Of a stretch of 30,165 nucleotides of DNA, positions 1-30,165 are shown piece by piece; positions within the stretch are counted from its first letter, which is position 1; the number at the start of each line of letters is the position of its first letter. Under the pieces are notes generated by a model. The model saw only the letters and a program-made list of their open reading frames with translations. It had not been told where the DNA came from and did not search any database. Source of the stretch: a virus. Made by a program: the position numbers and the translations under genes. The stretch spans positions 1 through 30,165 of IMG/VR virus record IMGVR_UViG_3300037502_001466; one strand, given 5' to 3'.

Positions 1-1328
1 ACAATCGTACTAACTACATTCGGGATGGCTATCAAGTTAACGACATTCTCTATGCCACTATAACTCTCATTACAGACAAGGTAAAACTACCTGACTGGTC
101 CACTTACAAGGTAGTCGATGAGGCTGCTTTTAAGGCTTATGAGGGCCTAATGAGAAAGAAAGACATCTCTACCGAGGACTTTCAAAAGGCAATGGGCTAT
201 AAGAAAAAAGCCTTAGAGCCTATTTTTGTTGATAGACTTACTGAACTTTTACGATACCCCAACGACTACGAAACATTCCAGGACTTAGTTGCTAATTCAA
301 CTGGATATAAGCTGATAACTGGTGGCCGCTGTGTTTGGGCTCAGATGCTTGACATGGGAGCCAATCAGGGCAAGCCATATCAGTTGCACAACTTACCTTA
401 CCAAGAGGTAAATATCATTGCTTCGACCAATATGTTCCCCATCGTTGAGGAGGGGTACATGATTCCGGTCCTTTCAAATGCATTATTCCCTAAAAGCCAA
501 GTCTTACACGATAAATACCAAAACTACGACTGGGATATCAATGGGGCTCACCTTTACGGAATGAGTCCTCTTAAGGCTGCTTTAAGGAGACTTAGCAGAT
601 CAAACTCAGCCATCAAGGCAAGTGCTGCCATGCTTGAAAATCAAGGGGTAAAGGGTGTCCTTTATGTGGATGACCCAAGAGTTATCAATGGGGGTGTAGA
701 TGTAGCCGATACAAGAAAGCAAGTAGAGGCTATTAAGAGTAAACTCGTAGGCAAAGGCGAATGGGTAGGATCAGAGAACTGGGGCCGCATTGGTGTCTCT
801 GGTTACAAGATGGGATGGCAGTCTGTTGGGCTTAATCCAGTAGAGCTGTCTATCATTGACTCTGAGAAATGGGATTTGAAACGGTTTGCATCCGTTTATG
901 GGGTGCCTAGCCAATTGGTGGGTGATTCTGAGACTTCGACATATAACAACGTGAGAGAGGCTGAAAAGGCCCTTACAACTCGTTGTGCCATGCCAGCTCT
1001 TGTATCATTCCGTAACCACTTTAATAGAAAGCTACAAACAGACTGGGGATATAAGGGCCAGAATGTTTATATAGACTTTGACCATACCGTATTTACAGAA
1101 CTGCAAGAGGATGTAGTCGAGAAGTCTAGCTGGATTAAGGACCTCAAAGCCCTTAGCCCTAATGAGCAAAGAATGCTGCTTGGACTGGAGAGAATTGACA
1201 ATCCGCTGTTTGATGAGCCTTGGATTACCACACAAGATGGGATGCCACTTAGTGAGTACGAAGCTCCAAACATGGACCTCAGCAATGGGGCTAATGACAT
1301 AGAGGATGATGACCTCAATAATGAGTGA
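1..1328 (+). CDS. Phage portal protein, HK97 family (5' truncated)
   Basis: The reading frame is open from base 3, so the N-terminus lies outside the window; about 442 residues are present. The portal forms the dodecameric ring at one capsid vertex through which DNA is packaged and ejected, and it binds terminase and the head-tail connectors. The early segment resembling 'YQVNDILYATITLI', followed by a long mixed alpha/beta body with a helical part near SKLVGKGEW, the SVYGVPSQLVGDSET stretch and an acidic, disordered C-terminus (NDIEDDDLNNE), fits HK97-type portals of about 400-450 residues. Position upstream of a Mu F-like protein, protease and capsid supports the call. The first internal ATG at 150 is not the start, because homologous-looking sequence continues upstream of it. 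Confidence 0.9.
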   Translation, partial: NRTNYIRDGYQVNDILYATITLITDKVKLPDWSTYKVVDEAAFKAYEGLMRKKDISTEDFQKAMGYKKKALEPIFVDRLTELLRYPNDYETFQDLVANSTGYKLITGGRCVWAQMLDMGANQGKPYQLHNLPYQEVNIIASTNMFPIVEEGYMIPVLSNALFPKSQVLHDKYQNYDWDINGAHLYGMSPLKAALRRLSRSNSAIKASAAMLENQGVKGVLYVDDPRVINGGVDVADTRKQVEAIKSKLVGKGEWVGSENWGRIGVSGYKMGWQSVGLNPVELSIIDSEKWDLKRFASVYGVPSQLVGDSETSTYNNVREAEKALTTRCAMPALVSFRNHFNRKLQTDWGYKGQNVYIDFDHTVFTELQEDVVEKSSWIKDLKALSPNEQRMLLGLERIDNPLFDEPWITTQDGMPLSEYEAPNMDLSNGANDIEDDDLNNE

Positions 1329-1509
1329 GGTTTACAGAACCTATCCCATAACCAAAAGGGAGAAGTGCTGTGCCTTATATAAAGCAAGAATGGAGGCTAA
1401 GAGATTAGTCTTAAAAAATAGATTGATGAATGACCAACAAGGAGAGAAAAGAGTATGCGGAAAGCTTTTCGAGAATCAATCGGAAGTTTGCCAAGACCCA
1501 CTTTCCTAA
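1321..1509 (+). CDS. Possible small basic protein between portal and gp7-like gene
   Basis: A 62-residue frame starts at an ATG overlapping the portal stop by 8 nt (ATGAGTGA), the usual coupling geometry in this genome. Its first ~40 residues are basic and cysteine-containing (REKCCALYKARMEAKRL). It fills a 101-nt gap that is otherwise unusually large for the head module. Against it: the last 80 nt overlap the start of the next, well-supported gene in another frame, and the C-terminal residues there look like a shadow of that gene. I recognise no family. It could be a real short gene, or the gap could be untranslated. Confidence 0.4.
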   Translation: MSEVYRTYPITKREKCCALYKARMEAKRLVLKNRLMNDQQGEKRVCGKLFENQSEVCQDPLS

Positions 1510-2248
1510 GGTCAAAAGACAACTTGATAAGGTTGTCAGTTCTTTGATAGGTACAATAAAAAGAGTGGGAGCCAGGCAAGCCCAGACAAAGCTCAGAACC
1601 CAGTTATGGAATGATGAGCTCTATAAACCCATTGAGAACATTTACAAGCAAGTAGGTGTATATCATGCCAACCAGATGTATAAGTTAATCCGCAAGGAAG
1701 CTAATCAAAAAGGGATAGGCAGAGATGAGAGATGGATTAAGTTTATAGTGGATGAGCTTGAAAGGACCTTGCTTCAGTATGCGGTAGTAAAGACCTCAGA
1801 GACCCTAAGGAACCATTTGCTGCTTGTCTTACAGAATGCCATCATAAAAGAGCAGACTGTGGATGAGATAGTCAAGATTCTACAAGACTCTGGCTTTACC
1901 TCAATGCAAGCCGAAAGGATTGTCAGAACTGAGGTAGGTAGGGCAGCAAACACTGGGATAAAGGCAGCAGCCGAGTCATTTGACTATCAAATGGTGAAAG
2001 AGTGGATTGCCTTTAGAGATTCAAGGACCAGAGGTTTTAAGCCTGAGCAGCCTAAAGACCATTTCCACATGGATGGGCAAGTGGTAGGCTTTTATGACAA
2101 CTTTGTGGACCCAAGGAGTGGTGAGAACATAGAATACCCTTTGGCTCCAGGTGGTTCGGCAGCAATGGTCATAAATTGCAGATGCTCTTATATTGTTGTA
2201 CCTGAAAGAGATTCGAGAGGAAGATTAATAAATAGGGGAGGTGCTTGA
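1430..2248 (+). CDS. Minor head protein, Mu F / SPP1 gp7-like (phage head morphogenesis)
   Basis: 272 residues. The C-terminal half carries the hallmarks of the Mu F/SPP1 gp7 family: RTEVGRAANTG, then KEWIAFRDSRTRGF, an HFHMDGQVV segment, 'YPLAPGGSAAMVINCRC' with paired cysteines, and a short tail. The family is a low-copy head protein linked to the portal and thought to take part in head assembly or DNA ejection. The N-terminal half is basic and helical. A TGA immediately before the ATG blocks any further upstream in-frame extension, which fixes the start. It lies between portal and prohead protease, as in many siphoviruses. Confidence 0.85.
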   Translation: MTNKERKEYAESFSRINRKFAKTHFPKVKRQLDKVVSSLIGTIKRVGARQAQTKLRTQLWNDELYKPIENIYKQVGVYHANQMYKLIRKEANQKGIGRDERWIKFIVDELERTLLQYAVVKTSETLRNHLLLVLQNAIIKEQTVDEIVKILQDSGFTSMQAERIVRTEVGRAANTGIKAAAESFDYQMVKEWIAFRDSRTRGFKPEQPKDHFHMDGQVVGFYDNFVDPRSGENIEYPLAPGGSAAMVINCRCSYIVVPERDSRGRLINRGGA

Positions 2249-2315
2249 TCGGCTACGGCCAATACTGCGGAATCATGAAATAATAACCAGGGTCAACCCT
2301 CCCAAAATATTGAAT

Positions 2316-3089
2316 ATGAAAAGATACTTTGAACAAAAGACAGTAAGCAACTCAGTGCAGGATGTCTCTACCACAACCAGAAAGGTAAAGGTAGCCATCA
2401 GCCAAATGGGCTCTAAGGACCTTGACAATGATGTCATTGACCACAATGCCTATAACAAGACTATGGCAGAGAGAGGTCCTAAAGGGGCTAACCTTATCTG
2501 GCATCTGACAGACCACAACCCAAGCCTTAAATCGGCCATTGGAAAGTTCTCTGAGTTGTATGTAGAAAAGGACTATCTGGTAGGTATTACCGATGTGCCT
2601 AACACTACATGGGGCAATGATGTTCTTGAGTTCTACAAATCTGGTCATATTAACCAGCATTCGGTAGGTTTTAGAACTATCAAGGCTGAGAACCAAAAGA
2701 GCTCTGAGGGCGAGTATAACCTTATCAAAGAGATACTGCTTTTTGAAGGTTCGGCTGTCCTTTGGGGTGCTAATCCCAATACCCCTACTATTGAAGTGGG
2801 TAAGAGTTTGAACAGTCAAGAAATCCTTGACAGCCACTCTAAGCTGTCTAAAGAGCTGAGCATGCTCTTAAAGTCATTGAAAGATGGCCGCTTTTCTGAT
2901 GATGCCTTCGAGTTTATCGAAATCAGAGTAGCACAAATAAACGAGGCAATAAAATCACTTATATCTGTTGAAGCCACTCCTAAAGTAGAGCAACCCGAGC
3001 AATCAGTTGTAGAAGCTAAGGAGCCGGAGGTTGATTTGAGTGGATTGAAGCATAACTTAAATAACTTATTAACTAAATTAAATTCCTAA
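2316..3089 (+). CDS. Prohead serine protease, HK97 family
   Basis: 257 residues from the chosen ATG. The domain has the expected order: KVAISQMGSKDLDNDVIDHNA (strand and 'D..gD.i'-type segment), the catalytic-histidine region LIWHLTDHN, then QHSVGF carrying the likely nucleophilic serine, and 'LLFEGSAVLWGANPNT' near the domain end. A helical, charged C-terminal region of about 90 residues follows, possibly a scaffold-like segment. The enzyme matures the prohead by cleaving scaffold or delta-domain sequence from the capsid protein. A GTG at 2241 in the same frame would overlap the upstream stop by 8 nt and add 25 residues; I prefer the ATG because its leader is A-rich and the added residues look unlike the domain. 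Confidence 0.88.
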   Translation: MKRYFEQKTVSNSVQDVSTTTRKVKVAISQMGSKDLDNDVIDHNAYNKTMAERGPKGANLIWHLTDHNPSLKSAIGKFSELYVEKDYLVGITDVPNTTWGNDVLEFYKSGHINQHSVGFRTIKAENQKSSEGEYNLIKEILLFEGSAVLWGANPNTPTIEVGKSLNSQEILDSHSKLSKELSMLLKSLKDGRFSDDAFEFIEIRVAQINEAIKSLISVEATPKVEQPEQSVVEAKEPEVDLSGLKHNLNNLLTKLNS

Positions 3090-3091
3090 CA

Positions 3092-4240
3092 ATGGAAGAA
3101 TTGAAAAGCATCGAGACTGCAGTAAAATCAGCTACTGAGTCTGTTGAAAAGATGAAAGCCGCCAATGAGGCTGCTATCGCTGATGTAAAAAATGATGTAG
3201 CCGAAGTAAAGGCTGCTGTGGTAACTATGGATGAGGCTGCTAAGAAGAACCAAGCTGCTCTTGACCAACTGATCGCTGAGAAGTCAGCTAAGAAGGTTGA
3301 CAACAAGAACAAGTCTTTTGGTGAGGCTTACAACGAGGCTATCGCTGAGGCTTTTGAAGCTAAGCAAGCCGAACTCAAAGAGTTCCAAAAGAACAAGAAT
3401 GCCAAGCTGACTATCGACCTGAAGTCAGTAGGTACAATGACCCTCGGAGACAACCTCAGTGGTGATGGTGTAGCTAACTACAACCAGCGTCAAGGTTTGG
3501 TGCCTGCTCAGAAGATTAACATGCGTGATCTTATCCCTACTGCTGTATCTCCTACCGGACTTTATGTAACCTATCGTGAGACTGGTTCTGAAGGTTCTAT
3601 CGGTGTTCAGTCTGAGGGTATCGCAAAAAGCCAAATCGACTACGATTTGACTGAAGTAAAGGTTGTATCTGACTACATCGCTGGCTTTGCTCGTTTTAGC
3701 AAGCAGATGATGTTCCAACTGCCTTTCTTGCAGAACACTTTGCAGAGAATGCTGCTCCGTGATTTCTACAAGAAGGAGAATGCTACCTTCTTCAGCACTG
3801 TATCTTTGGCTGCTACTGGTTCAACTACTACCTCTGCAACTGTTGATGCTGAGCAACTGGTTGACTGGATTGCTAACCAATTGGCTGCTAACTTCGATGC
3901 CTCTTTTGCTTTGGTATCTTACCAGCAGTGGGCTCGCTTGCTCAAGACTAAGCCTTCTGACTACTCTGTTCCCGGTGGTGTTGTAATCGACCCTTCTGGT
4001 AACGTACGTATCGCTGGTGTACCTGTAATTGGTGCTTCTTGGGTAACTGATGACAAGGCTCTGATCATCGACTCTAACTATGTAGAAAGAGTTGAGACTG
4101 AAGGTCTGCGTGTTGAGTTCTCTTATGAGGATAGCGACAACTTCCAAAAGAACTTGGTAACTGCTCGTGTTGAGTGCTTTGAGGACATTAACCTCCTTCG
4201 CACTGATGCGGTTATCTATGCTGACTTTGGTAATGTCTAA
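3092..4240 (+). CDS. Major capsid protein, HK97 fold
   Basis: 382 residues. Residues 1 to about 75 form an alanine/lysine-rich coiled coil (SATESVEKMKAANEAA and on) typical of the HK97 delta domain that scaffolds assembly and is removed by the protease. The rest matches the HK97 core: LIPTAVSPTGLYVTYRE (E-loop start), the helix with FARFSKQMMFQLPFLQ, an A-domain near 'DPSGNVRIAGVPVIGASWV', and a C-terminal strand 'INLLRTDAVIYADFG'. It starts 2 nt after the protease stop and is followed directly by a strong terminator. Arginine codons here are mostly CGT, whereas neighbours use AGA/AGG, which fits selection for high expression. Confidence 0.93.
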   Translation: MEELKSIETAVKSATESVEKMKAANEAAIADVKNDVAEVKAAVVTMDEAAKKNQAALDQLIAEKSAKKVDNKNKSFGEAYNEAIAEAFEAKQAELKEFQKNKNAKLTIDLKSVGTMTLGDNLSGDGVANYNQRQGLVPAQKINMRDLIPTAVSPTGLYVTYRETGSEGSIGVQSEGIAKSQIDYDLTEVKVVSDYIAGFARFSKQMMFQLPFLQNTLQRMLLRDFYKKENATFFSTVSLAATGSTTTSATVDAEQLVDWIANQLAANFDASFALVSYQQWARLLKTKPSDYSVPGGVVIDPSGNVRIAGVPVIGASWVTDDKALIIDSNYVERVETEGLRVEFSYEDSDNFQKNLVTARVECFEDINLLRTDAVIYADFGNV

Positions 4241-4265
4241 TATAGGTGCTGTGGTTTGATGTGGT

Positions 4266-4294
4266 GGGGCCGGTTTCGGCTGGCCCCTTTTTTT
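4266..4294 (+). terminator. Intrinsic terminator after the major capsid gene
   Basis: An 8-bp stem (GGGGCCGG pairing with CTGGCCCC, one G-U pair) with loop TTTCGG is followed by seven T residues. It lies 25 nt after the capsid stop and 12 nt before the connector gene. Since no promoter is visible before the next gene, it probably reduces rather than blocks transcription, giving more capsid mRNA than downstream tail mRNA. Confidence 0.85.
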
Positions 4295-4305
4295 AATAAA
4301 TCTCT

Positions 4306-4878
4306 ATGCTCTACAATCTACTTATTGACTGGAAAATCGTTAGCGATGTTACTCCTATTGAGGAGCCAGTGCAATTACAAGAAATGAAGGACTATCTTCG
4401 TCTTGAAGGCTTTATAACAAGCCCACTAAATACTTCATCCACTTTTATGGATGATAATTTATTGATTGAGTCAATGATAGTTTCGGCTAGGGAACGGATA
4501 GAGGAGTTTACTGGATTGACATTAAGGAGAAGGAACTTTAGGATAGAGTTTACCAATTTAGCTGGTAACTTTGAGATTCCGTTTCAGCCAGTCAACTCAA
4601 TTAGCTATGTCTATGATGATGAAGGGGATAGCATTGCAACTGATGACTTTGAGGTGTCTATGAACAATAGAATCTTTAAGAGTCCTCATTTACCAAACAT
4701 GCAAATGACCTTCCAAGCTGGGTATTCTTTGGCTACCTTGCCAAAAGGGTTAAAGGAGGCTATTATGAAAGAGGTGGCCTATCGCTATATCAATAGAGGG
4801 GATGATAATGTAGATGGATTGAGTAAAGAGGCTATGAAAATTGCTTCAGCATATAAAACCACAAACTGGTTAGGTTAA
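4306..4878 (+). CDS. Head-tail connector, HK97 gp6-like
   Basis: 190 residues. The N-terminal pattern EEPVQLQEMKDYLRL, then DDNLLIESMIVSARERIEEFTG, is the signature of the gp6-like connector (phage QLRG/DNA-packaging family). A beta segment with PFQPVNSISYVYDDEGD and a C-terminal helical 'KEAIMKEVAYRYINRGDD' follow. In HK97 this protein forms a ring under the portal that extends the DNA channel. It is the first gene after the capsid terminator and its TAA overlaps the start of the next gene by one base, so the two are probably translationally coupled. Confidence 0.82.
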   Translation: MLYNLLIDWKIVSDVTPIEEPVQLQEMKDYLRLEGFITSPLNTSSTFMDDNLLIESMIVSARERIEEFTGLTLRRRNFRIEFTNLAGNFEIPFQPVNSISYVYDDEGDSIATDDFEVSMNNRIFKSPHLPNMQMTFQAGYSLATLPKGLKEAIMKEVAYRYINRGDDNVDGLSKEAMKIASAYKTTNWLG

Positions 4879-5198
4879 TGGGAATAGGTAACTATAAGCC
4901 AATTAAATTGTATAGATATGATCTTGGACTGCCATCTCAAAGTGGCAACTATTCCGAGAACTCAACTGTTAGCTATTTATTATGGGCTGAGGTTACTGAT
5001 GAAAGTGGAAGTAGAACCGTAAACGATGGAATGGTATCTCTTAATGATACTAAATCCTTTAGAATATATTATAGAGGTTATAACCCTTATGCCAGATATA
5101 GAATAGAATATTATGGTAATTTCTATGAGATAACGGCAGCCAGAAGGGTGGATGAGAAACGATTTAATTGGGTACTAACAGCAAGCACAATACTTTGA
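4878..5198 (+). CDS. Head closure / head-tail adaptor protein (SPP1 gp16-like)
   Basis: 106 residues, small and beta-rich, with 'LLWAEVTDESGSRTVNDGM', then FRIYYRGYNP and YRIEYYGNFYEITAARRVDE, the arrangement of phage head-tail joining proteins (WaEv..esG.E.......tkkfriRy). These proteins plug the connector after packaging and form the interface to the tail. Position between a gp6-like connector and a gp10-like gene agrees. Start ATG overlaps the previous stop by one base (TAATG). Confidence 0.75.
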   Translation: MGIGNYKPIKLYRYDLGLPSQSGNYSENSTVSYLLWAEVTDESGSRTVNDGMVSLNDTKSFRIYYRGYNPYARYRIEYYGNFYEITAARRVDEKRFNWVLTASTIL

Positions 5199-5767
5199 TA
5201 AAAGTTACAACTATAGGGTTTGATAAATTATCTAATCGTTTAAGTACGGTAGGTAAAGCAATGAAGGCCGAAGTTCAAGCTGAGGTTGAAGCTAGTGCAA
5301 TGCAGTTTGTATCATTAGCAAAAAGAGATTTAGCGACACAAGGAGGCGATAGAGGTACTTTATTAAGGTCAATTAGCTATAAGAAAGAAACTCCTTACAG
5401 TTATATAGTATCAGCAAATGCACCTTATGCTCCTTTTATAGAATTTGGCACAAAGAGCAAATTTAATCCTTATCCTGGCACAGAAGAATATGCTGCTCAA
5501 TTTAAAGGAACAAAGCAAAGCGGTGCCTTAAAACTTATTGATGTAATTGCAAAATGGGTAAAAAGAAAAGGAATAGGGGCTTCTTATAATGTCAAAACAA
5601 GAAGAAAAGTAAGGCAAACTAAAAAGGAAACTAATCAAATAGCCTTTTTAATTGCTCGTTCTATCTTTAAAAATGGTATAAGCCCAAAACCCTTTTTCTA
5701 TAAGCAAATACCTATAGTTCAAAGTTCATTAAATGAACGAATAAATAGAATATTAAATGCCATATAA
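5195..5767 (+). CDS. HK97 gp10-like head-tail joining / tail component
   Basis: 190 residues from the TTG that overlaps the previous stop (TTGA). Recognisable segments: GFDKLSNRLSTVGKAM, a helix with QAEVEASAMQFVSLAKRDL, 'DRGTLLRSISYKKETPYSYIVSANAPYAPFIEFGT' and KPFFYKQIPIVQSSL near the C-terminus. The 'YAPFIEFGT..' and 'PFFY' elements mark the HK97 gp10 family of tail or neck components. A TTG at 5168 would add nine residues; an ATG at 5261 would cut into the conserved N-terminal helix and is less likely. A basic insert (VKTRRKVRQTKKE) is present before the last helix. Confidence 0.72.
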   Translation: MIKVTTIGFDKLSNRLSTVGKAMKAEVQAEVEASAMQFVSLAKRDLATQGGDRGTLLRSISYKKETPYSYIVSANAPYAPFIEFGTKSKFNPYPGTEEYAAQFKGTKQSGALKLIDVIAKWVKRKGIGASYNVKTRRKVRQTKKETNQIAFLIARSIFKNGISPKPFFYKQIPIVQSSLNERINRILNAI

Positions 5768-6182
5768 AGCAGCATTGCCAGCCTTAAAGAATGCATGGTA
5801 TGAACTTGTGTCTATGAATGCACAATTACCTGTGTTTAAAGATGTTGTGCCTACTGGTACAACTGGCAGCTACATACTCATTAGTGGAGAAACATCAAGC
5901 CAGTCAGAGTATAACAACTCTGCATTTTTACAGACAGCGGTAATAAGATTAGAGATAATTGTAAAAGCAAATGTAATCCCAAATCCTTTTGCGGCTGAGT
6001 TTAATATCCAAATATTAAATAATCAAATAATGCCAACACCAAACACAACTAACCTTGTTGTAACTGATTTTCAGATTACAAGTGTTAGAGTCCAGTCAAT
6101 AGACCAATTAGTAGAAGATGATGGGTCAAATCCGACCTTTAGATATATAATTAGATACGAGCATTTGTTAAACCAAATATAA
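5757..6182 (+). CDS. Tail completion / tail terminator protein (DUF3168-like)
   Basis: 141 residues, starting 11 bases inside the end of the gp10-like gene. The N-terminal helix (AALPALKNAWYELVSMN), the 'PVFKDVVPTGTTGSYILISGET' strand-turn-strand segment and the later alternating strands fit gpU/DUF3168-type tail terminators, which cap the tail tube and join it to the head. The gene order gp6-like, head closure, gp10-like, tail completion, tail tube is the standard siphovirus order. Individual motifs are weak, so the call rests mainly on length, fold pattern and position. Confidence 0.62.
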   Translation: MPYKAALPALKNAWYELVSMNAQLPVFKDVVPTGTTGSYILISGETSSQSEYNNSAFLQTAVIRLEIIVKANVIPNPFAAEFNIQILNNQIMPTPNTTNLVVTDFQITSVRVQSIDQLVEDDGSNPTFRYIIRYEHLLNQI

Positions 6183-6192
6183 ATAAAATAAA

Positions 6193-6618
6193 ATGGCAGA
6201 TCCTACAACAATCTCCGGCAGTGTAATGTTCATTGAATATTCTGACACTCCCGCAGGTGCAAGAAAGTCGGCTGTATGTCAGAGTGAGGGATCATTCGAT
6301 GGCAGCCGCAATGTGGTTAGTGATGAAACTAACTGTGGAACCCTAAAGACATTAGGACCCCAAAACAACCGATTCACTCTGAATGCAGTTGTTGATACAG
6401 CTCCTGATGCTTCTGAGGCTTCTTTTAATGATTTCCAAACGATGTATGCTAACAATACTAAAAAGTATTGGCATCTCACCGATTCAGCCGAGACTGTCTA
6501 TCATGGCGGTTATGGTTGGATTGCCTCTTTAGGTCAGCAGAACGTAAGTGGTCAGACTGCTAAGTTTACAATGACTATTGAGATTGAAGGAGACATTGAT
6601 ACTCAACCAGCAAGCTAA
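6193..6618 (+). CDS. Major tail (tube) protein
   Basis: 141 residues with no long helices and many alternating Ser/Thr/Val/Gly segments: 'TTISGSVMFIEYSD', 'SFDGSRNVVSDETNCGTLKTLGPQNNRFTLNAVVDTAP' and a closing 'TAKFTMTIEIEGDIDTQPAS'. The layout (N-terminal strand, 'nc..t.G' turn, C-terminal strand ending in a short disordered tail) resembles small tail-tube proteins that stack as hexameric rings. It lies between the tail terminator and the chaperone pair, where the tube gene normally sits. The leader ATAAAATAAAATGG is A-rich, as expected for efficient Bacteroidota translation. Confidence 0.75.
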   Translation: MADPTTISGSVMFIEYSDTPAGARKSAVCQSEGSFDGSRNVVSDETNCGTLKTLGPQNNRFTLNAVVDTAPDASEASFNDFQTMYANNTKKYWHLTDSAETVYHGGYGWIASLGQQNVSGQTAKFTMTIEIEGDIDTQPAS

Positions 6619-6624
6619 TAACAC

Positions 6625-6972
6625 ATGAAACAAATCACACACACAATTGGAGGCAAAGAGGTTACATTGGATGTCGGTAAGATGTGGTTCTCAAAGTTCT
6701 ACGGAGAGGCTACATCTTCTGACCCTTTGTTAATGTCCGAGCTTTTAAGCAAGCCCGACAAGCAATTTGATTTTATTTGTGGCCTCGTTTATGGTGGGTT
6801 GAACTGCTATAACAAGGTCAATGGCATCAAGGAATTTATCCCTATTGAGCAGGTCCAAGAGTGGGTCGGTGCAATGGATGAGAACGATGCGGCCAGTCTT
6901 ATCAATAAGTTTGTCGAAGCTAATAAACCTAAAGACCAGGGGGAAGACCCAGCCCAAGTGGCAAATCCTTAA
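6625..6972 (+). CDS. Tail assembly chaperone, G-like
   Basis: 115 residues. It begins MKQITHTIGGKEVTLDVGKM, has a helical centre and ends in a polar PKDQGEDPAQ linker. In lambda-like phages the G protein binds tube subunits and, when extended by frameshifting, the GT product also binds the tape measure. The next frame downstream looks like a T-type extension in the -1 frame (see the separate frameshift entry). Position directly between tube protein and tape measure is diagnostic of tail assembly chaperones even when sequence similarity is low. Confidence 0.75.
   Translation: MKQITHTIGGKEVTLDVGKMWFSKFYGEATSSDPLLMSELLSKPDKQFDFICGLVYGGLNCYNKVNGIKEFIPIEQVQEWVGAMDENDAASLINKFVEANKPKDQGEDPAQVANP
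6939..6945 (+). other. Candidate -1 programmed frameshift site (G to GT)
   Basis: The heptamer GGGGGAA sits in the G-like frame as G GGG GAA. Moving back one base joins the frame of the following gene, which is open from 6933. The peptide read in the shifted frame just before the downstream ATG contains LTWDE, running straight into MRSEAFGQIGLLP. That tryptophan-containing segment belongs to the conserved part of T-type chaperone extensions, so ribosomes probably reach it from G. P-site re-pairing (GGG to GGG) is perfect; A-site re-pairing (GAA to GGA) is poor, so the exact slip point is uncertain. Confidence 0.5.
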
Positions 6973-6983
6973 CTTGGGATGAG

Positions 6984-7292
6984 ATGAGGTCGGAAGCCTT
7001 TGGCCAGATTGGTCTGCTTCCGGTGGACTTTTATGGTCTAGAGGTCGATGAGTACCTTTTGTTGAGAAAGGGTTATATCGAAAAGGTAAAAACAGAGTCT
7101 TTGTTATTGAGGTTTCAGACAGCCTTAATATGCGAGGCTTTGATAGGTAAGGGCAATGGGGCTAGGTTTGTTATGGATAGCTGGCAGCTTGAATCTAAGG
7201 AAGATATCAGCCAAGAGCAAATCCGAGCACTCCTAAAGGCCAAGAAAGAAAAAGAAGCCCTAAAAAGGCTAAAAACTAAGCAGAATGGCTGA
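6984..7292 (+). CDS. Tail assembly chaperone, T-like extension
   Basis: 102 residues from the in-frame ATG, but the open frame and the conserved sequence begin upstream (LTWDE before the ATG), so the natural product is probably a GT fusion. The motif 'GQIGLLPVDFYGLEVDEYLLLRKGY' matches the usual 'G.lGl.p.dFw.lt..El' pattern of chaperone extensions. The C-terminal third is a charged helix (KAKKEKEALKRLKTK). The last 8 bases overlap the tape measure start. It should help load and hold the tape measure protein during tail assembly. Confidence 0.72.
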   Translation: MRSEAFGQIGLLPVDFYGLEVDEYLLLRKGYIEKVKTESLLLRFQTALICEALIGKGNGARFVMDSWQLESKEDISQEQIRALLKAKKEKEALKRLKTKQNG

Positions 7293-9063
7293 TTTACAAG
7301 TAAGGGTGGCGGCTGATGTGGCATCTGCGATTTCGGCTTTACAAAAAATAGAGAAAGAGCTTGATAGGGCCAAATTAGGTGCTGATAACTTTGGTAAAGG
7401 AGCAGATAATGCAGCCAAGGGATTAGCCAAGTTACCTCAATCAGCTAACCAAGCTGGAACTGCTGTGGGCAATCTTAGCCGAATCGTGCAAGATGCCCCT
7501 TTTGGTTTTATAGCCATTTCTAACAACTTACAGCCTTTATTTGACAACTTTACTCAGTTAAAGCAATCTACTGGATCAGTAGGTGGTGCATTAAAAGGAT
7601 TGTTAGGGGCTATTGCTGGACCTGCTGGTATTGGGTTAGCCTTTGCGGCTGCTACTTCTTTAGTTACTGTATTTAGCAAAGAGATATTTGGTTCTGGCCA
7701 AGCGGCCAAGAAAGCCAAAGATGAAGTTGCTGAGTTTAACAAATCTTTAGACGATGCTCAAGCCTCGGCCTTATCTAGTGGCTTACAACTGCAAAAGTTT
7801 GTAGAAATAGCCAAGAATGGCAACTTACCACTTCAGCAAAGAAATGAGGCTTTAAGCAAGGCCAATGATATATTGGGTCAGTATGGAGAAAAGCTAACCT
7901 TAACCAATGTTGCTACTGCTCGTGCTACTGAATTAGTCAATCAATATACACAAGGACTGATTGCTCAGGCTTTGGCTAACCAGTTGGCTGATCGGGCGGC
8001 TACCTTGTTGATTAATCAAGCCAATGCCCAAAAAGCAGTAACAGAGGCTCAAACAGATTACAATAAAGCACAAGCAGCCTTCATTAACAGACCTCAACTC
8101 ACTCTTAGAGAGCAAGAGTTGGGTCGTGGGTTAGTTTATATCACTCAAAGAGATAATGCCCTAAAAGCCCTTAATCAAAGACAAGAGGAGTATGCTAACA
8201 TTACAAAGGAGATTACTGGTGTAACTACCTTGTTTAATGAGCAAGCCTTAAAGTCAACCAATTTACTTGGTGGGGTAGGTCAAAAGGTTAAAGGAGGAAA
8301 AGTTGATGTAGATTTTGAGGTAATACCAGGAATCAGCAATCGTTCAGAGTTTGAGGCCAAATTGGCCGGTGGTTTGCCTACTCTTTTACCAGAGTTGGAT
8401 AAAGCCATAAAGAATATAAAAACAGACCCCGAAGATGTAAAGGTTCCACTCAGATTAAATCTTACATCTGAGGCAATAGATTTTCAGAAGATATTAGAGG
8501 CAAATGGCAAAGCCTTTGAATCATTTGTACAAACCATAAATGACAGTGTAGCTAATATACAAGTTACTGGTTTGGCATCTATTGGCGAGGCCATTGGAAC
8601 TGCATTAACTGGTGGAGATTTACAATCTGTCTTTCAATCATTTGCTAATGTAATAGCCCAAGGGTTAGAATCTATTGGTAAGCAATTAATCGTTGTATCT
8701 GGGGTAGCTAAGTTGGCTAAAGATGCATTGGCTACATTATTTACCAATCCGGGTGCTGCTTTAGCGGCTGGTATTGCTTTAGTAGCTGTAAGTACAGCAT
8801 TGAGACAATCTCTTAATAAAGGGGTGCAAGCAAGAGCCTTGGGAGGCCCAGTAAGCGGTGGCCAACCATACTTGGTAGGAGAAAGAGGACCAGAGCTATT
8901 TGTTCCACAAGTAAGTGGGGGGATTGTACCTAACAATCAAGTTGGGTCTATGATGGGTGGTAGAGGCAATGGTGGCGGTTCGGGGATGTCGGTTCTAAGA
9001 GGTCAAGATATTTTACTGGCTTATGCCAGAACACAAAGAAGTCAACTAAGAGTAAATGGCTAA
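7285..9063 (+). CDS. Tail tape measure protein
   Basis: 592 residues. Helical throughout: N-terminal heptad-like region (ASAISALQKIEKELDRAK), a hydrophobic stretch around residues 105-135 (LKGLLGAIAGPAGIGLAFAA) and a second hydrophobic stretch around 485-510 (PGAALAAGIALVAVSTAL). The C-terminus 'ALGGPVSGGQPYLVGERGPELFVPQ' is a very common tape measure ending. The protein sets tail length and is ejected to form a channel; at about 1.5 angstrom per residue it would give a tail of roughly 90 nm (inference). It is the largest gene between chaperones and tail tip, as expected. Confidence 0.88.
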   Translation: MADLQVRVAADVASAISALQKIEKELDRAKLGADNFGKGADNAAKGLAKLPQSANQAGTAVGNLSRIVQDAPFGFIAISNNLQPLFDNFTQLKQSTGSVGGALKGLLGAIAGPAGIGLAFAAATSLVTVFSKEIFGSGQAAKKAKDEVAEFNKSLDDAQASALSSGLQLQKFVEIAKNGNLPLQQRNEALSKANDILGQYGEKLTLTNVATARATELVNQYTQGLIAQALANQLADRAATLLINQANAQKAVTEAQTDYNKAQAAFINRPQLTLREQELGRGLVYITQRDNALKALNQRQEEYANITKEITGVTTLFNEQALKSTNLLGGVGQKVKGGKVDVDFEVIPGISNRSEFEAKLAGGLPTLLPELDKAIKNIKTDPEDVKVPLRLNLTSEAIDFQKILEANGKAFESFVQTINDSVANIQVTGLASIGEAIGTALTGGDLQSVFQSFANVIAQGLESIGKQLIVVSGVAKLAKDALATLFTNPGAALAAGIALVAVSTALRQSLNKGVQARALGGPVSGGQPYLVGERGPELFVPQVSGGIVPNNQVGSMMGGRGNGGGSGMSVLRGQDILLAYARTQRSQLRVNG

Positions 9064-11386
9064 CTTTTACAAAGGTAGTTTTGTTAATACGCAAGTAGAT
9101 TATTCGGACAATAGCCCGAATGAGCAGACTATTTATGTAAAGATTACAAACACAGCAGAAAATGATTTAACTGAGGTAGAACTAGAAACAGCAGATGCCC
9201 CAGTTGTTTTACAGACCGTTGACAACTCAGAGGATAAGTTTACTCCTATAAAAAGTAAAAGCTGCCGACTAAGGGTTTTTACTAATGATGAGGTAAATGC
9301 CATGACCTTTGCTGGAGGTGGCGATCAGCAGTATAAGGTAGAGATTTCGGTTGGTACTGAGTCGGATGTTATATTTACCGGTTGGCTTTCTATTTCTGAT
9401 TTAGGTCAGACATTCCAACCAGACCCTAATGTATTAGAACTCACAGCTACTGATGGAATAGCCTTTTTACGAGACTTACCATTATCGGATGATGAAGGTC
9501 GGTTTCTGACTGGGCAACATCCTTTAATCAAATATATTTCTTGGTGTCTTCAAAAGACTGGCTTAGAATTAGAGATTTGGGTAGAGATGAATCTGTTATT
9601 AGATTCGGCTACTTATGATAGCATATATGACCACTTCTATAATACGGTCTATCTAAATGCTCAAACCTTTGAGGCAAGGATAGGCGAGATGCAAGATTGC
9701 TTTTCTGTATTAGAGAAAATACTAAAAGAGTTTTGCGATTTAAGCCAGCAAAAGAATGTTTGGTTTATCCGTTCTACTGATGAGGCTGGCTATGCAATTA
9801 AGCGAATGTTTAAGTTCACTTATAGTGGTGAGCCTATTGGTTATTTTTATCCCTTTTTAGTCAAAGATATTGGGGCTAATTACGATATAGCCTTTATGAA
9901 CGATGATGCAAGGTTAAGCCTGCAAAGGCCTTATAAATATGTTCGGCATTCGTATAATTACGATTATGCCTCAGAAATAATTAGGAACATAGGATTTGAG
10001 AGAGGTGCCTTGTTAGATCAGACCAATTTATTAGACAAAATATATAAGTTTGATGATTGGACCGTAATACAAGGGGTGCCTGGCTATTATGCTGCTCCAA
10101 GCTCAACTGCTACCATTCATAGAATATGTAATGCTGATGGGTATGAGACTGACCGATATGTGGTAATAACCCCTAAGTCAAGCCAGTCGTATTCTTTACA
10201 ATTACAGACCTATGCAAGAAGTGTAGCCTTTAATATACAAGAAAAAGACAAATTCAATGTCTCTGTACAATGGAGACTGCCAAATAATATAGGTCCGGGT
10301 GGTAATGGCAACTGCGATTTGATGAAAGCGGTTGTTTATGGTGATGATGGCTCTTGGTGGTTATTGGGAGTGCCAACTGTTGGCAGCACTAACTATACGT
10401 GGTATAATACAAGCAACTGGACTACTAATACTGGGAAAGCAGCTATTTCTGTTGACTTTGATATAGATTTAACAGAATGGCAGACAGTATCTTGGGAAGC
10501 TCCTCCTTGCCCAGTAAACGGTAGATTATATATTTGGTTAAATCAGTTTAACCAGTTAAACACTGGTAATGATGATGTAAATATTTGGTATTCTAATCTT
10601 TCTTTTGAGTATAAGCCATTAATAAATGGATCGTATCAAGCCTATCGTGGGCAAGAGCATTTATCTGAGCAGCAAGTAGATAATAAGGCTACTAGAGATG
10701 AGCAAGTGTATATGTCTGATGGTCCTAAAGAGGAGATTAAGGGTTCTATGCTAAATACATCCCTAGGGGCTACTATATTTGTAGGAAGTGCAACTTTTGT
10801 AACTGGAAATGGAGTTAACTTGGCTGGGTTTCAAACACCTTACTTTAATGTAAATGATTATATAAATATTTCATTTACAAGCCTAAATAATGGCAAATTT
10901 CGTATTGTAGAGGTAGGATATTCAACTATCAGTAACCAGACAATCCTAACATTTGCCGAGCCTACTGTTTCCGAAGTTGTAGGTGGGACAACCATAAAGG
11001 CCTATAACTATGACTTGACTGAGACTTTTTACGATTCTATCGAATATCCAGGCACAACACCTCCTGCATCTGCTGAGGTACCTTATGGCCAGCATCAGAA
11101 CCAAGCGGTTTGGAATCAATATAACCGAGTCTTTACAGCTTTTGAGGCTACATGTGATGGCTTAGATACTGATAAGACTTATGATGGATTGCCTGACTTA
11201 CCAGACTTGCTTCATGTTTATAGGCAAAGAGATACACACCCAGCTACCACAAATAAACTGTTCAAGCTGCTGCATTTCGAGCAGGATACCGATAACTGCG
11301 AATGGGGTCTTTATATGATTGAGGTTGTAGATAGTACAATCCCCAAAACTTATGAAGGTCATTCGTTCAAATATATACAAGAATGA
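9056..11386 (+). CDS. Tail-tip hub / distal tail protein (large minor tail protein)
   Basis: 776 residues, beta-rich. The N-terminal 140 residues contain 'YKVEISVGTESDVIFTGWLS' and 'QPDPNVLELTATDGIAFLRDL', a pattern (target strand, G-W-L, then 'p..v.lta.DGl..L') that I associate with hub or distal-tail proteins encoded just after the tape measure in phages of Bacteroidota. The middle holds a jelly-roll-like part (residues ~390-530) that could bind carbohydrate, and the C-terminus returns to mixed alpha/beta. It starts inside the last codons of the tape measure and its TGA overlaps the next ATG, so expression is tightly coupled. The precise structural role is inferred from position. Confidence 0.6.
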   Translation: MANFYKGSFVNTQVDYSDNSPNEQTIYVKITNTAENDLTEVELETADAPVVLQTVDNSEDKFTPIKSKSCRLRVFTNDEVNAMTFAGGGDQQYKVEISVGTESDVIFTGWLSISDLGQTFQPDPNVLELTATDGIAFLRDLPLSDDEGRFLTGQHPLIKYISWCLQKTGLELEIWVEMNLLLDSATYDSIYDHFYNTVYLNAQTFEARIGEMQDCFSVLEKILKEFCDLSQQKNVWFIRSTDEAGYAIKRMFKFTYSGEPIGYFYPFLVKDIGANYDIAFMNDDARLSLQRPYKYVRHSYNYDYASEIIRNIGFERGALLDQTNLLDKIYKFDDWTVIQGVPGYYAAPSSTATIHRICNADGYETDRYVVITPKSSQSYSLQLQTYARSVAFNIQEKDKFNVSVQWRLPNNIGPGGNGNCDLMKAVVYGDDGSWWLLGVPTVGSTNYTWYNTSNWTTNTGKAAISVDFDIDLTEWQTVSWEAPPCPVNGRLYIWLNQFNQLNTGNDDVNIWYSNLSFEYKPLINGSYQAYRGQEHLSEQQVDNKATRDEQVYMSDGPKEEIKGSMLNTSLGATIFVGSATFVTGNGVNLAGFQTPYFNVNDYINISFTSLNNGKFRIVEVGYSTISNQTILTFAEPTVSEVVGGTTIKAYNYDLTETFYDSIEYPGTTPPASAEVPYGQHQNQAVWNQYNRVFTAFEATCDGLDTDKTYDGLPDLPDLLHVYRQRDTHPATTNKLFKLLHFEQDTDNCEWGLYMIEVVDSTIPKTYEGHSFKYIQE

Positions 11387-12090
11387 ACGATGGTAAAGTA
11401 GTCAAAGGGTCCAATATGATTGCCTCTATCAAGGTAGATGGTAACTTCTATCCGGTATTTTGTGCCAAGTCATGCTCCTTTGAGATTACAAATGAGATAA
11501 TAAATAGGACCTCAGTCAATGATGGCTTATTTACAAAAAGGCGAATAAGAAGGACTGAATGGTCTGGCTCGGCTTCTGGGGTGCTTGTAACAAATAATGA
11601 TGCAAATCGTTACAGTCCTTTTTATCTGATACAAGAATCAGTCAGAAGGGCAGCCCTTGAGTGGCAGTTTGAGTTTACTAACTTAGATGGGGATATCAGA
11701 ACTATTGAGGGTGAGGCCTTGATACAAAACCTACCTATCTCTGGGGATGTGCAGTCTTTTGTGCAGTGTACGGTAAACATCATCGGCACTGGAGCCTTTT
11801 TAATGGATGTAAGCCCCTCTAGCCCATCCTTGGATGAGGATGTCGATTCTGACTATTGGGTAACGGTAGCAGGGCAAAACGCAATACAAGGCTTGTCAGT
11901 TTATGGCAAGACCTTACAAGGCAAGACCATTCTGGGAATAGCCAGAGAGGGTACTGTCTATAATCCTATCACTACGGGAAGTCCATCAAATCGGACTGCA
12001 CTATTTAATAGTGCATTAGGAAGGATTACTTTTGATTCAAATATACCTTTTAATCCAGGCGAGACAGTCTGGGCAATGTGGAAGGACTAA
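11383..12090 (+). CDS. Tail-tube-like minor tail protein with C-terminal add-on domain
   Basis: 235 residues. Residues 1 to about 145 resemble a phage tail-tube fold: 'SCSFEITNEIINRTSVNDG', then 'RRTEWSGSASGVLV' and 'IEGEALIQNLPISGDVQSFVQCTVNIIGTG'. This is a second tube-like protein in addition to the one at 6193, so it may form the distal end of the tube. Residues ~150-235 form a separate small domain (KTILGIAREGTVYN ... GRITFDSNIPF) that is repeated as the whole product of the next gene. It overlaps the upstream stop by 4 nt (ATGA) and the downstream start by one base. Confidence 0.6.
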   Translation: MNDGKVVKGSNMIASIKVDGNFYPVFCAKSCSFEITNEIINRTSVNDGLFTKRRIRRTEWSGSASGVLVTNNDANRYSPFYLIQESVRRAALEWQFEFTNLDGDIRTIEGEALIQNLPISGDVQSFVQCTVNIIGTGAFLMDVSPSSPSLDEDVDSDYWVTVAGQNAIQGLSVYGKTLQGKTILGIAREGTVYNPITTGSPSNRTALFNSALGRITFDSNIPFNPGETVWAMWKD

Positions 12091-12341
12091 TGACATTGAG
12101 ACAAACATATTACCCAGTGCCGGGAGATAGCAATGTATTTGATGCGGCAATAGCCTATGTCAAAATGCTTTTTGTGGCTCGCAATGGGGTGGCTTACGAT
12201 GTAATTACTAATGTTAATAACATACTAATTACAACTAGGCAAGTGCATTACAATCCATCAACTGGGATAATCCAGTTTGATGCTAATATACCTTTCGAAG
12301 AACAAGAATCAATAAATGTTATCTATGATACGAATATTTAA
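12090..12341 (+). CDS. Small tail-tip protein, paralogue of the preceding gene's C-terminal domain
   Basis: 83 residues from the ATG in TAATG; a GTG at 12078 would add four residues. It aligns by eye with the last ~65 residues of the upstream protein: KMLFVARNGVAYDVIT against KTILGIAREGTVYNPIT, and GIIQFDANIPFEEQE against GRITFDSNIPFNPGE. The domain looks like a small beta sandwich, and the pair suggests a duplication of an adaptor domain at the tail tip next to the fibre gene. Function is unknown; fibre attachment is a guess from position. Confidence 0.6.
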   Translation: MTLRQTYYPVPGDSNVFDAAIAYVKMLFVARNGVAYDVITNVNNILITTRQVHYNPSTGIIQFDANIPFEEQESINVIYDTNI

Positions 12342-15300
12342 GCTCGTTTTATTGTTAGTAGTCAGCCAAGTAGCTTTTGGGCAAGCTCCCACTAACTACA
12401 CTAATATCAATGGTAGATACCGTTGGATTGCTGGCATGTTTGACTCTACCTTTCATATTCCAAAGGGTACAAGCCCTAGTTTAAGGACTGGCGGCTCCAC
12501 AAACCCAGGTGCTTTGTTTTATAGGACATCAGATTCAAGTCTTTATCTATATAGTGGCTCACAATGGCTTAAGCAAGCCAATGCATCTGGGTATGTTCCT
12601 TATACTGGGGCAACAGATACTTTAGACATGGGTCAGTTTGGTGTCAAGACTAAGTTTTTACAGTTTGACACTAGCTCAAGAGCCATCAGCGACCGAACTA
12701 TGCAATGGTCAAACGACAATGGAACTTTGCAGTTTGGCATGACCAATGGAGGTACAATAACGCAAAATATTGGATTGCAGCAGTTTGCAAGGGTTAAGAA
12801 TGTGCAAGGTTCACAAATTAATAAGGGTCAAGTTGTTTACTTGTCTGGTGCTTCTGGCGATCGTGCCTCAGTAAAGCTAGCTGATAATAGACAAGACTCA
12901 ACAAGCAGTAAAACATTGGGAATAGCAGTAGAGAATATTGCCATTAATGATGTCGGCTTAATTGGAACTTTTGGTACAATGTCTGGTTTCAACTTATCAG
13001 CTTATAGTGAGGGTGATGTTTTATATCTTGACTCTATCCCAGGAGGACTGACCAAAACAAAACCACAAGCTCCTTATCACTTAGTATTTATTGGAGTGGT
13101 AGAGAGAAACAATGCAGGCAATGGTTTGCTATTTACTAATCCACAAAATGGCTATGAGTTAGAGGAACTGCATAATGTTAAGATTACAAGCCCAGTAAGA
13201 AATAATGCCATCTTACTTTATGATTCGGTAGCTAGACTCTGGATTGACACCACTATTAGTCAGGCAGGGTTGGCGGTTACAAGTGTAGCCACAAATACCG
13301 GCACTGGTATTACTGGGGGAACTATCACTACCAGCGGGACTTTATCAATAGACACTACCGTAATATCAACAAGATTGTGGAGACAGAAAGGAATAGATAG
13401 TGTTATTAGTGTTATGGGAAGTCGTGTTAATGGAACTACAAACTACGTATCTAAGTTCACAGGTACTAATACAATAGGAAACTCACAAATCTTTGACAAT
13501 GGGTCAAGTGTAGGGGTGGGAACGGCTGTGCCCTCCGCTTCTTATAAGTTAGATGTAAACGGAAATGTAAATGTATCCAATGCGGTAAACTATTCCTTTG
13601 CTGGCACCAAATACGGAACAACCTATGCAACAAATGGTGCAATGGGTGTTGAAGCTCTGCAAGGTGCTGACATATCTTTAGGTACTGGAAGTGGTGCTGT
13701 TGCTACTGAAAGAGTGGTTATTAAGAATGGCGGTAATGTGGGCATCGGCATTAATTCCCCTTCGGTAAAATTAGATGTCAATGGTGCAATAAATGGGGTT
13801 AATGGTTTTACATTAAACAATGATTCTAGCAACTTATTAGCCAATATATATAGAGAAACAGATTATTCTGGCACGATGCGTATCTATAATAATGGTACTC
13901 CTAAGATATTTTTAGCCTCAAATGGTTGGAGTGCCTTTACTGGTGGGAACTTAGGGGTAGGGGTTACCAATCCAGATAGTATGTTGACTGTAACCCAAGG
14001 TGCCTACCTGCAAAGAGGGGTGCGACTATCAGGACTTCCCACTGGCATAGGCACAAAAGAACTAAGAATAGATGCCAATGGTGTAGTATATGCAAATGAC
14101 ACCTTAACAAATGACATCTCAGGATCAGGCACTACAAACTACCTACCTAAGTTTACAAGTTCAAGTGCAATAGGAAATAGTAATTTACAGACTGATGCTT
14201 CGGGAAATCTTGGTTTAGGACTTGCACCAAACTCTTGGACATATAGGGCATTTCAAATTTATGGTGCAGGATTACATGGAAATGCAGGGCAAGATAATGA
14301 TGCTGGATTAAGTGCTAATGCTTATTATAGTTCTGGGTGGAAATATTATGCTACTAATTCAGCCTCTCAATATAGACAAGTAAATGGTGAGCATACTTGG
14401 AATGTAGCACCATCAGGAAGTGCCAATAGTTCTATTAGTTTTACACAAGCTATGACTTTAACAAATGCTGGTAACTTGGGAATAGGAACAACCTCTGCAT
14501 TTAATACTAATGGTTTTGGTAGATATGTAAACATACGTGGTGCCAGTAATGCAGTTTTGTATGTGGGTAAAACAGATTTAGAGAACAATGCTTTGCAATT
14601 AGGATGGACTGCAACTGAATCTTATTTATATAATATAACTAATACACCTCTTTTATTTGGTACAAATAATGGAACCAAAATGACCCTTGATGCCTCTGGC
14701 AACTTAGGTTTAGGAGTAACACCAAGTGCTATGTCTGCTGTTAGTGGCATCGAATTAGTACAAGGGTCTCAAATAGCTTCAAGATTATCAGCAGGTGTTC
14801 CACAGCTATACATATCAAGCAATATTGCAGGCGATTCTTATGCACCTACTTATAAAGTTAATGGGTATGCTACACAATATAGAACTCAAGGTTATGATGG
14901 TACACATACTTGGTGGACAGCCCCCTCAGGCACAGCAGGTAATGCTATAACCTTTACACAAGCTATGACCTTGGATGCTTCGGGATTATTGAATGTTGGG
15001 GGAACTGGCGGCACAAAAAGATTAAATGTTTTTGGGGATAGTAGAATATTAAATGTTGCACCGACATTAGATTTTACTTTATCAACCAATACCGCATTTT
15101 CCCATAGCATAGTCGCATCAAACTATTCATCAAGTCCTATAAGTTCAAATACATTAGAATTTAGAGTTGCAAGTGGAGCAAGCACTCAAGCAACAGTAAT
15201 GACCTTAAATGGGGCTGGCAATGTAGGTATAGGTACGACTTCCCCGAACGCACCACTTTCTTTATCAGGTTCTGCTGATGTAGGAATGAGAATAAAAGCA

Positions 15301-16083
15301 GGGGCAAGTGCATTAAGTTATATTGATTTTGATGAAGCAGATAGCGGAACACCAAATGGTTCAATAGCATACAATCATGGAACAAATGCTATGACATTTG
15401 CTACGGGTGGTAGTAATGACGAAAAGATGAGAATAACAAGTGGGGGCAATGTAGGTATAGGAACGCAAAGCCCGAATTCAAATTTAGAAGTTTATACAGG
15501 AACTGGTGCAGTTTTTAGAGCTATTTATGGTGCAGATAACGTAATTGAAATAGGAAATTATAAACCTACACCAAGTGGCGCAGGATACCAGCAATTGAAT
15601 ATAATATCATCTCCAATTGTATTTTTTACTGGTACCGCTGGTGGTGGTAGTGCTACCGAAAGAATGAGAATAACTGCTGGTGGAGAAGTATATATAGGGA
15701 ATAACCCAGCCGACCAAGGAGCTTACAATCTACAAGTAAATGGTACTGGTGTCTGGGGAGCAGGTGCCTATGTAGATGGTTCGGATAGTGCAGTAAAGAA
15801 AAACATTCAACCTCTTGGAGCCTCACTTGATATTATCAAACAAATGAACCCAGTTACCTTTGAGTATCAACCTTTTTACTCTAAAGACACTACTACTCAA
15901 ACTGGCTTTATCGCCCAAGAGCTTCAGCAAGTTCTATCTAATAAAGTCTATAAAAATGGTATAGTAAAAGAGGGCGGTCAGTACTTAGGAGTGGCTTATC
16001 AGCATCTGATACCTCTTTTAGTTAAAGCCATCCAAGAGCAGCAAGCACAGATTGACCAATTAAAAGCACAACTAAATAAATAA
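12325..16083 (+). CDS. Receptor-binding tail fibre with signal peptide and C-terminal S74 intramolecular chaperone
   Basis: 1252 residues. The N-terminus looks like a signal peptide: basic MIRIFK, hydrophobic LVLLLVV, then VAFGQA as a likely cleavage site; the ATG at 12316 would add three residues in front. Residues ~25-90 form an N-terminal module (INGRYRWIAGMFDSTFH). The long middle carries nine or so GNxGxG-type repeats. The last ~100 residues are a peptidase S74 domain: SDSAVKKNI with a Ser-x4-Lys pair (residues 1153 and 1158), then 'TGFIAQELQQVLS', 'YLGVAYQHLIPLLVKAIQEQQAQI' and a C-terminal coiled coil. Such domains trimerise the fibre and then cut themselves off before that serine. It follows the tail-tip genes, as host-recognition fibres do. 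Confidence 0.85.
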   Translation: MIRIFKLVLLLVVSQVAFGQAPTNYTNINGRYRWIAGMFDSTFHIPKGTSPSLRTGGSTNPGALFYRTSDSSLYLYSGSQWLKQANASGYVPYTGATDTLDMGQFGVKTKFLQFDTSSRAISDRTMQWSNDNGTLQFGMTNGGTITQNIGLQQFARVKNVQGSQINKGQVVYLSGASGDRASVKLADNRQDSTSSKTLGIAVENIAINDVGLIGTFGTMSGFNLSAYSEGDVLYLDSIPGGLTKTKPQAPYHLVFIGVVERNNAGNGLLFTNPQNGYELEELHNVKITSPVRNNAILLYDSVARLWIDTTISQAGLAVTSVATNTGTGITGGTITTSGTLSIDTTVISTRLWRQKGIDSVISVMGSRVNGTTNYVSKFTGTNTIGNSQIFDNGSSVGVGTAVPSASYKLDVNGNVNVSNAVNYSFAGTKYGTTYATNGAMGVEALQGADISLGTGSGAVATERVVIKNGGNVGIGINSPSVKLDVNGAINGVNGFTLNNDSSNLLANIYRETDYSGTMRIYNNGTPKIFLASNGWSAFTGGNLGVGVTNPDSMLTVTQGAYLQRGVRLSGLPTGIGTKELRIDANGVVYANDTLTNDISGSGTTNYLPKFTSSSAIGNSNLQTDASGNLGLGLAPNSWTYRAFQIYGAGLHGNAGQDNDAGLSANAYYSSGWKYYATNSASQYRQVNGEHTWNVAPSGSANSSISFTQAMTLTNAGNLGIGTTSAFNTNGFGRYVNIRGASNAVLYVGKTDLENNALQLGWTATESYLYNITNTPLLFGTNNGTKMTLDASGNLGLGVTPSAMSAVSGIELVQGSQIASRLSAGVPQLYISSNIAGDSYAPTYKVNGYATQYRTQGYDGTHTWWTAPSGTAGNAITFTQAMTLDASGLLNVGGTGGTKRLNVFGDSRILNVAPTLDFTLSTNTAFSHSIVASNYSSSPISSNTLEFRVASGASTQATVMTLNGAGNVGIGTTSPNAPLSLSGSADVGMRIKAGASALSYIDFDEADSGTPNGSIAYNHGTNAMTFATGGSNDEKMRITSGGNVGIGTQSPNSNLEVYTGTGAVFRAIYGADNVIEIGNYKPTPSGAGYQQLNIISSPIVFFTGTAGGGSATERMRITAGGEVYIGNNPADQGAYNLQVNGTGVWGAGAYVDGSDSAVKKNIQPLGASLDIIKQMNPVTFEYQPFYSKDTTTQTGFIAQELQQVLSNKVYKNGIVKEGGQYLGVAYQHLIPLLVKAIQEQQAQIDQLKAQLNK
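13510..15480 (+). repeat. GNxGxG fibre repeats (degenerate, intragenic)
   Basis: Within the fibre gene the motif recurs as GVGTAVPSASYKLDVNGN, GNVGIGINSPSVKLDVNG, GNLGVGVTNPDS, GNLGLGLAPNSW, GNLGIGTTSAF, GNLGLGVTPSAM, GNVGIGTTSPNAP and GNVGIGTQSPNSN. A larger module ending 'FTQAMTL' occurs twice about 510 nt apart (near 14392-14460 and 14902-14975), each copy with a TW..APSG core. These repeats build long trimeric beta shafts and favour recombination between related fibre genes. Confidence 0.75.
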
Positions 16084-16087
16084 TAAT

Positions 16088-16480
16088 ATGAAACAATTAC
16101 TTCTGATTCTGGCTATTGCCACTTCTCTGACATCCTATTCACAAGGCACTATCTCAAGCACTATTGCTGGCACATCTTCCCCCACAGTAGATACCTTAAT
16201 GCCAGTAAAAAATGCTATCCTAATCCAGCCTATTCTGATCAATGCCTTAACCAAGGACACAGCCTACCAGTTTATCTGGAATGTGCAGAACATCAGCCGA
16301 GACACCTCACAAGGGGCAGGGGCTTATGTAAACCTCTTTGACAGAAAGGGCAGAGGCATCTACCAAACCTCAGTATATATCCCCAAAGAAATCATTAAAA
16401 ACTGGGGCACAAGCGATGAAATCATAGATAATTTTATGATTAATTATTATAAATTTGTTCCCATAAACACTAAAAAATGA
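16088..16480 (+). CDS. Small exported protein of unknown function downstream of fibre
   Basis: 130 residues. The N-terminus is a signal peptide: MKQ, hydrophobic LLLILAIATSLTS, then YSQG as a Bacteroidota-style cleavage region. The mature part is a single beta-rich domain (AYQFIWNVQNISRDTSQGAGAYVNLFDRKGRGIYQTSVYIPKE in fragments) of about 110 residues with no cysteine. It starts 4 nt after the fibre stop and its TGA overlaps the next ATG (ATGA). I do not recognise the family. Position suggests an accessory to the fibre, or a periplasmic/surface protein made late in infection. Confidence 0.7.
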   Translation: MKQLLLILAIATSLTSYSQGTISSTIAGTSSPTVDTLMPVKNAILIQPILINALTKDTAYQFIWNVQNISRDTSQGAGAYVNLFDRKGRGIYQTSVYIPKEIIKNWGTSDEIIDNFMINYYKFVPINTKK

Positions 16481-16680
16481 GAAAAACACTTCTAATTGCA
16501 GCCCTAGGCTTTTTGTCCTTTACGACCCAAGAGCCTAAAACAGTAACCCTAACATTAACCCCTGATGAGGTAAACCTTATCTACATGGGTCTCGGTGAGC
16601 TTCCAGCCAAAGCAAGTGAGCAGCTTAGATACAAAATTGCCACTGAGGCACAAAAGCAACTGAATCCCGAAAAAAAGTAA
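16477..16680 (+). CDS. Small exported protein of unknown function
   Basis: 67 residues: a likely signal sequence (MRKTLLIAALGFLSFTT) followed by about 48 residues, TVTLTLTPDEVNLIYMGLGELPAK and a helical, Lys/Glu-rich tail. The pattern 'TLTPDEVNLIYMGLGELPAKAS' resembles short proteins often seen beside lysis genes of Bacteroidota phages, but no function is known to me. It is coupled to the preceding gene by a 4-nt overlap and sits directly before the lysis genes. Confidence 0.6.
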   Translation: MRKTLLIAALGFLSFTTQEPKTVTLTLTPDEVNLIYMGLGELPAKASEQLRYKIATEAQKQLNPEKK

Positions 16681-16683
16681 ACG

Positions 16684-16902
16684 ATGACACAGAGTTGGAT
16701 GATATTTATTCTAGGCCAAGCCGCCACCTATGCAGTAGCCTTGATTAAGATTTGGAATGATAGCCAGGTGAAAATGGCCCGCATGGATGAGAGGCTAAAG
16801 GTGGCTGAGGATAAGGATGAGACCTTATTCAAGAAGCTAGATCATATATCGGTCCAACTAACTGAGTTGTCTATTCAATTATCAAATAAACAAGACAAAT
16901 GA
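16684..16902 (+). CDS. Membrane-anchored coiled-coil protein in lysis cassette
   Basis: 72 residues: one N-terminal membrane segment (WMIFILGQAATYAVALIKIW) followed by a charged amphipathic helix with heptad spacing (MARMDERLKVAEDKDETLFKKLDHISVQL). It overlaps the holin start by 4 nt. Similar one-span proteins sit beside holins in many phages. It could regulate the holin (antiholin-like), act as a second holin, or reverse the layout of XhlA-like proteins, whose span is C-terminal. The role is inferred from topology and neighbours only. Confidence 0.6.
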   Translation: MTQSWMIFILGQAATYAVALIKIWNDSQVKMARMDERLKVAEDKDETLFKKLDHISVQLTELSIQLSNKQDK

Positions 16903-17123
16903 GTAACTTTCTGAATCTTGATTTACAAGACCTAACAAAAGGTTTTGTGGTAGCCTTTTTGAGTGCTGCCTTAACTGGCCTTGTGGCTATCTTAGAAACT
17001 AGCCAACTGCCTCAGATGACTGATCTGAAAGCGGCCGCCATTGTAGGGCTGACCGCTGGTCTGTCTTACTTGCTGAAAAATGTGTTGACCAATAGTCAAG
17101 GACAACTACTAAAAAAAGACTAA
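16899..17123 (+). CDS. Holin
   Basis: 74 residues with two membrane segments (FVVAFLSAALTGLVAILE and AAAIVGLTAGLSYLLKNVL) separated by a short polar loop containing TSQLPQMTD and followed by a polar, lysine-ended tail (QLLKKD). This is class II holin topology. The segment 'GLTAGLSYLLKN' is typical of holins in phages of Bacteroidota. It should form inner-membrane holes that release or activate the M15 endolysin encoded two genes downstream. The TAA overlaps the next ATG by one base. Confidence 0.75.
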   Translation: MSNFLNLDLQDLTKGFVVAFLSAALTGLVAILETSQLPQMTDLKAAAIVGLTAGLSYLLKNVLTNSQGQLLKKD

Positions 17124-17620
17124 TGCGTGTTTTTGTGTTGGCTGGGTTATTGCTAATCGGTTGCAATCCGGGTAAGCAACTTTCTAAGGCAGAGGCAAGG
17201 CTGGCTCAAGCTGGCCGCCTCCCAGCTATTTGTGCTGAGAGATACCCAGTAAAGGACACGACCTACATCAAAGATACCTTAGTAAAGATTGACACTTTCT
17301 TGTCTGGGGAGTACATATTTGACACAGCCCGAATCAATGATACCTTATACGAAGTTAAGTATAAACCCGTAATTGTATATAAGACAAAGTACATAACTAA
17401 GGTCGAAAAGGTGGAGGATGTAGCCAAGATAGAGGCTTTGCGTGCCTCTGTGAGTCAATTAGAGGCCAATAGAGCCGCTTTATTGGTTGAGTTAGCAGAT
17501 TATAAGGGCAAGGCTAAGACTCGCTTAAATTGGCTTATTTTGGCCATTTGTGTGGCTTTTGGATTTTCTATTCGTAAGCCAGTCATGGCTTTAATTAAGT
17601 ATCATCTGTCAAAATGGTAA
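17123..17620 (+). CDS. Probable unimolecular spanin (u-spanin)
   Basis: 165 residues. The N-terminus is a lipoprotein signal with lipobox LIGC (cysteine 14), followed by a periplasmic region rich in Thr/Asp and beta strands (DTTYIKDTLVKIDTF, VIVYKTKYITK), a coiled coil at about residues 97-133 (KVEDVAKIEALRASVSQLEA) and a C-terminal transmembrane segment at about 137-153 (LNWLILAICVAFGFSI) with a short basic tail. An outer-membrane lipid anchor plus an inner-membrane span in one chain is the definition of a T1 gp11-type u-spanin, which fuses the two membranes in the last step of lysis. The gene lies between holin and endolysin. Confidence 0.7.
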   Translation: MRVFVLAGLLLIGCNPGKQLSKAEARLAQAGRLPAICAERYPVKDTTYIKDTLVKIDTFLSGEYIFDTARINDTLYEVKYKPVIVYKTKYITKVEKVEDVAKIEALRASVSQLEANRAALLVELADYKGKAKTRLNWLILAICVAFGFSIRKPVMALIKYHLSKW

Positions 17621-18033
17621 CATCAGCCCAAGCACTAAAAAAATACGGACCGCCCGATCCGGCCAATCCAAACATGGTCCTTTGGGATGTGCCTGCTCAT
17701 TTAGAGATAGGGGTAATTCCCAAAAGGGTCTATTGCAATAAAGATTTAGTCAAACCTTTAGAGGCAGCCTTTAAGGCCCTAATTGATACTGGCCATGTAA
17801 GCGAGTTAAAGACATGGGATGGGTGCTTTAACATAAGAAAGAAAAGGGGTCTAAGTTCTATGAGCCTACATTCTTGGGGTATTGCTATTGATGTCAATGC
17901 CTTTGAAAATGGCCTTGGTAAAGAGCCTAAACTTAGTGCTAACTTTGTCAAGTGTTTTACTGATAATGGCTTTGACTGGGGTGGTGTTTGGACCCGAAAG
18001 GATGGCATGCACTTTCAATTATCAAAAATTTAA
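17614..18033 (+). CDS. Endolysin, M15 family L,D-peptidase (VanY/Ply500-like)
   Basis: 139 residues forming a single M15_4 catalytic domain with no separate cell-wall-binding domain. The zinc site is complete: SLHSWGIAIDVN gives His86 and Asp93, and DGMHFQ gives His133, with Asp130 as the likely catalytic acid; FNIRKKRG before it supplies the conserved arginine. 'DNGFDWGGVW' is the usual G-x-WGG-W element. Such enzymes cut L-alanyl-D-glutamate or related bonds in the peptidoglycan stem peptide. There is no signal peptide, so export depends on the holin. It overlaps the spanin gene by 7 nt. Confidence 0.87.
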   Translation: MVTSAQALKKYGPPDPANPNMVLWDVPAHLEIGVIPKRVYCNKDLVKPLEAAFKALIDTGHVSELKTWDGCFNIRKKRGLSSMSLHSWGIAIDVNAFENGLGKEPKLSANFVKCFTDNGFDWGGVWTRKDGMHFQLSKI

Positions 18034-18039
18034 TTTTCT

Positions 18040-18177
18040 ATGCGGATAGTGAGTTTTATCTTCGTTATGTTATTTATTTCCAGTTGTACCGTTCAAAAGG
18101 TTTACACAGATGGAAAAGTGGTTAAGGACTCGCTAAAGGTTAAGGTCGCTGGCTTTGAGATAAAAAAAGCTAACTAA
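18040..18177 (+). CDS. Very small lipoprotein (45 aa) after the endolysin
   Basis: ATG at 18040, TAA directly abutting the ATG of the next gene. The product begins MRIVSFIFVMLFISSCTVQK: a short hydrophobic signal with lipobox ISSC (cysteine 16), leaving a mature lipid-anchored peptide of about 30 residues that is basic (VYTDGKVVKDSLKVKV). It fills an otherwise empty 144-nt gap. Candidates are a small outer-membrane spanin partner or a lipoprotein that blocks superinfection, as Llp does for T5; nothing in the sequence decides between them. Confidence 0.65.
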   Translation: MRIVSFIFVMLFISSCTVQKVYTDGKVVKDSLKVKVAGFEIKKAN

Positions 18178-19146
18178 ATGACCAAAATTTCCGTTGTCAG
18201 AGAGTATCGAGACAGATACCCTGATTTCCCCAACCTCAAATTGGCCAGGATTATCTATGCCGAGAATAAAAAATTATTTATCTCGGTAGAGGCGGTCAGA
18301 TCATTGATTAGGTCTATACAAGGGCAAAGAGGTAAAGATTCAATAAAGGCAACTCATGCTCAAGGTCCAAGGCCTCTCAATCCTTACAAACTACCAGAAA
18401 GCGATGAGTCAACCTTTGAGCCTTATATTCTCAAGGCCAAAAGGGTTTTGGGCTTATTTGATATTCATGCTCCTTATCATTCCATTTCAGCTCTGACAGC
18501 GGCTTTAGACTATGCCAAAAAGGAGAAGCCAGATGCAGTCATCTTAGGGGGTGATTTATTTGACTTTCATGGCTTATCTAGATTCCTAAAAGACCCACGC
18601 AAAAAAGATTTTGCTACCGAACTATCCATAGGCTGTCAAGTCATTGAGGTTATTCAAAAGACTTTAGATTGCCAGATATACTTTAAGTTCGGCAACCATG
18701 ATGAGAGATATCAGCATTACCTATGGCAGAAATTAGGCGAGCTGCAAGGCGTAGAGGACTTTGAGTTGGAGAACTTAATCAAGAAAAGAGTCTCAGGGGT
18801 TAAATTTATTACAGACAAAAGAATTATAAAGGCTAACGAACTCAATATTGTGCATGGCCACGAATTTGCCAGCTCTATTATTAGCCCGGTAAATATAGCT
18901 AGAGGGTTGTATCTTAGAGCCAAAGCCAATACTATCTGCGGCCATCACCACAGGAGTAGCGAGCACACAGAACAGAATATAGAGGGTAAGATAGTAACAA
19001 CCTGGTCAGTGGGTTGTCTGTCTGAGTTGCATCCCCAATATATGCCAATTAATAATTGGAATCATGGCTTTATTTTAATAGATTTACATGGTACTAAAGA
19101 TTTTGAAGTAAGAAACAAAAGAATCTGGAAAGGACAAGTATTATGA
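18178..19146 (+). CDS. Calcineurin-like metallophosphoesterase with N-terminal helical domain
   Basis: 322 residues. The catalytic domain has all five expected blocks: LGLFDIHAP (Asp95, His97), ILGGDLFDFH (Asp126), FGNHDERY (Asn173, His174, Asp175), NIVHGHEF (His226, His228) and ICGHHHRS (His256-258), so it should bind two metal ions. The first ~55 residues are a separate helical domain (REYRDRYPDFPNLKLARIIYAEN, then VEAVRSLIRSIQG) that may bind DNA. The domain pair recurs in phages. The substrate is unknown; a nuclease or phosphatase role in phage DNA metabolism is possible. The stop overlaps the next ATG (ATGA). Confidence 0.8.
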   Translation: MTKISVVREYRDRYPDFPNLKLARIIYAENKKLFISVEAVRSLIRSIQGQRGKDSIKATHAQGPRPLNPYKLPESDESTFEPYILKAKRVLGLFDIHAPYHSISALTAALDYAKKEKPDAVILGGDLFDFHGLSRFLKDPRKKDFATELSIGCQVIEVIQKTLDCQIYFKFGNHDERYQHYLWQKLGELQGVEDFELENLIKKRVSGVKFITDKRIIKANELNIVHGHEFASSIISPVNIARGLYLRAKANTICGHHHRSSEHTEQNIEGKIVTTWSVGCLSELHPQYMPINNWNHGFILIDLHGTKDFEVRNKRIWKGQVL

Positions 19147-19337
19147 CACACAAAAACACACCCATCATCAAAAAGAAAGTAATTGAGTTATTAAAGGAAT
19201 TGCCTCCAATTGAGAGGCTAAATATATTAGAGCCTTTATGCGATAAATACAGAGCTGAGTCTCGCAAAGAGGTTGAAAAGGATGTAACTGAATGGAGCCG
19301 CAAGAAAGGGATACCACGAATCAAGACGGACTATTAA
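19143..19337 (+). CDS. Small charged protein of unknown function
   Basis: 64 residues, helical and highly charged (PIIKKKVIELLKELPPIERLNILEPLCDKYRAES), coupled to the metallophosphoesterase by a 4-nt overlap. The LPPIERLNILE segment looks like a short structured helix-turn-helix-like core. No family is recognised. The 46-nt overlap with the next gene is long for this genome but both frames look coding. Confidence 0.6.
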   Translation: MTHKNTPIIKKKVIELLKELPPIERLNILEPLCDKYRAESRKEVEKDVTEWSRKKGIPRIKTDY

Positions 19338-19525
19338 CATTTGATCCGACCCCTCATGATGATATCCAGGCTTGTGCTCAGGCTATGGGAGTCATAGAGG
19401 ACATGGACTTAGCTTTATTATCTGATGATGAGGCCACCATGATTAGGCATATCCGCAAGCTGGCTTTACATATTACCCACCAAGCACTTTACGAAATTTA
19501 CGAGGGAGGGTGTTATGGCCCCTAA
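19292..19525 (+). CDS. Small acidic protein of unknown function
   Basis: 77 residues, acidic (DDIQACAQAMGVIEDMDLALLSDDEATM) with a C-terminal helix 'LALHITHQALYEIYEGG'. The first ~15 residues lie within the end of the preceding gene, so the true start may be further in; no other ATG occurs before MGVIEDMD. No family recognised. It ends 11 bases inside the following gene. Confidence 0.55.
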   Translation: MEPQERDTTNQDGLLTFDPTPHDDIQACAQAMGVIEDMDLALLSDDEATMIRHIRKLALHITHQALYEIYEGGCYGP

Positions 19526-19775
19526 GATTACCAATCCCCATACAGTTGAGCATCGTAAGCTAGGCAGAGAGCAGGCATGGGCTATGGCTTGGATGACTGA
19601 GAATAAGATTAGCATTGATCCAACTCTGACTGGGTATAGATATCTGCTTTACTTATTACATGAGCATTTTCACTTAAAGCATCCTGACTGGTCTGAGACT
19701 AAAGTTGTCAAGGAATCCTCCAAAACTGCCAGATTCTTATGGCAGATGGGCTTTAGGTTGGTAGAACTAAAATAG
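19515..19775 (+). CDS. Small protein of unknown function with HEHFH segment
   Basis: 86 residues; last rightward gene of the late block, meeting the leftward operon tail to tail. The core 'LLYLLHEHFHLKHPDWSETKVVKESSKTARFLWQMGFR' is well structured and contains an HExxH-like string. The rest of a zinc peptidase is missing and the protein is too short for one, so I do not call it an enzyme. The 'HPDWSE..V..SSK.A..LW..G.R' pattern resembles a small phage family of unknown role. Confidence 0.6.
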   Translation: MAPKITNPHTVEHRKLGREQAWAMAWMTENKISIDPTLTGYRYLLYLLHEHFHLKHPDWSETKVVKESSKTARFLWQMGFRLVELK

Positions 19776-20066
19776 GTTACCTATTATGTAGATATAAAGG
19801 CATTTGTCTTTAAGTTCCTCTCTGGTCGCTTCTGGCCACCTTTCTTTGGCAAAGTTCCACAATCCGTATTTCTCATCTTTAGGGATGACCTCAATGGGCA
19901 GCATGGTCTTGTAGCAGTCCATTAGGCACTCATTAATAACCCTAGATGTTGTGCCAAGATTAACTAAAGCTACAAACATAGCCTCAGAGCCTTTTGCAGC
20001 CTTTAGAGCGGGCTGTAAAGCCTCAAAACCTATTATCTTCCTCAAATCGTATGTATGCGACTGCAT
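19767..20066 (-). CDS. Small protein of unknown function, last gene of leftward operon
   Basis: 99 residues from ATG at 20066 (MQSHTYDLRKIIGFEALQPALKAAKG). A TTG at 20096 would add ten residues but lies right after an in-frame stop. The centre 'AMFVALVNLGTTSRVINECLMDCYKTMLPIEVIPKD' and the C-terminal 'WPEATREELKDKCLYIYIIGNLF' look like a genuine folded helical protein. No family recognised. It overlaps the 27-residue membrane peptide gene by 44 nt in another frame and the opposing gene by 9 nt. Confidence 0.55.
   Translation of the reverse strand: MQSHTYDLRKIIGFEALQPALKAAKGSEAMFVALVNLGTTSRVINECLMDCYKTMLPIEVIPKDEKYGLWNFAKERWPEATREELKDKCLYIYIIGNLF
19771..19785. terminator. Palindrome at convergent gene ends, possible weak bidirectional terminator
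   Basis: AATAGG and CCTATT are separated by TTA, forming a 6-bp hairpin on either strand. It spans the stop codon of the rightward gene and the last codons of the leftward gene. On the minus strand it is followed by TTTTAG, but there is no real T-tract on the plus strand, and the stem is short and AT-rich. Confidence 0.3.
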
Positions 20067-20106
20067 AGCCAAAGATTGATCCACAAATAAATGCAATTAG
20101 TATCAT
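20023..20106 (-). CDS. 27-residue single-span membrane peptide
   Basis: The ATG overlaps the upstream stop in an ATGA arrangement, the coupling used throughout this genome. The peptide, MILIAFICGSIFGYAVAYIR followed by FEEDNRF, has one clear hydrophobic span with a charged C-terminal end. It has no similarity to the other frames' products. Small membrane peptides of phages can inhibit host membrane proteins or exclude other phages; the role here is unknown. The overlap with the next gene's start makes it less certain. Confidence 0.45.
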   Translation of the reverse strand: MILIAFICGSIFGYAVAYIRFEEDNRF

Positions 20107-20690
20107 AGTTGAGATTTTAGCCATGTAAAGTTTCTGCCCTCATTAACAAGCCAATCAAAGGTCCATTGCACACATGCACATCGGCACTTTTGGTTGTCAT
20201 CGCCATAGGCAGCTCTAAGTATTTCAACATCATCCTTGCCAAACCTTTTGAGCATTTTGTTAGCCTTTAGATAATCGTACCACTTATCCATCTGGTTAAA
20301 GGGTACTTTCTCAAAGTTTAGCTTGTACATCATTAGCTCATAATCCAACTTCTCTAGGTCTGTCTCTGGAACTTTAGCCTCTTGTATGGTTCGATATCCA
20401 GTAGGGGTCTTTTGTAAGTTATGCCTATCCTTGTTATTATTAGCCCATCTAGCCAGTCTCCTACCGAGGTCCCAGGTTGTCTCTTGCTCAAATCTCATCT
20501 TGGTGTTAGACTTATTAGGCTCTGACCAGTAATCGTAGAACTCTTGCTTCATTTGCTCTGTAAAGGCAAAGGGTTGGATAGCTCTCTTAAAGTCTGCTGC
20601 TCTTGCTTCTATACTTTTCATAGTTGACATATCCCCTCTATATCCAGTCAAGTAGTGGGTGAAGGGGTTTGAGCCTAGCATCCAAAACAT
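20103..20690 (-). CDS. DUF7833-like protein, probably replication-associated
   Basis: 195 residues from ATG at 20690; an ATG at 20630 (MSTMKSIEARAADFKRAIQPF) is an alternative and has an AGAGG upstream. The pattern 'FKRAIQPFAFTEQMKQEFYDYWSEPNKSNTKMRFEQETTWDLGRRLARWANN' matches a domain common at the C-terminus of replication-initiator-like proteins of Bacteroidota and their phages. The remainder is helical and charged, with CRCAC near the C-terminus. It follows the structured non-coding region and is separated from the rest of the leftward operon by a terminator, so it may be controlled independently. Confidence 0.55.
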   Translation of the reverse strand: MFWMLGSNPFTHYLTGYRGDMSTMKSIEARAADFKRAIQPFAFTEQMKQEFYDYWSEPNKSNTKMRFEQETTWDLGRRLARWANNNKDRHNLQKTPTGYRTIQEAKVPETDLEKLDYELMMYKLNFEKVPFNQMDKWYDYLKANKMLKRFGKDDVEILRAAYGDDNQKCRCACVQWTFDWLVNEGRNFTWLKSQL

Positions 20691-20699
20691 GAATAGAAT

Positions 20700-20747
20700 A
20701 TAGAGAATTATAAAAAACCTTTTTGTTTAACTTTTGGCATTCTCTAT
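20700..20747. repeat. Perfect 9-bp inverted repeat upstream of the DUF7833-like gene
   Basis: ATAGAGAAT (20700-20708) and ATTCTCTAT (20739-20747) are exact reverse complements with a 30-nt AT-rich spacer. The left arm ends 10 nt before the ATG at 20690. In leftward mRNA this would form a hairpin next to the start site; on DNA it could be a dimeric operator. Confidence 0.6.
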
Positions 20748-20874
20748 CACACAGAACCCATACATTCCTCGGCATCCAGTGGCCGGTTATCACGCATCTT
20801 TCACTTGACTGTCATGAGTTGTCAGGGGAGGACATTGCTCACACTTGTTTGCGTTACATATTGGTATGATCTGT

Positions 20875-20916
20875 GAGGTTATTATTTGTACTGCCATTAG
20901 TACTGGGTAAAACCTC
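20875..20916. repeat. Nested inverted repeats
   Basis: Outer arms GAGGTT (20875-20880) and AACCTC (20911-20916) enclose inner arms GTACT (20888-20892) and AGTAC (20899-20903) around the loop GCCATT. Both pairs are exact. The arrangement could fold as an RNA hairpin with an internal loop or as a DNA cruciform. It lies immediately downstream of the terminator in the direction of leftward transcription. Confidence 0.5.
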
Positions 20917-20926
20917 GGTAAAAACC

Positions 20927-20978
20927 AAAAAAATAACCCACTGAGGATTGACGTTCGCAGTCGCACCCCAATGGGTTA
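20927..20978 (-). terminator. Leftward intrinsic terminator with long loop
   Basis: On the minus strand TAACCCATTG pairs with CAGTGGGTTA (10 bp, one G-U pair), followed directly by seven T residues. On the plus strand the same position is an A-C mismatch and there is no T-tract, so the element is directional. The 25-nt loop contains a further GAC/GTC pairing. It would end leftward transcripts from the operon 24.7-21.05 kb or from the promoter at 21031-21063. Confidence 0.7.
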
Positions 20979-21027
20979 ATAAGCTCTTTACTAAACAAAG
21001 CACTTAAAAAGTGGCGAACCTTTGTCA
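20927..21027 (-). ncRNA. Candidate ~100-nt small RNA or attenuated leader
   Basis: A promoter with a perfect TATATTTG box should start transcription near 21027, and the terminator just described would end it near 20927. No frame in between is convincing. The product would be a short structured RNA, or, with read-through, a regulated leader for the DUF7833-like gene about 240 nt further on. This is inferred from promoter and terminator alone; no RNA family is recognised. Confidence 0.4.
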
Positions 21028-21030
21028 AAA

Positions 21031-21063
21031 CAAATATACGAAAAAAAAATCAATCTACCAAAA
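21031..21063 (-). promoter_or_regulatory. Leftward Bacteroidota-type promoter
   Basis: On the minus strand TTTTG (21063-21059) and TATATTTG (21038-21031) are separated by 20 nt, matching the Bacteroidota -33/-7 pair (TTTG and TAnnTTTG). A run of nine A/T bases lies between them. The -33 box is inside the end of the DnaA-like gene. Confidence 0.65.
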
Positions 21064-21475
21064 CTAATTTACCTAAGTAATCCACAAATGTTATCTTCTG
21101 ATGTGATTTAACCCTACTGAGTTTCATAGAAATGCCCAAATCTGAGGCTAAGTCTATGACCTTCAAATAGTAAGGGTAAAACTTAGGGTCCTCAGTTTCT
21201 ATGTAATGTTCAATCCTTGCTCTGTAACTACTCATGGTTGAATGGTCTTTGTAGCCTACTAATGGTGCTATCTCTGTAAGTTTTATAGGGCAGTGCTGAT
21301 AAATAAAATATGATAAAGCCATTCTAATGTCTGAAAGCCTAACTTTTTCGCCATGTTTATTCTTAGCTATCTTCCAGTGGTTTCTTCTCTTTACTTCTTG
21401 TAACTGATCTAAAGTAATCCCATAATAGTTACAGACCTCATCAACTAGCTTAACTGCTTGCTCTCGTGTATTCAT
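21050..21475 (-). CDS. Protein with DnaA domain IV-like DNA-binding helix-turn-helix
   Basis: 141 residues. Residues ~45-92 read 'VRLSDIRMALSYFIYQHCPIKLTEIAPLVGYKDHSTMSSYRARIEHY', matching the DnaA domain IV layout, including the signature GxxDHST (residues 74-80) that contacts the DnaA box. The AAA+ ATPase domain of DnaA is absent: residues 1-44 are a short helical lead-in and 93-141 a basic C-terminal tail. It could bind host-like DnaA boxes to start phage replication or compete with host DnaA. It is the last gene of the main leftward operon, next to the non-coding region, and overlaps the previous stop by 4 nt. Confidence 0.7.
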   Translation of the reverse strand: MNTREQAVKLVDEVCNYYGITLDQLQEVKRRNHWKIAKNKHGEKVRLSDIRMALSYFIYQHCPIKLTEIAPLVGYKDHSTMSSYRARIEHYIETEDPKFYPYYLKVIDLASDLGISMKLSRVKSHQKITFVDYLGKLVLVD

Positions 21476-21666
21476 TTTGATAATTTGTAAGCTGCAAATG
21501 TTTTATTGTCTTTAGTAATGTAATTAGTCCAGATAGTATGCCCTTGATTTCTAAGGTCTGCAATCCTAGCCGCTAACCTAAAGCAGCCAAACTTGTTTAA
21601 GGCATCAATGGCGGTGATTTGTTTACCTGATTTAAGATAAATCAAGATTCGTTGTGTTTGTGTCAT
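21472..21666 (-). CDS. Small helix-turn-helix protein (HTH_39-like)
   Basis: 64 residues. 'QRILIYLKSGKQITAIDALNKFGCFRLAARIADLRNQGHTI' is the typical winged-helix pattern of HTH_39 phage proteins ('eL..fG..RLaaRI.dLR..G'), with a beta-wing after it (TNYITKDNKTFAAYKL). It probably binds DNA; target unknown. In phages these small proteins are usually next to replication genes, as here. Confidence 0.75.
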   Translation of the reverse strand: MTQTQRILIYLKSGKQITAIDALNKFGCFRLAARIADLRNQGHTIWTNYITKDNKTFAAYKLSK

Positions 21667-21886
21667 GTCTGTGGTTTTTTAAGGGTGAATATAAATGGGT
21701 AAATTTCTCTACTGTGTACTCAAATCCATGTCTGGATAGCTTTTCGCATACCCAGTTGTAATCCTCATCAGTGTGATGGATAGCATGCTGTGGAAATAAG
21801 GTAGTTCTAATAACTGGGTCTTTCTTGCCCAAGATACCTATAAACTGCCCATTCCATCTAAAACGGTAGGTTGTTACTAATTCCAT
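21632..21886 (-). CDS. Small protein of unknown function
   Basis: 84 residues, mixed composition: RFRWNGQFIGILGKKDPVI, then 'DEDYNWVCEKLSRHGFEYTVEKF' and a polar C-terminus. It overlaps the NinG-like gene by 29 nt and the HTH gene by 35 nt. The last ~12 residues (HRHDTNTTNLDLS) lie over the HTH start and look low in complexity. No family recognised. Confidence 0.55.
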   Translation of the reverse strand: MELVTTYRFRWNGQFIGILGKKDPVIRTTLFPQHAIHHTDEDYNWVCEKLSRHGFEYTVEKFTHLYSPLKNHRHDTNTTNLDLS

Positions 21887-22277
21887 CTTTTGCGGTTTTT
21901 AGTAGTGTGGTATAAAGTGTAATGATATCCTCTAAGTCTGCTCTATCCCATTTATGGACCTTAGTTCGGTTATTCTCTAACCACTCTACCCTTTTCTTGC
22001 CAATCTTTAAGAGTAAGTGCTTGCGATAACCAACTAAATGAAACTCATCAAATCCATTGCATCGTTGACATTCTCCGTTAACATTGTCCTCATGAAATCT
22101 AAGAAAAGACCCACCCTTGACTGGCACATAGTGCCCGGCATTCATAGACTCTACTGGCAATGTCTTAAAACAACTAATGCAAGTAAAATATCCATCTTTA
22201 GAATCTCTTTGCCTGATATAAGCATTAAAGACCTTTTGTGCTTTCTCTGTCAGTCGTGGTAAGGTTACCTTTCTCAT
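21858..22277 (-). CDS. ninG: NinG/Rap-like recombination nuclease
   Basis: 139 residues. The zinc-binding and HNH-like centre is complete: CISC (Cys33, Cys36), 'MNAGHYVPVKGGSFLRFHEDNVNGECQRCN' with AGHY (47-50), LRF, the asparagine pair and Cys70/Cys73, followed by GYRKHLLLKIG. This is the lambda NinG (Rap) pattern, a structure-specific endonuclease for recombination intermediates that works with annealases. It ends in NNLPF, similar to the ending of the SSB-like protein. Start ATG overlaps the previous stop by 4 nt. Confidence 0.82.
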   Translation of the reverse strand: MRKVTLPRLTEKAQKVFNAYIRQRDSKDGYFTCISCFKTLPVESMNAGHYVPVKGGSFLRFHEDNVNGECQRCNGFDEFHLVGYRKHLLLKIGKKRVEWLENNRTKVHKWDRADLEDIITLYTTLLKTAKDGISNNLPF

Positions 22278-22639
22278 AGGTTCATTTCGGCTTTGCGATA
22301 CGATACAATCGTTCTAATGGCATCTAATTGATGGGTGGCAGATGCATTGACCCGGTCAGCCCAGTTCACTAAATAGTTAACCTCTTTTGCATTTGTACCT
22401 ACAAACTTAGTAATAAGAGAGGGGCTTAGTCTTTTATCTAACCCCTGCTCCATAGCTTGCAGCAATCCTTGGTTAATTATCTGGTCTTGGGCTAACTTAG
22501 CCTCTGCGAGTAACTGGCCTGACTTAGCAACCATAATTAACAGATATTCCATCCGCTCTAAAAGCTGATTTGGTTCATGTCCAATAGGGGTCTCTAAGTA
22601 AGCCTGCATCTTAGAAAGGGAGGTCCTTATCTGATCCAT
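22274..22639 (-). CDS. Helical protein of unknown function
   Basis: 121 residues from ATG at 22639 (MDQIRTSLSKMQAYLETPIG); an ATG at 22687 would extend it but deep into the SSB-like gene. Almost entirely helical: 'LLERMEYLLIMVAKSGQLLAEAKLAQDQIINQGL', 'LSPSLITKFVGTNAKEVNYLVNWADRVNASATHQLDAIRTIVSYRKAEM'. Proteins of this size and shape occur beside SSB and recombination genes in Bacteroidota phages. Function unknown. Confidence 0.65.
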   Translation of the reverse strand: MDQIRTSLSKMQAYLETPIGHEPNQLLERMEYLLIMVAKSGQLLAEAKLAQDQIINQGLLQAMEQGLDKRLSPSLITKFVGTNAKEVNYLVNWADRVNASATHQLDAIRTIVSYRKAEMNL

Positions 22640-22868
22640 TATCTTGTGGTTTATAAGTGTCAACAACGGTATTCCAACCGCCACCATCTTTGCGTTCCAA
22701 AATACTAATCTTTAGCTGCTTGTTACCCTGATAGTCGGTTAAGACATCTGGGTTCTCTTTTAGCCATTGAAATAAATCATTAGGCTGAATTATTAGCTGA
22801 CCTTTAACAAACGAGGGGGCATTTTCTCTAGGTGCAAATACCCGAACACCTTTGGGAAACTTTGTCAT
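22611..22868 (-). CDS. Putative single-stranded DNA-binding protein with SSB-like tail
   Basis: 85 residues: a compact beta-rich core (VRVFAPRENAPSFVKGQLII, then LKISILERKDGGGWNTVVDTYKP) followed by an acidic end DNGSDKDLPF. Bacterial SSBs end in D-D-x-PF, the tip that recruits repair and replication proteins, so this ending is suggestive. The core is shorter than a standard OB-fold SSB (~110 residues before the tail). Neighbouring NinG and annealase-like genes support a role in recombination. Confidence 0.5.
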   Translation of the reverse strand: MTKFPKGVRVFAPRENAPSFVKGQLIIQPNDLFQWLKENPDVLTDYQGNKQLKISILERKDGGGWNTVVDTYKPQDNGSDKDLPF

Positions 22869-22869
22869 T

Positions 22870-23340
22870 TTACTTTAGATTTACGGTTATTGATGTGGTG
22901 GATGTCTTAACTGGGGGGTAAAGGATAACGACTTCATCCTCTACTAAAATCTCTGTGCTAGGCTTAACGGCTTTGAGAAAGGCTTGGCGGTCTTTAATCT
23001 CTTTCTCGAGTTCTGCCATCTTTTGAGCAAGCTCATTATATACCGGATCGCCACAATTAGAGTAATCATATTTAACCCCAGCCTCTTTAATCTCAAATTT
23101 GGCATTGTGTAACTCAAAGGACTTGCCATGCTTACTAGCCTCATCTAAGGCCAAATCTTTGTACTCTGGGTGGGTTGTTATCTGCTTTATTAAATCCTCC
23201 AAGCATTTTACTTGCAAATGTACCTTTAGAGGGTCTATTAGGCCCTCCTTTAGGCTATTTATGACACTTTGGGCAAAGTCCTGCCTTTCGGATTTTGTGG
23301 TCTCAAATAGGCTTAAATCGGTTGTGGTAGCTATTCTCAT
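22870..23340 (-). CDS. Recombination-operon protein of unknown function
   Basis: 156 residues. N-terminal helices (DFAQSVINSLKEGLIDPLKVHLQVKCLEDLIKQI), then 'GKSFELHNAKFEIKEAGVKYDYSNCGDPVYNELAQKM' and a C-terminal coiled coil with a beta end. The 'F.l..akf.i.e.gvkYdys.cgDp.~~' pattern recurs in phage genes beside annealases, but I know no function. Coupled to both neighbours (4-nt overlap upstream, 1-nt gap downstream). Confidence 0.65.
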   Translation of the reverse strand: MRIATTTDLSLFETTKSERQDFAQSVINSLKEGLIDPLKVHLQVKCLEDLIKQITTHPEYKDLALDEASKHGKSFELHNAKFEIKEAGVKYDYSNCGDPVYNELAQKMAELEKEIKDRQAFLKAVKPSTEILVEDEVVILYPPVKTSTTSITVNLK

Positions 23341-24020
23341 TTTACTGTCTTTTTAAGGTGTTTTGAGATGTCTTTTTGTGAGGGGTTGACTATTTGGTCA
23401 ATAGGCTTTCTGCGAGCTTCTAAGCGGTGCTGCAGTTTCTGGTAGGTCTTATAGTCTGGGCAATTAGTAATGGCCTCCTGAGCCAAAAGAGCCTCATCAT
23501 CACTCAAATCGGTATGCCCTATTAAATTAAGTAAGATAAACTTCTCATCGTTGGTAGGGATGTCCTCGGTAACCTTATTAAAGTCCATTTCCTCGGCAGG
23601 GGTAGCCTCAAAGCCAGCCGCTTTCATAAGCCAGCTAATTAGATTCCTAAAGGCCTTGCCAGTGGCTCTAGTCTGAGCCATAGATAAGATGGCATACTCA
23701 TCCCATTGCCTTTTGTTGGCCTCTTTATTAGAGCAGATGGCCACTCCTTTAGAGATTACCTCATTAGTGCCCCATTTGCAGATGTTGACTTCTGCTAGGT
23801 ACTTAATTTCTGTGTCAGTCGAGACATTAGAAATGTAATTAAGCTGAGGGTAAAGGCCGAGCTGTGCTCCTGCCCATTGCCAAGATTCCACTAAGGGATA
23901 CTCCTTGCCTTTGATGTTTACAGTGAGCTTTTGCTCTTTTACAAATCGTTTTAGTTCGCTTGCTAATTGCAAGGACTGTGCTGGCTGTGCCAGATCATAG
24001 GTGATTAAATCGTTTGACAT
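23337..24020 (-). CDS. Putative single-strand annealing / recombination protein
   Basis: 227 residues. Key segments: 'ELKRFVKEQKLTVNIKGKEYPLVESWQWAGAQLGLYPQL', a beta region, 'GVAICSNKEANKRQWDEYAILSMAQTRATGKAFRNLISWLMKAAGFEATPAEEM', then a linker and a C-terminal helical domain. The 'AQTRA.gKA.R......aG.E.TPaEEM' block resembles phage recombination and Erf/RecT-type context proteins rather than any enzyme with a visible active site. Company of SSB-like and NinG genes supports a role in annealing or recombination-dependent replication. The family is not certain. Confidence 0.5.
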   Translation of the reverse strand: MSNDLITYDLAQPAQSLQLASELKRFVKEQKLTVNIKGKEYPLVESWQWAGAQLGLYPQLNYISNVSTDTEIKYLAEVNICKWGTNEVISKGVAICSNKEANKRQWDEYAILSMAQTRATGKAFRNLISWLMKAAGFEATPAEEMDFNKVTEDIPTNDEKFILLNLIGHTDLSDDEALLAQEAITNCPDYKTYQKLQHRLEARRKPIDQIVNPSQKDISKHLKKTVK

Positions 24021-24031
24021 AGTGGGGTTTA

Positions 24032-24313
24032 TTAAATCGTTTCTGATAACATGGAGCCCAAGTTGTTTGGGTTCTCATCGTTCTTATTTACAAATAAAGG
24101 TAAGGGAAACTTTTGCTCAAACTCCTTGGCTGGTATTTTTTCATTACCGACAAGGTAATAGCCTTTGCCATCTGAGTCAATACGAAAAGGGGTATATTGT
24201 CTAATGTACTTGTTACGGACATACTCTGCTGCTGTCATTCTAAAAAAGTTGTGAACCGCTGCAATCCATTCGTTGTAGTCTCGCATCGGGTGGGTGGGGT
24301 AAGTTGTTTTCAT
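24032..24313 (-). CDS. Protein of unknown function
   Basis: 93 residues: 'MRDYNEWIAAVHNFFRMTAAEYVRNKYIRQYTPF', then a beta hairpin 'GKGYYLVGNEKIPAKEFEQKFP' and a polar tail. First gene after the intra-operon terminator. No family recognised. The aromatic-rich N-terminal helices suggest a small folded domain. Confidence 0.6.
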   Translation of the reverse strand: MKTTYPTHPMRDYNEWIAAVHNFFRMTAAEYVRNKYIRQYTPFRIDSDGKGYYLVGNEKIPAKEFEQKFPLPLFVNKNDENPNNLGSMLSETI

Positions 24314-24330
24314 GTGTAGAATTTAAGGGT

Positions 24331-24360
24331 AAAAAATGCCCCAATGTAGAAACATCGGGG
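24331..24360 (-). terminator. Intra-operon leftward terminator
   Basis: On the minus strand CCCCGATGT pairs with ACATTGGGG (9 bp, one G-U pair) around loop TTCT, followed by CA and six T residues. On the plus strand the G-U position becomes an A-C mismatch and there is no T-tract, so it works leftward only. It separates the two promoter-proximal genes from the recombination block and should lower expression of the latter unless read-through is promoted. Confidence 0.7.
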
Positions 24361-24375
24361 GTAGATTGCTTGCCA

Positions 24376-24660
24376 TTAATCATGGGCCATGCCCATAATA
24401 TCATTGACCTTATATTGGTTAGGTTTGTAACTAGGATTAAAGGTTTTGATGCCTGATTCAAGCCCATAAGATACTCCAGTGTGGAACATAATAAGGGCAA
24501 TGGCTTCGGCATCCATCCACTGCTTAAATGTCAAACGGACTCCAGTTTGGTCTGCATACATCTTATCTGCTGGCTCAAATAATTCTGCTTGATAATAGCC
24601 AGCTCCAGATTCAAAGATGTGGATGGCTCTGTCTTTTGATGTGATTAGGGTAATTGTCAT
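24376..24660 (-). CDS. Protein of unknown function, promoter-proximal early gene
   Basis: 94 residues from ATG at 24660 (MTITLITSKDRAIHIFESGAGYYQ). The frame is open further upstream, but that part lies over the 27-residue gene and the promoter region. Segments: 'YYQAELFEPADKMYADQTGVRLTFKQWMDAEAIALIMFHTGVSYGLESGI'. No family recognised. Being early and before a terminator, it may be made in larger amounts than the recombination genes. Confidence 0.6.
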   Translation of the reverse strand: MTITLITSKDRAIHIFESGAGYYQAELFEPADKMYADQTGVRLTFKQWMDAEAIALIMFHTGVSYGLESGIKTFNPSYKPNQYKVNDIMGMAHD

Positions 24661-24674
24661 GGCTGTGGTTTTGA

Positions 24675-24758
24675 TTATTGGCAAATGGTGTCTTGTAAAA
24701 GGCCTATCACATAGGCAACTGCTAATAAAGCGAGTAAAAGTTTGAGTGGTGCTTTCAT
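24675..24758 (-). CDS. 27-residue hydrophobic peptide, first early gene
   Basis: MKAPLKLLLALLAVAYVIGL followed by LQDTICQ: a short basic N-terminus, one membrane span and a polar end with one cysteine. It is the first possible gene after the leftward promoter at 24810-24817 and occupies a gap of about 98 nt ahead of the next start. Early single-span phage peptides often target host membrane functions; nothing more can be said here. Confidence 0.45.
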   Translation of the reverse strand: MKAPLKLLLALLAVAYVIGLLQDTICQ

Positions 24759-24809
24759 GGTTAAATCGTTTGGTTATGGATGCAAGATAATACACTTTTA
24801 CACATTAAC

Positions 24810-24817
24810 CAAAAATA
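24810..24817 (-). promoter_or_regulatory. Leftward early promoter -7 box
   Basis: On the minus strand the box reads TATTTTTG, an exact TAnnTTTG. The expected start is near 24806, giving a ~48-nt leader to the 27-residue gene. No good TTTG is visible at the -33 distance; the upstream region is very AT-rich instead. Confidence 0.5.
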
Positions 24818-24822
24818 TTTTT
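24811..24822. promoter_or_regulatory. 12-bp AT palindrome between divergent promoters, possible operator
   Basis: AAAAATATTTTT is a perfect palindrome covering the leftward -7 box and lying 19 bp from the rightward one. The regulator encoded next door has an AT-hook-like RGRKP motif and a ribbon-helix-helix-like region, both suited to AT-rich DNA. Autoregulation is an inference. Confidence 0.35.
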
Positions 24823-24840
24823 AATTTATTTTTATTTTCC

Positions 24841-24848
24841 TATATTTG
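24841..24848 (+). promoter_or_regulatory. Rightward promoter -7 box directly before the regulator gene
   Basis: TATATTTG, an exact TAnnTTTG, lies 4 nt before the ATG at 24853. Transcription would then start at or within a few bases of the start codon, which predicts a leaderless mRNA. No TTTG is visible at the -33 distance. Confidence 0.5.
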
Positions 24849-24852
24849 TGGT

Positions 24853-25059
24853 ATGGAAAAGCAGAAACGAGGTAGGAAGCCCAAGCCTGCACATCTAAAA
24901 GTGCAAATGGTGGCGGCTTACCTAACAAAAGAACACAAAGATTTGATTATCAGTAACTATGGTAGTTTAACAAAGGCTGTTTTGCATGAAGTTATAGGCA
25001 AAATTCATGCAAATCAATACTTAGAAAAGCAAGAGGAGATACACTTAAGCCATCAGTAA
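24853..25059 (+). CDS. Small DNA-binding regulator, AT-hook-like plus ribbon-helix-helix-like
   Basis: 68 residues from the ATG just after the TATATTTG box; the frame is open upstream but that sequence is the promoter. It starts MEKQKRGRKPKPAHLK, containing the AT-hook core RGRKP, followed by a beta strand (KVQMVAAYLT) and two helices (KEHKDLIISNYGSLTKAVLHEVIGKI), the layout of Arc/MetJ-type regulators. It heads the glycan cassette and faces the divergent early operon, so it probably controls one or both. The TAA overlaps the next ATG by one base. Confidence 0.6.
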   Translation: MEKQKRGRKPKPAHLKVQMVAAYLTKEHKDLIISNYGSLTKAVLHEVIGKIHANQYLEKQEEIHLSHQ

Positions 25060-25748
25060 TGGATATTGTTATAGCCTTGGGAACTGGCAGCCGTTGGATG
25101 GACAATGAGCTTAGGTATGCTCTAAGGTCTATTGATGCCCACCTAAAAGGCCATACTGGCCGCATTCTACTAATAGGTCAAAGGCCTAAATGGATAAAGA
25201 ATGTCGATTACTATGACATCCCAGATGTGCCAGGCCGCAAGAACTTTAGCATCTTCCAAAAGATACTTACCGGCTGTGAAATGACAAACACCGAGGACTT
25301 TATATTCTGGAATGATGACCACTTTTTACTAAAAGACCTCCATGTCAACCAATTTAGATATTGGTATGATGGGCTTTGCAAGCAATGGGCTGAGAAGGCC
25401 ACTGGGTTGTATAAACGAGCCATCACAAACACAGTTAACATACCCGGCTGCAATGATCTTTATACAGATATCCATGTTCCTATTGTTTACAATGCTAAAG
25501 AGTTTGGCAAGCTGCTAGACTTAGATTGGAAGCAAGAGTATGTCATAAAATCGGCTTACACCAAAAACATGGAAGGCGGCTTTGAGTACATGGCTGACCT
25601 TAAACTGAACCAGCAATACAATATAAGCACTTGGATGGGTAAATTACATAATCGCTTATTCTTTAGTATTGGTTCTTATGCTGTCAATGGAGACTTTAAG
25701 ATAATGATGGAAAAGCGATATTCTAGAAAATCACAATACGAAAAATGA
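25059..25748 (+). CDS. Stealth-like glycosyl/sugar-phosphate transferase
   Basis: 229 residues. The N-terminal half follows the conserved regions of Stealth proteins in order: MDIVIALGTGSRW (region 1), NELRYALRSIDAHL (ELRY at 17-20), 'LLIGQRPKWI' (PKW at 43-45) and 'FIFWNDDHFLL' (NDD at 85-87, region 2). Stealth enzymes transfer hexose-1-phosphate to build surface polysaccharides. The later conserved regions are not obvious, so this may be a shortened relative or a GT-A transferase with the same core. No membrane segment. First enzyme of the cassette, coupled to the regulator and (4-nt overlap) to the GT4-like gene. Confidence 0.6.
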   Translation: MDIVIALGTGSRWMDNELRYALRSIDAHLKGHTGRILLIGQRPKWIKNVDYYDIPDVPGRKNFSIFQKILTGCEMTNTEDFIFWNDDHFLLKDLHVNQFRYWYDGLCKQWAEKATGLYKRAITNTVNIPGCNDLYTDIHVPIVYNAKEFGKLLDLDWKQEYVIKSAYTKNMEGGFEYMADLKLNQQYNISTWMGKLHNRLFFSIGSYAVNGDFKIMMEKRYSRKSQYEK

Positions 25749-26716
25749 GAATCTTTATACAAAGCCCAAACATCAATAGCCGACATGGTGGCATCAGAGT
25801 CATCAATGAATGGGCTAATAGATTAGAATATTATGGCCATACTGTTGTTTTATATAACCAAGCTGGCCCAGTTCGGTGTGATTGGATGACCATAACTTGT
25901 AAAATTGTAAATACCACTAACTTACTTGCAACCTCAGATTTATTAATAGTAACAAGCCCACATGGTGCTTCTTTGTTATGCAAAGACAAGCCAGTAAAAA
26001 AGGTAGTCTTTTTGCAAATGTTAGAGCATTTGTTTAACATAACCAACAAGGCATTTTTTGATAGTTGCTTTACCTTATACTCTACCAAATATCCCCTTAT
26101 CTCTATTAGCCAGTGGAATATCAGAATCCTACAAAACACCTACAAAAGAAAAGGGCCCATATTTTATGTAGGCAATGGGGTAAATCTGGAAGACTTTAAT
26201 ATAAGCGATAAACCTAAAGAGGGCAGAGTAGCCTTATTGGAATCTCCAGAGCCAACTAACATGGCTAAAGACACTGAAAAGATTGCAGTCCAAGTAGCTA
26301 AGAATCTAAAAGAAATGGGATGGGCAATTAAAGGATTTGGCTTAAAGAAACCAGTAGATAGAATTTATGCCGAATATCATGTAAAGCCAGACCTTGCCAC
26401 TATGAATAGGTTATATGAGGAGTCAACCATTATGATAAAGGCTACTAAATATGATGCTAGGTCCACTGCCCCTTTAGAGGCTGGCACAAAAGGTACGGTA
26501 ACGATACGATCTATAATAGAAGGGGATGATGACCTTAATGATAGCAACTCTTTTAAGACTGGCTACTCTTATGACAAGTTATTTGATGCAACAATGTTTG
26601 CCATAAATCATCCAAACCAACTAAAAGAAAAATCTGATAATATTCGCAAATACACCCAGACTTATACTTGGGATTATTGGATGGATAAAATCAATCAAAT
26701 TTTATGCAGCTTATAG
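25745..26716 (+). CDS. GT4-like glycosyltransferase (GT-B fold)
   Basis: 323 residues. 'NSRHGGIRVINEWANRLEYYGHTVVLYN' is the glycine-rich acceptor-side start typical of GT4 enzymes; 'FYVGNGVNLEDFN' is the linker before the nucleotide-sugar domain; and 'MIKATKYDARSTAPLEAGTKGT' matches the E-x-G donor-binding helix near the C-terminus, with the second usual glutamate not obvious. Such enzymes transfer sugars from nucleotide donors with retention. It overlaps the Stealth-like gene by 4 nt and the methyltransferase by 13 nt. Confidence 0.75.
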   Translation: MRIFIQSPNINSRHGGIRVINEWANRLEYYGHTVVLYNQAGPVRCDWMTITCKIVNTTNLLATSDLLIVTSPHGASLLCKDKPVKKVVFLQMLEHLFNITNKAFFDSCFTLYSTKYPLISISQWNIRILQNTYKRKGPIFYVGNGVNLEDFNISDKPKEGRVALLESPEPTNMAKDTEKIAVQVAKNLKEMGWAIKGFGLKKPVDRIYAEYHVKPDLATMNRLYEESTIMIKATKYDARSTAPLEAGTKGTVTIRSIIEGDDDLNDSNSFKTGYSYDKLFDATMFAINHPNQLKEKSDNIRKYTQTYTWDYWMDKINQILCSL

Positions 26717-27144
26717 TCGGATGCGGTCCTAATTGGCCTAAAAGAGAAAATGACATTTTTTTAGATGTAAGACCATTTGATAATGTCGATGTCGTACATG
26801 ACCTAAACATAACTCCTTGGCCTTTTAAGGATAACAGCATGACAGAGGTATCTGCTATTCATGTGGTGGAGCATCTTGATAGCTTGCTTGACTTTATGAA
26901 TGAAAGCCATAGAATACTGCAAAAAGGGGGTGCATTATACATTGAAACTCCAGAAGCAGGGGCAAACCCAGATTTGCAGTTTGCCGACCCTACTCATGTA
27001 AGATGTTACCGAAAGCATACTTTCATAAACTATTTTACCTTATCTGAGGCTTATAAGTTTGGCTACACTGACAAGCTCTGGGCTATTTTACACATAGATA
27101 CTAAAGATGGAAACCTTATTGTCCACCTAACACCTATAAAATGA
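26704..27144 (+). CDS. Class I SAM-dependent methyltransferase (short)
   Basis: 146 residues. SAM-binding motif I is LIVGCGPNW at the very N-terminus, then FLDVRPFDNVDVVHDLN, 'PFKDNSMTEVSAIHVVEHLD' (motif II with the EHL typical of methyltransferase type 11) and 'RILQKGGALYIETPEAG' (motif III). The usual N-terminal helix is missing. In a run of transferases it probably methylates a sugar or sugar-linked group. The TGA overlaps the next ATG (ATGA). Confidence 0.78.
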   Translation: MQLIVGCGPNWPKRENDIFLDVRPFDNVDVVHDLNITPWPFKDNSMTEVSAIHVVEHLDSLLDFMNESHRILQKGGALYIETPEAGANPDLQFADPTHVRCYRKHTFINYFTLSEAYKFGYTDKLWAILHIDTKDGNLIVHLTPIK

Positions 27145-27758
27145 GAATCTTAATTGTTGCCCTAGAATACTTAGAGCCAGAATGGCAAGAAACCTTAAAA
27201 TGTATTGAGGAAACTGGGTTGCCTTACGAGATAGTCAGTCGGGATGGAGTAGGCAATATGTCTAGGGCTTACAATACGATACTAATGGACCCTACTTGGA
27301 AGGCTGACTATTTGTGGTTTGTTAGTAATGTAACCTTCGAACCAGAAATGCCTTTCGAGCTTGCAATGGCTTGCGAGAGGCTTGGCTGGGCTGGCATCCA
27401 CCCGGCTATGCCTACCTCAGATCACAGATTCCAATGGCCTAATGGTAACGAGCCCAAAGAGACACCTTTTATAGAATGGACCGCACCAATGGTCAATGCG
27501 GAGGTATTTGCAGAACATCCTCTTGATGAGATGCTGCCTTATTACTACATGGACCTAGATTGGTGCCATCGGGTCAAGCCTAAAAAGGTAGGGGTGCATC
27601 ATGGTCAAGTCATCGGGCATACTTATCTAAGAAATAAGCAAGAGCATCCGATTGGACAGCTCAGAAAGCAACTAAGAAACTACTGGACTCCTATCAGCCA
27701 AAGGCACATGCTGCAAAAATGGGGTAAAGACTGGCAACAAAAACTTTGGCCTAAATAA
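27141..27758 (+). CDS. GT-A type glycosyltransferase-like protein
   Basis: 205 residues. 'MRILIVALEYLEPEWQETLKCIEETGLPYEIVSRDGVGNMSRAYNTIL' looks like a GT2-type nucleotide-sugar domain, with YLWFVSNVTFEPE in place of the usual DxD strand. 'PYYYMDLDWCHRVKPKKVGVHHGQVIGHTYLR' matches the acceptor-side end of GT2 enzymes (ED.dw..R....G......... H). A canonical DxD is replaced by VSNVTF, so activity is uncertain. Confidence 0.65.
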   Translation: MRILIVALEYLEPEWQETLKCIEETGLPYEIVSRDGVGNMSRAYNTILMDPTWKADYLWFVSNVTFEPEMPFELAMACERLGWAGIHPAMPTSDHRFQWPNGNEPKETPFIEWTAPMVNAEVFAEHPLDEMLPYYYMDLDWCHRVKPKKVGVHHGQVIGHTYLRNKQEHPIGQLRKQLRNYWTPISQRHMLQKWGKDWQQKLWPK

Positions 27759-27766
27759 AATAAACT

Positions 27767-27967
27767 ATGAAACAAACAGCAGTAGAATGGTTAGTTGAAC
27801 AACTAATACCAAAAGCAATGGTTACTTACGATGCAACAACATATAATGCAGTACAACAAGCCAAAGCACTGGAGAAAGAGCAAATATTAAAAGCATTATA
27901 TTTTGGGAAAAATATAAATGATGATATTGAAGCAGAACAATACTACAACGAAACATATAAAAAATGA
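27767..27967 (+). CDS. Small conserved protein of unknown function
   Basis: 66 residues: 'TAVEWLVEQLIPKAMVTYDATTY', 'QAKALEKEQILKALYFGK' and a tyrosine-rich end AEQYYNETY. I recognise this as a short family found repeatedly in Bacteroidota phages and genomes, without a known function. It is AT-richer than its neighbours and sits oddly inside the sugar cassette, overlapping the next gene by 4 nt. Confidence 0.7.
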   Translation: MKQTAVEWLVEQLIPKAMVTYDATTYNAVQQAKALEKEQILKALYFGKNINDDIEAEQYYNETYKK

Positions 27968-28584
27968 CATCTTTAGAACTACATGGCATTTACCATGAAC
28001 TAGCCTTTTGGCAAAGCTTTGTAAAAACAGACCGCTTTTTACAAGGCTGGGTAAAGAAAGTAAAAACACCTGAGCTGAACCAAGAGGTGGCAGACTTTAT
28101 TTTATCTGTGCCTAATGAGAAAGTATTAGATGTCGGCTCAGGAGTGTGTTCAATGCTAAATGGTTTAGTAAATGTAACTGCTTGCGACCCACTTGGAGAC
28201 CTTTACAAACTAATCTTTGATTTTGATAGGCATAAGCTAAAAGCCCCACTACCTTACCCAGCCGAGGAGCTGCCCTTTAAGAATGACTTTGATATAGTAC
28301 ACATCTCAAATGCTTTGGACCATACCCAAGAGACCAGAAAAGCCTTAGATTTGTTATTACAAGCAGTTAAGCCAGGCGGGTATCTAATTGTGCAAGGGTT
28401 TTTCAACGAGGCAACACATGAGAACTGGCAAGGCTTTCATCAGTGGGATATATCATTAGATGATCATGGCTGCATGGTTATCTTAGGCAAGAAGTCAAAA
28501 ACCATTATTGCATGGCCTCCACATAAGTTTGCAACAGTCAATTTATTAGGTCGGGATTGGTATTATTGGATAATAAAAAAGTAA
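27964..28584 (+). CDS. Class I SAM-dependent methyltransferase
   Basis: 206 residues. N-terminal helices (FWQSFVKTDRFLQGWVK), motif I 'KVLDVGSGVCSML', an acidic CDPLGDLY following it, 'LPFKNDFDIVHISNALDHTQE' and 'LLLQAVKPGGYLIVQGFFNEA' (post-motif II), then a C-terminal part unlike the first methyltransferase. Two different methyltransferases in one cassette suggest two methylation positions on the final product or on two acceptors. Confidence 0.78.
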   Translation: MTSLELHGIYHELAFWQSFVKTDRFLQGWVKKVKTPELNQEVADFILSVPNEKVLDVGSGVCSMLNGLVNVTACDPLGDLYKLIFDFDRHKLKAPLPYPAEELPFKNDFDIVHISNALDHTQETRKALDLLLQAVKPGGYLIVQGFFNEATHENWQGFHQWDISLDDHGCMVILGKKSKTIIAWPPHKFATVNLLGRDWYYWIIKK

Positions 28585-28586
28585 AC

Positions 28587-29027
28587 ATGGTAATTTGTTG
28601 TGATATCGATGGTTGCCTCACAGATGGCAAAATCTGGGTTGACCATCAAGGGAACATAATCAAGTCTTTTAATAATAAGGACATCGGAGCCATTAAAGAG
28701 CTAATCTCAATGGGCTATCAGGTACATTTGGTAACGGCATCCTCTTGGCCGGGTGCTGAGGCATACCTTAGAAGGTCAGGGGCACAATTGCACATCATAC
28801 GAAATAAAGAGACTATTCCCTTTGACTATCAAATAGCCATTGGAGACTCGGCATGGGATATTCCTATGTTATGTAAGGCAAAACACTTATTTTGTCCAGC
28901 AGATGCATCTTTAGAGGTTAAGTGCTTAGATGGAGTTCATCCGCTAATGACACCCGGAGGGCAAGGAATCATGTTAGAGTTGGTTCGCATCCTATCCAAC
29001 TGGGGTACTGATGTTGATAAGTTTTAA
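28587..29027 (+). CDS. HAD-family phosphatase, KdsC-like
   Basis: 146 residues from ATG at 28587; an upstream TTG would add ten residues over the previous gene. 'CCDIDGCLTDGKIWVDHQGN' gives the catalytic DxDG (Asp6, Asp8) in the form used by KdsC, the 3-deoxy-manno-octulosonate-8-phosphate phosphatase; then SFNNKDIGAIKELISMG, 'LVTASSWPG' (motif II), a lysine near 74, and 'IAIGDSAWDIPML' (motif IV, Asp87/Asp91). No cap domain, as in KdsC. It should dephosphorylate a sugar phosphate, fitting the end of a glycan pathway. The residue pattern does not identify the exact substrate. Confidence 0.7.
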   Translation: MVICCDIDGCLTDGKIWVDHQGNIIKSFNNKDIGAIKELISMGYQVHLVTASSWPGAEAYLRRSGAQLHIIRNKETIPFDYQIAIGDSAWDIPMLCKAKHLFCPADASLEVKCLDGVHPLMTPGGQGIMLELVRILSNWGTDVDKF

Positions 29028-29035
29028 CACTTATA

Positions 29036-29067
29036 TTTTGTTAAGTGCCAAATATTTCGTATATTAG
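29036..29067 (+). promoter_or_regulatory. Candidate promoter for the late block
   Basis: TTTTG (29036-29040), 19 nt, then TATATTAG (29060-29067), which matches TAnnTTTG at all but one defined position. The expected start is near 29071. A 6-bp inverted repeat (CACTTA/TAAGTG, 29028-29047) overlaps the -33 side and could be an operator. Confidence 0.45.
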
Positions 29068-29096
29068 GGGGTGAATAAAGGGTAAAAAATCAACGA

Positions 29097-29128
29097 GCCT
29101 TCAATCCTTCGGGGTTGAGGGCTTTTTT
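29097..29128 (+). terminator. Strong intrinsic terminator
   Basis: An 11-bp stem (GCCTTCAATCC with GGGTTGAGGGC, two G-U pairs) capped by TTCG and followed by six T residues. It ends the glycan cassette. It also lies between the candidate promoter at 29036 and the first packaging-operon gene, with only 5 nt left before that ATG, so it may act as an attenuator for the late block. Confidence 0.85.
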
Positions 29129-29133
29129 ACACT

Positions 29134-29274
29134 ATGCCTTACAAATCAAGAGCCCAAGCAGCTTTCTTTAACATTAACAAAAAAAAGCTCAAAAAGCAAG
29201 GAGTTAATGTGGAGGAGTGGAATAAAGCCTCCAAAGGCAAGAAACTCCCTAAGATGGCTAAGAAAAAGAAGTAA
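29134..29274 (+). CDS. Small basic protein (46 aa) preceding small terminase
   Basis: MPYKSRAQAAFFNINKKKLK, then KQGVNVEEWNKASKGKKL and a run of lysines. This matches a short family seen beside terminase genes in many phages (start 'MPYKS.AQ...F', then 'v.EwdkASKGkkLPk'). The role is unknown; the charge (about 16 lysines in 46 residues) suggests nucleic-acid contact. The TAA overlaps the TerS ATG by one base. Confidence 0.75.
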   Translation: MPYKSRAQAAFFNINKKKLKKQGVNVEEWNKASKGKKLPKMAKKKK

Positions 29275-29633
29275 TGTCATCACTCACCACCATAGACTGG
29301 GAACTTGTAGGCGAATACCTTATGGCAGGTTGCTCTGGGGTAGAAGTAGCCGCTCAGTTGGGAATCCACGAAAACACTCTGTATCAACGATGTAAGTCGG
29401 ATTTAGGAGTCGATTTTGTGGCATTTAAGCAAGAAAAGCAGGCATCAGGGGAAAGCCTTTTAAGGAAGGTCCAATTTGATGCAGCAATCAAAGATAAAGA
29501 CCGAGCCATGCTTATCTGGTTAGGCAAGCAAAGGTTAGGTCAGAAAGAAAAAGGCGAGCAAGATATTAAGGTTGATGGCGGCATTAACATTATATTTGAG
29601 AAAGCCGATCAAAACCATAGCACAAATGAATGA
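29274..29633 (+). CDS. Terminase small subunit
   Basis: 119 residues. An N-terminal helix-turn-helix ('VGEYLMAGCSGVEVAAQLGIHENTLYQRCKSDLG') is followed by an oligomerisation helix region (EKQASGESLLRKVQFDAAI) and 'RAMLIWLGKQRLGQKEK', the usual end of the TerS core. It recognises phage DNA for packaging and feeds it to the large subunit. The large subunit begins about 330 nt later, after an inserted endonuclease gene. Confidence 0.82.
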   Translation: MSSLTTIDWELVGEYLMAGCSGVEVAAQLGIHENTLYQRCKSDLGVDFVAFKQEKQASGESLLRKVQFDAAIKDKDRAMLIWLGKQRLGQKEKGEQDIKVDGGINIIFEKADQNHSTNE

Positions 29634-29997
29634 AGTATTTATTCAGATTGATGAATATCCAAATTATTCAATTTCTAATTTTGGGAATGTTAAGAATAAT
29701 AAAACCAACAAACTGATAAAGAAACATTTAAATAATTATGGGTATGAACTTGTTACTTTATGTGGCAGATATACAAAATCTGTTCACAGATTAGTGGCAA
29801 TTCATTTTATACCTAATCCAGCCAATAAGGAAACGGTAAACCATAAAAACGGCATAAAAACAGATAATTGTATGGCCAATTTAGAATGGGCAACAAGGTC
29901 TGAAAATATGCAGCATTGTTTTGATACTGGATTGCAAGTTAGTAACTTAATCAAGTATCGTGAAAACCGTAAGAGTAAAATATACGGAGGTCTTTGA
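29626..29997 (+). CDS. HNH homing endonuclease with NUMOD4 domain
   Basis: 123 residues. The NUMOD4 DNA-binding motif 'IDEYPNYSISNFGNV' (residues 8-22) is followed by the HNH region 'VHRLVAIHFIPNP', 'VNHKNGIKTDNCMANLEWATRSEN' (His73, Asn81, Asn85) and a C-terminal 'FDTGL' tail. It is a free-standing homing endonuclease inserted between the two terminase genes. It overlaps TerS by 8 nt and the large terminase by 38 nt in another frame. It is visibly more AT-rich than its neighbours (long A/T runs near 29690-29740), which fits recent arrival. Confidence 0.87.
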   Translation: MNEVFIQIDEYPNYSISNFGNVKNNKTNKLIKKHLNNYGYELVTLCGRYTKSVHRLVAIHFIPNPANKETVNHKNGIKTDNCMANLEWATRSENMQHCFDTGLQVSNLIKYRENRKSKIYGGL

Positions 29998-30165
29998 AAA
30001 GAATAGGGAGGCTTATGAGTCTAAACAATTTCGTGTAATTGCCAATCAAGGCAGTACAAGAAGTGGAAAGACTTATTCAATAAGCCAGTTATTGGCCCTA
30101 TTCATACCGCACAAGGAAAAGGTTACGATTTCGGTGGTTAGTCCATCTTTACCCCATCTAAAGAG
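29960..30165 (+). CDS. Terminase large subunit (3' truncated)
   Basis: Only the first ~68 codons are inside the window. The GTG start follows an in-frame stop four codons upstream and has no other candidate. The N-terminus 'KYTEVFEKNREAYESKQFRVIANQ' leads into Walker A GSTRSGKTYS (residues 31-40) and 'VTISVVSPSLPHLK', as in phage terminase ATPases. The protein pumps DNA into the head and cuts it. The remaining ~350-400 codons must lie beyond the window, probably joining the truncated portal gene at its left edge. Confidence 0.88.
   Translation, partial: MKTVRVKYTEVFEKNREAYESKQFRVIANQGSTRSGKTYSISQLLALFIPHKEKVTISVVSPSLPHLK

Follow-up and report, generated by a model that had tools for sequence, protein, structure and literature searches.

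We identified a family of structured RNAs of about 100 nt that lie ahead of replication-initiation genes in related viruses, and the reading that we favor, at somewhat better than even confidence, is that they are conserved terminator-gated leader RNAs that gate these phage genes and also yield the ~100-nt RNA itself. In the window (the whole stretch of DNA analyzed, 30,165 nt from IMG/VR virus record IMGVR_UViG_3300037502_001466), the RNA is encoded on the minus strand at positions 20927 to 21026, ends in a U-tract, scores 126 bits with the covariance model, and has covariation support. Comparison among relatives shows, as predicted features of the sequence, the fold and its strand, a pseudoknot, a promoter and a terminator that are both conserved, and a location ahead of replication genes; we further infer that termination may be partial or regulated, thereby setting the initiator level. 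Synteny by itself is no proof of regulation.

To our knowledge, little is known about how Bacteroidota phages control the timing and dosage of replication initiation, and our literature search found no described RNA at the replication-start step and no description of this element. Two of its loops pair in every case, although their sequences differ widely even among near-identical viruses, and this is suggestive of an RNA-based control over viral replication not described before. The viruses carrying it probably infect Bacteroidota, judging solely from the promoter type and from distant phage relatives.

Promoter, fold, and strand of the RNA

The predicted promoter (21031 to 21062, minus strand) is of the Bacteroidota sigma-A type and reads TTTG-N20-TATATTTG, with TTTG at 21062-21059 and, after the N20 spacer, TATATTTG at 21038-21031. 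An earlier note on this DNA had proposed a leftward-facing Bacteroidota promoter here, and the pattern is indeed present and conserved among relatives: of the 24 contigs closest to the window, almost all keep TATATTTG and, some 20 nt upstream of it, a TTTG, and five members further away have a degenerate box (TATTATTG, TATAATTG). The strict promoter pattern has three matches in the window versus 1.3 expected from shuffles; a strict match alone is weak evidence, and the credibility of this putative promoter rests on its conservation. A scan with the same strict pattern found no match on the plus strand near the RNA.

Promoters mapped in Flavobacterium psychrophilum carry a TAnnTTTG box at −12 to −5 (PMC9723704). 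The window has such a box, together with the TTG/TTTG element about 20 nt upstream that is typical of Bacteroidota sigma-A promoters, and because the box sits at −12 to −5, transcription is predicted to start at the G at 21026 (minus strand), one base before the first helix of the RNA and 1 nt from the start near 21027 on which the earlier note had staked its claim. In the alignment of relatives, sequence conservation resumes exactly at 21026, past a variable 4-nt spacer.

The RNA, all of whose parts lie on the minus strand, comprises a 5′ hairpin, a linker, and a terminator hairpin. The 5′ hairpin is closed by helix P1, formed by ACAAAG (21020-21025) and CUUUGU (20995-21000), which pair in the aligned RNAs, and carries the P2 hairpin CACUU-UUU-AAGUG (21001-21013) and a 6-nt bulge. 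The six P1 pairs are invariant in 16/16 sequences, and P1 is unchanged throughout the first of two subtypes described below; P2 varies with compensation, and three of its four counted pairs show changes on both sides. A linker of variable length, conserved in part in the alignment (20978-20994), leads to the terminator hairpin (20935-20977), which consists of a 12-bp main stem (20977-20966 with 20946-20935), a 3x3 internal loop (UGC/AAU), 3 bp, and a 7-nt loop. The U7 tract (20933-20927), preceded by an A, directly follows this stable, G+C-rich stem, an arrangement characteristic of intrinsic terminators; the predicted strength is −20 to −24.5 kcal/mol across 12 sequences. The terminator and U7 of the earlier note, about 50-100 nt beyond the promoter pattern, are therefore retained, and its 10-bp stem is replaced by 12 bp plus the internal loop and 3 bp. 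A pattern scan allowing loops of at most 8 had for that reason missed the full hairpin. The 112-nt stretch folds better than 198 of 200 shuffles (MFE z = −2.68).

Covariation supports this fold. Among 16 distinct RNAs, standard pairs fill 98.8% of cells (84.8% in shuffles), and the compensatory stem changes in relatives that the earlier note had set as a test are present, with 75 double-change cells versus 23.7 in shuffles. The covariation score for the same RNAs is 0.392 versus 0.115 in shuffles, and the signal is lost when partners are slid by 1 to 3 columns (at most 0.068). All six unpaired cells come from L035 alone, which has a 7-nt bulge and sits one column off in the alignment; read directly, its sequence forms 6/6 pseudoknot pairs.

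Two wobble pairs in the stem (U-G and G-U) are invariant in 16/16 sequences, and because they would be A·C mismatches on the plus strand, the fold fits the minus strand only, which bears out the leftward RNA that had been proposed from a single G-U pair. These invariant wobbles rule out a DNA-level hairpin or a plus-strand RNA. A short coding gene within the RNA is ruled out by out-of-frame indels and internal stops, and the interval is free of genes, as had been stated, with spacing changes not divisible by three and stops present. Neither a conserved leader ORF nor a leader peptide was found, the spacing being 0, 1, or 2 modulo 3 and a start codon often being absent. No family in Rfam 15 matched at its gathering score, and permissive limits returned only weak, sub-threshold matches.

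Distribution and genomic setting

Besides the window, the element is present in 35 related viral contigs, of which 22 belong to the first internal-loop subtype (UGC/AAU) and 13 (L062, L064, and 11 new ones) to a second (GGA/GAA or GGA/AAA). Searches with the upstream and downstream genes recovered 17 and 15 viral contigs, respectively, in largely overlapping sets, and the element is found in all contigs from both searches that span the interval; the set of relatives was then enlarged by pattern scans. Covariance model scores run from 46 to 127 bits across all members scored, with one convincing copy in each record searched.

Nucleotide and covariance searches found no element in isolated phages, and a weak match in a Riemerella phage (25 bits) was rejected, as the conserved hairpin and loops are both absent. 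A search for prophages in 84,980 species genomes with the first-subtype pattern gave three chance matches, apparently in coding sequence, and the model found none in 395 Bacteroidota genomes, a search in which few candidates were scored per genome and no positive control was included. Four contigs matching the second-subtype pattern (L150, L154, L157, and L158) were discarded as unrelated and G-rich, with mismatched loops, and the RNA is absent from the distant replication-gene contigs L110-L123.

In every case where the context was readable, the element precedes replication-initiation genes. The downstream gene in the window group is of the phrog_19415 type; the copy in the window (20103 to 20621, minus strand; 172 aa), which is presumed to be regulated, most likely starts at 20621 rather than 20690, and the Riemerella phage relative of this gene adjoins a replicative helicase gene. 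In the L163 group the RNA is followed by an O-like protein (phrog_678), in the L160 group by a winged-helix protein, a DUF1376 primosomal protein, and a DnaB helicase, and in L153 by a replication-initiation protein with DnaD/O-like matches. Those pairs of these four kinds of initiator gene that were compared by BLASTP share no significant similarity. The occurrence of one RNA design before four dissimilar initiator kinds points to a common control step.

On the other side of the RNA lies a gene for a DnaA-C-like helix-turn-helix protein (21050 to 21475, minus strand); among the bulge-type relatives checked, every one with this gene has it beside the RNA. The match of the protein to a helix-turn-helix like that of DnaA domain IV (E of 5.5e-7) falls slightly short of the Pfam cut-off, and the protein drops to 31% identity among relatives, while the RNA stays similar; it is a candidate binder of nearby DNA or RNA. 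The early leftward operon of the window is similar to that of Flavobacterium phage 11b. Also in this region are a gene for an 85-aa protein (22611-22868, minus strand) without a family match, whose C-terminal DKDLPF resembles the acidic tail of single-strand binding proteins, and, close to where the leftward operon begins, another terminator-like hairpin (24339-24360, minus strand) of 9 bp followed by CATTTTTTAC.

A further structured noncoding element of the window, module A (20736 to 20926, minus strand), spans about 190 nt between terminator and replication gene and is also found in L035, L036, L039, L041, L042, L053, L054, L064, L163, and L155. Eleven of its 45 predicted pairs show compensatory changes, its covariation is 0.284 versus 0.094 in shuffles, and it has no Rfam match. 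A conserved GGATATAGAGGGGATAT stands past module A, just before the gene, even ahead of the O-like gene (L163, L155). Module A is replaced before the same replication gene by module B in L034, L037, L038, L043, L044, L045, and L048 and by module C in L046, L049, and L062; these two are noncoding, highly folded, about 310 to 360 nt long, and dissimilar. Module C shows some compensatory changes, and the module B sequences are too uniform for a covariation test. L037, L045, and L048 have an extra stretch of about 370 nt with an apparent open frame that separates module B from the replication gene, roughly 300 to 700 nt past the RNA, and is missing from the other module B phages.

In all three modules the folded part begins directly after the U-tract, which leaves no evident room for a promoter before the downstream RNA, and polymerase would therefore have to pass the terminator. 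The same follows in the L149/L153/L160 lineage, where the start codon lies 10 to 17 nt past the terminator stem, so that transcription from the leader promoter must pass the terminator to reach the gene. The replication gene might instead have a promoter of its own within the modules, either weak or not of the sigma-A type.

A pseudoknot with variable loops

A third part of the structure, absent from the earlier note, joins the two hairpins. The bulge of the 5′ hairpin, a hypervariable strand reading GUUCGC in the window (21014-21019), is complementary to GCGAAC (20953-20958), the last 6 bases of the 7-nt apical loop of the terminator, and both strands are supported by complementarity and covariation. 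All six pairs form in 20/20 distinct RNAs, comprising 16 alleles and both subtypes (dG of −5.6 to −8.3), and no part of the RNA changes faster than these paired loops.

Loop alleles are independent of relatedness (rho of 0.09). L034 and L043 have upstream flanks that are 98% identical and differ at 5/6 bulge positions, and L036 and L046 share one allele with flanks that are merely 60% identical. Alleles are shared despite different P2 and terminator stems (L036/L046 and L035/L048), and single alleles occur with different downstream modules. Recombination of the RNA gene, selection on the loop type, or both could account for this pattern.

In one lineage (L149, L153, L156, L159, L160, and L161), the P1-bulge-P2 unit gives way to a simple hairpin, GUAUG-A[6 nt]-CAUAC, whose 7-nt loop forms a loop-loop kiss with the terminator loop, also of 7 nt. 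Two alleles of this lineage (GUGCAG/CUGCAC and GAGCGA/UCGCUC) sit in an otherwise identical core, with 3/3 changed bases compensated. The pairing thus survives a changed architecture, and this argues strongly that pairing of the loops is itself what matters. The only fast-changing part of the RNA is a helix in which complementarity is always retained, and the prediction is that a change in one loop would kill function and that changes in both would restore it.

The promoter and strong terminator that the RNA has of its own, its compact conserved fold, and its retention ahead of three different modules and several replication genes would also suit a stand-alone small RNA acting in trans on host or phage RNA or protein, with a position that merely reflects early expression. 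Such an RNA, however, would have no need to stand directly before replication genes in dissimilar lineages; a long conserved single-stranded seed is absent; and no third site tracking the loop alleles was found elsewhere in the phage genomes (152 occurrences tested). We consider this explanation unlikely, though deserving of some weight.

Alternatively, terminated RNAs of the same type might kiss nascent leaders and so tune read-through, with the alleles behaving like incompatibility types when phages co-infect a cell. This form of self-typing copy control would fit alleles that do not track relatedness, the true loop-loop kiss of the L149/L160 lineage, and the difference in loop pairing energy, which is −7.6 kcal/mol for self and −1.2 kcal/mol between alleles; the logic is comparable to that of IncK plasmids, in which the RNAI loop bases determine compatibility (PMC10724649). 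Intramolecular pairing nevertheless accounts for the complementarity without a trans step, random hexamers are also expected to cross-pair little, and all six pairs, with wobbles, can still form in 5/240 cross-allele combinations, and we therefore regard the idea as rather improbable. Equally speculative, if a shade less doubtful, is the suggestion that the leader is a phage counterpart of plasmid incompatibility, gauging the copy number of its own type and setting the initiator, with selection during co-infection diversifying the loops. If true, it would account for allele swaps between near-identical phages and for the recurrence of alleles on distant ones, and if loop types act between genomes, co-infecting phages would have an RNA-based means of discriminating own from foreign replication.

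Proposed control step and known systems

In the favored reading of a terminator-gated leader, host RNA polymerase would start at 21026 and produce the ~100-nt RNA, which would fold into the 5′ hairpin (P1/P2 with the 6-nt bulge) and the strong intrinsic terminator, and 6 bp between the terminator apical loop and the bulge would lock both hairpins. Transcripts halted at the terminator would constitute the ~100-nt RNA, and read-through transcripts would extend via module A into the replication gene (20621-20103). Of the two options offered earlier, a small RNA or an attenuator, the leader option gains ground, with replication genes downstream, but not as a classical base-pair switch: no base-paired antiterminator was found in the element, the best upstream segment reaching −2.3 to −5.7 kcal/mol in 12 sequences. 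That the terminator is strong and no upstream segment competes with it counts against the favored reading. Opening of the gate by a bound protein or RNA, or by loops pairing in trans, is more likely than by a base-paired antiterminator, and such a protein might bind the kissed hairpins or the internal loop, which is conserved.

It is very unlikely that the element merely terminates the operon upstream, or that it acts at the DNA level, for instance as an origin hairpin. It does come after the leftward operon, but a terminator needs neither its own promoter nor a conserved 5′ hairpin, the invariant wobbles fit RNA from just one of the two strands, and the pseudoknot covariation also speaks against this explanation. 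A packaging-type RNA that forms oligomers through variable interlocking loops can be set aside as most improbable: phi29-type pRNAs likewise differ in interlocking loop sequence, with function and dimerization energetics retained (PMC5340915), but this is the sole likeness, and the RNA here is linked to replication genes instead of terminase or portal and is fused to an intrinsic terminator.

With phi29-type prohead RNA (PMC5340915) the element shares a phage origin, a comparable length, and variable complementary loops, whereas it adjoins replication genes, ends in a terminator, has no Rfam match, and carries loops that can pair intramolecularly. Plasmid antisense RNAI (I-complex, IncK; PMC10724649) similarly lies ahead of initiator genes and has loops that vary among close relatives and might determine specificity; here, in contrast, the RNA and the initiator gene are on the same strand and both complementary strands are in one molecule, and no opposite-strand regulator of the plasmid antisense type was identified, the strand of the fold being that of the replication gene. 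Among phages, Flavobacterium phage 11b and Cellulophaga phage phi12:1 have a portal gene related to that of the window (26 to 28% identity), and phage 11b has a related replication-type gene as well; a search of both genomes did not detect the RNA.

Attenuators and riboswitches in intrinsic-terminator leaders resemble the element in their succession of promoter, short structured leader, terminator, and gene and in having a leader pseudoknot. The element differs from them in lacking a base-paired antiterminator, a leader peptide, and an Rfam match, and in that its pseudoknot is the most variable part. Structured terminator leaders are a known general kind of control; what appears to be new is this RNA family, together with the variable helix formed by its kissing loops and its linkage to initiator genes that are dissimilar.

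Follow-up and report, generated by a model that had tools for sequence, protein, structure and literature searches.

The window analysed here, i.e. the whole viral record of 30,165 bp, lacks about 1 kb comprising the rest of the TerL gene and the start of the portal gene, so the genome has a size of about 31 kb rather than the approximately 32 kb given in a preliminary description of this DNA. It probably belongs to a freshwater phage with a host from the Bacteroidota, because the nearest relatives of its portal protein come from Cellulophaga and Flavobacterium phages (25–30%) and because of its promoter type. Positions 24853 to 29027 carry a regulator-like gene followed by genes for a Stealth-like transferase, a GT4 glycosyltransferase, a SAM methyltransferase (MT1), a GT-A glycosyltransferase, a 66-aa protein, another SAM methyltransferase (MT2) and a KdsC-like phosphatase, all on the + strand. 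According to the ORF calls, neighbouring genes overlap by 1–13 bp or stand 2–8 bp apart, as had been noted before, and the earlier proposal of a coherent phage-borne operon for glycan modification with Stealth-like, GT4 and GT-A transferases, methyltransferases and a KdsC-type phosphatase was confirmed and extended by the ORFs, family matches, folds and co-occurrence of the genes. The enzyme classes are well supported, and all enzymes of the cassette are soluble by hydropathy, with a membrane segment in none of them. Rfam and tRNA searches gave no match.

The regulator-like gene (24853..25059) codes for a basic protein of 68 aa with an AT-hook-like start (KRGRKPK) and a possible ribbon-helix-helix. 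Family searches with this protein gave no match; judged from its sequence it is probably a DNA-binding regulator, and its gene precedes the Stealth gene in nearly all relatives. A Bacteroidota-type promoter box, TATATTTG (24841..24848, + strand), is located 4 nt upstream of the ATG, and TATNTTTG is kept at this box in all 14 aligned sequences, which bears out the promoter previously ascribed to the cassette. Because the pattern TTTG-N-TANNTTTG does not occur above chance in the window, where the pattern of the box is not rare by itself either, we used conservation as evidence; a scan for sigma-70 promoters gave no excess over shuffled sequences. Further upstream, between the divergent genes, lies the palindrome AAAAATATTTTT (24811..24822), which shows no variation across the 14 upstream regions aligned and occurs only once in the window, even if one mismatch is allowed. 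Its position suggests that it probably acts as an operator.

At the other end, a promoter-like box, GTATATTAG (29058..29066, + strand), follows the KdsC-like gene and is conserved throughout the clade together with the leader behind it, probably serving as the promoter of the packaging genes. About 40 nt downstream, we found an intrinsic-terminator hairpin with a U-run (29095..29129, + strand; −20.8 kcal/mol, z −6.1), the stem of which maintains its pairing through substitutions. The strong terminator described earlier is therefore real as a structure, but because it lies 3′ of a separate conserved packaging promoter it is not simply the end of the cassette, and it may both stop transcripts coming from the cassette and serve the packaging operon as an attenuator or leader hairpin.

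The first core gene (25059..25748) codes for the Stealth-like transferase of 229 aa, which was assigned by family matches, profile and fold. The protein matches phrog_7999 with E = 1.5e-19 and Stealth_CR2 with E = 1.8e-4 (22.1 bits, under the curated cut-off of 39.4 bits), and this conserved region 2 of about 100 residues is matched by 24 of the 25 phage members (best E 9.6e-11). A profile search retrieved GNPTAB (1.9e-10) and CpsY (4.8e-6), and the AF2 model (pLDDT 95, pTM 0.91) shows the Rossmann-like GT-A fold of these two proteins in Foldseek, where its 11 best matches were all Stealth proteins (CpsY, GNPTAB; E 4e-10 to 4e-7). In common with Stealth proteins such as the GlcNAc-1-phosphotransferase GNPTAB, CpsY of M. 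tuberculosis and the capsule hexose-1-P transferases, the phage protein has the CR2 region, the GT-A core fold, a C-terminal FPxxSxYE block and the N-D-D metal/sugar motif, with N85 and D87 corresponding to N322 and D324 of CpsY. In contrast to them, it is only 229 aa long, with the spacers removed. The place of the CR1 motif, IDVVYT[FW] or similar (PMC10668966), reads MDIVIALG in the window protein and MDYVYICR in distant members, which is a partial match, and the CR4 tetrapeptide C[LI]ND is not present, its place before the FPxxSxYE block reading SIGS or ST/SED. Inspection of the CR3 block further indicated that the essential Arg is replaced by Lys164 in the clade of the window phage and retained in the clade L125–L141. 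CpsY requires Arg419 at this place, and its activity is abolished by an R419K exchange (PMC10668966). Therefore, hexose-1-phosphate transfer is the predicted but not a certain activity of the enzyme, and we file it as a divergent Stealth-like branch rather than as a canonical member. The limited literature searched contained no paper describing phage Stealth proteins. For phrog_7999, annotated as being of "unknown function", our results provide a defined fold and a likely chemistry.

The second core gene (25745..26716) codes for a GT-B glycosyltransferase of the GT4 type with 323 aa. The window protein alone gave no reliable match in family searches, while 10 of 14 relatives matched Glyco_transf_4, and the profile matched the group 1 GT structures 7ec1/7ec7 with 6e-4 over the C-terminal half. 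Sequence family searches gave no reliable match for the product of the third core gene (27141..27758; 205 aa) either, and its class as a GT-A-fold glycosyltransferase was taken from the fold. Its AF2 model (pLDDT 82, pTM 0.83) matched GalNAc-T2, TarP/TarS, RmlT and STIV A197 in Foldseek with E values of 1e-6 to 1e-5; there were 75 PDB matches at E ≤ 0.001, and almost all of the 50 matches listed are GT-A enzymes. The structure searches suggested earlier thus showed transferase folds for both the Stealth-like and the GT-A product. The place where a DXD motif is expected in the GT-A protein, as set from the sequence and not from structural superposition, reads [ST]N, and residue N63 is invariant, also in L168.

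The remaining genes code for two methyltransferases, a small protein and the phosphatase. MT1 (26704..27144; 146 aa) matches Methyltransf_11 with E = 2.4e-7, and its profile gave no match against the PDB; it is lineage-specific and missing from many relatives carrying the core. The 66-aa protein (27767..27967), which shows a weak match to phrog_10862, represents an optional insert, a homologue of which is present in 6 of the 31 close loci. MT2 (27964..28584; 206 aa), encoded by core gene 4, matches Methyltransf_23 with E = 1.4e-8 and, as a profile, the structure 1vl5 with 1e-7. Core gene 5 (28587..29027, with an alternative TTG start at 28557) codes for a HAD phosphatase of 146 aa, which matches TIGR01670 (E = 5e-14) and whose profile matches KdsC (1j8d) with 5e-17. 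Like the KdsC-type (C0 HAD) phosphatases, it is devoid of a cap domain, aligns end to end with KdsC and contains the HAD motifs DxD, T, K and GDxxxD, the residues D6, D8, T50, K74, D87 and D91 being invariant in 12 relatives. Because its score of 52.5 bits is below the curated TIGR01670 cut-off of 106.95 bits, we refer to it as KdsC-like and not as KdsC; in contrast to KdsC-type systems, the cassette also lacks KdsA/KdsB or NeuB/NeuA partners.

The cassette is common to this phage and nearly a hundred relatives. In 75 viral contigs sampled via the GT-A protein for counting co-occurrence, the GT-A gene was followed by MT2 and the KdsC-like gene in all 63 contigs with room and preceded by the Stealth and GT4 genes in 44 of 44, and the cassette was nearly always located directly upstream of the terminase. 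When contigs were sampled via TerL only, MT2 and the KdsC-like gene were present in 21 of 21 with a TerL at least 79% identical. The search for the same gene set in other phages was thus successful, and the seven-gene unit described previously holds as a linked set with a core of five, namely the genes for the Stealth-like, GT4, GT-A, MT2 and KdsC-like proteins; MT1 and the 66-aa ORF are variable, and MT2 alone of the two methyltransferases belongs to the core. The cassette genes are under purifying selection, with dN/dS values of 0.03–0.17 (mostly 0.04–0.15) comparable to that of the portal gene. Several relatives contain DNA methylases as inserts in the cassette region, and the receptor-binding fibre is mosaic among the phages sharing the cassette, which does not co-vary with it. 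Among cultured phages, GT4 and GT-A had no match, and a single distant match was obtained for Stealth and another for KdsC. Scans of 84,980 genomes of bacteria and archaea with the GT-A profile, and of genome contigs with the TerL profile, detected no relative and thus pointed to no host or bacterial source.

In phages whose TerL is about 40% identical, this slot next to the terminase holds different GT/MT sets, one of which includes GT_PLOD (PF25342, E = 2e-16), the domain found in collagen-lysine glycosyltransferases, enzymes of protein glycosylation. An action of PLOD-type GTs on collagen-like fibres is unsupported in the phages carrying them, since the Collagen family gave no match there, nor did it in the record analysed here. 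In L131–L133, the Stealth homologue lies immediately 3′ of a gene for a collagen-like, BclA_C-like appendage protein. The PLOD and collagen-like observations, which count in favour of the proposal below, derive from distant phages and not from the window phage.

We propose, with a probability of roughly 0.5, that the soluble enzymes of this operon work in the cytoplasm of the host and build a short methylated glycan, most likely attached to a structural protein of the phage; the glycan is probably phosphodiester-linked. We infer the virion-protein acceptor, the reaction order and the sugars as follows. The Stealth-like enzyme would take a sugar-1-phosphate from a nucleotide sugar of the host and attach it to a hydroxyl group of either the protein or a first sugar, sugars would be added by the GT4 and GT-A enzymes and methylated by MT2, plus MT1 where present, and the KdsC-like phosphatase would strip phosphate from a sugar intermediate. 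The cassette contains neither nucleotide-sugar synthesis nor a lipid-carrier pathway and is positioned between the regulator and the packaging genes. An unusual methylated sugar made by the phage, as deduced earlier from the phosphatase and the methyltransferases, was not demonstrated, a dedicated sugar-synthesis pathway being absent. Because the fibre is mosaic across cassette-sharing phages, its variable part is not a specific target. As a precedent, capsid and tail-tube proteins of mycobacteriophages are glycosylated by GTs that these phages encode themselves, according to work cited in PMC12619734 and PMC12363180. As a rather unlikely extension, which we offer as speculation, the terminase-side slot would be an exchangeable, phage-wide site for making phosphodiester-linked O-methylated virion glycans, including a compact viral Stealth branch, and thus for the phosphoglycosylation of particles.

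Of the three targets considered in the preliminary description, decoration of the virion is favoured by inference. Alteration of a host surface polysaccharide or of the glycan of a host glycoprotein, which would hide the receptor and block superinfection or keep progeny from being lost to debris, is possible if doubtful. Phage GTs classically act in this way, LPS and capsule loci typically contain GT4, KdsC and Stealth enzymes, and the regulator-headed cassette with its own promoter adjoining the early genes and its independence of the fibre would fit as well. A gtr-type change is weakened by the solubility of all cassette enzymes, the lack of a membrane protein, and the absence of a GtrA flippase (PF04138) and an integrase (PF00589) from the record, as searched with positive controls; moreover, no priming or polymerising enzyme was seen, the operon stands beside packaging genes, and related slots carry protein-type GTs. 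We regard it as improbable that the enzymes make a small soluble glycoconjugate or nucleotide derivative, e.g. a counter-defence metabolite, in place of a polymer or a decoration of proteins. Soluble enzymes, a phosphatase and methyltransferases that could take small molecules, and conservation irrespective of the fibre agree with such a product, but three different glycosyl or sugar-phosphate transferases in series suggest an oligosaccharide on an acceptor, and no defence-related association was found.

Hypermodification of phage DNA with sugars against restriction is very unlikely, because a gene of the thymidylate-synthase/dCMP-hydroxymethylase type (PF00303) is absent from the record (controls positive); Tet_JBP likewise gave no match in the record, in a search without a positive control. 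We know of no precedent for Stealth or KdsC enzymes acting on DNA. The DNA methylase inserts of several relatives would agree with this target, and the DNA of T-even phages and others is indeed modified with sugars by phage GTs (Pyle et al. 2024, as cited in PMC12619734). An origin of the cassette from a polysaccharide locus of the host, through misassembly or through a recent functionless chance capture, would agree with the frequent occurrence of such enzymes in surface loci of bacteria, but has a negligible probability in view of the purifying selection. Misassembly is ruled out because the set is syntenic with TerL and portal in dozens of independent contigs, and its GT-A profile had no relative in the bacterial and archaeal genomes searched.

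Phage-encoded glycosyltransferases are usually annotated one by one, and their targets are guessed. In the present case, a genome of 31 kb keeps a fixed set of five enzymes under purifying selection, which, together with the slot swaps in related phages, indicates glycan decoration as a standing function of this freshwater group. Should the virion turn out to carry the glycan, small environmental phages would coat themselves with sugars that are methylated and possibly phosphate-linked. The cassette has phage-encoded soluble GTs and a proposed virion-protein acceptor in common with mycobacteriophage virion glycosylation (Che8 gp110, Corndog gp38), but differs in combining several enzymes, among them a Stealth-like protein, a methyltransferase and a phosphatase, and in its fixed place beside the terminase. 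With the phage gtr or serotype-conversion cassettes it shares a phage GT operon, whereas their GtrA flippase, membrane GT and integrase were not found here. The sugar cluster of the cyanophage SynMITS9220M01, a Synechococcus phage, additionally encodes a kinase, nucleotidyltransferases and epimerases, in contrast to this cassette without nucleotide-sugar synthesis, and both have a KdsC-like phosphatase beside glycosyltransferases.

The cassette (24853–29027, plus strand) consists, in order, of a 68-aa regulator gene, a Stealth-like gene, a GT4 gene, a SAM methyltransferase gene (MT1), a GT-A gene, a 66-aa ORF, a second methyltransferase gene (MT2) and a KdsC-like gene, with junctions of 1–13 bp overlaps or 2–8 bp gaps. 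It runs rightward out of the same divergent promoter region from which early-type genes (NinG and others) run leftward from about 24.8 kb. Single-sequence family searches recognised Stealth_CR2, both methyltransferases and the KdsC subfamily, and GT4 was assigned via its relatives, 10 of 14 matching Glyco_transf_4. Its top solved-structure relative in a profile search was 7ec1/7ec7 (E = 6e-4), presumably the Ser-glycosylating SdgB/SdgA of S. aureus; because this match is weak and covers the C-terminal half only, it supports GT-B and nothing beyond.

The cassette and its conservation are known from metagenomic contigs only. Scans with the Stealth, GT-A and MT2 proteins yielded 31, 75 and 97 loci (80 of the latter kept), and the order Stealth-GT4-(MT1)-GTA-MT2-KdsC, upstream of terminase and portal genes, was common to the loci of all three, the gene-by-gene map of the MT2 loci covering those shared with the other scans. 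Of the 75 GT-A contigs, all 63 that extend far enough have MT2 and KdsC behind GT-A, Stealth and GT4 stand ahead of it in 44/44, and 29 of these 44 also carry MT1. One relative (L098, ~45% identity) keeps all five core genes with GT4 relocated behind KdsC, and another (L168; large terminase, TerL, 47%) carries GT4, MT1, GT-A, KdsC and MT2 reordered, without Stealth; that the genes are rearranged yet retained argues for a functional unit. Values of dN/dS against the window range from 0.03 to 0.17 (mostly 0.04–0.15), similar to the portal and mostly lower than the small terminase (TerS).

DNA methylase genes, including a type that carries a fused ParB-like domain, recur at variable sites within or just behind the cassette of relatives (L001:3602-4267, L024:9456-10118, L072:3103-3741, L084:8605-9228, L086:8618-9253, L088:9231-9887, L018:10639-12132, L071:3400-4530), and this repetition marks the variable positions as putative hot spots for DNA-protection genes. 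PAPS-reductase-like genes are inserted into the cassette in different lineages (L069:1843-2553, L093:1912-2643, L168:4224-5036).

A 25-member alignment of phage Stealth-like proteins matched GNPTAB (E = 1.9e-10) and CpsY (5e-6) in the PDB. CpsY and GNPTAB also made up the top 11 structural matches of the AlphaFold model (pLDDT 95, pTM 0.91), with GT6/GT8-type GT-A enzymes ranking next. The proteins share an invariant N-D-D motif, N85/D87 corresponding to CpsY N322/D324. The most likely chemistry of the putative enzyme is sugar-1-phosphate transfer. Inspection of the alignment showed that, in contrast to CpsY, the phage proteins lack the canonical CR4 tetrapeptide, and that the position of Arg419, essential in CpsY (PMC10668966), is Lys164 in the window clade and Arg in a second phage clade; we therefore class the enzyme as a Stealth-like branch that is compact and divergent. 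The sole cultured-phage relative found, gp215 of Microbacterium phage Cece (24% identity), is solitary, without other sugar genes nearby, and in two further loci (L121:2816-4204 and L122) GT2 and Stealth-like domains are fused in one protein. Searches of Pfam, PHROGs and NCBIfam assigned the GT-A protein to no family, and no PDB sequence matched it; its model (pLDDT 82, pTM 0.83) has a predicted GT-A fold, matching GalNAc-T2, TarP/TarS, RmlT, AvpGT and the archaeal-virus protein STIV A197, and [ST]N appears to replace the usual DXD. Structure searches thus bore out the transferase class previously proposed for both products. The KdsC-like protein matches the KdsC profile (5e-17) with every HAD catalytic residue invariant; because the cassette showed no partner of the KdsA/KdsB or NeuB/NeuA type, its predicted substrate is a phosphosugar made by the host or the cassette.

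To survey the terminase-side slot, contigs were sampled by TerL alone. Among the matches listed, MT2 and KdsC were present in all 21 contigs whose TerL was ≥79% identical and whose upstream sequence was long enough, and 13 of 28 with TerL at 38–57% had recognisable GT/MT genes just upstream. A recurring alternative set is GT4 - GT2 - GT_PLOD - Methyltransf_24 (PF25342 for GT_PLOD, 2e-16; L186:3638-7494, also L176, L181, L182, L194 and L198). In L110 (TerL 79%), Stealth is accompanied by a TOD1/MUCI70-type GT and a methyltransferase-GT2 fusion, which replace the other four core genes. Other Stealth relatives neighbour GT47, GT32-type, GT2-fusion and GT4-CAP59-fusion genes, and in L131–L133 (L131:7466-8687) the Stealth-like gene immediately follows that of a collagen-like appendage protein with a BclA_C-like C-terminus, a candidate enzyme-substrate pair.

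Since every cassette enzyme is soluble by hydropathy, and no lipid-carrier flippase, tyrosine integrase or thymidylate-synthase-type enzyme was found in the record, a cytoplasmic acceptor is favoured. Virion proteins would be the simplest such acceptor, by analogy with mycobacteriophages, for which passages of PMC12619734 and PMC12363180 cite virion-protein glycosylation, and with the protein-type GTs in related terminase-side slots. We rank decoration of virion proteins (probability about 0.5) above alteration of the host surface, which we regard as rather unlikely. If virion proteins are the target, conserved capsid or tail proteins are likelier candidates than the variable fibre tip, because the fibre is mosaic among cassette-sharing phages beyond its first ~87 residues (62–89% identical). 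The fibre (12316–16083, with S74 chaperone) starts with a signal-peptide-like hydrophobic segment, and signal-like segments likewise open the small proteins behind it (16088, 16477).

All 14 aligned sequences conserve the palindrome AAAAATATTTTT ahead of the regulator gene and, 4 nt 5' of its ATG, a TATNTTTG box, which suggests an autoregulated, nearly leaderless cassette promoter. KdsC is followed by a conserved module (29058–29129): a promoter-like GTATATTAG, then a leader that hardly varies (GGGGGTGAATAAAGGGTAAAAAATCAACGAGCCT), then a hairpin plus U-run, the stem pairing being maintained despite substitutions. The module recurs in 64 loci (some contigs counted twice). A sister clade (L085–L093) retains the promoter-like box without a strong hairpin. 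A promoter of their own is therefore probable for the packaging genes, and the hairpin may attenuate it; the module would be either a packaging-operon attenuator or a ~65-nt small RNA. Of the earlier proposal that the cassette is one unit closed by a terminator, its separation from the packaging genes holds, but the terminator is more than the cassette's end, belonging to a separate promoter-hairpin module. The leader includes GTG AAT AAA GGG TAA, a possible four-codon ORF. A leftward promoter-like sequence, TTTGGTAGATTGATTTTTTTTTCGTATATTTG (21031–21088, minus strand), strongly resembles the packaging-gene box, and both possibly represent a shared phage promoter class.

The window, an IMG/VR virus record 30,165 bp long, starts in a cut-off portal gene and finishes in a cut-off TerL gene; about 1 kb (the TerL remainder and portal start) is absent from the record, giving a genome of about 31 kb, and relatives have 30–34 kb. 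The gene set is that of a siphovirus (portal, head morphogenesis, protease, HK97-type capsid, tape measure, fibre, endolysin), and among named portal proteins, those of Cellulophaga and Flavobacterium phages are the closest. Between TerS and TerL lies a gene for an HNH endonuclease (29572–29997), which most relatives lack at this site and which looks like a homing endonuclease insertion; a 35% homologue lies between TerL and portal in L011.
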